A DNA stretch of 64,000 nucleotides. Source: Dioscorea cayenensis subsp. rotundata. Its lineage: Eukaryota; Streptophyta; Magnoliopsida; Dioscoreales; Dioscoreaceae. The stretch spans positions 434,001 to 498,000 of the forward strand of contig NC_052472.1 of the NCBI RefSeq assembly GCF_009730915.1, in the 5' to 3' direction. The notes under the pieces are model-generated. The model did no database searches. It saw only the letters and a list, made by a program, of their open reading frames with translations, and had not been told where the DNA came from. Shown one piece after another: positions 1-64,000 of the stretch. A program made the translations under genes and the position numbers. Position 1 is the first letter of the stretch. Every line of letters begins with the position of its first letter.

Positions 1-2139
1 TTAAATAAGCCCAAAATTCATGTATTTTGATATTTTTCTACGAATTTTGCAAATAAATCCCCAAGTTTCTTTTATATTTCTCACGAACTTTGCAAATAGA
101 TCCTTGACAATTTCTCTTTTCGCATTTTTTTCATAAACTCACAACCAAACTTCTAAAAGTTCATCTTTTATTATAAATTCTACAAATTGGTAGTATTTCT
201 TTTAGATTTCAATAAACATTATCTTCATTTACTGATCACAATAATCATTATTTTCAAAAGCTTAGATAAGCACAAGAACATAACTAATTTCCTATCTCTT
301 TCTGTTCTTGTTCTATTCGCATTCATGTTTCATGGAATTCCCTTTTTTTTTTTTAATAATTTAAACTCAAATTTGATAGTGTATATATATATATATATAT
401 ATACTTTTGATATTGGTTGACAATAAAGTATGCTTTCTTCCGTGTGAGGTCATCACACCCTCCTCTCTTTCTAAATTTCGCTTGAATTTTCCTTTTTTTT
501 TTTCCCTTCCATTTTCATTCTTATCCAAATCCTACCATCTGCCTGGTTTTGTTTCATAGGTCCGACATCAATTTTTTTGAATCTTCAATTTAATATTTAA
601 ATTTCATTATCTTATATACTCTTTTTTTATAAAATTTAATTTACATCCAATTATTTAAAATTCAATTTTAGATGTTGGTTGTTAACTCAGTATTGCATGC
701 TCTATGGCACCTCACTAGTTGAAATTAAAAATTTAAACATAAATGTCAAATTCATATATATATTGACAAAGAAATCTTGTTGATCCCTCAATTGATTGAT
801 AAAATATCGCCAAAAATTAAAAGAGAATTGATATTGAATGTTTATGTGCCTTTTTTAACACCTGGAACAATAAATGGACAAGTTCATCTCATTGTCATAT
901 GTCCTTTTTAATGCTTCCAAGTCTAACATGTGATTAATGTTTATCAAAAATTTAAGGTGCAATAAAAAAGAATGAGTGCAAGTTTCATAATAAAGATGGA
1001 TTAAATATTAATGCACTGTATTTGTTTTTTTAAAAAACATAGACTAATTTCTAATATATCTAATATTTGAATTAATATAATAAAATAACATATAGAATTG
1101 ATGTAGAGGTCCTTTTCATAATTACACAAGACTTGGACTCTTTGAATTTTTTGCCAACACTTGTCATCAAATTGTGTTCATTTTGACGCTATATATGAAA
1201 AGAAAGACTATGTAATACTATGTATAATAAAATAAATAAATAAAGTTAGGTAAGTTATCATGGTTAGGTAAGTTATCTTTGTAGAAGAAAGATAAGATGG
1301 ATGACTCATTGCTTTGAAATAAGTCATTGATATATATATATATATATATTTATAAGATGCGCCAATTGGTCTCTTAATAGTTAATACATGTTTATGGATA
1401 AGATCTTATGGGTGCCTATCCATAAATCAAAAAGAGTTCATTTATTTCCTTGTAAATTTATTTATTTTATAATTCACATTAATTTTTTAAATTTTTTAAA
1501 AGATAAAAAATTAGTAACCTCTTTCGCATTTATTTTATAAAGACCACCTACATAATAACCTAGCTGTTTGGATAACCATGACTCCAATTAATTTTTTTTT
1601 TAATTTTCACAATGTTGTTTTTTTTTAATTTATTTATATTTATAATAATTTTATATATAAAAAATATGAAACAATATAAATAAATATATATATATATATA
1701 TATGAGATCCCATCATTTAGGAAACATCTATCTATTTCCAATCAACACCACCTCCACTGAAATATCACTCTCTCAACCAATTCAACCTCACCGATGTCGG
1801 CAAATTATATATAATGTAAATTTTGATAAAGAAGATATGAATGGACCAAAACACCCCTACCGTGAAAGGCTGTCTATGCACGTGTGTCTTTGCCATCATA
1901 AATCCGAGCCTATCTATTGACAGTTTTGAAACATTTATTTATATATATATTGTGTTTATCTTTAAAAAGAAACCCTCCCCAAATTTCCCACCTATCTCTT
2001 CATCAATATTTGATCACATATTAGGGAAATTACAAAGCCATCTTTGCATTCAAAGGATCATCTTCAACTTTTGTATATATATATAATATATATATAGCAT
2101 TTTATCACAAAGATCAATATCAAATTCTCAAAAGAGATC
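1..2139. other. AT-rich intergenic DNA upstream of BCAT
   Basis: No gene seen. The stretch is very AT-rich with poly-T runs and (TA)n microsatellites near 380-402, 1331-1350 and 1684-1703. The short open frames here are low-complexity and have no recognisable domain. The last few hundred bases presumably contain the BCAT promoter and 5' UTR; TATA-like tracts are too abundant to choose one. Confidence 0.7.
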
Positions 2140-5100
2140 ATGCTTGTGAGGCGTGTTGTTAGTACCACTTCTTTTCCCAAATTGTTTGGATGTTCTTACT
2201 CTTCCTTTTCTAAGGTTTGTCTTCTTCTTTTTCTTCTTTTCTACATCATCATCATCATCATCAACATCATCATCATCTTCACCTTATTATTAATTTTATT
2301 CTATAATTTTGGTGTTTGTTTTTCTTTGCTATGATTTGATGATTTGAACTATATGTACATATATATATGGTATGTAGATTGGAAGTTTTGCTTCTTATAC
2401 TTCAAGTCCTGCATCTTCATTGAGCCCCAAACATGAGGAATATTCATACAGGTAACATCTCCCCTTTTTATTTCTTTCTTTCTCATCTTCAATTTTTGAA
2501 CAAGATTTTTCAACAATAAATTTCAATTTTTAGTGTGCAATCCAAACTTTAAATTAAAAAAGAAAAAATAAATCAATATCTTATCTTTAATTACGATTTT
2601 CAATTGTTCCAATTTATTATTTTCGTTTTTACAAATAAGAGTTAAGTGCTTTCATAGGAAGACAGGCTGTGGTACTTGTTGTCTATTAATAAATAAAAAT
2701 CAGGCATGCATAAACGTGTAATAATATATATATATATATATATATTTTTTTTTTATGTGAGTTTTTAAATTTCATCTCAAATCTGTTCAAATCAAACAAA
2801 GAATTTGATACCGATAAATTTAAAAGCCGTTAGTTATTATGGATAAACTGCACTAATTTTTAAGAATCTAAATTTTTTTTCCATGAATTAATCCCAAATA
2901 ATTGGGGTCTTTTTCTTGAATTGCACATAGAATTGCCTTCTAGAATGTTTCCTTTATATAGGGAATTTTTTCATGTTACATCAATTACATTTGCTTTACA
3001 AGAATAAAAATTTAATATTAAAAATTTAATATTAAAAATTTAATATTTAACAGGAATGAAAATGAGCTTGCGGAGATAAATTGGGATGAGTTAAGATTTG
3101 GTCTAGTCCCAACTGATTGCATGTATGTCATGAAAAGTTCTCAAGATGGTGAGTTCACTCATGGTGAGCTCAGAAACTTTGACAATATCAAACTAAACCC
3201 ATCTTCAGGGGTATTAAACTATGGTCAGGTTAGCAATATCAATTTATATTCATATATTAATGAAGTTGATTTAATTGATTACCATTTTTTTTTATATATA
3301 TATAAGACTCCAGTAGGGGCGGATCTAGCATGGGGCAGTAACTGTAGTTGCCTTTACTGAAATCTGAGAAGTCTTTTATATATTTGTAAAAAAAATTTTA
3401 AATTTGTTTCTAGTAGTATTGAAAAATATAAGATATAGAACTTTTTTTTAAATGGCATATGAGAACAATTTTATTTTAAAAAGTTAAATTTAACTAAAGT
3501 TAGATAAATCTTGCATTGACCTATAACAGTAAAGAAGTAATTTTTCTTTCATAAGGAAAGATATTTGCATGTGTTTTAGTAGTCCAACTCCATCTTTTAT
3601 TAGTGGCTACAGGATTATCAAGCATAGCATTTGAAAGAGTTTTTTTTTAATAATGAGAATTTTGAAAAATCACTTGCACAACCAAATGGAAAATTCTTAA
3701 AAGAATGATTATTTTTTTACGTGTAAAAAAAATATATTTTATAATATTAGTAATAAAAAAGATTTATTTTTATATGAAAAAAAAACTTTTGATTCACTTG
3801 AGTTAATTAGATTTTTTTTATATGTAATTTTAGTTTGTCCCCATTCAATAAAATTCCTGGATCTGTCCTTAAGCTCTAGTATCTCGTCTTGCGATCAAAT
3901 TTTAAACTTTAATAATTATAATATATATATATATTGTTTTATTTGAAAATAAAAAAAATAAAACAGGGATTATATGAGGGCTTGAAAGCAAGTAGGAAAA
4001 GGGAGGAAGGAGGACTTTTATTATTTAGGGTGGAAGAGAATGCAATGAGGATGAAGATGGGTGCTGACAGGATGTTCATGCCATCACCTTCTCTGGACCA
4101 ATTCATTCATGCTGTCAAGCTCACTGTGCTAGCCAACAAGAGATGGGTTAGACATCTTTCTTTTTTATTTGTCTTCTTGTTCTTCTTGTTATATATATAT
4201 ATATATATTAATAATTAATAAAACATAAATAAAATGTTCTTCATATACTATATGGAGGAAAGTGACAGTAGGTCCTTCTCACTCTTGCAGTTCTCTAAAA
4301 TATCTTTTAAATTCTTTTAAATTCATTAATTCTATGAAACATTCCTTATTTTAAAAATGTTTAGGTTTAAATCTAAGTCAATTAAGGTAAGATGGCTTTT
4401 CTTTCCCAAATATTGATTTTTATATGTATAATTTGTTATCCCAAAGTTTAATGTGTCACTTCTAGTTATGAATAGTTATACTTGTGTGATCTCATTTGAA
4501 TTATTTAATTTGATAATTATTAAACAGGTTCCACCTCACGGGAAAGGTTCATTATATGTTAGACCATTGCTAATTGGAAGTGGACCCATACTTGGTCTAG
4601 CCCCTTCACCAGAGTACATGTTCTTGGTCTATGCTTCACCTGTTGGTAACTATTTCAAGGTCTCTGTACATTTTGCTCTTCAAATTATCAATAATATATA
4701 TATATATATATATAAGTGATTAGCCCTATATACATCAGGGGCATGCACACAAGACTGAAATTGATCATCTAGTCCGAATGTCTTTTCTCCGTGGTATGAG
4801 GTTTCGGTAGTAAACCTGCACTCACAACCAAGATTCGTTACCACTATTATATACAACGAGACTCGAACTTGAGATCTTTTAAATGTCTCATACTTGTTTT
4901 TTACAATAAAATCAATACCGCTGTGTTATGAGTCATTTTATTAATAAAGTCATCACTCATTTTTGCAATATATATATATATATAAAACTATTTGTTTACA
5001 TAGCCAAAAATAATTAAAATTAACAATTAAAATTTTAATTTAGATGAGTTCTTATTAAAGTACTATATCAGTTTATGTCAACACTTATATTTATATTTAT

Positions 5101-6880
5101 TTTATCAAATAAATTAAATTTAAATAAAAATGAAATAATAAAATTTATTTTATTGTTGTAAAATTTGGAGTTGATTCAAGTATTTACTATTATACTAATA
5201 TATTTTTTTTATACAGGAGGGTTTAGCACCAATAAATTTATTAGTAGCAGATAAAACTCATAGAGCTATGCCCGGTGGAACTGGTGGTGTAAAAACAATT
5301 TGTAATTATGCACCGGTATGAAATATTACCATCTTGATTTTAATTATAATTTTATCATTTTTTTAATATATATATATATATTTATTTATTTTAAATTATT
5401 GATAGGTGTTGAAGGCACAAATGCAAGCAAAATCAAAAGGATTCAGTGATGTTTTATTTCTTGATGCTGTGAATAACAAGTATTTGGAGGAGGCATCATC
5501 ATGCAACATATTCATAGTCAAGGTTCTAAATAATTTTAAATATAATTTTAATTTAAATACCAATTATAAAAAATGTGTATATTTAGAATATATTAACATG
5601 ATATTTGTTGTCATAATAAGTAATTAATTTAATTAATGTTTTTTTTTTAATTTTCAGGGAAATGTGATATCCACACCAGCAACAAATGGAACCATTCTTC
5701 CTGGCATTACTAGAAAAAGTATAATTGAAATTGCTAGTGATCTTGGCTATCAGGTTAACAACTCTTCCAATTTTAATTAAAATTATAATTAAAATTATAA
5801 ACATTTTTGGAAGCACAATATTATTCCTCAGTTAAGCAATTTTTTTATTTTGATTAATTTAGTTTTAAACTTAAAAAGCGAAAAAAGAAAAAAAAAAAAA
5901 TTCAAATTCACTATTTTTTACTTTTATTAGTTCACATATGTTGACTTTAATTGAACTATAAATGCTTGTGTTAAAACACTTCTCTATAAACCTCCCTTTG
6001 GGTTTTTCCTTAAAAAAATGTTTATTTTTATAAAAAAATATATATATTTTGTGTTTTTCTGATGTTTTTTTTTTTTTGCAAAATTATTTTTAGAGTGAAA
6101 AATATATTTGACAAATTTTTTTTAAAAAAAATATAAATTAAATGCTTATTTTCATAAACACCTCCATAGTGACCCTTACCAATCCTAGTTAAGTAGTCAA
6201 AGTCGTAAAAGCGCTTGGTAATGCATGGTAGATTCGAGTTCAAAACACTGTGCTTGTAGTACTATTTATAATATTATTTAGGCGGTTTTTTATCCTAAAT
6301 ACTATTTATGTTATATGTACATGATGAATTTTCATTATCTTGTATGGCGTTTAATTTAGTTAATAAGTCTCTAGGGATTGATAAGTTACTGTAACTAATA
6401 CACATTTGTATGTGTATATCATTTGACAAACTCTTAAATTGGATCACTTATCATCTATTGTAAAAAAATGTCCTTATTTTAAGAAATTATTATTATTATT
6501 ATTATTATTAAATTTGTTGTTTGTTGAGATTGAACAGGTTGAGGAAAGGCTAGTGCCAGTAGAGGAATTAAGTGATGCAGATGAAGTGTTTTGCACTGGA
6601 ACTGCAGTTGTTGTGGCTCCAGTGGCCTCCATTTCTTATAATGATAAAAGGTATACATATATACCTTTTTTTTTATATCTAATTCCTATTTTTTTACTCA
6701 ATTTAGAGACAAATTATGATTTTATTATTATTATTATTATTATTTATGTTTTTGTGTGATTATTGTAGGTATACATTCAAGACAGGAAAGGAAACAGTGT
6801 CTAAAAGATTATACAATACCTTAACAGCAATTCAGATGGGTCTTGTTCAAGACAACAAAGGATGGACTTTAGAGATCTAA
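2140..6880 (+). CDS. BCAT: Branched-chain-amino-acid aminotransferase, probably organellar
   Basis: PLP fold-type IV enzyme that interconverts Leu, Ile and Val with their 2-oxo acids using glutamate/2-oxoglutarate. Ten GT-AG exons join in frame to 390 residues: 2140-2214, 2378-2451, 3054-3228, 3967-4146, 4528-4659, 5217-5315, 5406-5522, 5658-5753, 6538-6650, 6769-6880. Residues 1 to about 40 ([12 protein letters not shown]...) are basic and Ser/Thr-rich with almost no acids, like a mitochondrial or plastid presequence. The body has the plant BCAT landmarks: [42 protein letters not shown] with the PLP lysine at about 238, [18 protein letters not shown], and [15 protein letters not shown]. The C-terminus ([16 protein letters not shown]) is complete. 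Length is usual for a plant BCAT. Residue 241 is Cys where I expect Gly. Introns 3 and 5 carry transposon insertions. Family assignment is firm; targeting is inferred. Confidence 0.95.
3315..3872. mobile_element. hAT-like non-autonomous element in BCAT intron 3
   Basis: The left end begins AGGGGCGGATCTAGC and the right end, read from 3872 on the other strand, gives TTAAGGACAGATCCAGG, so the ends form imperfect terminal inverted repeats of the AGGGGCGGATC kind common in plant hAT MITEs. It is flanked by an imperfect 8-bp duplication, actccagt (3307-3314) and gctctagt (3873-3880), with two mismatches. The interior is AT-rich with no coding capacity. Inserted within the intron, it leaves both splice sites intact. 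Confidence 0.6.
4730..4985 (-). mobile_element. SINE-like insertion flanked by (TA)n in BCAT intron 5
   Basis: On the minus strand a tRNA-promoter B-box-like GTTCGAGTC lies at 4868-4860, and an A-box-like TAACACAGCGG lies about 50 bases upstream of it at 4928-4918. The segment is bounded by (TA)n tracts at about 4695-4714 and 4967-4984. This fits a decayed tRNA-derived SINE, but no tail or clean target-site duplication is visible, so the class is tentative. Confidence 0.35.
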
Positions 6881-7770
6881 TTAAAATTTTTCATTGTACT
6901 TTATATATATATATATATATAATTCTCTTATAATGTGGTTTATGAGCCTGCCTACCTAATAATAATATGAAATTATTGAAAAGTCCTTCAATAGTTACCA
7001 ATTTTCCTATGGGTGATTTTGACTATTCAAAATTTAGATCTCTATTTTTAAGGATAATTACCGTTTAAAATGAACCGGTGAATGTAATTAATTGTATATA
7101 TATACGTGTGTGTGGAGAGTTAATTATTAGAACTGTTCACAAGTGATGAGAGTTCGAATAACGGGTGATGACGTATTTCTAAAAATGTGAGTAATGGGTA
7201 AGGGTGGTCCTAATTCTCACATGTAGATAGGTCTCATCCACATTTACTCTACCAAAACTTGTGCACACCTCTGTATATATAAGTTATAGAGTGTATAAGG
7301 AAATACAATTTTTTTTTACAAATGTATATTAGAAATTAAACATTGTTGTGGCACTCATACAAAATAAATATTTAAATAAATACTTAAATAAACAAATAAA
7401 TAAGTAAATAATTGAATAAAAATCAATAGAATGCATTCACATAAATATGAAAGTAGGTTACAACAGAAAATTTAAGAATTTGCACTTAATTATGAAGAAA
7501 TAAGAAATTTTATCCATAAATACAAAAGTTTTCCAAAGTAGTATATAAATAAAATATATGAACCACAAAAACAAAATTTCATAAAAATACAAAAAAAAAA
7601 AATACAAAACTAATAAATTAAATTATCATCAATCTAATAAGGTGACCCTCACAAAGCCATTAACCTAATAATTCCTTTTTTTTTTAAATTATGATGTAAA
7701 AAGACCAAGTTACCCCTAAGGAGATAAAACAAATAGAGCTCTGTGAAGAGGAGGAGAAGAAGCTCCAGCA
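6881..7770. other. Intergenic region between BCAT and EMB1273-like gene
   Basis: Contains the BCAT 3' UTR, a (TA)n tract near 6903-6920, and AT-rich sequence with A-rich runs up to the next start codon. A degenerate segment with a B-box-like gagttcgaat near 7150 may be another old SINE trace. No gene seen. Confidence 0.6.
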
Positions 7771-9747
7771 ATGGCTGCGGCGCTGGCCGCCATTGGCCCC
7801 CTCTCATCCCCTTCTTTGGTGCCTCCGTTGAGGGTAAAGTTCTCATCTTTTTGCCCTTTTCATGGTGGTTTTACTGTTGGTTCTCTTAATTTCTGTCTCT
7901 TGTTAGGTTATTTGATGTGGAACAATGTTTGACATTCTTGGTTGGTTTTGCGAGTCTGTGGCATTTGAATTTTGTTGTCTTATTTGTTCAAAAATGCTTT
8001 TTTGTTGGTGTGGATGAGGTGATGATCTTTGGGATACTATGAATTTTCTTTCTTTTTCATGTATCTCTTTGAATTTGAGTTTTTGTTGGAGGATTTCTTC
8101 AAAGTGTTTGTTTTGATGTTGATGAGGTGATGATGAAATTTTTTGTTGAGGTTCAGTTTGACCTATGAATTTTTTTTTCTTGGTGGATGATTTTTGATAT
8201 GGAGCAAGGCTTGAGATTCTTGGTTGCTTCTATGAATCAGTGTGAGATTCTTTGTTTGATTGTTGCTTGGTGTGCTTGGTGTTGGTTTTAGAAATTTTTT
8301 TTTTTAATTTTGTGGGGATTTTGATTGTGGAGGAAAGCATGAGATGCATGAATCATGCTTCTATGTGACATTTTGATTTCAAGTTGTTAACCCAGTTTAT
8401 CTTTGGGAGACAATAAAATTGTCAAATTTTATGCAGTTTGTGGCATAGTGTTTTTAGGGTTTTCTTGTGTGCTTTATTAACCTTATCAGCAAGACTATGC
8501 TTCTAACCAACAGGACTTGATCATAAGTTGCCAAAACTCGATGATATTTGAGAGGCAATGAAATCCTCAAACTTTTCTTTTGCCATGTTTTTAGTTTCCA
8601 ACTTTGTGGCATGCATTGCTTACTTTGTTTGCTTTCTTAGGGTTTTCGTTATGGGTATATTACCTAAATAAATTGATCTTAAGCTGTTAAACCCTACTGA
8701 TCTCTAAGGGACAATGAAATAACCAATCTCCTCTCTCAAAAGCCCAGAAACTTTCTAATTTTGTGGCCTGATATTATTTAGATTCTCTATTTTTTTTGGT
8801 TTATCTTGTGTGTTGTGGGTTTATTGCTTTTGTTTCCAGGATGATGCTTTTTGAAGAGTGATGATCATAACAAAAAGTTTTAGTTAGAACTTGCAATTAT
8901 ATGAATCTCAGCAAGTGTTTTTTTGAGCAAATGTTGCTAAGATTACTGTTTCATTTGTTTGGATGAACATACAATTGATTTTTGTATTCCTTTATATCTT
9001 CTTGCTTGCAGGTGGAGGTCGGCAAGAATCAGAGAAATAGAACTTTTCAACATTGTTCACTTGGTTCACGTTCTAATAATCATCGTCTGTGTACAATAAA
9101 ACTCATACGAGCAACAGCTGTGGAGCATTTTGGCGAACCTACCAAGTTTACAGACCACCGGAATAATTTAGCTCAACATGTATGGAATGCCACCGTGAAG
9201 CGAGTAAAATATTTCCCGTGGAATGAAGCTAAAGATCTGGCTCTAATTCGATTTCTTCATCTTGCAAAGAATGCTGCAAAGTGGTCCTTTATCGCAATCT
9301 TCATTTTTGGCCCCGCATCAGATGTTTACTTGTCTATTGCAAGAAATAAGGAGCTGATGATCCCAATTGGTCTATTCATCGGTGTGATACTGGCTGACAT
9401 TATCAAGGAATCATCGGTTGAATTCTTTCAACAGAACTTAAAGGTCAATTCTGTGTTATATTTTGCTGTTATACATCTAATTGCATTCAAGCAACTCATA
9501 TTCAAGAGCTCTTGTTTTTGAACAGGATAAGGAAACTACTTGGCAACTTATCGGAGTTGGGTTCATTTTCATTCTTGTCAAATTAATTTCTTTGAGTTTA
9601 AATCTGCAAGGGCGCGTACTTCTTTCTCATATCTGCAATGGTGGCTTAATGCAAGTCTTGTGGCTGATGAAAAAAAAGCAACAAACCAAAGACGATAAAG
9701 ATCACGATGAACAAACATTGGATGCTCCAATAACTAATAATTTCTAG
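7771..9747 (+). CDS. Small plastid-type membrane protein, EMB1273-like
   Basis: Three exons (7771-7833, 9012-9443, 9526-9747) join in frame to 238 residues. The first exon encodes an Ala/Pro/Ser-rich start (MAAALAAIGPLSSPSL) and the next stretch is basic and Ser/Asn-rich, together resembling a chloroplast transit peptide. The mature part has three hydrophobic segments: around WSFIAIFIFGP, MIPIGLFIGVILADI, and LIGVGFIFILVKLISL. It then has GRVLLSHICNGGLMQVLWLM and a hydrophilic Lys/Asp-rich tail ending in NNF. The ELMIPIGLFIG and NGGLMQVLW blocks remind me of the Arabidopsis EMBRYO DEFECTIVE 1273 family, whose biochemical role I do not know; that match is from memory. Intron 1 is 1.2 kb. A polyadenylation-type AATAAA is at 9942-9947. 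The 3' end converges on the OSCA gene, 286 bp away. Confidence 0.8.
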
Positions 9748-10033
9748 GACTTTGCTCAATTTCATAACTAGAGCAAATCTAAAACTTTTGTTGGCGGGAT
9801 TTTAAATCAATGTATGGTGTTTTTGTGAATGTCGAATCTGATAATCATTTCTGCAATTGTATTCTGACTTGTATGTACACTTACTGACGATCCTGTTATA
9901 TCTAATCGAAACAAATTGAAGAATTGTCGTTACATGTATGGAATAAAATGTGCCACATGGTATGCATATCCTAGAAACTAATTGGTTCTTCAGTCTTTAC
10001 TCTTGGAGATCATCGGTCGGCCTTCATGTTCAT

Positions 10034-13000
10034 CTAGATTTGTTGTGTCTGCCGGGAATTGGCATCATGTACGTCTCTGTTTATTGTGTCTGCCGGAAAT
10101 TGGCTGTAAATTGAGTGTAGCATCTGGTGAATCTCTTCCATTCTTCCATGTTTTTCATCATCTCTATCCTTCTCAATCAGATCCTGCAGGAAAACAACAG
10201 ATTTGATTTTTAATGTTTTTAATCTTTTGAGTTTGAGATTTTCGTATCGAAATCAGATAAAATGTTATTATTACCTGAGCAGAGAAATTCGAGAAAATTG
10301 GACTGAAACGTTGCCTGCAATACTCATTGAAAAGAAGCGTGCAGATCAACAATGGAACAGTGAAACTCATCGTCACCGGTGACTTCTTTGTACCGAAAAC
10401 TCCGAGAGCAATTATCTGAGTGAGAATAAGAGAGAATACTGTTGTGTTGTGCACAATTGGCCAGATTTGCCCTTGTGTTTCATATTTCGAGCAGTATACA
10501 TTTATTATCTGCAAGCATTATCGAAACTCAGTTACATTACTCAAGATAGTTTCTACATTGAAATGAACAATTCAATTTCATGCCAATGAATGATCAGAAA
10601 AATCAAATGCAATTGAAGACTCATACACGACAAGTTGATAATCTGTGAAGAGAATTTCTAACGCACCTGGTTGCGATACACGACATAACCAAAGAAGAAG
10701 TAGAAGAGCAGAAAAGGCAGAATTAATGGTGCCAATATGGAACAAGTGAAACCAAGCAACCCAAAAAGGAGAAGCTTGGGAACTTCAGTATGATACGGAA
10801 ACGATGGCACAGAATTTGGGTCGTCTTTAACTCTGAATACATACTTACTTACTGCATTATATACAAGTGCAAATAGTTGTAGAACTTCAGAAGCTAAACT
10901 CACCCAACCGGATGTCAGAACATAAGTAATGAAAAAAGTTGCCTGCATTAGAGAAGCAGATCAAAGTTTCTGAAGCAATACATTCAAATGTGCATCGATA
11001 AAACTCAATCTCGATTAAAAGCACTAACCTGTCTTGGAACAGCTTTGGCAAGCAGGATGGGAATGCTTTTTGGAGTAGTAATGGCATCCAATTGGCTGAT
11101 TACAGATCCAGATAAAACATTAACGAAGAATATATTCCAAATGGTGAATGAGATTACTTTGAAACATGCACTCTTTTTTCTTCCGCTGCGAGAGATCCAT
11201 CCTTCCATTGCAGAAAATAGCATCATTGTCGGCGGCACCATATAAAAGAAAAGTTGCAGAATGACACTAGGGAGATAGCCGGTTACAAGCTGCGTCATCA
11301 CAGTCCTGATGCAAACATATATGAAAATATACGATTAGGAAGGATAGTGTGAAGAAAAGATAAATGTGCTGCAGTTACTTACTTTGCGAGTATTGCTTTC
11401 AGAAATGGGAACATTTGCTGTAATTTATCAAGTTGAGTTAGGCCTTGTACAAAAGTAACAGGGATAAGAAACAGAAACATGAAGACAATGCTGGCTAGAA
11501 GAACTGTTATTTGTCGAAGCCAGAGTTGTCGGTATGGTATCCAAAGATTTGACCAGTAAACATCATGTGGTTCAGGAGCTAGATCAGTGACCCATAACAT
11601 TGGATTAGAGGATTGTAGAAGCTGTGTACCAATTACTGCAGCATAACGGGTCTTGAAGAAAACAAAAGCAGCCAAACACTCCTACAACAAGAACATCAAA
11701 ACTGTGAGCAATCAATGTGTTGTTAGACAGACAGGCATCATGATAAGTAACAAATGAACCTGGAATTAATAACCTTTGCCTTTGTGCGTGAATCTGAATT
11801 ATTAGGACATGGTTTCTTCTCATCAGGCTCAAATTCATTACGGTAGAGCTGGAAAGAATCAGAAGTTCCTCCACAAAGACCACATCTGTATGTAATAGGC
11901 ACACAAGTTTTGCTGATTGCAGTGCTCTTCAGACGAACTAAATTCTTATATACCCACTCTGCATTAGACTGCAAATGAGAAAAATTCGGCTATGAAACAA
12001 TATTGCTCAAAGTAACAAGTGAGGAACATGTATAGAATGCATGCAGTCAAATAACGTGAATAAAATGTCGATGTTCTTGATGTAATATTTTCTAAAAAGT
12101 AGATGCCGGAAAATTTGAACGAGTATGAACAAGTGATGAACTTGTGAAGGAATGATGGTCTGAAATCTTATCATTGCAATATGTTAATGATAAACTCAAA
12201 CTTCAGATTGCTTAAAGAAAATATATCCGAACCATAAGTCTTTGAACTTTTCCAGTTCGATAAACTACTTGATGAGATAAATAACTTGATGCATGGTAAT
12301 TCATAAAGAATTTTTGGACAGCATCACTGATTGACTCCCCGTTTTCCTGTGGGATAGCACGGACAAGAACTGCAAAATGACTGTAATTTGTAGGAGATTG
12401 TATAATATGAGACAGCCTCATGCTGGCAATGTTCTTATACTCCTGGAAAGCATAAGAAATTAATCCAATTTTGAGATTAAAATAAAAGGATATAAAAGTT
12501 TATATCATATAAATGATTTAATGAGGAATTCACACCAGATTGAAACAACTTACAAAGTAAAGTAGAATACAAGCGGAAAATGATATGATATACAAAGCCA
12601 AACAATGCACCCACAGCCTGCAATACATTCTGTCAATAACTGAGTAAAAAACATCACAAGATGAAAATTTCCTTCAAAAAAGAATCCAAGACAACACTAT
12701 GCATGGGAAAACCGGATACCATTTCATCTGAATTCAAAGCCTTGCATGCATAGAACATCAAAATTGACTCCTAAATACCACTGTTTAAAATTCCATTTTG
12801 ACGTTTCTTCTTCTTCGTTTTTATAATTCATACAAATCTAGTGAAAACTAATCCAAGAACTATCTCAATATCAAACTAAGTTCTAATTTTCATAACATAT
12901 GGGTATAACTCAAAAGAAAAGTTATCATGACTAGACATCCACAAGGTCAAATGACCACAAAACTACGACAAATTGAGCTGTGTTTAAGATTGATAACATT

Positions 13001-13993
13001 CAGAACTTAGAGTAACCAGTTTTAATGCCTTTCTCACCAATCATTAATTGAGATAACATGAGGTCTTACCAGCGTGATCCTTCTGGGATATTTGCAATTG
13101 TAAATGCATCTAATGACTCTGAATGGATGCTTGCAGGGTGAATTTCTTGGCCAAAGTAGTTCAATGGAAGAACTCCAAATACACACACAACAGCAGCTAT
13201 TGAGAAGACCCTGATGCTGTTAAGTTATAACCATATACATGGCATAAGCAAACTTTTAGGAAAAACATTAGTTGTCAGAAAAAGAAAAAAGGCAAACCAT
13301 ACATACTACAGATATTTATCAAAGAAAGACTTGCCTAGATGCGAAAAAAAAATTTTAATCAGAGGTAGATGATGACAATGGCTTAAAGCATAAAACTCTC
13401 ACTTTATAAAGCTACTATTTATCAGAATTCAAGTTATCATGTATTACTATTCATTGAGTGTTACATGATATCTACATACTAAAAATGAAAGGTCAATACT
13501 GCACATTCACAGAAACAACCTGAAAGAGTTATTAAGATCTATCCCTACAAATCCAGAAATAAGTAAATGATTAATTACTCATCATTTGGTAGAATACAAA
13601 GTGGAGATTTACTAACAAGAAAAAAAAAGTCAAAATTGATGCGATTGCGTGAAGACAACAGAAATGAAATGCAAGAGAGAATCAGAATCAAGAAAGATGT
13701 TTTCTCACTCACCTGAAAACAAGTATTCTGAGGAAGACCACAGCATCCAAACCAGCAATTGACAAGATATCATCCTGTTTATACTCCCAAGCCCTAACTA
13801 TCCAGCTTGGAGAAGGCACAAATCTATCAAGAATACATGAACCCTCATTCGTGTCATTCTCTTCAGAAATTCTTCGTCCAAAGTAAACATAAACGAAACC
13901 CGGTTGCTTCCTCAACAGCGAATACAAAGACAAGAACAGTGAACACAGGCCTATATTGATGCCTGCTGAAGTCAGTAAAGCAGAGAATTTCAT
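10034..13993 (-). CDS. OSCA/CSC1-like hyperosmolality/mechano-gated cation channel, HYP1 type
   Basis: Ten exons on the minus strand join in frame to 708 residues: 13993-13713, 13210-13070, 12617-12554, 12442-12233, 11968-11774, 11681-11383, 11305-11029, 10942-10667, 10508-10275, 10183-10034. Order of parts: a first membrane helix (about 5-27), two more helices near 95 and 150 (RSN1_TM-type), a cytosolic PHM7_cyt-type region (about 165-350, including the Cys-rich CGLCGG), then the RSN1_7TM/DUF221 channel block with the diagnostic VTGYLPSVILQLF, PPTMMLFSAMEGWISRSGRK and WNIFFVNVLSGSVI. The N-terminus (MKFSALLTSAGINIGLC) closely resembles the HYP1/CSC1-like subgroup (OSCA2 clade). Family members are plasma-membrane osmo/mechanosensitive channels permeable to calcium. 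The tail is short and hydrophilic. The gene appears intact. Confidence 0.93.
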
Positions 13994-14620
13994 CTCTTTC
14001 TTCTTCGAAAGGTTAGTTCAGGCATTGTCCAAAACCAGCAACACTGTTGTTCTTTTCAACTCAAAAATTCACTCCCTTCTCTCAAAAAATCACTGAAAAT
14101 TGAATGAAAAAAACTTAAAATTTCCTCGAACTTGCATAAAGATTTAAACTTGATAATTCTTCTTTCTTTTCTAGGTAAAAACCCTAAAAAAACAATAAAA
14201 ATCTTCCTTTTAGTTCACACATTTAATCAAACAGAACATCAATGCAAGTCTTCTACTTTTCACCCTCTTTAATCACAACATATCTGGCCCTTAAAAAAAC
14301 ACAATGCCAATATGAAATAAAACCCTAAAATGGAAAATGCCAGTGTGATTCCAAGACAAATTAGGGCAAATTGGCAATAAAATCAACAGCATAGAGATCA
14401 AGCGAACCTTACAAAAGCATCATCATCATCATCATTCAAAGCATTAGGATCAAAATTGAGGGAAAAAAAGGAGAATTACCAGAAGAGAAGCAGATCAGTG
14501 AGTCTTCAATCGAAGATCGTGAGAACAATCAATCAATCAATCAATCAGAAATGTTGGAAAATTTCCCAAATTTTGGGAAGCGGACAAAAAGAGGAGCGAT
14601 TCGTTTCTCCCGCGATGGAT

Positions 14621-14641
14621 GACGTGGCCGATTCCTATTGG
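14621..14641 (-). promoter_or_regulatory. Candidate ABRE/G-box-like and CCAAT motifs upstream of OSCA gene
   Basis: About 630 bp upstream of the OSCA start codon, in a locally GC-richer patch (about 14580-14700), a GACGTGGC with an ACGT core (14621-14628) lies close to an ATTGG/CCAAT box (14637-14641). ACGT-core elements bind bZIP factors of ABA and stress responses, which would suit an osmosensing gene. The role is inferred from motif match only. Confidence 0.3.
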
Positions 14642-14699
14642 CTGACACCCTCAACCGCCTTAACGGTCAGCAAGGGTTATCGAACCGGGTTTTTTTAAA

Positions 14700-17600
14700 A
14701 CGAACCGGACTGATCTTTGATTTGATGAACGGTTCATTATTTTTTTAAATAAATAAAAAAAATCATAAAATTATGTACCCAGTATTCATTCTAAAAATCA
14801 AAATTTAGAAAATTTATATATTAATAAAATAAAAAAGTGTTATATAAAAATAAAAATTATACTAATAACCGCTTGGTCTATTATTAGTATTGAAACCCCT
14901 GTATAGATTGTCCAACTTATTAATAATTTACACAAATAGAGTTACAGATATTACAGAGCTCGACTTTTGACATTTTATTTGTTCACATTCATTAAAAGAA
15001 AATTGTAGTCAAAGAATAAAGCATATCTATATTTGTGCATTAATATTATTCAAAAACCATTAAATTTAAGTCAAAAAAAACATCCTATCATGTGTTGCAT
15101 ACATGGACCCATGTGTATATAATGCTTGTGAGTTCTTGCTTGTCATCATGTGCACCAATGTGCATGTGTCTAGTAATAAATAGAGAATTTATGACTATTA
15201 TATATTGTAAATTATATATATATATATATATATTCAAAGAAAAAATAATCGGTTAGTGAATATAAGTTTAATCAAAATTGAAGCAATAATATTTAGGTTG
15301 ATGATTTATATATATATATATATATAATTTTGTTTATCAACATTGGAGTTGAGGAATCACTATTTTATCCACAGAAAATTAACCATGCATTTTGATAGTT
15401 GAAATGTTTAAATTTGAGTCTACTAGAAACACAAAGTAAATGAGAACCATTGGGCTACATTCCCATTCTTTATATCAATAATTTTCTCTATTCATTTAAA
15501 AAATAAAATATCTTTACACAATTATATGTTACATTCACCGTCCATTATATGTTTTTGACTCTTATGTCCAATCATTTTATTCCTTGCCTCATCCACTTTG
15601 GCTCACAAGTCACAATTATATATCTCAATGCATTGGCTGGTACTTTATTTATATTATAAGCTCATTACTTAATTTTAATTCACTTTTGAGAGGAGATATC
15701 AGTTATATTAATATATGATGATATAATTTTTATGTTTGTATGATATTAAACAACATTTTATATAGTTACATTCTAAGATAATACAAATGGGACTTTCTAC
15801 CCTTAATAATACAAAAATTAATATATTAAAAAAAAATTATTTAGACCAGACAATCTAAAATTGAAGTGCATAAATATATGTTCAAACACACACACATAAT
15901 AATACACAAGCTCTTCAAAAAGAAGAGATTTTCATTGCGTGAATTCAAAATATACTGGATATAATAGTGATAATCAGATCCCCAACTGTGAATGTGGTTC
16001 TACAATCCAAATTTTGTGTCATTTGAATGGGAACATATGGACAGATTTTTATCATCACTTGTGCAGATGATCCTAATTATACATGCATGCATTTATCGCA
16101 TTACTCAATAAAAAAAATACATAAATTCTCCTCAATATAATTCCTCTCTATAAATTATTTATATTAACAAATATTAACATTTTTAGAAGAAAACCATTTT
16201 TAGAATTTGAGCTAATTATGCATCCATTTGAGAAAAAAAAAGGTTCTCTCAATCCAAATACACAAGTTTAAATATTATACAATTAACTAATGTTAATGTC
16301 TACAATTTATTACAAATCATTATATATGATTTTTTTTATAACATTTAAAATCATTCAAACATTTGCTTGTCAATGTTAAACAATGTCAAATTTAAAAGCA
16401 TGGAGACATTTTGATGCAAATATGCCTCCCTGTCACCAATAGAAACCAATTTGAAAGTCCTAGTGATGAACTAAGACAAATTAAGATGGACACTTGTAAA
16501 CGTAAGATTATTGTTTATTTTTTCCAAGTATAGACCAAGAGAGCGTGCTTAAACCTCTTATTTTTTTCTTATTTGTTTTCCAATTTTTTCGTTCTATGCT
16601 ATATATATATATATATATATAGGTCAAAACAAGTACTCTAAATATTTTCTATTCCTTTCCTAGATGTTGTGTCTGTTGAATGCCTTGACAAGCATCTTAA
16701 TCAATTTATTCATGCTAAATTTGTTGTTTCATCAAAAGTTATATATATATATATATATATCATAATTAAGATAATTATATATAATAATTAAGTCAAAGTG
16801 ATATTCAACTGTTTGAAAGTAGAAGAAAAATATTAAAGACTAGTAAAAAGTATATATTATTACTAAATTGCCTTCACTGTTTATTTTAACAAGTTTTGTA
16901 ATAAACAATGTAAAGGCTATCACTCATTTGTATTAAGTATTTTTTTAGAACGCTAATTGATTAAACTCAATAGTTTTATAATGAATGATGTAAATAAGAT
17001 AATTATATATTTCTAAGTAAAAGTGATATTCAACCGTTTAAAAGTACAAAATAAAAATGAATACTGATAAAAAAGTATATATTATTAGCAGTAAATGACT
17101 TCACTATTTATTTTAGTACTCCAAAAACATTATTATTCATAGTGAGTTTATTATAAATAATGTAAGAATGTTACTCATTCGTATTAGTATTTTCTAGAAC
17201 ATAGATTAATTAAATTCAAAGAGAATAAATCAAGAACATTCTTAACCCTAACTAATCCATGTTTGATATCAATATGAACATACATAGTCTTTGAGTTGTT
17301 GAGTTTATAAAAAATATAAACAAACTTTATTTTTCATTGTTTTTTTTATTTAATTAAAAGATAGATTTGACATAGAGTTTGCTAGAATGTGTAGTCCTAA
17401 TTCTAGGATGAACTAAAACATGCATGTAGCAAAATGTGACCCGGAAATGTTGAGTTGTTCCTCTCCCTTTTAGATGATACATATGTGTGTATGTTTGTCT
17501 TATTAGAGAGAGAAAATAAAAATAAAAGATTAGTGTTTCTTTAATTAGAGATTTAGAAAAGAAAGAGAAGGGAACAAACATGACAAGGTTTCATTATCAA

Positions 17601-18849
17601 TGCTCCCCATCAATATGGTGTTTAATCACTCCCATGGTTTTGCTTATCTATGGAAAGAAAAAGACCAACTTTCAAGATTTTATTCCCAATATAATTAATC
17701 AAAAAGAAACTCCATTAAATGAATACATATCTCTATGACCGACATCTCATAATAAAAAAAGTTCTCTCTTATACATCTTCCATACTAATTATTTTATATA
17801 TATAATACACACACATCTACAACCTATATATAATTATCTCTAACTTTTTTTCTTAATTTATTTTGATCATATATATATATATATATATATGAGGACCAGA
17901 AATCTAAGGGCGTTTCTAGATTTAAAATTTTAAAAAATTCACAGTAGTAGTCAGATGATAATTCGACAGCTATGAGCATCATAAATAGTGTAAAACACGT
18001 TTTACAGTGTCATACAGTAATTATAAACAGTAAAATATGTACAGTACTTATATAAATAAACCGTCGTTGAATAATAATCCAATGGTTGTAAGAGGGATGT
18101 TCCTAAAAAACAATAATCCAGGGACGTCCATAGATTATCATTTTCATATATATATATATATATATATATCGTAAAAGTTAACAATCAACATCCACATGGA
18201 TATTGCTTAAAGGGCCGAAAACATAAAAAGTTCAAAACGTGTCAACTAGAAACCGCGTATCTTTGTAGTGTGTTATTTTTCTAAAGAGAATGACAATGTC
18301 AAGCAAATCTTTCATCTTGCATCATTGTGGTCCCTAGTTGTACAAAGTATATATAAACAAAGAATATAAGAGAAAAGTCGGTAGTAAACTTAGTACCAAA
18401 AGCCCGCCGACGATGTTGACAACCTCACTGACGCGATGATCCTTCCAAGCATCTCATCCTCATTCCTTAATTATATTTAATCAACTTTTAATTAGTTTAC
18501 TCATTGCTACAATTATAAGTATGGATATCATTAAGTAATGCTTAATTTAATCATTAAGTTGTATATATATATAAGTTAACTTTTTCAAATAATATGTTTG
18601 ATTTGCATTTAAAGGACTAGATTGAAATTGATCTTGTTAATTAATTAATGTATAACTATAAATTAAGTGGTTGTTAATTATATAGAAGCAAACAATGAAA
18701 GAAAGATATACATATATATTGATATTGCATGCATGTTGATTGGAAGAGTCTAAACTGCATGCATGCAAGCATTGCAGGTAAAAACAGACTCATGAACATG
18801 CACATGAAACTCTAGCTAGACACTGCCAATCCACTAGGATTGAGTGCAT
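14700..18849. other. AT-rich intergenic DNA between OSCA and ACC synthase genes
   Basis: No gene seen. Holds several (TA)n microsatellites (near 15213-15232, 15308-15326, 16601-16620, 16741-16760), and a partly repeated AT-rich passage (16760-16900 compared with 16985-17160, sharing phrases around gtaaagtatatattatta). The (TA)n-bounded element at 17868-18169 is listed separately. Because ACC synthase is read leftward, the end next to it is its 3' flank. Confidence 0.6.
17868..18169. mobile_element. (TA)n-bounded short dispersed element (Micron-like), copy A
   Basis: A roughly 255-bp non-coding segment (17891-18145) sits exactly between two (TA)n tracts (17868-17890 and 18146-18169). It starts gaggaccagaaatctaaggg, and its interior has gatgataattcgacagctat and aataatccaatggttg. 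Very similar phrases recur near 50.74-51.0 kb and, more distantly, near 49.2 kb and 58.7 kb. Insertion within TA microsatellites is the hallmark of the Micron MITEs described in rice; equivalence is inferred. Confidence 0.5.
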
Positions 18850-20403
18850 TTACACTGAAGGTTCATGAAAAAAAGAAGAAAAAAAAAAAGTAAATGAATG
18901 AAATGGCCATGGATGTTGAGTTTTATCTAGCGTTCGGACTTTCGATAAGAAGGCGAAAGGCGAAGAACCCATTTGGGATGAGAAGGCGAAAAGCCGACGA
19001 ACCCATTTGGGAAGAGAAGAAAGCCGACGATGAGTGCAATTAGTGTCGTCGGCTTCTACAAAGTTATTGAGCCTTTGTAATGCAAGATTGAGAGTATCTG
19101 TTGACATATTTGCGAAGCACATTCGGAAAAAACCAGGTTCTTGGCAATGACAAGAAGCTCCCGGAGAAATGTTTAGACCAACTTGGAACAATATCTTCTT
19201 CCACAGCTCCATTTCAGCTTCAAATGTTTTTGATTTAAGAAGATGTCTCATGTCTACCCAACAAAATAATCCTGCATTGCTGTTTAAGCATTTAATTCCG
19301 GCACTTTCGAGGCCGTCGACAAAGATTCGATGTCGATGTTCAAGTCTTTTCTTGTTCTCCATAATGTATTTCATCGTGAAGTCTTTATCGGAGAGCATGA
19401 CGGAGAGAAGGTACTGAGTTTGCGAAGAGATTAAACCAAAACTCGACATTTTTGTTGCGGCGGCAACAACAAGATCATCTTCCGAGTAAATTGCCCCGAC
19501 ACGAAAACCCGGTAGACCGAGATCTTTCGATAAACTATAAACAATGTGAACCTTGTTAGATACATCATCTCTTCCCTTGATGACTTCTTTGACACTGATG
19601 AATCCCGGTGAGGCGAAGACGGTGCCCGAGTAGATTTCATCACTTATTAGATGAATGTCCTTGGAAGCAATGAAGTTTATGAGGATATCAAGCTCATCTC
19701 TAGTCATTGAAGTGCCTAGTGGATTTGAAGGATTAGTGATCAACACTCCTTTAATTCTAAGATTTCGCTTCTTCGCATTGTTGTAAGCTTTCTCTAGTGC
19801 TTGTTTTGTGATCTTGAAGCCATTGTTACTCGAACAATGTATCGGAACAATCTCCGCTCCCGTTCGCCATTTGAGATCCCGATCAAAACTGTATAAAATA
19901 CAAACATATATCTTAGTCAATTTATATATTCAAATCTATATTTACCAAATTAATTAGCAATATGAGGACTAGTAATTACCCTGGATAGTAAGGAGTAGGG
20001 AGAAGAAAGGCGTCGCCTGGATCGGTGAGGCAAAACATCAAGGTCTCATTAGCAGAGGTAGCTCCTGCAGTGAGGACCAACTTCTCAGGATTGAACTCAA
20101 CTTTGTTTCCCCTCATTTCACTCATGAACTCAGCCAATGCCTATCAACAAAATTAATCATCCATAATTAACACACTAATTCAACCAATCATATATAATAT
20201 ACAACACTGTTAATTATCCAGATGATTGATAATACTTACAGACTTAAAAGCAGGCAAGCCATGGTAATCTTGGAATAGAGCTAGTTCTTTGAACATAAGC
20301 ACACCATCTTTTTTCAAAGTCATTGCTTCTTGATGACTTTCAAGCCATGACTCAATAAGGTCAAATGAGAGCTGAAACATTATAAACATATAAATAAGAA
20401 CAT

Positions 20404-20434
<31 letters not shown>

Positions 20435-20634
20435 ACCCAAAGAGATATATATTAGAACAAACGTATAGTATAACTATATATATATATATATACCTGATTT
20501 TCTGCAAGACCGAGTTGAATAATACCAGAAGGGTTGGTGAGAGGATGATAAGGGTTCTTCTCATATTCTTTCCACCCTAGAAAGTAAGAAGAGTCTTGGC
20601 CATGGGAGTTGCATGTGGCTTTCTTGGACAACAT
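18850..20634 (-). CDS. ACS: 1-aminocyclopropane-1-carboxylate synthase with altered C-terminal tail
   Basis: PLP fold-type I enzyme that makes ACC from S-adenosylmethionine, the committed step of ethylene synthesis. Four exons (20634-20494, 20371-20240, 20140-19980, 19888-18850) join in frame to 490 residues. Family landmarks are all present: GLAENQ (42-47), [18 protein letters not shown] (196-204), SDEIYSG with Asp228 and Tyr231, [14 protein letters not shown] with the PLP lysine at 266, and [11 protein letters not shown] with Arg400. The catalytic core looks intact. The tail is unusual: after [10 protein letters not shown] (about 432-441) a tandem duplication shifts the frame, so residues 442-490 are an unrelated Ser/Phe-rich extension ending HEPSV. 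Without the second repeat unit the frame would read [14 protein letters not shown] then stop, which resembles the ETO1-binding degron of type-2 ACS proteins. Synteny points to the ACS5/ACS9 group. Confidence 0.93.
18966..19029 (-). repeat. Short tandem duplication in ACS C-terminal coding region
   Basis: Two adjacent units, 19029-19000 (30 nt) and 18999-18966 (34 nt), both begin CGTCGGCTTT and both end CCCAAATGGGTT on the coding strand. The distance between the matching ends is 34 bp, which is not a multiple of three, so the second unit is read in another frame than the first. The bypassed in-line TAG lies at 18929-18927. Confidence 0.85.
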
Positions 20635-20788
20635 GGTGAAACAAATTAATATGTTGAAGAGAAGATGGAAGTTAATTAATTATAATGAAGAAGAGAGAAA
20701 GAGAGAAAGAGAGAATGAGAGAATGAGAGAATGGTTGTGGAGCTTGGTGTTTGATGGAGTGGGAGGGAAAGAGAGCTGATTGGGAGGG

Positions 20789-20796
20789 TATATATA
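20789..20796 (-). promoter_or_regulatory. Likely TATA box of ACC synthase gene
   Basis: TATATATA followed by a GC-rich CCCTCCC on the coding strand, about 155 bp upstream of the start codon. A pyrimidine-rich (CT)n leader (about 20690-20735) lies between it and the ATG, as is common in plant 5' UTRs. Position and context fit a core promoter; transcription start not shown. Confidence 0.5.
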
Positions 20797-22227
20797 GAGT
20801 TTTGAATGCAATGAGAAGTAGAAGAAGTGTTTGGTTTTAAGTCTTTTAATTTGTTGACTAGAAGTTTGAGACAAGGAGAAAACATAGTGGTATCTAGTGG
20901 TGTAATTAATAAGAGCATGAGCAAGAAAGAGAGAGAGAGGCCACCAAGAAAAATGTTAATGCCGACAAGAAATAATAGCCAACATCCCCACACTGCATGT
21001 GTCCAATTGCTGTTTGCCATGTCAGCTCTAAATATATTTAGATTTTTGTTTTAATTTTTTTTAAACAAAAAAATATGGAGTATTATTGCAAAAATTGTCT
21101 AAATAAATTATCAATAATAATTATATATATAAAAATATACCGTTGTCTTTCGTGAGTTAATATGTACTGTCGATTTTTGTAAAACAATGTTGACCATTAA
21201 ACCATCTCATATGATTTTCTATTTGAAAATTAATCACACTACTATTTATTTATTACAGTAATAATTTATGCTTTTTTAAATAAAATTTTAAAATATAAAT
21301 GTTAAATAAAATTGTAAGTTTTTTTAATAAAATTATGTTTTATCTATTTTTATAAAAAAAAAAATTATTGTAAATTTCTAATCAATCATTTATATATATT
21401 AAAAAAATAATAATGTTCTCGAGTTCTTCATAAAAATTATGTAAAAAGCTAAATAAAACATGGAATACAAAATGAGCACAAGATATATGATTTCATGAGT
21501 CAACACTATATATCTTATTCAAACACGTATATAATTAAACTTGAAAGAACATGTTGCACAATGATATCTATTGAACGTAAACAAAGAAAAAAAAAATAGG
21601 GAAATGAGATAAAAGTCAAAGTGGTAGCTAAGTTGAAGCATCATCATCATCACATCATTTCCATCCTCCTCTGAAAGTAATTAACTAATTAATTTTATTG
21701 CTCTTTTATATATGAATGCAAGACTCCTCTTCTACATCAACTGCCGTCTATGTTTACAAAACTTCTATAAAATTCAAAAAGCAATTAATGAATTCTTTTC
21801 TGTATTAATATTTTTTTTTTCTGTTTTTATCTTACTTTGAAATTCAACAACCTTGAAGATACAACACATGGACCAAAATAGGTTATATGTATTAAACCAC
21901 ATGGTCAATACAGTTGAGTAGAAATATCAAAGCTACAAATTAAGTCATACACACACAGAGAGAGAGAAACAAATTTAAATTCAATCAAAGTGTCACAATT
22001 TCAAATAACATGGAAATGGAAAGCTAGAAGACATGAAGCTCAAGCCAATGTCTAGCTATATAAATGAACACCATGGTCACCATCTACTTAACCTTAAATG
22101 CTTGTAGGTTGGCAAGCACATATATTTGCTACGTCAAACATGGAGGATTTTCTTATCAAAGTTGTCTTCAATTGATGTTGATTCAATGTGACCAAGTGGA
22201 ACACTGTCTGAGATCTGAAAAGCCTTG

Positions 22228-22263
<36 letters not shown>

Positions 22264-23441
22264 CATTGTTTTTAGTTCATCTTTCAACTAGAGAGAATTA
22301 AAGGTATATAGTTTTAATAGTTTATATAGAGAGGGGTTGTTGGAATTAATTGTACTTTGTGTTTACAACTCTTCAATATCTTATCTTTGACACTTGAATA
22401 GATTGAGAGCATTGGAAGTGTTCCTAGTTTGAAGGTTTCAATTGGTCATGATCCAAAAGATATAAAGCTTGACGTAGATAGAAGACCAAGTACGTCCCTT
22501 GAAATGACTTTTGTGCTCTTGTCTGGTCATACATCCCATGCATGAGCATTAATTAATGCTTAATCACTTACTTAACCCCTTTCATATGAGTTTAATCACA
22601 ACCATCTATTTCTCCTTGTGATCATCAACAATATCAGCTATTAATTAATTAGCTCACTCTCTCTTGCTCCCATGAAGTGATGATCTATATATCTAGAGTT
22701 ATATGTCTAGATAGAACACTAGAGAAGCAAGATAAGGTAAAAAAGGAGCAACACATCCACCAGAGAGGGATAAGAAGGGAAATGGGCATGTTTGTTATCC
22801 ATTCCAACATCTCTTGTGGCTCTAAAATTGTTAGCATTTGGGTTGCATGGTTTTATGGGGGCAATTTTGTTCAACACTTGGTGGACAACTAACATGATAT
22901 TGCACCCCCTTCATTACTCCATCATATGCTTGCATGCTTGCCTTTATGCCTTATGCCTATTAGCCACCATTGCTAGTCCATTAGACATTAATTTCTCTTT
23001 TTATATTAACTTCATTTTTGTCACTCTTCTCCTCTTGATTTGACTAGCTAGCTAGTTTAATAGGTTCTTACTAGTATTTCTTTTTTCACAAACTAGGACA
23101 AATAAGCATATGATGTAATATTATTATTATTATTATTTATGTGCTTCACTCAATATAAACTATGCCCATGAAATTACTATATGTAAATCTTTACTAAAAA
23201 GAAAAAAAATTACAAGTGTTTACAAGTATATATTTACTCATTTATAAGTAAAAATACTTGACCGCTTTTAACCATAATTAGTAGGGTAAATCAATGAGTG
23301 GATTGTAAATTAGTTCAAATAATAAAAATACAATTTTATTCTAATTTTATAAATTAAAAGAAAATTTTAAATTGTGATCAATGTTTGCAATTACTTTTTT
23401 TCTATTTTAAGTATTTTTAAGTTTTTAGCAATGTGTGAGAA

Positions 23442-23476
<35 letters not shown>

Positions 23477-25389
23477 GTATGCATATATCTATATTGGATT
23501 CATTTCACCAACCAAAGACTTAACATGAGGATGAGAAGATGAGCTTGTGGGTTTAGAATTCAAAGGGCTTTGGAAGACAAGAAGTCATGCAATAGTGACT
23601 CATAACCCCTAAAGACCTAGCAAGTATAGCTTATGAATAGTCCTTTTATGCAGTTTTGTTTCCCATGTACCTTTCTTGACATGGGGACCTTATCATCTTG
23701 TCCCCTTCACATTCCTATCATCAAGATATATATATATATATATGACAATTTTTAACCTTTTCATCAAGTAATAACCAATGTAAATATATATTTTATCTAT
23801 TTTTTCTTTATTAACTTTTTTATTATTATATAAACTCTTGTTAATATTAAGCTAACCCACTACTTTACTGATTAAGACACTTCATTCCATACCGAAATCA
23901 TACGTTTAATTTCCACTTAATACATAATAAAAAGCGGCTTTTATTCATGAACAAGAGAGATCCTTTATGAATAAATTAATAATGCATAATATGTTTAAAA
24001 TAGATTTACATATACTTTAAGTATAACTTGTCTATTAAAAAAACACTCTCATGTATATACATTATATTAATATATCAAGCTTGAAAATACTGATGAACTG
24101 ATGAAATTGTGCTTTGTTTGCAGAATTAGTCATGAGGTTTTTTTAGTAATTTGGTGTATTTTATAACTATGAACGTACCGGCATTTAAGTCTGGAATGTT
24201 AAAAAGTAGTGCATTAGACCCACCGAAAGCCCATTGTTGCTTTCCGTTTGTTGGATATATATATATATATATTATTAACTTGTCTGTTTGTGTTGGACTA
24301 GCAAATCTAATTTTTTTTATTCAAATCAAAAATATATTTTTTTTAATCTTCTTTAAGATTTCATGGCATCATTGTTTTATTTATTTTGACAGTGACTTGA
24401 GAAAATAAATATAAGTTATTCAGAAACTCAACCAGATTGAACTTTTGGACAAATTTAGCCTGTTCCAACTCAATTGAAGCCTGAGTCTGTTTAATATTAA
24501 AATTTGAATACCAAAAACGAAGTCATCTATTAGTATTTGGGTCTCTATTAAAATCTTTCACAAATAGTAAAAATTTGAATATCAGATGAGAGTATATTTT
24601 TGGGAGTTTAAGTAGTGATTGTGCGTGAGCTGATCCCAATGCTCATGTGTATATGAGTTTTACTTTCACTGGCTCTGTCGAGATTTGTGCATGTTCTTAT
24701 CTTTTTTAGTGGTCTAACCACTCATGTTAAAAAAAAAAAAAATTTAAAAAGTTGGATAAACTTTATTGATAAATTAAAGTAAAATTCAATTCTTATTTCA
24801 CATTGAAATTATCCTAAACGAGCAAAACTTTCACTCAACTCTTTCCAACTGGGTTAACTACTTTACTTTATGATTAATCAAATTGAAAAACTCAGGTTTG
24901 AAAAAAACCCAAAATTGAATGGATGATCTGGTCAATCATACCGGTAAACCAATGGCCAAGCCAAGTTCTTGGTCTAGGTTTAAATCAACAAAGAGATAAG
25001 TTATGCATATATATATATATACATATATATATTCACACGAGGTTGTGTCTTCTACGAATGTTACAGTGCTTTGAATAGTTGTCCAGTAAAAAATAGAAAG
25101 CACAATTATAGGATTTGAACTATCTGTTCATAATTGTCACAGTAATTTAGTCAATCACAGATCATTAAATTTGATTTATACAATTATACTAGATCACTCC
25201 AAAAAAAAACTAATAAAAAAACCAAATACATCCCAACTATTCATTTCAGAACTAAGTACATAGTTTGGCCGTTGTATTGTTCATATGCCAGTTTTTCTCT
25301 ATCTCTCTATCAATGCCTTTTCCCATCGCTACAAACATCTGCAATTGGTATTTGTTTATTTTTTTCATAAATAAAAATTCATACTCCTT

Positions 25390-25935
25390 TCAATAACTAA
25401 TTTTGGCTTTGATGTCTTACTTCCTTGGCATAAGTTACACAAACAAATCAAGATATATTTATTTCTCAAAAGAAATATGATCAAGATATTATGAAGAAGT
25501 TCATGATGGAGACTTGCAAACTAATATTAACTCCATTAAAGAAAGATTGAATTTTAACAAAAATGGTAATGAGGAGTTTGTTAAATGCAACAAATTTCTA
25601 AAGATTTGTTAGAAGCTTAAGGTACTTGATAGTGACGAGACCTAAACATAAATAGTCTATGGAGTGGGACTTTGTAACTAAATTCATGGAAGCATCATCA
25701 AAGGTATAGATATACTAGATGATGGAATATTCTTTTCAAGTGGTAACAAGCTAGAATTTATAGGTTATACAAATTGTGAAAAAGGCAAGCAACACAAGTA
25801 ATATTATTGTTCATCCTAGTTCAGGAGCATTAATTTTCTTGGTCATTGTAGAAAAATAATAAATTGTGGCTCTTTCAACAGCAGAAGCATAATACATAAC
25901 TGTAAGTAGTTGTGCTACTCACGCGTTTGGCTGAG
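25390..25935 (+). pseudogene. Degraded Ty1/Copia retrotransposon fragment (RT end to RNase H)
   Basis: Conceptual reading on the plus strand, with several frame changes and stops, follows the order of a Copia polyprotein. It shows an LALMSYFLGI block near 25403, then a KKFMMETCK-like block near 25491, an IVYGVG block near 25655, a FMEASSK block near 25686, DDGIFFSS near 25720, and the RNase H signature VALSTAEA-Y near 25865-25895. In-frame stops and shifts make it clearly dead. No LTRs are recognisable next to it. Confidence 0.75.
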
Positions 25936-25954
25936 AAGAATATTAGGCGAGTTT

Positions 25955-26594
25955 AAGACCGGCTCAAGGGTAAGGTTAATAAAGCAATTATTTTAGACCC
26001 TCAATATTTTTAAGGTCTTATCTTTAGATTTTTTTTAATTATAAGTTTAAAGATTCAAAATTTTAAAGGGTTCTCAATAATTATTGTAATATAAAAATAT
26101 TTTAATCTAATATTTAGTCAATGTTATATAATTTTAGTTAACTTTTGAAATTTAAAATAATACGGTAAGATATTAAATATTTTTATTTTAATACTTAATC
26201 ACTCACATTTCTTTTAATAAAAATATTTTAAGCTAATATTTAGTCAATGTTATATAATTTTAGTTAACTTTTGAAATTTAAAATAATACGGAAAGATATT
26301 AAATATTTTTATTTTAATACTTAATCACTCTCATTTCTTTTAATTGCAAATGAGAGTTTTTGTATTTCTTTTATATTGTTATTATTAATTTTTTATATTT
26401 TACTTTGTTGAGTTTTGTTCACAAATTTTAAATATATTCCTTTATCACGAGTTTAGTAACATATAAAAAAATAAACAAACATCTCAAATAGGTGTTTATT
26501 AAAATAAAAATAAAAAATATTTTTTATTAAATAAATTAGAGAGTTTATTCTAAAATTTTATTTAAAGCATCTAATTACCTTAAACCGCCCCCGG
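25955..26594. mobile_element. Candidate hAT-like non-autonomous element
   Basis: The left end (aagaccggctcaagggtaagg) and the inverted right end (ccgggggcggtttaaggtaa) are imperfect inverted repeats of a type seen in plant hAT elements. Possible 8-bp target duplications flank it: gcgagttt (25947-25954) and gtgagtta (26595-26602), two mismatches. The interior is AT-rich and non-coding and includes a 126-bp direct duplication. It lies directly downstream of the Copia remnant. Confidence 0.4.
26094..26345. repeat. 126-bp direct tandem duplication
   Basis: The AT-rich segment containing tatttagtcaatgttatata occurs at 26111 and again at 26237, an exact offset of 126 bp, and the two units are nearly identical (ggtaagat against ggaaagat, cactcaca against cactctca). 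The similarity indicates a recent duplication inside the older hAT-like element. Confidence 0.85.
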
Positions 26595-27131
26595 GTGAGT
26601 TACAACATTAGCAAGACAATCTAAACATAAATTTTTTTGGAATAATACATTGACAATTGCCTCAATGGCAAATTCAATTTTCATGGTCGAAGTAAAAACA
26701 TTGATATTAAACATTATCATTTTCGTGATTCAGTTAAAAAAAAAAAGAGATCGTGGTTGAATTTTGTGCCTTGTAAGGTCAAGTTTTTAATATAAAACAT
26801 AATAAGCATTTGTCTGTTGGTATATATATATATATATATATTAAAAATAAAATATGCTATTGAACTAAGCTAGTTGGTAATTGAGCTAATGCTAAGACTC
26901 AAAATCTATTACTCTTGGTGGCCTTAAAAAACATACAAAAATGAATAAAGAGTAATGATAATTTTTTTTTTATCTAACGATTATCTAGCCATTAATAAAT
27001 AAATAAAAATAAATATCCCTCACTTTCTTTCTTTTTTGTTTTTTTTTTTTTGAGAAAACAGTGAAAAATAGACATTGAAAATAATATATATCCCTGTAAA
27101 AAGTTGTTTATATATATATATATATATATAT

Positions 27132-27254
27132 TGACAAAGTCGACAAGCGACAAAGCAAAGGATAAACGGGTACGAAGGTGCACACCAGTTACGGTGGCTT
27201 GAATGATCTCCTGATAAATATGAATTGTAAACTGAGAGGTTCGAACTCGACATA
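27132..27254 (+). mobile_element. (TA)n-bounded SINE-like fragment
   Basis: A GC-richer 120-bp segment lies between (TA)n tracts at about 27110-27131 and 27255-27275. It contains ggttcgaactcg near 27238, a good match to the pol III B box of tRNA-derived SINEs. No convincing A box or tail is seen, so this is tentative. Confidence 0.3.
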
Positions 27255-27656
27255 CATATATATATATATATATATACACACACATAAGGGGAAAAAAATC
27301 ATTTTTATTTAAATATTAACTTCAAAGTTTATTTTATGAATCATTTTCTCATCATAATTGTTACTCACTAATTTGTAAAAATAACTTATGACACTAAAAA
27401 ATCATTCTCAATAATAAAAATAATTTTTTTAAATGTATATATATATACATACACATCATGTTAAACATTTATTTTAATATTATCAAATAAAACAAGACCA
27501 AACAACAAAAATACAATAAAAACATTTTATCAATGTATATAAGTCAACATGAGATTTATTATTATTATTATTATTATTATTTAAAAAACTATACTGGCAA
27601 TTACCAACTTTAACAGGGGTATAAAACCAAAATTCACAAAAAATTGTTACCAGTGT

Positions 27657-29814
27657 ATGAAGTTAACACTCGCATTGTCATGCCCAAACCTTCTCTGTTT
27701 CCGAGATCTCCTGAAATCCTGCATCGCCGGCGGCGACCTCGCCGGAGGCGCCGCCCTCCACGCCATCTACACCAAGTCCGGCATTCCCCATTCCACCTAC
27801 TTCTCCAACCACTTCATCCTCCTTTACTCTAAATGCGGCCTTCTCCATCACGCCCATCAAGTGTTCGACGAAATCCCTCAACCAAACGTCTTCTCCTACA
27901 ACGCGCTCCTCTCTGCGCTCGCGCGCGATCCTCTCCACTCCGACCTCGCCCCTTCCTTCTTCGACCGCATCCCCAACCCCGATCTTGTCTCCTTCAACAC
28001 CCTGCTCGCCTTCTTCTCCGCCGCCTCTCGCCCTTCCGACGCCCTCCGGCTCTTTTCTCGCATGCGCTACCTCGACGCCTGCATTGACGGGTTCACTCTC
28101 TCCTCTGTGATCTCTTCTCTTGTGGATCTCCCCGTTGATCCATTCCACTCCCTTGCCATCTCCTCTGGGCTCAACTCCTTCGTCTCTGTTAACAATGCTC
28201 TCATTAGTAGCTACAGTAAATGCGGCGCCTTGGACAAAGCTGAGCTGGTTTTCGATCGTTTGCGAGCTGGCCGTGATGCTGTTTCCTGGAATTCCATGAT
28301 CGTCGCTTACGGGCAGCACCGCGAGGGGACGAAAGCTCTGAGCTTGTACACAGAGATGGTGAGGTTGGGCTTCGAGGTGGATTTGTATACGCTTGCGAGT
28401 GTTCTCACGGCGTTCACTTCGGTGAAAGATTTGCAGGGCGGTGTGCAGTTCCACGCGATGTTGGTGAAGTGCGCGCGCGAGAGGAACGCGCATGTTGGCA
28501 GTGGTTTGATTGATCTCTATTCCAAATGTGGCCGGATTTGGGATGCTCGGAAGGTGTTTGATGAAATGCTTGACTGGGATTTAGTGCTCTGGAATACGAT
28601 GATTTCCGGGTTTTCAATGTATGAGGAATTGGCAGAGGAGGGACTGGTTTGTTTTAGAGATTTGCAGAGGTTTGGTCTCCGGCCGGATGATTGTAGCTTC
28701 GTGTGCGCAATCAGTGCTTGCTCAACCCTGTCTTCACCTTTGCAGGGGATGCAGTTGCATTCACTGGCTATGAAATCTGATGTTCGAAAGAATCAGATAT
28801 CGGTGAGCAATGCATTGATCGCGATGTATTCAAAGTGCGGGAAACTCGATGAAGCTAAGAAAGTGTTTGATAGAATGCCGGAGCGGAATACCGTGTCGTA
28901 TAATTCGATGATTGCTGGCTATGCACAACACGGACTCGGTGTTGAGGCGTTGGCCTTGTTCGATGAAATGGTTGAGTTGAATTATGTACCGACTAGTGTC
29001 ACTTTTGTTTCGGTGCTCTCTGCTTGTGCGCACACCGGACGAGTGGAGGATGGTCAGAGGTGTTTCAAATCAATGGAACAAGATCATGGGATCAAACCCG
29101 GTGAAGAGCATTATTCATGCATGATCGATGCTCTTGCCCGTGCGGGGATGTTTGAAGAGGCTGAGGCACTGATAAACAAAATGCCGTTTGATCTGGGTTC
29201 CATTGGCTGGGCTGCGTTGCTCGGGGCGTGCAGGATCCATGGGAAGTTGGAGCTTGGAGCGAAAGGCGGCAGAGAAACTACTACAACTCGAACCTTCAAA
29301 TGCAACCTCGTATGTTATGTTGTCGAACATGTATGCGAGTAAGCAAAGATGGGAGGAAGCAGCAACAATGCGGAAGCTGATGAGAGATAGAGGTCTGAAG
29401 AAAAAACCCGGTTGTAGCTGGGTCGAGTTGGGAAAGACAATACATGTTTTTGTAGCTGGAGATTTATCGCACCCGAGGATAAAAGAGATACACCAGTTCT
29501 TGGAAGAGATGAAGAAGAAGATGAAGCAGGCCGGGTATAGGCCAGACATGAGATGGGCTTTGATGAGGGATTATGCCGGAGAAGGTGAGGCGAGGTTGGG
29601 GCATCATAGTGAGAAACTTGCAGTGGCTTTCGGAGTGATCAGCACCGGGGATGGAGTGCCGATATTGGTGGTGAAGAACCTGAGAATATGTGGAGATTGT
29701 CACAATGTAATCAAGCTAATGTCTGCTATTGTTGGAAGAGAGATCACTGTAAGGGATGCACATAGGTTTCATTGTTTCAGGGATGGGCACTGTTCTTGTG
29801 GTGACTACTGGTAG
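27657..29814 (+). CDS. DYW-class pentatricopeptide repeat protein with a one-base frame break
   Basis: Intronless, as most PPR genes are. The first 1.6 kb encode PLS-type PPR motifs (for example NVFSYNALLSALARD, DAVSWNSMIVAYGQH, NTVSYNSMIAGYAQHG) from a start at 27657 (MKLTLALSCPNLLCFRDLL). At about 29265 the frame changes: before it the E domain runs WAALLGACRIHGKLELGAK, and after it AAEKLLQLEPSNATSYVMLS continues in the +1 frame to E+ and a complete DYW deaminase-like domain (HSEKLAVAFG, CGDCHN, HRFHCF, CSCGDYW stop). One extra G in the run aaagg accounts for it. Without it the protein would be about 718 residues. It strongly recalls Arabidopsis At3g49710. DYW proteins edit C to U in organellar RNA; the target here is unknown. 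As given, translation stops at 29342 and loses the DYW domain. Confidence 0.9.
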
Positions 29815-30131
29815 TAACTTATCAAACAACTGCACAGAGATTATTCATCAGGAAATGCTGTGGACAATCAAACAACTTAATTTGGAACAAATTATTTAAA
29901 TCCACTCAAACCAAATCAATATCCATTATAAAGAAGTGTTCATTGTATAGTTCTTATCTTGGCTATCAAGAAATTCCATGCTTTCCGACCTATGATAGAG
30001 AAGAAAAGAGGCGAACAAGAGTTAGAGATCGAAAATGTGGAAATGATGCATTGTTGTCTAGTTTGTAACATTTTACCTACTGTTCTGCGACCTTTTCATC
30101 GTCATAGACTTGAGAGGGTCGCCATTTTCGA
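29815..30131. other. Short convergent 3' region between PPR and HflX genes
   Basis: The two genes end only 317 bp apart on opposite strands, so their 3' UTRs probably overlap. No other feature seen. Confidence 0.7.
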
Positions 30132-33100
30132 TCAAAAGCCCCAAGGTTCTTTTTGAAGAACTGGTTTCTGAGCAGCAAGCTTCTCATCAATGAGACTCAG
30201 CAATTCCTGCAAACCGATTCCCATTACCGCCGAAGTTTCTACACGTTGAATTTCTTTGGATTCACCGCATGCTGGTAAATCTATCATCTCCCAGGCTTTT
30301 GATGACTCAACTTGGGAAAAAACGGCAGTTTCGTCCACCTCTTGTTCAGATGCGGTATCTTCAACTTTCGACTCAACCGATGATAGCTCAAAAACCATCT
30401 CATCGTCATCTACAGGTTCATCACAAGAAACCTCAGAGGTTATCTCATGGTCATCAATTGGTTCACTCGAAGAAAGCCTCTCAGAATGAATCCCATCCTC
30501 ATCAACCAATTCATCCTCATCTATAAGTTCATCACATGAAACCTCAGAGATCATCTCATTGTTGTCAATTTGTTCATTAGAAGAAAGCCCGGAATGCATC
30601 CCATCCTCATCAGCCGATTCACCCGATGCCATATCCTCGTCAACTTCACTTGGGTATTCGCCCCCATCTAAAATTTCATCTGCTCTCGCATGTCCTTTGA
30701 GAAGATCAATCTAAGGAACAAGAAGCCAAAAGGTGATCCATACATTCAAATTCGCGAAACATACTCATGCCCTAAATTTAGGCAAAGGTGTACCTTGTTC
30801 CAGACTTCAATCATATTTTGAATCTTCTCCTCGGCCACCCCAATCTGTTGCAGTACTTGCAATACACTTGAACGTTGCTCGACAAGATTTGGCGCACTAG
30901 AGTCCAACACATGCTGCAGTCATTGCAGATGCAGAGGGTTTTAGGCATTCATTTTCTAGCTGACAATGAGAACTTTTGTCGTGTCATAGGCGAAAGACAC
31001 AAAAATTATTAATCTCAAAGAACATGGCCTAACTTAATGATGAAACCCGATAGAATTCTGCTACCCTTTCCATCTAATCCCAAACATCATCAAGAAAAAC
31101 AAAAGGAGAAGAAATTCTACACATCTAGAGGTTTTGTGCAATTCTAGGAAAAATTCCGGCTTGCTAATACAACGAAATGATGTCATGACTCCCGAAAATG
31201 GATTCATTTCAGGATCTTAAAAAAAATGCATTATATCATACTAAGGGGCTAAGAATAATAACATTTTAGCAAGTAGTCGGGCAACACTGGAGCTGAAACC
31301 ATTTGTCGGTTAAAAGGAATGGTACTTAAAACATATGATGGCAACAAATCATACCACCAATAGGTCAGCTTCCACGACTTCCTCCAGGGTAGCATGAAAT
31401 GCTTCAACCAGCTGCAAAATAAATGTTTTTAGATGACAATGAAAAAAGTTATTTGGAAGAATGAACAAATAGGCCTGCTTAGTTACCTGCACAGGCAAAT
31501 CTGAGATAAAACCTACAGTATCACTAAGAAGTGCTTTCCTCCTGTACATACAGAACACATTTTTTATTAAGTAGAGAATACAACGCAATCATGTTTGACA
31601 GTAACATTAATCTTCAAATACCAAACAAGGTTATAAAATAGTCTATTGAGATTTTCTTCTGCAGTAGTATCATTACCCTGATGGAAGAATCACACTCCTT
31701 ACCCGAGGGTCCACTGTTGCAAACAGTCTGCAAATTTCAACAAAAGCAGTGAACACGTAAATAAGAATTTGAATAGTTCAATCATGCTAGTTTCGAGATG
31801 AATGTTCGCATAAATGTTTTAGCCTGGTGGTAAGGAGTACCTATCATCACTGAACACATAACTTTCTGAAAGAGCACTGACTAAAGTAGACTTTCCCTGC
31901 GGCGAATATTTCATTGAGAGTAGGATCAATGATAAGTCATAGAATCTTAAAAAGAATACTAGGAATTCCAGGATGTCAATAGTATTAAAAAACGAGTGTA
32001 AATTTTTTTTCCTTTGAAGAACCAGATATCATAGAGTAAAGCATTATTGCTATACTATCATAACAATATCCTGTGATAGAACTGCATACCGCATTTGTAT
32101 ATCCGACAATGGCAACAGTAGCAAGGCCTTGACCTTCAGTACCACCATGTCTTCTTCGAGAAGCACGCTGCAAAGCACGGGTTCGTCGCACCTCCTCAAT
32201 TTGAGATAACAAATGGTTGCGACGCTCTAGAATTCTGAAAAGACATAAGAGAAATCAAGTCCTAGTTCTTCCACATGTATTTGAGGAGATAATAATGAAA
32301 GGCTCATGGGAAACATGAACACTTTCCCTGCTGAATGCATGTTTTCTTATTCTTAAGCTCAAGCTTCAACATATCAAAAAAGGAAGAGCTAGAATGTTAC
32401 CCAGACTTAAAATGGGCACTTTCTTCATGTCCTAAATAAGCCAAGTGGAAACATTGAAATGCAGAAGGCATAAAAGTAGAAGCATAAACATGTACCTTCG
32501 CCGTTGCAGTTGGAGTTCAGTTTCTCCTGCACCACTTATAAACCCACGGCCCCCAGTTCCTCGCCTATGTAGCAGTAATAATCAAGGTAACCAATAGGTT
32601 AAAAGAAAAGGAAAAGAAACATTGAACCAACATTGCACATGCAGTTAAAACAATGGAAACTAAATTTAGACGCTTAAAAAATCTCAATTTGCTTTAATAT
32701 TTTGTTTAAAAATATTTTGCTGATGTAGATGCAACTTTAACTCAAAAGCATAACAAAATTAATTGATTTAGTGAAGTTTTTAGTGCAAACAATTTTTAAT
32801 CATATTTCAAAGTCATACGGTAGACTTCCTGATAGTTCCAAGATATTCCTTCAAAGGGAAAGCAAAGAGTTATATAAATATAAAAACTACAAAAACCCAA
32901 AACAAAGGAAAAGGTTGCTACAAGATGCAAATAACTAGGTAAACTCAAGGAGTTTCTTGTGTCTGAATAGTTCATGCTGTAGCAAACTTAATCCTTGATT
33001 TCTCACTATACATCCAGGAAAAAAAAAGAACCACTATGCCAGAATATGAACTCTTATAAGACTCACCCCTTGGCGCTGACAACCTCAGCTTCTCCACTTG

Positions 33101-34696
33101 CTCCAAAAGTAAGACGCCCACTTGGGCCACGGACACGCACAAGCCTAGTTTTTTTATACATGAGACCTGCTAATTCTGACTATATAAACAACAACATAAA
33201 TACAAGGAGAGCGGCAATTTATCTGTTTCAATGTAAACACAATTTCATAAAAGATGCATCAGAAAAATTCATCCAGATGTCTATACCAGTAGAAAAAAAG
33301 ATTGTCCGGAGAAGCACTGAACTAAAAGAATAGAAATTTATAACGGAAGAATTAATAAAAAGATTGATACAAACCTGTAGCTTTGCCTCTTTTGTTTCGG
33401 CATGAGCATTAAAAATTTCAATTATGAGGCCTACACGATCTAATACAGGTTTTCCCCATGCAACCTGTCAATTAAAAATAGAAAAGATCACATCATTCCT
33501 CCTTTAAAATAACAAAACAAAGAAAAGCCAAGCTCAAACATTTCAAGATAAGGACTAGAGAAAAAGCATTCATATAAATTGCCTCCAAATTTCGCTGCTG
33601 AACTCCAGAAAGAATTGTATTGACAAAAACTGCATCTATTTTATCCTGGAGGAACATATAAAGTAACTTGTCAAAAATGCAACTTCCAAGCATAACAACA
33701 TTAAAAGCTATCATTTGATGAGAAGAAAGAGTTGAAGTGATGAACTATTCCATCAAAAAACTAAAAACAAAGTCTCCAATATATCTACAGCTTCTCTAGG
33801 CAACGATAGCCAAAGCAAATAAATAATTCACGAAAGTATCAAGCACTCTGAATAGTTAGTTAACTATTGAAAGACAAAATGAAGAACATGAGATGATAAA
33901 AGCATTGGCAAATATATATAAACTCCAAGGAAGCAGAAAGGAAAACAAAGAAAAGACAGTACCTCAGTCTCCAATGCTCTCAAATGGCATTTTACATTGT
34001 CCACAGTCCCTGGCCCGAAGAAGGTGTCTGCAATAAATCAAATTCCAACTATAAATTCAATTGATCGATGATAATTTGCTTTAATTGAAGCATAAAAAGC
34101 AACAATATTGCCACAAATCGCAATCTTTCAAGGAACAAATTCAATAAAAGACACAATTTGAATACATGAATCAAGCCAAATTCACAAAGATTTACAACCA
34201 TAGGGCCAGTGTACTCTACCTACCGATTAACATTTCTTCAAACAAAGATCGAACAAACCTGCGTGAGTCCTAGAGCGAGAGGCAGGGTTCTGCACGATGA
34301 GGTGGGGCGGTGGATTCTTGTCCGCGAACTCCTTCGCAAAGAACCCATCGCGCTGCTCTTCAAGGGAGTTAGCGAGGTTGATGGCCTCACCGAGTTTGGA
34401 ATTGAGCAGTGAGTCAGGGCGGAGACGAGGCTGGAGGATAAGCAACCGCGGGGGAGTCTCATGGTCACTTCCGAAGACGAAGACGCCGAGACTATTATCA
34501 TCTTCGTCTCTAGACGCCTCTCCCTCCTTCCGGCCACGGCGGGAGGAGCGGGAGAAGGGGGAAGCAAGGAGAGAGAAGGGAGGAGATTGATGGATAGGGT
34601 TTGGAAGCACAGGGAGGGGATGGAGATGGAATTAGGGTTAGGGTTTTCGGGAAGAGATCGAAGAGGAGCTCGCAAACGAGTGAAAGCTCTGAGCAT
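30132..34696 (-). CDS. HFLX: Organellar GTP-binding protein HflX
   Basis: TRAFAC-class GTPase; bacterial HflX binds and splits ribosomes. Thirteen exons: 34696-34259, 34027-33963, 33645-33583, 33464-33375, 33179-33067, 32564-32496, 32234-32090, 31896-31841, 31727-31677, 31541-31487, 31411-31355, 30913-30794, 30710-30132. HflX N-domain motifs (SLEEQRDGF, PPHLIVQNPA, FFGPGTVDNVK, VFVNTILSGVQQRNLE, RVRGPSGRLTFGASGEAE, GRGFISGAGETELQLQRRR) precede the G domain: G1 GYTNAGKST across the exon 7/8 junction, LFATVDPR, G3 DTVGFISDLP, and WNKID at the last junction. The C-terminus carries a long acidic Ser/Glu/Asp insert before ETSAVMGIGLQELLSLID. Two oddities: the only ATG in exon 1 (34696), which opens a good transit peptide, is out of frame with the conserved domain, and the intron after exon 3 starts with GC. 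Synteny and sequence recall At3g49725, the chloroplast HflX. Confidence 0.9.
30440..30660 (-). repeat. Acidic tandem repeat in HflX last exon
   Basis: Within exon 13 the phrases ISEVSCDELIDEDELVDEDG and TSEVSCDEPVDDDEMV recur with about 36-37 residue spacing, each preceded by an SS-(N/E)-(E/P)-(Q/I)-type stretch. This gives two to three imperfect units rich in Asp, Glu and Ser. It is an insertion between the G-domain end (WNKIDLLK) and the conserved VETSAVMGIGL block. Confidence 0.7.
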
Positions 34697-35716
34697 TGCT
34701 TCTCTCTCTCTCTCTCTCTCGATAAAGCTGAGGTTTTTCGGCTGCGATGGTGATCAATGAGGAAGAATCCAGGGACCGTTTTGTAATTTTACATAAGTTT
34801 TGATGGGTTTTAATGGAAAATACACTGGCAAACATGTGTTTATACCCATAAAAATTGATAATTTTACGTTTTGATATAATTGAAAACAATAATTTTTTTT
34901 AATAACCAATTGTGAAAATTATATTTTCATATGAACTCCTATAAATTATTAATTATTGATTTTTTTTTTTGCATGTCAGACAATTGTTTGTATAACTTTT
35001 TTTTTATTTTGAATAATGAATGAATAAATAATAATGATTTTATAGGTTAATTAAAATATATATATATCAACCATATATAGTAAAACAAAATAAAAACACA
35101 AATGTTACAAATGATACATTTGCAGAGGGGATTAAAACATAGTCCATTTCAAAGAGAAATAAGAACAAATCACACCAACCATAAAGAATAGATGTGAGAG
35201 AACTACATAGAATGAAAAAAACAAACACATACAAAAATTTTTTTAAAAAAAAAGCCTATGAAAAAAAATTACTAAAATTTAAAAAAAAAATTTGTTTACA
35301 TAATTAGCCTGAGCCCATATCAATAAGTTGTTTTTCTAATATTCCTTACGTTTCTTATAGTGTACTTCAGAAACTCTAAACTTCTCTTCACCAATCTGTC
35401 TCAGTATTTTGGTTTTTTTTTTCACATTAATTATTATTTAAATTTTTTTTAAAAAAAATTAATTTTTTATCAATTAATTAATTATTATTTTCCCATGCTG
35501 GAGAGGAGGAGGAGGAGAATGTAATAGCAAAGAGTAAATGGCCATTTTTGTTCATAAAATTTTTTAATTTTACTTTTAACTATAGTAATATATAAGCAAA
35601 AATAAATTTATTTTTTACAGGGATAAATTAAAAATTATAAACCTTTTTACAAGGGTTGAAATGAAAAATTCCATAGACTCAAAAGGAAGAGCTCGAAGCT
35701 CTAGTGAAGAACGACA
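34697..35716. other. Divergent promoter region, HflX (-) and HhH gene (+)
   Basis: Head-to-head spacing of about 1 kb. A (TC)n tract (34700-34721) is immediately upstream of the HflX start; the rest is AT-rich with poly-A and poly-T runs. No gene seen. Confidence 0.6.
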
Positions 35717-38580
35717 ATGGAGTTCGATTCCATCCTCGCGAGCGCATGGCGAGAAGCTCTCGTAGCTTACAAAGCCAACCTCGAATCCCTCCGCAAGCCT
35801 GACCTCCTCCCGCTCGACGCCTTCTACCGCTGCGAGTTGCCTCTCCTCATCCATGGTCGCAATCCCGATCCTTTCATCACTAAGCCCGAGCTCCGCCGCC
35901 TCATGCAATGGAAGCTATCCCGTGGGAAATGGCGGTATAAAATCTTCATTCTTCACCCATTTCATCTATCCACCTCTCCTTTCCGATTCTCCAAACCTTT
36001 CCTTTGGTTTCGATCCGTTCCAGCCCGCGGTTGCTCGATTTCGTCTCGTCTCTTGATGAATCCCAGGTCGAGATTGCGTCACGGAAGGCGTTCCAATGCC
36101 TTCCTGATCTTTCAAAAGCCATCTCCGAGCTCACTGTGCTGAAAGGGGTCGGGCCGGCGACAGCGTCCGCTGTTCTCGCCGCCTATGCGCCGGAGGTGGC
36201 GCCGTTCATGTCCGATGAGGTGAGTTCATTGATCACTGGGTTAAAACTTCTATCTTTCTTTTCAAATCGCTAGATAAAAATTGAATCTTTGTCTCTTTGA
36301 TTTCCTTGGAAAGGCTGTGATGGCGTCTATGGGGAGTTTGAAGGACTATAGTTTGAAACAGTACCTTGTGTTTGCTGAGAAGCTACAAAGCAAAGCTAAG
36401 GTGAAGAATTTCTTATCACATGCATTTTAACTGTTTGATGAAATGACTCACAGAATGCGGCAAAGTTTGAAAATTTGTCTTGATAAGCAAAGTGGGAGAA
36501 GTGAAGTTACTGGAGTGAGTATCTTTCTTAAGTTTTGATAAAATTCACTGTTTGAGGTACTCATTTTGATGGACAGTTAGTGTGGGTGAAGAGAGATGCT
36601 GAAGAACTTGTTATCCTTGTACTTATCATTTGCATTTAAACTGTTGGATGAAATGATTCAGAGAATGGAGCAAAGTTTGAATATTTGTCTTGATTAGGAA
36701 TGTGGAACAAGTGAAGTTGCTGGAGTGAGTATCTTTCTTAATTTTTTTGATAAAAATTCACTGTTTGAGGTACTCATTTTGATGGACAGTTAGTGTGGGT
36801 GAAGAGAGATGCTGAAGAACTTGTTATCCTTGTACTTATCATTTGCATTTAAACTGTTGGATGAAATGATTCAGAGAATGGAGCAAAGTTTGAATATTTG
36901 TCTTGATTAGGAATGTGGAACAAGTGAAGTTGCTGGAGTGAGTATCTTTCTTAATTTTTGATAAAATTCACTGTTTGAGGTACTCATTTTGATGGACAGT
37001 TAGTGTGGGTGAAGAGAGATGCTGAAGAACTTGTTATCCTTGTACTTATCATTTGCATTTAAACTGTTGGATGAAATGATTCAGAGAATGGAGCAAAAGT
37101 TTGAATATTTGTCTTGATTAGGAATGTGGAACAAGTGAAGTTGCTGGAGTGAGTATCTTTCTTAATTTTTGATAAAATTCACTGTTTGAGGTACTCATTT
37201 TGATGGACAGTTAGTGTGGGTGAAGAGAGATGCTGAAGAACTTGTTATCCTTGTACTTATCATTTGCATTTAAACTGTTGGATGAAATGATTCAGAGAAT
37301 GGAGCAAAGTTTGAATATTTGTCTTGATTAGGAATGTGGAACAAGTGAAGTTGCTGGAGTGAGTATCTTTCTTAATTTTTTTGATAAAAATTCACTGTTT
37401 GAGGTACTCATTTTGATGGACAGTTAGTGTGGGTGAAGAGAGATGCTGAAGAACTTGTTATCCTTGTACTTATCATTTTGCATTTAAACTGTTGGATGAA
37501 ATGATTCAGAGAATGGAGCAAAGTTTGAATATTTGTCTTGATTAGGAATGTGGAACAAGTGAAGTTGCTGGAGTGAGTATCTTTCTTAATTTTTTTGATA
37601 AAAATTCACTGTTTGAGGTACTCATTTTTGATGGACAGTTAGTGTGGGTGAAGAGAGATGCTGAAGAACTTGTTATCCTTGTACTTATCATTTGCATTTA
37701 AACTGTTGGATGAAATGATTCAGAGAATGGAGCAAAGTTTGAATATTTGTCTTGATTAGTAATGTGGAACAAGTGAAGTTGCTGGAGTGAGTATCTTTCT
37801 TAATTTTTGATAAAATTCACTGTTTGAGGTACTCATTTTGATGGAGAGTTAGTCTTTCTTAATTTTGATAAATTCTCTGGTTGAAGTACTCATTTTGATC
37901 AACAGTTGGTGTGGGTGAAGAAAGATGCAGATGAACCTTGACAACTTGTCCTCAATTTCCTCTTAAATTATTGTAATCGCATGTTTCTGTAGGAATGGAT
38001 GATCATTTAGAAGTGGGGCTTAGTTAACTGCTGTCATAATTTTGATAGATTCACTGTTTAAGCTACTTGATGTTCATCAACATTTGGTGTGAGTGGAGAG
38101 ACAAGACAATGATGAACATGAAATACTCATATAAGTTCTCAAATCTCATGGTGTCAGTAAGAATTCGATGAATATATTCAGCCGAACTGCAGAAGCGTAA
38201 AAATTAATCTCTTCTTTTTAAAAGCTTGATCAATTCCTCACTGGTTGAGCTACTCATTGTTAAATTTTATTCAAGAGAAAGATGCAGGTGAACCTCAAAT
38301 AGTTTTCTGCAATTTCCATACCAGTTGTTGAATTTCATGTCTTTTGTTGAGACTATTATTGATTTTAATAGTTTGTGTTGAAACTTCAATTTACTGATCA
38401 ATGTTAATTTCATGTTTACTAATGCAGGAATTGAGTGAAAATGGGGATGTTTTTACTCCATCAGATGTGGAGAGGGCATTGTGGAGCTCTGCCATTAATT
38501 CTAAACTAAAAGCTTCTCAATCAGAGGATAAATCAGAGGCTGGTCAACAGAAAAGGGCCAAAAGAAAGAGAAAGTATTAA
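35717..38580 (+). CDS. HhH-domain protein (DNA-glycosylase-like fold), function unknown
   Basis: Four exons (35717-35934, 36024-36219, 36314-36400, 38428-38580) join in frame to 217 residues. The helix-hairpin-helix motif is clear at ELTVLKGVGPATASAVLAAY, followed by APEVAPFMSDEAVMA, the arrangement seen in HhH-GPD glycosylase folds. The catalytic Lys and the [4Fe-4S] cysteines of true endonuclease III-type enzymes are not evident, and the protein is short, so I would not claim glycosylase activity. The C-terminus is a basic KRAKRKRK, a likely nuclear localisation signal. The first exon starts MEFDSILASAWREAL, typical of a plant uncharacterised family. The last intron is 2 kb and mostly composed of tandem repeats. 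Confidence 0.85.
36429..37860 (+). repeat. 212-bp tandem array inside intron 3 of the HhH gene
   Basis: Seven units of about 210-214 bp. The marker ctgttggatgaaatgattca occurs at about 36641, 36854, 37064, 37275, 37489 and 37702, and a diverged first unit starts near 36429. Units 2 to 7 are almost identical, differing by single-base indels in T and A runs. Downstream (37860-38330) at least two or three much older, diverged units can be traced by gtactcattttgat-like and gtgtgggtgaaga-like phrases. The array lies wholly in the intron, so the coding sequence is untouched. Confidence 0.92.
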
Positions 38581-39567
38581 GACCATGGTTGAGAGTGAGC
38601 AGTTCTTTTCGTATGAAACTCTGCATGAATGCTTGTATTTATTAATGTTTAAATTAATGCTACTTTTTAGTTATGAAAAATTGAAAATTAAGTACTAACT
38701 GAAACATCAAACAGATCTCTTTTTATGAATGGAAGAAAAATTAGAATCCTGGATGAACCTAATTTCCATGTATACATCTTCAAGATAGAACTAATTGTTT
38801 ATTAGATTAAAATCTTTTGTTTTTGGTTCTTGAAGGAAAAAAAATTGTTTCATTTCAACTCATGAGGTATATAATTTTGTTCATTTTTTTACCATATCAT
38901 CCAATGTTGCAATTAATATAGGCCAATTTGTAGTTCATTTGAGTGAGCTCATGTTGGAAAAAGGAGGCCAAAATGGTCACATGAACAAATTAGTAGAATT
39001 TAATAACCAAATTAGGTCTACTAATTTTTTTTTTTTAAACGATTGTTAACAAGTCACTTTTTTTTTTTAATGATTGTTAACGACTCAGAGACGTGCACAG
39101 GTAGGGACTCGGAAGTTAATCTCTTAACCTCACCTGCATGCGACTCAATATCAATAGACCAAATATCAATAGACCAAAAAACCATTAGCAATAAATTTAT
39201 TTATTTATCTTAAATTAGTATTTATACTTTTATGCCGCCTCTAAATTCTGTTATATATTTAATTTTAGAAGTATATACAAAATATTTCTTTTAAAAAAAA
39301 AACCTTAAACTCATCAGGAATCTACAAATTTATTTACAGGCTGTAACAAAATGCATTAAGAAATCATCACAGGAAATGTGCAAGTTATTTCATCTAGAGA
39401 AACTTGTTGGTAAATAATGGAAAATTATATGTATATTCATACAATTTATCAATAAAAGGACAAAAATAATACATTGAAGAAACATGATCAACACAACAAA
39501 ATTGGTTTTGCTTGTGAGAACAATAAATAAAAGATATGCAAACATGTGGAATGCAATGTCAAACTTC
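38581..39567. other. Convergent intergenic region between HhH gene and helicase gene
   Basis: The 3' ends of both neighbours. Between them is AT-rich DNA with a nearby duplicated poly-T/gattgttaac phrase (39019-39080). No gene seen. Confidence 0.6.
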
Positions 39568-42500
39568 TCATTTGCTCTTCTTCCTTCTCTTTTTGCTGCC
39601 GGCGTCGTCGTCTTTGTCTTTCCTTTTCCTGAACTTCCTGCCCTGCAAGTGAGATCATAAAACCGAGCTATTCAACTTTAAAAAGACAATGAAAACACCG
39701 GGCTACACCCATAAATTTCAGGGGTATTCTTTAAAATTTATCCTCCATTAAAAAAGTAAATTTTGAACTTAGCTTTCAAATAAAACAAGAATCAACTGAA
39801 TTGGAAAAGTAATTACAATGTTACAGCCTTTTGGTATAGTTGCGGCAATTAACCCAGTGACAGCTTCTATAATGAGACTTGCAACGCAAAACCTAGATTG
39901 CTAACCTACTATCCATTTTGAATTTCAAAATTTATCCTCCATTAAAAAGATAGATTTTGAATTTAGCTTTCAAAAGATCGGTCATAGTAAAATTAAGAAA
40001 AAGATGGAGTTCATTTCAATCGGAATCCATGAATGAGGAGTTCATGTATCTTAGTAACTTGAAGATCGTTTCAATCGTAATCCACCAATCAAAGTAAATG
40101 TATTTTAGTAACTTTAATTGTTTGTAATAAAGCTACTGAAGAAGGAAATTCCATGCATGAAGACCTAGCAAATTTACCTCAGCAGAAAAGGATTTGAGGG
40201 GATCCCTGTTTTTACCAAATCTACTAAAGCCTCTCCGGAATCCTCGCTGTTTATTTAAATTGTCGATTCCCATTGCAGCTCTGGAAAGCTTGATATTTTT
40301 GCTAGCTTCTTCTGTTGCAGCGTCTCGGAGATATACAGGTACCTCACTTAAGTGAGCAGGAGGAGGTTTCTTACTCAAGAATTTATCATGCTTCAGCAAA
40401 TCTGTCGATGCAAAAACAAAGGAACAAAGGAAAGATAATGTTAAGTTTCAATTGTAGCAATTATATATATAATATACAGCATCGTGGTCATGGCTGTATG
40501 TCATTCTTTACCTAAGTCCTTTGGATTATCTTCGAAATGAGCCTTCAACCTACAATTATAATAACTGATAAGTTACACATGCAAAGAATGATTTCTTGCT
40601 AGTTAGAACTCAAGATCTTAACTTTCCAATACCATTCTCCATTACTTAACAAAGGCAACAAATCCATACATATAATGATTGTCCATATGATTATAAGTTC
40701 AAGTGAATTATACCATCATATTGTCAGCAAAACGCTGAAATGATTGTCCACATGATTATAAGGTCACAAGGAAATCTTTCAGACAAGGCTTCAGTGACAG
40801 AATCCTATGACTATAATATTCATGAAAAAGACAAAATTATGGATTTCAATAGTTAAGACATACTTCTCTGAGTTTGTAAGCTCATCTCTAAGATCTCGAG
40901 CTCGTGATTCTCTGATGGCAACTTTTGTAACACCTTTAGCGACATCCTGCAAAAAACAAAACTCAGCTATTTCTCCAAATATAGCCTAGTTAAAAAGAAA
41001 TAGCAACTCAATCATTTGCTCTTGTTAACAACTATTGCAAATCATTAATGCTAAGAATGTGATGGTTAACCATAATGAAACAAGAGTTGAGTTAGTTCCT
41101 CTAAAGAGAGTGTTAACTACTCTATGCTTCAACGAACCATTCAAAGACTCTACTTAGAGATGCAACAAGCTATTGCACTCTATCTACAAGATGCATCATT
41201 ATATACACATGGATTATAGCATGCCACTTGCAAACTCAAAACCTCAAGCAAAAAACAAGTTTACAAGAGAATGCAAAAACCAAGACCAAAGCTTATATAT
41301 TTTAATGCAACTGCTTGCCATCTTGAGGAAAGATATGTGACACCAAAGACGAGACAAATCTAATGTTTATAAGATGCTTAAGCAATGACGAACTAGATGA
41401 CTATGGTAAGCACAAAAGACTTCTTTGATAGGACAATTAAGATAATTATTAGTCCAACGATGGGAGGAGCAACTACTACTGTTTGAACAAAATCCACCTA
41501 TCCATATAAGGTAGGACAAAAATGGCAGCGACCACTTTATTGTGTACATACATCTACTTGGTAATGAGCAGCACCATCACTAGCCTTTCAAAATGCATTC
41601 ATGAAAGTCCACGGTGAGATTTGAGCAGTGATCAATCTTACCTCAGCTCGGTACCGTAAAGCTTCCACAGCATTTTTGGTTAACAAGGGGAAAAGTGCAA
41701 TGCAAGATTCAGAATCTTGATTATCATCTTCTCCCAACAACTGTTTAATTTCTTCAAGAACTTCAGTCTCCTCAGGGGATACCTGTTCATAAGTACACAT
41801 TGATGTAAGAATTATAGCATCTTTAGGTGCATTATCCTATCAAAAAAAAGTATGACTAATGAATAGATGCCAAGAATTCTAGCACCTTTGGGTGCATTAT
41901 CCCTTCAAAAGAGCAGGACTAATTCCAAGCAGTGGGACCAGTAAATTATGAGAGATTTGTTTTTGCTAGAATTTCAATTACGCCAGATTCAACAACCCGC
42001 TTACCTAGAATACAGGTAAGAAAAGAGGCCATGCTGATGAACGAAAAACAGGCCATCATAGAAAATCTAAGTATGCAAAACCAAAACTATGTCTGGGAAA
42101 ATGTAATGATCAGAATAACAATAGCCGCAACGTGTACCATTCATACTCACAAGAGAAATAGATGCCCCAGTAGTACGTGCTCTTCCAGTACGTCCAATTC
42201 TATGAATATATCCTGCAGGGCTTTGTGGCATGTCAAAATTCAATACCTGGCAAACAAATTAATACAAATCTAAGATCCAATGAAACAAAGATACATTTGA
42301 TTCTAAAATACATCATTGGTTGAACAAAACCATCAAGATCACAAGTCTCAAGCTTCAATCCTTACAAATTGAAGTGATTTGAGAATAAAATCAATGAAGA
42401 ACACATGCATGGGCTTGATTAAATAAAAAGGAACAATACTAAATCAAACACGAAAATAAACATTATGTTGGTTAACTGGCTCATACGGCCAAGAGGTTTT

Positions 42501-45500
42501 TCTCCTTCAGCACTTTATAAATGATTGGAAGTATAATTTATAAAAGTTAAAAACCTAAGCAGTAGAAATTCTTTAACAATCAACATGCAATATCAGTGCG
42601 AATTCTCGTAAAGCCAATAGTCACCTTCTTCAACAGTTTCTAATGGGTGATACTGATTACATAAATTCCGTACTTCCACACAAGGTTATCAAGAGCAGAT
42701 AAGATTTAGAAGCAAGATCACAAACAGAGCAATTTAAAGGATATTCCTTACCACAAACATTCAATGATCAAACGAAATTCAAGATTCAAGGTAAATAATA
42801 TCTGATTTTAACATGGAATTGAAGACTAGCTCTTGAATTGGAATTTTACGATTATATGATAATATCCTAGAAAAAGTAGAAAATGAGTTCGTGAAGAAAA
42901 ACCATTCATCATCATGCATACCGTAAATACATTCTTGAAGTCAATTCCTCTCACAACCCCAAACTCTGAGTCTAATCTTTGCCTGAATTTCTTTTTTGAA
43001 CTTCTTGACTTCAGTTTTTCCCTGTTTGCTTGCTCCCCTTTTAGATGACTGTCATCTGTTGCTATTAAATAATCAAATAGACCTATATTGAATTCCTGAA
43101 AACCAATAGTTAGACAAAATTTTAAATAAAATTATTCATGAATAATCCATGAATATCATACAACCAAATCATATCAACAGTGAAGAAAAATCACTAGGCA
43201 TCCTTGAATAGTGGCCGTATCTGCATCAATCAAGTGTAAGTGCTTGTGTGTTAGACACTTACTACTATTCCACAAACAGTGACATATCCATCTTAACATA
43301 TTGTTCACATTTGTAACAAAACCAGAAAAAAACCATGGGCAGGCAAGAGGGGGACTGCTAGACTGATAACACTAAGGTGGTGTTTGGTTCTGAGATGATT
43401 GGTTACCACCTAACCCAAATGCACCTGTGGTTATCATGGGTTGCTTCTTACCCAAGTCAGACATAAGCCACTTTTACACCTTGATTGCATATGATTTGCG
43501 ACACGTGAAAGAAGCACAGAAGAAAAATAATTAGTCTGTTACATACCTACAAACTGTATAACAGATATGTAACAATTTTTTTTCTCAACACCTTGATTCA
43601 ATTTGCCCCAAAAATGTTGAGTAACAAAACAACAGGCTATTGCACCAATTCCTAACTGCACCAGTACTAAACTGAAGCTGCATTTAGCATAATGCTATTA
43701 CAATGTCCAATTGATCCAATCTCACAAGAATGAAGTACACTTTTAGTGCATACACATCAGATAAAAGATCATATTCAAAGGACACATGCATGGCTTCATA
43801 TAAATTTTGTGCATCTTAGTAGAACAAAAGGAGATTGTTTTAACCCTTCCAAATTAGTATATCAGACAGCAAAATTTAGCCAGACCACACCCAATAAAAA
43901 AAGAAAGAAAGAAAGAAAGGAAAGGCATTAAGTCAGAAAGCAACATACATGGAGAATATGATCACGTGAGTTGTGTGGCAATTCGGCATTCAAAATGGCA
44001 GATTTTATCCCAAACTGTCAAAAGCATAACACTCATTAAAAATCAGGAAAATTGCAATAGATAAAAGAATAAAATAACCAGAAATGAGGTGGATAATCCA
44101 AATTTTTGTGTGTTCTTTTCTGCATTTTTATGTACCATATTATAGCAACAAATAAACTTATTTCTTAAATAACATGTCAAACAAAAAAGTTACACAATAA
44201 AAAAAATTATGGCAAGCACACTTATAGCATGAAATTCACTTCCAAACTTGATAGCACAAACCTAACCAAATTAAAACATTGGGCAACCTCTTATATATTT
44301 AAAGAAAAAATCATTCTAAATAATATTTTCTGCAACAGCCGTATTACATATGAACTATGTGAAATCTCTTATGTGACCCTCACGAATCAAAAATACACTC
44401 TTCACGGCATTCTGTCCAATAGCTCCATCAAATTATTAAAGACTAGTCAAATTATCATGTTTGGCCATTTTTAAATACTGATAACTAAGCAAGATTGGAA
44501 AGTGATCATTAATACTGAAGTCATGTGAATTAATATGAAAAGAATAACATCACAGAAATTGGCTTGTGTATTTTGCATTTCCTAAAATACTTTGTTAGGA
44601 GCTCACAATTTCACATTCACTTTCAAAACCTAAATTTACAAAGATTCTAAATACAAATGGAATTATCTTCCTTTATACGTCTACAAAAGGGAAGAATCAA
44701 ACGGAAGAGAACTAGTAGCAGTCCACAGAGCAATTCCTGCACAGAAAATCAAGGTCTTGCACTCTTGCATAGTTTTAAAAGAAATCACCGAATTTACTTT
44801 ATTTTTTCTATGTTTACTCTTGGAATTCTGATCTAGATAATGTAATTCTTCAAAAAAAAAAAAACAAAACACTAGGCCAGGTAAATGATCATATGATGAA
44901 GATCCCTCAAGATGATTGTGTCAAATAATTTCAAACACAAAGAAACAAGGAAAAGTAATTGAAGAAAAAAAAAATCACAATATGCAGTAAAATTAAGGGT
45001 TAAAAATGAACATACCTGTTCTAAGAATAATTTCATTCTATAACCCATGTCAATAGTGTTGACAAATATTAGAACTTTTTTCTGGACAACCTCCAATCGT
45101 AAAAGAGCAAGTGCATAAAGCAATTTGTCTCTAGAACTGCATGAAATCTGGATTTATGACACAAATAAGGTTAATAGTCAAATAGTAAACAGCAAGTGAG
45201 GCACAAAAAAAAATATGAATGCAGAACCAAAAAAAAACTATGGGCGTCAAAATTTTGGCACATTTCAGTGTTAAGATATTCATAGAGACAGTTTCCTCAC
45301 TAACATTTCACACAATTCAGAAACAATCTGAATCTTACCAAGAACTGCTGGACAGATTTTGGAATAAGTTGGTCATTTGAGCCATCTGCCTCTGATAGAG
45401 TCAAAGTTACAGGATTATGTAGAACAAGCTTCTTCAATATCTCAACATCAGGACTGTGTTAGAAGATCCAATACACATGTAAGAAGGAAATAATTAAGAA

Positions 45501-48429
45501 TAAATTTTCATACACCATAGAAAGAAGGTAATAAAGGTTAGGAACTGTATCCTCAATTTACATAGGTATAAATTTATGTATATAGGACACATTCATAAAT
45601 ATACAATTTTCCACCCAAATACTTATACCACTCCAACCCTGGGGCCATAGTTTCATGTCCAAATGTTAATCAAAATGCTTTTCCCTTACCATACTAACTC
45701 CCTAGTCTGGGTTGAAATTGCTTTCATCAAGTTCACAATTCTTGTGTATTACAAATTGACAAGCAACATTATTTAAGGGGAAAAATATCATAACAAGATA
45801 GATGCAAAGATACACTGCAATTCAGAAAACAAATTAAAAACCACATCAGTACCCTGTCAATATCAAGGGGTGGATATATAATGCTTGCATCACAATCTGA
45901 AGGACAGTAACTTGCTCTTCAAAGTACCCAAGTCACAAAAAAGTGTGACTCACAGAAAAGCGTGACTGCTCAAAAGAACCTTAGAAAAGTCATGTAAGAA
46001 TCAAGTAATAACTTTTAGTTAAACACCACTCTCACTTGATATTGCCACTATTCAGTCTAAAAGAAGAGGGCTACAGGAGACTAATTGACAAACACAAACA
46101 AGACCACAAGAAGATACATCCATTACATTATTAGCCCTGCCAAATTGGTGTGGAATGTTTACGCAGATAATCTGACTTTGTTATGAACATCACTAATAAC
46201 TAGAACGCACCATATTGCATGAAAACTTAGAGAAGAAAGTTTAAAACAAAACCGAAAAGAAAAAAACCAGCCAAATCAGCAAACCTTAAAGTCGCAGACA
46301 TTAGGAGGCACTGGCATCTTCTCGAGATGTGATTTTTAAGGCCTTCTAAATCCTCCTTGTAACCATAATCTAACAGAAGATCTGCCTGCCAATAAATGTA
46401 AATAAGATAGTCTTATAATGACATCATTAGATGAATACACATAATATTGCTCAAAAGGCTCAAGTATTTTACCTACCAAAAGGCCACACAAAGACATTCT
46501 AAATTGTCTTATCCAAACTCCAAAGTGATAATTAAGAGGCCTAGATTAATGGTGAAGTGATAATAGCACAATTAGAATTTTGATTTTCAAGTCATTTTAT
46601 ATTTACAATTCCCTCGCTACTAAGTGCAAGTGCGCATCTGCTCATAAATATTTAACTAATACGTCCGGCCTTCCCTATTTAAAAATCTCAAGAAATATAA
46701 ACCACCACTATTCTACAACAGCGACTTCCCAGACAAAAATCTGATGCGAAGTGCTTGTTGCTGGCTACATCAAGTTGCATAAGTCCTCACAAAAAAAAAG
46801 ATTTTCAAAAGAATTAAGTTAATCAAAATTGAACCCATGCTCTTCTCTGCAACAGGAACAATACACTGATACATTGCATGCAATATGATCTGCAAGCACT
46901 TAGAAAACTATTCAGAAGCAATTAATTAAATTTCAAGACCTTAGAATGAACATTTATGTAGCTCATATTGTATAATATTTATTTTCAATGTATCTCTTGA
47001 TATCCACATATCTATGTCTAGAAAGTGTAAAATTTTGTAAGATGCATGATGCAAGGCAAGGATGATGATAGATGAGGTTGCCCAGTAAAAAAGGAATAAC
47101 TTGCCACATATGTTCTAAAATTCCAATTTTTTCAACAGTTATTTCCTTTGAAGTACATTCATGAGCAACTCCATCAGGAAAAAAAAACATAGATGATCAC
47201 TAACATTGATGGTGCACAGGTCCATAACCCTGGCAAGTTACTTTATGTTACGGATAAAATATTTCCAGATCATTAATGTGATTTGAAAATTCTGGACACG
47301 CAATTCGGTAGGAAATTATAACCTACAAGAGATTTTTATATTCCAGATGTTCTATATGATTTACATGATAAAATTGTGATATAACTGATGGATGTATTGC
47401 GAGAGAAGAAATTGTTTTTTCCAAATTCCACGTTGCTATGTAATAATGAAAACTTCAGCCCAAAAGGAGAAAGTAACATCAGATCAATGTTCAATCACAC
47501 ACCTCATCAAGAACCAACATTGAAAGTGAATCCTGAATAGCTGCTTTTGCAAGAACACCTTTTGATATGCATGTAGAGATGCATGCTGGAGTCGAGACCA
47601 GCAAATCAGGTGGCCCTGCCAATGCAGCACTCTGCATAAAGAGCGATAATTTTCATTAAAAGGGAAGGAAATTTAACACACAGAAAATAAATCAAAGTCA
47701 ATAAACTCAAATCTTTCAACAGAAGCAATGCTGAAGAACAAACACAAGAAACGTCTACAAATGCTGGCAGCACCCACCAAGTCAGGCATTGGCATGTCAG
47801 TTGTCACCTGCACGACTTTGAGTTGAACTCTACAGAACTCAAGAAGAGACAACGCAACAGAATAGACCTAATAAAGTCGACAAATCCATCAATATAGGAA
47901 AGCCAATCCAAATTCTCCACCAAAAGATCATACAAAAAAATCACCGCAACCAAAGTCCAAACTACCTGTTGGCACAACTCTCTCGTTGGAACAAGAATAA
48001 AGGCGCTTGGAGCACTCTTCTTCAAGCCAATCTCAGAGAAAAGCTTCTGTAGCATGGGAAGGAGGTATGCATACGTCTTCCCTGATCCCGTCTTCGCCCT
48101 CGCAACCACATCCTTACCTTCCTATGCATCCAAATAAAAAAAACAACGCAAGAAGCCAAATTCAATTCCCAAAACAACACAAGAGGGAGCTAAAAATATC
48201 AAATTTTTCATAAAAATCCATGAATAAACTACATCAGAAATGATGAAATACTAACCAGGATCAAAGGGATTCCTTCACGTTGGATTGGAGAGGGTTTGTT
48301 GATAGATTTCTTCTTAAGAGCTCGAATTAGACGGGCGTCAATGCCCAGCTCTTCAAAGCCCACTTCCTCCTCGTCTTCCTCGCCATCCTTCTTCCCCTCC
48401 GGCCTCTTCCCCTGGGGCAAGCCGCCCAT
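39568..48429 (-). CDS. RH16: DEAD-box ATP-dependent RNA helicase, RH16/DDX56 (Dbp9) type
   Basis: Fifteen exons join in frame to 597 residues: 48429-48256, 48121-47966, 47867-47778, 47631-47503, 46385-46285, 45453-45339, 45147-45016, 44014-43949, 43095-42922, 42246-42151, 41782-41642, 40946-40864, 40549-40512, 40401-40178, 39642-39568. Motifs in order: Q motif [14 protein letters not shown] with [14 protein letters not shown] (67-74), Ia [14 protein letters not shown] (182-185), III SAT (213-215), [24 protein letters not shown] (394-401). The [20 protein letters not shown] insert before motif V and the basic Lys/Arg-rich C-terminus are typical of the Dbp9/DDX56 subgroup, which assembles the 60S ribosomal subunit in the nucleolus. 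All motifs are intact. The introns are long and AT-rich, so the gene spans 8.9 kb. Confidence 0.95.
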
Positions 48430-49143
48430 ACCTTCGATTCTTCGAAGATCCGAGTATAGAGAGAGCGAGCGCGAGAGAGAGCAAGAGCGGTTCTAGGGTT
48501 TTGTTAGGGTTCTGGGAATGTGATTGAATTAGAGAAGAAGGGGTTTCCAATAAGAGCCCAATGGGCTTCTCAAAGCCCGAAGAATGGCCCATTAATAACT
48601 GGGAAATATGCAAAAACATCCCGGAAATGTAGTTTATTATTTATCTCTAAAGATTATTTTTTAAAAAATACACATGAGAATCTATTTTATATTATGTCTT
48701 GAATTTTTTTTAATTAATAATTGAATTATTAAATATAAGGAATATTGATTTGCATTCTTTGATTATCTTTTATTTTTTATTTTTATATTTTAGGCAAAAT
48801 CATGCTATGAAGACATCTATAAAATTAACTTAAAGAGAACTTAAAAAATAGATTCCTAACATTGTTTTTTTTAATAATTTTTTTTAGGAATCCATTAACT
48901 TTCAATATGATAATATTAGCCTTCATTAAAATACTTGACCATGATTGACTAAACCTTAATCATAGGAGTCATGCCTCCCACTTAATTATTCTTAAATTTA
49001 ATAATTAATTAGCAATCAACTTTTATATCCAATCAATTAAGTTCAACTAGGCATATTTTATTAGGTACTTTTATATCCCAAGTTTATTTGGGATTTGTGT
49101 AGATTTTGGATCAGCATTCAACAATCCATCCATAGTCGACATT

Positions 49144-49446
49144 TTATATATATATATAAAATTTACATCTTCTATCTATGAATATCTATAGATAAGAAAT
49201 TTATACACGTCCAATTATCAGTTGTTAGATCACGATCCAATAACTGACATTGATAAACAATATTACTGTTAATTATACTGTCCCAAAAGTAATTACAGTA
49301 TATATTATTGTAGTAACTATTGTTCATCAATGTTAGCCGTTGGATCGAGATTCAACGGCTGATAATGGACATCCATAGATTTTTTATGTATGAACTTCCA
49401 TAGAGAAATGGTTCGCATATAAATTTATATATATATATATATATAT
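49144..49446. mobile_element. (TA)n-bounded short dispersed element, copy B
   Basis: About 265 bp between (TA)n tracts (49144-49159 and 49423-49446). Interior phrases agatcacgatccaataactg and gccgttggatcgagattcaa repeat the (G/C)ATC-CAA theme of copies A and D in both orientations, suggesting a partly palindromic element. Confidence 0.45.
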
Positions 49447-50719
49447 GACCTACAGGCTTTTTACATGCCATAAGTTCTAAATCAAGTAAGGATAAGGTAC
49501 TGAAAAGTCATATAAAACAAATTTCTTTGAACATGTGTTTTTACATATACAAAAAATTCAAACTCAAAACTATTTACTTAAATGACTCAAGTTTTTATCA
49601 GTTGGTCGACCATGTTGATATATATATATAAGCTTTAGCAAAAAAAATACATGTATGAAAAAAGAATGTTTATTTAGATATATATGAAGTTAAAGTTAAA
49701 GTAGAAAGGATTATTTAAAGTTGTATAGGGGTTGTGAAATGTGATTAAAAAAACATTGAAAGGGATGATACCTAACTTGGTGGGCTTTGAGTTTTGAAGA
49801 TAAAAATGTAAACAAAATAGTTTGGTCTAAATCCATCATCTCCCTCACCAAACATTTGCCCACAAAAATCATTCTTAATCTTTAAAGTTTTAATTTTACT
49901 TATTAAAAGTTAGAGTTTGAAGATTGTTGTGATGTATACCTTGCACTCAAATTTAAGAGCATTAATTATTTTTCCATTTTGGAATCAATCATTTGTTTCT
50001 ATGTTTTTATGTTTTCCAAACCATGCAAATTGCAAGATTGGACAAAAAAATATATATACCAAATCAAAATTTTTAAATATAAAAAAATAAAAAAAAAAAA
50101 CTCAAAAATATTGAATGATATATATATATATATATATCACTAACAAGACAATTGCAGCAATAAAGTTTTGGGTTAAGTGATTTCGAATTAAAATTTTTAT
50201 TTATGTAAAAAAAACATTTACCGTAGAAATCTACTCTTTTATTAAGCTCCTAGAAAATTAATTGGCCATATGCTCAATTAAAATTACTTATATATCCTTT
50301 TAAAAATTATACTTCTATAATAATTTTGTAAAATATTTTTACTTGCTTAAATGCTTTAACGTTAAAAATGAAATCATAAAATGTGCAAAAATAAAAATTC
50401 ACCTTTAACTTTTCTATTTTTGAAGAAGGAAAAGTAATATATATATATATATATATAAAAAAATTTACATAAAGTTTTTATAAATATTATATATATATAT
50501 ATATATATATATTTTTCTGCAACATCTTTATAGCTTTTTTAAATGTAGTGATATTTATGGCAGCCATTAGATCATGAATTAAGAATACTGTTAGATACTA
50601 TCACATTTATATGCACAAATGAACAATAATCATTAAATTTTTCATTAGATTTTTATTTACAATGTTTAATACTTTCATAAACTTAAAATCTAATAAGGAG
50701 AAAAGACGTAGATGTGAAT

Positions 50720-51007
50720 TTATATATTTATATATATGAGGACCTATCATCTAGAGACGTTCATAGAATTGAAATTTAGGAATGCCCACAGTAGTCATCG
50801 GATGATAATCCGACGGCTATTATTATCATGAACAATAAAAAACTGCATTCTACATTATTGTACAATAATCATAAACAATTAAAATTATACCATGTTTATA
50901 TAAACAAACGACCGTTGTTGGATGATAATCCAACGGTTTAGATTTAAAACATCCCTAGATTTGAAATCTAGGGACTTATATAGATGATTTTTTTCCTCTA
51001 TATATAT
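50720..51007. mobile_element. (TA)n-bounded short dispersed element, copy C
   Basis: Closest relative of copy A (17868-18169): starts gaggacctatcatctagaga, has gatgataatccgacggctat, then gttggatgataatccaacgg, and ends near ctagggacttatatagatga. Bounded by TA-rich tracts on both sides. A more diverged segment of similar composition (50513-50719) precedes it. Confidence 0.55.
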
Positions 51008-51018
51008 GAGAAAACATC

Positions 51019-51050
51019 AACTGCGGACATTTGTAGGAACGTCCGCAGTT
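51019..51050. repeat. Perfect 10-bp inverted repeat
   Basis: aactgcggac at 51019-51028 is exactly complementary to gtccgcagtt at 51041-51050 with a 12-base loop. It is GC-rich in an AT-rich setting and sits at the start of a short TA-bounded segment just before the LTR-like unit, so it may be an element end. Confidence 0.8.
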
Positions 51051-51215
51051 CAGCACAGTGTCAATTAGAGTGCTACAGTGTTATGGGTAAGTTGGGTTGA
51101 TTAGTTTTAGTTTTGTTTATAAATATTTTATTGTAAATCTAGTAGAAATAGAGTTGGACGTTTCAGATTTGTTCAGCTACTGTGCACAAATCGAGTGAAC
51201 GGTTTAGATCAAATC

Positions 51216-54200
51216 TGTCACACCCACCCCTTCTACTGAGGTAAATGTGGCACCCATCAGTTAAAATTCCCTTTTAACTGGAAACTGACACCCTGTTTTA
51301 AACAAAATCAGACCTACAAATCACAATTTACAACTTTACACCAACTACAGGTTCAAATACATAAATATCATGAATACAATAACTCAAATTTGCGGGTACA
51401 ACCGCTACAAGATCACAACAACAATAAATAAAAAGAAAGGAAGAAGGACCCACTGCAATCCTGGACTCAACCTGACTAGCTCTATAGTCGAACGGTGATC
51501 TACTAGGGTCCTGCTCCTGCAACTACAGCACATTCAGTTGGTCGGTAGTGGCTTAATAATTTCAAATACTTAAATACAGTATATATATAGTATATAAATA
51601 CCAACTTCTCAAATAATTTTCCAACTTTTTCAAAATACCAGAATTTTAGCAAAATACAATCTTTAAAGAACTCTTGAAACATAAATTCAACATAAATCAA
51701 CATCAATTTGATTTTCTCAGAAAACACAAATTTTGTGAGAGTCTGGTCTCATCACAATTCAAAAATATAACATAAATCTCAAATTCAAAATAAAGCAATA
51801 CCCAACACTCACCCGAAAGATAACATGGTCAGAAAACTCTCTAAACCCTCGCAGTGGCGGCTGAGGTTGAGCCGTCAAGGAACTCACGTCCTAGCGTTGA
51901 CCCAGTCGATTCGCGGTCGGTGACCCCGGCTACCCGATGAATATCCGATCAGGGGCTCTACACTCCCACCGAACGGCCTCGTAGTAATCAACACCGGGTC
52001 CACCACGCCACCTCTAAAGGTGGCCCGTGGGGACCCACTCATCGATAGTCGGGCCTTAGCCCGTCACCATCAAAACCATCGAGTAAATACGGCAATAATA
52101 CCATCGATATAAATCATATCACAGGATCCTTTTCCAGGACAAGTATTCACATCACGGAAATAAACATTATTTTCCACAAAGCCAATGCCAAAAAGTATAA
52201 CCATGCATAATACCAGAGTAAAGATCCATGATACCATTCCTATACCAGGAATGAAAACCAATTCTACTAATAATGCCGATAAAACATCTTTAATATGCTC
52301 ACATGGTTTCGCAAATCACTCCAAATCAAAAGCATATATACCCATCAAAAATAAATACAAGAATTGAATAATTAAATCACATATACATGTATTTTTTACT
52401 ATTCACAAATACATATAATTATACAAAATCGATGTATCAATCACGGTTATCATGGCACATCGTAGGAAAAATAAATATAAGTATATTTCGACCTTATACT
52501 GCAATTAAACATGATAAAAATGAAAATACTTAAACATTTATTTCCAAAAATACTAGCCATTAAACAATTATTTCAAAAATAATAATAATTAATCAATTAT
52601 TTAAAATAATAGCCACTACCAACTCACCTGGTGTCCTTGGGTTCCTGCTAGACCCGGAACTCCCTCCCAAGACTCGAACAACACCTAATAGAATAATATA
52701 ATAAAAAAATAAATAACATATTTAAACTCAAAAGAAAAATACAAAAAATAATAATCAACCTCTATCAGGGCCCACTCACTCCAATCGGTTCAAACCCCGA
52801 CTGCATAATCAAATTGGTCTCCAATCGCACTTTAGCCCAACCTCGATTTGGACTGACCATTCTCGGACCAACCTCGAACCATCCCTCAATTCCACTGAAC
52901 CAAGCTCAAATTCACTGAACCAAACTCAATTTCACTGAACCAGGTTTAATTAAAACCAATCAGCCTTGAACCAACTCAATTCTTATACAAAATATATTGA
53001 ACCAACTTGGTTCAGCCCAAAACCCTTAGCCCAACATCCAAACCAAACCCAAATCAACTTCAACTAATTCAATTCAACCAAACCATTCAAGTCAACCACA
53101 CTCAAACTCGAGTTTAATCAAACCCCTGACCAGGATCAATTCAATCAAAGCCCAACCAATTCGATTCTCATCCAAAACCCAATTCCAATTCAATTAAATG
53201 AACTTGGTTAAACCAAATCAAAACTCAACTCAATCAATTCAATTCAATTCAACTCAACCAAATCAATTATAACTTGGTTTGATCCAACCAAATCAACTTG
53301 GCTAACTCAACCAATTCCAATCTAACCATCATCATTAACATCTTAATCATCATAATCATCAACTTAATTAACTAAACCAAACCCTAATCTCGGTGCTACG
53401 AGTAATCTGCTATGAGAAACCGAAAAATCTCATCCTTCATTCAAGTTTAGATTCATCACAAATACTGATGATTTTTTTCAACACAAATTGAGCGTAATCA
53501 ATCATCTATAACCATTAAACATGTTTTTTTCCTACTCAAATCCATCATTATCTTCATCAAATCCATCAAATACACATATATACATGCATACATACACTCA
53601 TTCATCAAAAATACACCAAGAAAAAGCTCTTACCAACTAAAAACCATCCTCCGTGAGGCCTCCTCCAGTGATCTCCCATCCCCGCACCTCAAATCTCCCA
53701 TTTTTCTCCTCATTTCTTCATTTTTATTTTATTTTTCTTACTACGAGTTCTTGTAGCAAAGATGGAGAAGAGATGAACAATTTCTCAAACCCTAGATTTT
53801 TCCTCTAAATTACATTTTCAGCTCGAAATTCACTTTCAATCCCTCAAATATATTTTTCTTACAAAACAGTCCCTGAAAAAAACTCACCAATGATCCCTGA
53901 ATTATGAAATAGTATACCAAAAGGTCGCTTTCAAATTACCCAGCGGTCCCCGGGGTTATAACACAACATTTTTAAAAGATCCCTTCATCTTACTTTTTCG
54001 ATCCTCGGTTTTATGTAAACATTTTCATGTCCATCCCTTTTTCGTTTATTTTTAACCCAAAATAAAAACTTTTACATTTAAGTCCTTATTCTTTTCCGCT
54101 TGGGTTTCTCACCAAAATTACTACTGTACAAAAATATTACGAATCTGTAGTAATACCACGAATATATTTTTCGATGAATTATCCAAAGGTTCAGGGGTAT

Positions 54201-54717
54201 TCTGATCCTTCCCCTAAAAATTTAGTCCTCGAAAATTTCTTTAAGTGTCATCAATCTGATATCACTGAATTTCATTTTCTTTGGTTCCAAGATCGTTTCT
54301 CTTGCTACAAATATGCTTAATAGTAAAATAATCACTGCTGCGAAATCACTATATATCGATTCAACGAAACAACATGCCAAACACACTTTCTTGGCATCTT
54401 CAAGTCAGACTCATTTTGGATAAAAACAATTCGATCGAAATATCTCGACCCATGATCCCGATTCACGATCGCTCTACTCAGCTCTTTTGTCTCAAATGTC
54501 AAAACCTACTATCGAGTCCTCGATCGACATGCAGACTTAGGGTTTTAACCCGATTGGAGACTCTAAATACTTCTAGTGAGGCCCTTAACTGCATCCAATC
54601 ACTCACTAAACCTTTAAGTCTAGACATGACTTCTAAACTTAGGCTCAGGATCACGACCCAGTGATCTCTACCAAAGCAAGGGATATCTCAACCTCATGAC
54701 TCACGATACGCAAAAGA
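51216..54717. repeat. LTR-like 3.5-kb unit, copy 1
   Basis: Begins tgtcacacccaccccttcta; TGTCAC at the left edge is usual for plant LTRs. The unit is 3502 bp to the start of the next copy. It contains Pro/Gly-poor, CT- and A-rich, non-coding sequence with a GC-rich patch (51830-52080) and a long run of caattcaa-type repeats (52980-53330). No gag, protease, RT or integrase domain is visible. Either a very long LTR or a unit of a large non-autonomous element. Confidence 0.65.
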
Positions 54718-57657
54718 TGTCGCACCCTGCCCCTTCTCTCGAGGTAAATGTGGCACGTCGGGTTAAAATTCCCTTTTAGCTGGAAGCGACTACCACTGTT
54801 TTTAAACAAAATCGGACCTCTGAATCACTGATTTACTGACTTTTACACCAACTCATGGGTTGAATACATAAATATCAGTGAATCTGATAACTCAAATTTG
54901 CGAGTACAACCGCTACTGAGATCACGACAACAATAAATAAAAAGAAAGGAAGAAGGACCCACTTTGCAATCCCGGACTCGACGCGACTAGCTCTATAGTC
55001 GAGCGGTGATCTACTAGGGTCCCGCTCCTGCTGACTACTGACACGTTCGGGTTGGTCGGGTGGTGGCTTAATAATTTCAAATACTTAAATACGATATATA
55101 TATAGTATATAAATACCAACTTCTCAAATAATTTTCCAACTTTTTCAAAATACCAGAATTTTAGCAAAATACAATCTTTAAAGAACTCTTGAAACATAAA
55201 TTCAACATAAATCAACATCAGATTTGATTTTTCTCGAGAAAACACAAATTTTTGTGAGATGCGAGTCTCATCACGATTCAAAAATATAACATAAATCTCA
55301 AATTCAAAATAAAGCAATACCCAACACTCACTGACAGTAACATGAGTGCAGAAAACTCTCTAAAACCCCTCGCCTGGTGGCGAGCTGGGTTGAGGCCGTC
55401 GAGGAACTCACGTCCCCATGCGTTGACCCGTCGGTCACCCGGTCGGTGACCCGACTACCGATGAATATCCGATCGAGGGACTCTACACTCCCGCTGAGCG
55501 GCCTCGTGAGTAATCAACACCGGGTCCACCACGCCACCTCTAAAAGGTCGGCCCGTGGGGACCACGCTCTGCGATGAGTCGGGCCTTGGCAGTCGCCCAG
55601 TCAAAACCCGTCAAGTAAATCACGGATGATAATACCATCGATATAAATCATATCCGAGGATCCTTTTCGGGACAAGTATTCGCATCACGGAAATAAACAT
55701 TATTTTCCAGCCAAAGCTCATGCAAAAGTATAACCATGCATAATACCGGTAAAGATCGCATGATACCATTCCTATACTGGGGAATGAAAACCCGATTCTA
55801 CTAACAATCGCCGAGTAAAACATCTTTAATATGCTCACATGGTTTCTGCAAATCACTCCAAATCAAAGCATATATACCATCAAAAATAAATACTGAGAAT
55901 TGAATAATTAAATCACGTATACATTGTATTTTTACTATTCACAAATACATATAATTATACAAAGCTGATGTATCGATCACGGTTATCATGGCAGCATCGT
56001 AGGAAAAATAAATATAAGTATATTTCGACCTTATACATAATTAAACATGATAAAATGAAATACTTAAACATTTATTTCCAAAATACTAGCCATTAAACAA
56101 TTATTTTCAAAATAATAATAATTAATCAATTATTTAAAATAATAGCCACTACTAACTCACAGTGTCCTTGGGTTCCTTGCTAGAGCGCGGAACTCACTCC
56201 CAAAGCCCGAGCAAACCACCTAATAGAATAATATAATAAAAAAATAAATAACGATATTTAAACTCGAAAAGAAAACTACAAAAATAATAATCAACTCTAC
56301 TAGTGGGCCACTCACTCAATCGGTTCAAACGCGACTGTGCAGTAATCGAAATTGGTCTCAGATTGCACTTAAAAGCCAACTCAATTTGGACTAGACCATT
56401 ACTGGACCAACCTGAACCATCCTCAATTCCACTGAGACCAGAGCTCAAATTCACTGAACCAAACTCAATTTCACTGAACCAGGTTTAATTAAACCAATCA
56501 GCCTTGAACCAACTCAATTCTTATACAAAAAATATATTGAACCAACTTGGTTCAGCCCAAAACCACTTAGTAACATCGCAAAAGCCAAGCCCATCAGCTT
56601 GACTAATTCAATTCAACCAAAACAATTCCGAGTCAACCCACTCAAAGCTAGTTTAATCAGACTCAGCGAGGATCGATTCAATCGAAAGCCCAACGAATTC
56701 GATTACCATCCGAGCCGATTCGATTCGATTAAATGAGCTTGGTTAAAGTAAAAATCAAAGCTCAACTCAATCGATTCGATTCGATTCAAGCTCAACCAAA
56801 TCGATTATAACTTGGTTTGATCCACCAAATCAACTTGGCTAACTCAACCCGATTCGATCTAACCATCATCATTAACATCTTAATCATCATAATCATCGAC
56901 AATTAACTAAACCAAAGCCCCTAATCTAGGTTACTACTGATGAGTGCTGCGATAAAAGCCCAGAAAATCTCGTCCTTCAGTTCAAAATTTAGATTCGTAC
57001 GAATCTGATGATTTTTTCGACACAAATTGAAGCCAGATAAATCATCATAACAATTAAACATGTTTTTCTACTCAAATCCATCATTATCTTCATCAAATCC
57101 ATCAAATACACATATATACATGCATACATACACTCATTCGTAATCTGTCAAGAAAAGCTCTTCGCATTAAAACCGTACTCCGGTGGCTCCTCCGGCGATC
57201 TCATCCAGCTCAAATCTCCCGTTTTCTCCTCGTTTTCTTCATTTTTTTATTTTTATTTTTATCTACCGGGGTTCTTGTAGCACAAGATGGAGAAGAAGAT
57301 GAGACAATTTCTCAAACCCTAGATTTTTCCTCTAAATTACATTTTCAGCATGAAATTCACTTTCGATCCCTCAAATATATTTTCTTACAAAACAGTCCCT
57401 GAAAAAAACTCACCAATGATCCCTGAATTATGAAATAGTATTACCGAAAGGTCGCTTTCAAATTCAGCAGATCCCGGTTATAACCACAGTTAAAAGATCC
57501 TTCATCTACTCGATTCTCGGTTTATAAGCATTCTGTCCATCCTTTTTCATTTATTTTTAACCCAAAATAAAAACTTTTTACTTTTAGTCATTCTTTCCCT
57601 TGGGTTTCTCAAAAATTTCTTTTGTTTAAAATATTCTCATGTCCGTACCATTATATA
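54718..57657. repeat. LTR-like 3.5-kb unit, copy 2, cut by assembly gap
   Basis: Same order and orientation as copy 1, starting tgtcgcaccctgccccttct immediately after it. Long AT stretches are identical to copy 1 (about 130 bp around 55090-55220), while differences concentrate where copy 2 has CG, or CTG/AGTG, against CA or TG in copy 1. The copy runs into the gap at its position about 2.94 kb. Confidence 0.8.
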
Positions 57658-58657
57658 NNNNNNNNNNNNNNNNNNNNNNNNNNNNNNNNNNNNNNNNNNN
57701 NNNNNNNNNNNNNNNNNNNNNNNNNNNNNNNNNNNNNNNNNNNNNNNNNNNNNNNNNNNNNNNNNNNNNNNNNNNNNNNNNNNNNNNNNNNNNNNNNNNN
57801 NNNNNNNNNNNNNNNNNNNNNNNNNNNNNNNNNNNNNNNNNNNNNNNNNNNNNNNNNNNNNNNNNNNNNNNNNNNNNNNNNNNNNNNNNNNNNNNNNNNN
57901 NNNNNNNNNNNNNNNNNNNNNNNNNNNNNNNNNNNNNNNNNNNNNNNNNNNNNNNNNNNNNNNNNNNNNNNNNNNNNNNNNNNNNNNNNNNNNNNNNNNN
58001 NNNNNNNNNNNNNNNNNNNNNNNNNNNNNNNNNNNNNNNNNNNNNNNNNNNNNNNNNNNNNNNNNNNNNNNNNNNNNNNNNNNNNNNNNNNNNNNNNNNN
58101 NNNNNNNNNNNNNNNNNNNNNNNNNNNNNNNNNNNNNNNNNNNNNNNNNNNNNNNNNNNNNNNNNNNNNNNNNNNNNNNNNNNNNNNNNNNNNNNNNNNN
58201 NNNNNNNNNNNNNNNNNNNNNNNNNNNNNNNNNNNNNNNNNNNNNNNNNNNNNNNNNNNNNNNNNNNNNNNNNNNNNNNNNNNNNNNNNNNNNNNNNNNN
58301 NNNNNNNNNNNNNNNNNNNNNNNNNNNNNNNNNNNNNNNNNNNNNNNNNNNNNNNNNNNNNNNNNNNNNNNNNNNNNNNNNNNNNNNNNNNNNNNNNNNN
58401 NNNNNNNNNNNNNNNNNNNNNNNNNNNNNNNNNNNNNNNNNNNNNNNNNNNNNNNNNNNNNNNNNNNNNNNNNNNNNNNNNNNNNNNNNNNNNNNNNNNN
58501 NNNNNNNNNNNNNNNNNNNNNNNNNNNNNNNNNNNNNNNNNNNNNNNNNNNNNNNNNNNNNNNNNNNNNNNNNNNNNNNNNNNNNNNNNNNNNNNNNNNN
58601 NNNNNNNNNNNNNNNNNNNNNNNNNNNNNNNNNNNNNNNNNNNNNNNNNNNNNNNNN
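57658..58657. other. Assembly gap of exactly 1000 N
   Basis: Round length indicates a placeholder of unknown true size, placed inside the repeat region. Apparent open frames across it are meaningless. Confidence 0.99.
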
Positions 58658-59968
58658 GGGTATTACAAAATCACTGTGCATCTCACTTTTTACTGTGTTA
58701 ATATTTATAAGCACAGTAATACTGTTCATAAAACAATGCTGAACCATTGGATCGAAATTTAACAGTAGATTTTAAATCTACAAATGTTGGTAGGTGATTC
58801 AACCTATATATATATATATAAGTTATATAAAAGTTAAAAAGAAACCTTGTATTTGACTGAGGTAGACTTTTACACAATATAATTTTTTTCAAATCCTGTA
58901 ACTTTTTTTCTCTCCAATCAAGACTAAAGTAAAGACATGTATACCAACACCAAAACAACCTAAGAAAAAGCAGCATTTATTATCTCTCTTTCTCTCTTGA
59001 AACTCTATATATATTTTGTGAGAAGAGCACCACCACCACCACCACCAACACATCTTCCACTCAAATTATATTAGAGCCTGATTCTTTTCTTTTTTCTTTT
59101 TCTGCTACTGCTCTTTTATTGTCCTTGTGAGCTGCAGTTGTGTCAGCACATCACAAGGATCTCACATTAATTTCACCACCTTTTCTCTTTCCTCAAATTC
59201 CTATTAATTTCACTCACTCACATAATCACATCACTGTAAAAAATCACAAAAAAAAAATAAAAATAAAAATTCCTCCATACTTATCATCTAATAAATCTCT
59301 TTTACTTCTCTTCATTGCTTCCATAATTCCAAACACAAGAAAACAATTCTCTTTCATGCCCTCTCTCTCTCTCTCTAGATATATATATATATATAAAAAA
59401 ATTAAGCTTAAGAATAAACATTTGAGTTACAATAAGAGAGAGTATATATATATATATATATATCATGCTCAAGTTAATTAAGATCAAAACTTTGATATAA
59501 GTATTTCAGCAATGGAAGAATTAGTTTTTTTCTTAATGGAACAAAAGAAGCAGAAAGATCATGAGTTTGTGTTTGATTTCAGTAATACAAGATGAGAAAT
59601 TTTCTGATCAATTAGCAAGCAAGCAAACAAACACAAAGAACACAAAGATGACAAAGATCATAACTTTGTGTTAGATTTCCATGAAACAAGATGGGAAACA
59701 TGTCAACAAATAGAGAAACAAAGAAACACAATAAGAACAAAGATCAAGAGTTTGTGTTTGATTTCAGTGATACAAAGCACAAAGATCACAGTTTTTGAGA
59801 TAGATGATAGATCTCAATTAATGAAACTAGATGAGAAACAACCAAACAAGCACAAAGATCAAAACTTTGTGTCTGATTTCAGTAATTTATAAAAGATCTG
59901 AACTTTTGAGTGGATTTTCAATGGCACTAAAATTGGAAACATCTCTCCTGTTCAATTAGTTAGTATTC

Positions 59969-60280
59969 ATCAATGGACAAAGAAACAACCAAAAAACAAG
60001 AGCAAAGATCAAAACTTTCTCTTCAACTAGTACTGATCAATGGACAAAGAAACAACCAAAACAAGAGCAAAGATCAAAACTTTCTCTTCAATTAGTGTTC
60101 ATCAATGAACAAAGAAACAACCAAAAACAAGAGCAAAGATCAAAACTTTCTCTTCAATTAGTATTCATCAATGGACAAAGAAACAACCAAAAACAAGAGC
60201 AAAGATCAAAACTTTCTCTTCAATTAGCATTGATCAATGAACAAAGAAACAACAAAAAACAAGAGGAAAGATCAAAAAGA
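59969..60280. repeat. 66-bp tandem repeat, about 4.7 units
   Basis: Units starting atcaatg(g/a)acaaagaaaca begin at 59969, 60036, 60101, 60167 and 60233 (spacing 67, 65, 66, 66). Each carries caagagcaaagatcaaaact. Upstream (59540-59900) older units with aagatcaaaactttgtgt and gatttcagtaat phrases suggest a longer, decayed array. It begins about 220 bp beyond the RLP44 stop codon on that gene's 3' side. Confidence 0.9.
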
Positions 60281-60427
60281 AGTTTCTGTATGATTTCAGT
60301 AATACATGCTGAGAAAATCTCTCAAATTGAATTAGTTTTCCTTAAAAGTGACAATATACACACATCCTTCCTCCATTAACAAACCTTAATCTTGTCAAGA
60401 AGAAAAAAAAAATAGCAAAATAATCAA

Positions 60428-60466
60428 AAGAAGAAGAAGAAGAAGAAGAAGAAGAAGAAGAAGAAC
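60428..60466. repeat. (GAA)n microsatellite
   Basis: Thirteen near-perfect GAA units (CTT on the RLP44 sense strand), about 40-75 bp beyond the RLP44 stop codon, hence likely in its 3' UTR. Confidence 0.9.
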
Positions 60467-60502
60467 CTCCATGGAGAAATAGTAGGAAGGAGAAGAAGAA
60501 GA

Positions 60503-61333
60503 TCAGTAATCAGGCATGAGATGAGAGACCTTCCCTTCCTCCCCAGGAACCATGGCATCCCTCTCAGTGACCCGGAGCCAGATACAAACCGCAGTGAAGC
60601 TAAGCACCAAGCTGAGAAGGCCACTACCGAGACCAATCCCAACGATGGCGAGCACGGAGAGACCACGGTCACGCAAAGGCGGCAAAGGGAAACCATAAAG
60701 CCCCTTGTTGCCAGAGAAAGAGCTAGCATTGAACCTCGTCAAACCAGTGCCACTGCGGTTGGAGAGAAGAGGAGGGATAAAACCAGAGAGATGGTTATCA
60801 GAGACATCAAAGGAGGAGAGACGAACGAGAAGGCCGAATTGATCAGGGATGGGGCCGGAGAGGAGATTGGAGTGGAGGTCGATGACGTTGAGATAAGCGC
60901 AGAGAGCGAGCTGAGGAGGGATTGGACCGGAGAGGAGGTTAGAAGAGAGGTTGAGAACGGCGAGATTGAGGAGAAGGGAGAGGGAGAGAGGGATTGGACC
61001 GGCGATGGAGTTGGAGGAGAGGTCTAGGGATTGGAGATTGGTGCAGTTGGAGAGGAAAGGGGAGAGGGAGCCACGGAGAGAGAGGGAGGAGAGTGAGAGC
61101 TTGAAGACGCGGCCATTGTTGCAGGTGATGCCTTGGAGGTAGGAGGTGAAGCCATTGCAAGGAGAGGCGAAGTTGGGGCGAGTCCAGTTGTGGAGATTGT
61201 TGGAAGGGTCGATGATGGAGAGGTGGAGGTTGGTGATACAGGACTCGTCGTCGGGGTTGGAGAAGGAGGTGGATGGAGAGGAGAAGAAGAAGAAGAAAAA
61301 GAAAAGGAGGAGAAGAGATGGCGGGAACGCCAT
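60503..61333 (-). CDS. RLP44: Receptor-like protein 44 (LRR, no kinase)
   Basis: Single exon, 276 residues. Signal peptide 1 to about 24 ([10 protein letters not shown] then a Phe run), LRR N-terminal cap with paired Cys ([20 protein letters not shown], 57-76), four LRRs of the plant type ([64 protein letters not shown]), the [17 protein letters not shown] cap, a membrane helix (227-253, [15 protein letters not shown]...) and a 23-residue cytosolic tail ending [12 protein letters not shown]. Length, the GNKGLYG block and the MPDY end match Arabidopsis RLP44 (At3g49750) as I remember it. RLP44 relays cell-wall integrity signals to the BRI1/BAK1 brassinosteroid receptor complex at the plasma membrane. 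The tail serines (Ser270 here) correspond to the region reported to be phosphorylated. Intact; the start is preceded by no other in-frame ATG. Confidence 0.95.
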
Positions 61334-62708
61334 TGGAGCTCTGGAGATGGAGCTCTGGTTTTGGAGTGAAAAGGCTCTGTTTTGATGAAATGCTCTTTCA
61401 CTATTGTCACATTCTTTTTTTTTTTTTAAATTTTTTATTTTGAATATTTTTATTTTATTTTATTTTATTTTTATTGAAAAAAAATTTGAGAAATGTAGAA
61501 GTTTAAATAATAATACACTAATTACAGCGGCTTAATTTATTTTATTTACTAAAACAAATATTATATGAAATGATTACAGTACTACCAGGTACAAAAGATT
61601 TTTAAAAATTAAATATAATTAATAAACCCTCATTAAATAAAAATACTGTTATAATATTTTGATCCAAAAATTTGATCATTAATTTATTTATTTATTATTG
61701 AAATAACAATTTATTGTATTAAACCATAATTATTTAATAATATTATTATTAAACAAGTGATTTCTCTATATTTAAGAACCAAATATAGTTAATAAATCCC
61801 AAGTGAATGAACAATATTATTACAAAAAATTTAACCAAAAAACTTTACTATTCTTTTGTCTATTTATTGTTTAAGTAACAATTTATTGTACTAAACACTG
61901 GTTATTTAATAATATTATTATTATTATATAAGTGATTGCTACCTCCTGTATGTAAAAAGTTTTTTTTAGATTTTTTTTTAAAATTTTTTTAATAATATCT
62001 TTGTGAGATTTTTTGGTGGGTTTATTTATTTATATGTATGATTTATTTATATATATATTGAATAATTTAAGGGGTTTAAAAGGTAGATAGTTTGCCATGT
62101 GGGCAAGCTAATGTTAATTGGTTGTAATTAATCCACTCAAAATAATTTTAGAAAAAAATTAAACGCACAGAATGCATTGGAAGATGTGTTCCATTATAAG
62201 CCTCACTCAAATTAACAAAAAAATAAAAATATAATTTTAAATTTCCTTTAAAATACAGGACTGGAAAATGCAATGCTTCACAATTCAATAACCAACAAAT
62301 GGACTTAAAACATTAATAATTTAGTAGATGAATTACTTTTATTTTTTAAATTTATTTTTTTACATATTTGCACAAGATATATCACATAAAATGAAAAGGG
62401 ACAATAAAAATACAAAAAAGAGGAGGAATCAATATTATTATTATTTTTCCAGGAGGGTGATTTAAATTAAAGGTTTTATTTTAGTGGGGGTTGTCCTAAT
62501 CCTAAGGACCTTTGTAGTGTTTCACCAACCCACTCAAAAATAAAAACAATAAAAATAAATAAATAAATATAAGAGAAAAAAAAGGTACAATTGTTACATT
62601 AGTGATTCTTGAATGATTGGTCACAACTCTGAGTCACACTCAGTTTCACTGGCCGGTCACGAGAGAAAAAAAGAAAAAAAAAAGTAAAATCAAGAAAATA
62701 AATATATG

Positions 62709-63290
62709 AGATGAAACCTCAAAAATAAATATTTTAATACAGTTTATAAACCAAAATATAATAATTATTTTTTTAAAGTTCAAACAACAAAATGAATACT
62801 TCAGTAATATTAATAAAAGCATACGAATACAAGACATGTATAAACATATATACAGTAAAATAAAAAAGAGAGCGAACGCAGAGAAAATTACCGGAGACAA
62901 TCACAAAACATAAGCATAATTCCAAACATTTCCGATAAAATATGATTTCATGTTACTCAAAGAGTATATATGTATATACGTAAATTTTCCGAACAATTAT
63001 AAGATGAAACCTCAAAAATAAATATTTTTATACAGTTTATAAACCAAAATATTATTAATATTTTTTTTAAGTTCAAACAACAAAATGAATATTTCAGTAA
63101 ATATTAAAAGCATACAAATACAAGACATGTATACACATATACAGAGTTAAGACCTGGACATAGCGAACGCAGAGAAAATTACCGGAGACAATCACAGAAC
63201 ATAAACATAATTCCAAACATTTCCGATAAAATACAATTTCATGTTACTCAAAGAGTATGTATGCATATACGTAAATTTTCCGGACGGAAG
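62709..63290. repeat. 293-bp direct tandem duplication
   Basis: atgaaacctcaaaaataaat begins at 62711 and again at 63004, and both units run to gtaaattttccg (62980 and 63271). They share blocks such as gcgaacgcagagaaaattac and ccggagacaatcac with moderate divergence in AT tracts. Non-coding in all frames; no terminal repeats recognised. Confidence 0.88.
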
Positions 63291-63883
63291 TAAACAAGTC
63301 AATACTACAATGACTAACAGGCTTTTAAAAGAAAGAGAACATAAAACAGCACAGTGAAATGAAATGCAATGAGGGAACATACATGGCACACAAAGACAGA
63401 AAAGATAAGTGTGAGTTGACTGACCTGCAAAGGATAGCACCCAAATCAGTAACTCTTCAAAAATGAATAAGCTTGTGATTTGTGAGTGTGAGTCCCTTTT
63501 TCTCCAATTCTAAATTCCAAGCACCAAAAACACCAGACATTGTTCCTTTGAAAAGGTTCTTCAAGGTTTTGTCAGTCCTCAGTCCCACCACTTCACATAA
63601 ATATAGAAATGATAAGACTCATCACTTGTCTTCCAACAAGAGCCAAAAGAAATATATATATATATATATATATACAAATAGGGAGAGAGAGAGAGAGAGG
63701 GAGAGAGACCTTAATGGCAGTGGCATCACTGGCATTGGCAAATGCCATTGATCTGCTAACGGTTACGTTGAAAAAATTTCATTGGAGGGGTGTAGGTCCA
63801 GAGAGTGATAATAGATCATGAGTCATAACATGCATGGGGCCTCCACAAAAGCACAATAGAACAGCGCACTGGCTTCATTTGCT

Positions 63884-63910
63884 GCAGCTGCAGCAGCAGC
63901 AGCAGCAGCA
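63884..63910. repeat. (CAG)n / (CTG)n microsatellite
   Basis: About nine trinucleotide units with one interruption (gctgcagctg then pure cag). If the terminal exon at 63929-63985 is real, this CTG run on the minus strand is in that gene's 3' UTR about 20-45 bp past the stop. Confidence 0.85.
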
Positions 63911-63928
63911 CAATTATGGGACAAGTCA

Positions 63929-63985
63929 TTATTCAGCAACCTGCATTCGCTTCAGCAAAGCATCTTTTTTTAGCTTTGGGCCAAC
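63929..63985 (-). CDS. Possible last exon of a gene continuing beyond the window
   Basis: On the minus strand an acceptor-like tttgatacag precedes a phase-0 frame of 18 codons (VGPKLKKDALLKRMQVAE) and a TAA stop at 63931-63929. The Lys/Leu-rich content looks like a real C-terminus and the acceptor is good, but the piece is short and I do not recognise the protein. Confidence 0.3.
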   Translation of the reverse strand, partial: VGPKLKKDALLKRMQVAE

Positions 63986-64000
63986 CTGTATCAAACTTAT

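Follow-up and report, generated by a model that had tools for sequence, protein, structure and literature searches.

A tandemly doubled, type-2-like C-terminal segment in an ACC synthase gene and a single extra base that may mask it

The gene analyzed here appears to encode a type-2-like ACC synthase in which the C-terminal segment resembling the target of ETO1 was tandemly duplicated with the reading frame kept (33 bp, 11 codons). In the sequence as given, there seems to be one extra base in or beside a run of four Ts, which pushes the frame past a TAG stop codon into a stretch resembling a 3' UTR. On balance, this base is probably a consensus or assembly error, in which case the real protein would most likely end with the doubled segment at the bypassed TAG. 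Such a doubled end would still be a putative target of ETO1/EOL, as suggested by its last 14 residues, which share both form and length with an ETO1-binding segment of LE-ACS3. The gene lies within a window of 64,000 nucleotides, the whole stretch of DNA that was analyzed; the relevant features are collected in Table 1.

A first-pass annotation of the same DNA had proposed that a tandem duplication rewrote the C-terminus of the enzyme and removed its degron-like end, producing an allele similar to eto2 that would escape ETO1 control and raise ethylene. The identification of the ACC synthase, the near-duplicate in the tail, the hidden type-2-like end and the lack of this end in the given frame all stood up in the present analysis; the duplication as the cause of the frame change did not.

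Table 1. Positions of the ACC synthase gene and of the elements of its 3' end, in coordinates of the window
Feature	Position	Strand	Description
ACC synthase gene	18850..20634	-	exons 20634-20494, 20371-20240, 20140-19980, 19888-18850
Unit 1, 30 bp	19000..19029	-	10 residues, aligned with RRQSLTKWV of 1ynu; in the last exon
Unit 2, 34 bp (33 + 1), near-copy	18966..18999	-	reads 11 residues if one T fewer
T4 run (TTTT on the minus strand)	18989..18992	-	units 1 and 3 have three Ts here
Unit 3, partial, CTTCGCCTTTCGCCTTCTTATC	18944..18965	-	hidden frame LRLSPSY
Hidden-frame type-2-like end, 14 residues, with TAG stop (18929-18927)	18927..18971	-	
Read-through stretch, last ~25 residues of the given frame	18850..18926	-	3' UTR-like composition

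Gene model and identity of the enzyme

Exon 1 was kept fixed while the GT-AG splice choices near the visible exons were enumerated, and only one of the enumerated models was free of internal stop codons, namely, the four-exon ACC synthase listed in Table 1, which is otherwise intact. As given, the gene comprises 490 codons and ends at the TAA codon at 18852-18850. The protein contains the aminotransferase class I/II domain (Pfam Aminotran_1_2, PF00155, E 2e-102), and its best match among the solved structures is PDB 1ynu (E 1.2e-214, 716.7 bits, residues 1-445), which we take to be the apple ACC synthase, with 7dlw (568.9 bits) and 1iax (566.8 bits) as the runners-up. The domain together with a strong, near-full-length match to characterized enzymes identifies the product as an ACC synthase, as the first-pass annotation had maintained. 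The solved ACC synthases that were matched are 1ynu, 1m4n, 1b8g, 7dlw, 1iax and 7dly.

The protein of 1ynu, the closest solved sequence, has the pattern RRxSLxKWVxRL aligned to unit 1. Unlike the gene studied here, it shows a single copy of the motif (KWVSRLS, with RRQSLTKWVSRLS at the matching place) in the part that is aligned, to residue 463 of 473. Scans for the catalytic part were run over two non-plant collections, which are uninformative on plants: 7 stretches fit the pattern in viral contigs and 39 in prokaryote genome contigs, none of which was confirmed.

Repeat structure of the tail and the hidden frame

Units 1 and 2 were found where the first-pass annotation had placed them, sharing the end CCCAAATGGGTT, 34 bp apart. 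The repeat search yielded a 30-nt family with 90% identity at a spacing of 34 and a second, 18-nt family with 89% identity at a spacing of 33, and TRF reported a score of 117 with a period of 34. The top ungapped repeat score in the segment 18700-19200 (501 bp, offsets 12-59) was 21, compared with a mean of 7.7 and a maximum of 12 among 300 dinucleotide shuffles of this segment; the tail repeat is well above chance. The earlier description can be refined in two respects: a third, partial unit follows unit 2, and the 34-bp offset is better represented as 33 + 1.

Treated as straight 34-bp copies, the repeats differ at 6 of 34 positions, whereas the 33-bp copies obtained by dropping one T differ at only 3 of 33. 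Each base of 18920-19060 was deleted in turn, with periods of 32-35 allowed, and the minimum of 3 mismatches was reached only by a deletion in the T4 run (18992-18989) or at the GG at 18994-18995, either of which yields the hidden frame. The GG fits the repeat as well as the T4 run does; the latter is preferred as the site of the extra base because units 1 and 3 contain TTT where unit 2 has TTTT and because this choice keeps RLS, so that the T4 run appears to be the likeliest place of the frame-changing base. The copies match at offset 34 up to the T run and are in register at offset 33 past it. Judging from these alignments, the simplest description is a frame-keeping 33-bp (11-codon) duplication and one separate extra base. 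Over its first ten bases, unit 2 is identical to unit 1 and matches unit 3 at 8 of 10 positions, so the history is more complex than a single clean duplication of 33 bp, and the units may also have exchanged sequence.

These observations bear on the view that a single 34-bp duplication itself moved the frame. This account invokes one event rather than two and accommodates the ends 34 bp apart, but it leaves 6 mismatches in 34 positions, where the 33-bp copies need 3 in 33 and a single indel, and conflicts with the offset-33 register past the T run; we consider it improbable, and the earlier claim that the duplication changed the frame is not borne out. The duplication alone doubles the degron-like end rather than removing it, and the removal hangs on one base. 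Because short tandem repeats are easily mis-assembled and the scaffold contains an N gap, it could be argued that the whole of unit 2 is an assembly artefact. A copied-in artefact, however, should match a neighbor, whereas unit 2 is identical to neither of its neighbors and differs from the next copy at 3 of 33 positions even without the T, making this explanation less probable still.

In the given frame, the TAG at 18929-18927 is present and bypassed, as had been noticed before, and translation would run to the terminal TAA; the sequence at the motif reads WVRRLFA, and the protein ends in SV. Removing one T makes the protein stop at the TAG, with the degron-like end restored and doubled, and reading from unit 1 into the sequence after unit 2 gives precisely the 18-residue end that had been proposed. 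The hidden frame thus encodes a WVxRLS...ER end that the given frame lacks. A single instance of the pattern W-[VG]-x-R-[LV]-S followed by 5-9 residues and an ER-stop is present among the six frames of the window, and 20000 shuffles of 18900-19060, each read in three frames, produced none; the core W-[VG]-x-R-[LV]-S alone occurred 6 times in 20000 shuffles of this segment.

PMC1199607 delineates type 2 ACC synthases by WVF directly ahead of RLSF, 5-8 residues following RLSF, an abundance of R and D/E in the tail, and ER as the last two residues; PMC10707884 and PMC12611960 describe the motif in like terms. Measured against that definition, the hidden end is type-2-like rather than a strict type 2 member. 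It reads WVLRLSP, identical to WVFRLSF at 5 of 7 positions, and so does not have WVF before RLSF; 7 residues (SYRKSER) follow RLSP, where the definition has 5-8 after RLSF, a spacing that the given frame does not provide; and the tail ends in ER and contains R, K, E and R, but only a single acidic residue where the definition calls for richness in R and D/E. The same paper still classes LE-ACS8, with WGF, as type 2. The similarity to the type 2 enzymes with the TOE (target of ETO1) end (AtACS4/5/8/9 and LE-ACS3) encompasses the body of the ACC synthase and, in the hidden frame, W-V-x-R-L-S with 8 further residues ending in ER. The differences are WVL and RLSP in place of WVF and RLSF, the doubling of the segment, and its absence from the given frame. 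According to an experiment described in PMC1199607, residues 456-469 of LE-ACS3 put on LE-ACS2 sufficed for strong ETO1 binding in yeast; this segment has 14 residues, the same length as the hidden end. A literature search with exact motif strings found WVFRLSF and did not find WVLRLS, WVSRLS or WVFRVS. The doubled tail motif may be the part that could be new.

Codon usage was compared along the tail. Beyond the TAG, none of the three frames of the read-through stretch scores as coding (log-odds of -0.31, -0.55 and -0.63 per codon, TAG included). As controls, 11 chunks of exon 4, themselves included in the training set, were scored: 9 gave values from 0.25 to 0.63, and the other two 0.05 and -0.42. 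From the T run to the TAG, the frames could not be told apart by codon usage (0.73 per codon in the hidden frame vs 0.84 in the given one); the slight preference for the given frame is of no help to the interpretation of the extra base as an error.

Sequence error or eto2-like allele

The surroundings of the gene point to an error. Some 10 kb from the ACC synthase, the PPR-DYW gene at 27657-29814 likewise has one base too many: as given, its E motif aligns to profile positions 7-63 with 74.1 bits, and when read with one base fewer, to positions 1-63 with 80.0 bits. Its extra base lies within about 29253-29271. The only run of Ns in the window, at 57658-58657, has a length of exactly 1000 N, which is suggestive of a scaffolded draft. 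Together, this second lesion and the gap make a consensus error likelier, in our judgment, than a real frame change, a substantial but lesser possibility even when both readings with a real frameshift are considered jointly. Several observations point the other way. The lesion in the PPR-DYW gene could reflect a real pseudogene, and no frame break was detected by eye in the exons of the OSCA-like gene, from 14017 to 10176, while the leucine-rich repeat ORF at 61333-60503 is open, so that indels are not widespread in the window.

The main competing interpretation is that of a real eto2-like allele, in which, besides the frame-keeping duplication, the T run independently gained one base, resulting in an enzyme without the ETO1-target end. 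The assembly as given shows a C-terminal frame change, which such an allele would have to carry in the genome of the plant; the T run is a natural slippage site, and the given frame is open for 45 codons past the TTC codon of this run. In kind, the comparison with eto2 is a fitting one. This mutant is described as having an insertion of 1 bp, by which the last 12 residues of ACS5 are predicted to be disrupted (PMC10767074), and as a frameshift that stabilizes the protein (PMC10813531), and both eto2 and eto3 change C-terminal residues required for ETO1 recognition (PMC3080859). The gene studied here resembles eto2-1 of AtACS5, as outlined in PMC10767074, in that a one-base insertion near the C-terminus swaps the end of the protein as given. 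In contrast to eto2-1, which PMC1199607 presents as a tested dominant ethylene overproducer, the extra base is putative here, and its effect is a predicted one. The presence in the window of a second gene with the same kind of lesion and the undecayed state of the hidden end argue against a real allele, which we regard as less probable than an error. We know of no duplication in eto2-1.

Two further scenarios take the extra base to be real. The length of the T run could vary between individuals, three Ts specifying a doubled degron, perhaps with tighter ETO1 control, and four Ts a stable eto2-like enzyme, such that slippage would toggle ethylene production; this appears rather unlikely. It is hardly credible that the extra T is bypassed by a +1 ribosome slip at CTT-TTC, with both ends made, a scheme for which the intact hidden frame is the only support.

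Under the interpretation that we favor, that is, a frame-keeping duplication with an erroneous extra base, the gene would retain its degron-like end in two copies. Because the duplication keeps the frame, the predicted loss of ETO1 control and the rise in ethylene are conditional on one base, and the eto2-like claim rests on a base that could easily stem from faulty sequencing or assembly. If real, the doubled end offers a test, set up by nature, of whether ACC synthase is turned over differently when it carries two ETO1-target-like segments. Should the extra base be real as well, the gene would parallel, as a natural variant, eto2, which is a dominant ethylene overproducer in Arabidopsis; if it is an error, it exemplifies how one base of a draft genome may pass for a regulatory allele.

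Other features of the window

Across the window, ARAGORN predicted 0 genes, and there were 0 Rfam matches at gathering scores; Pfam assigned no family to 3 of 10 stretches in one set and 7 of 10 in another. The PPR gene, on the plus strand, encodes E, E+ and DYW domains and, apart from the break described above, is open to the end of the DYW domain. On the minus strand, a channel gene in several exons (14017-10176) matches the Pfam families RSN1_TM, PHM7_cyt and RSN1_7TM and is presumably OSCA/CSC1-like. The ORF at 61333-60503, also on the minus strand, combines leucine-rich repeats with a transmembrane-like stretch and ends in KVSHLMPDY, an arrangement that, we assume, recalls RLP44. Finally, an exon of a DEAD-box helicase is located at 48109-47804 on the minus strand (Pfam DEAD, E 6.1e-16).
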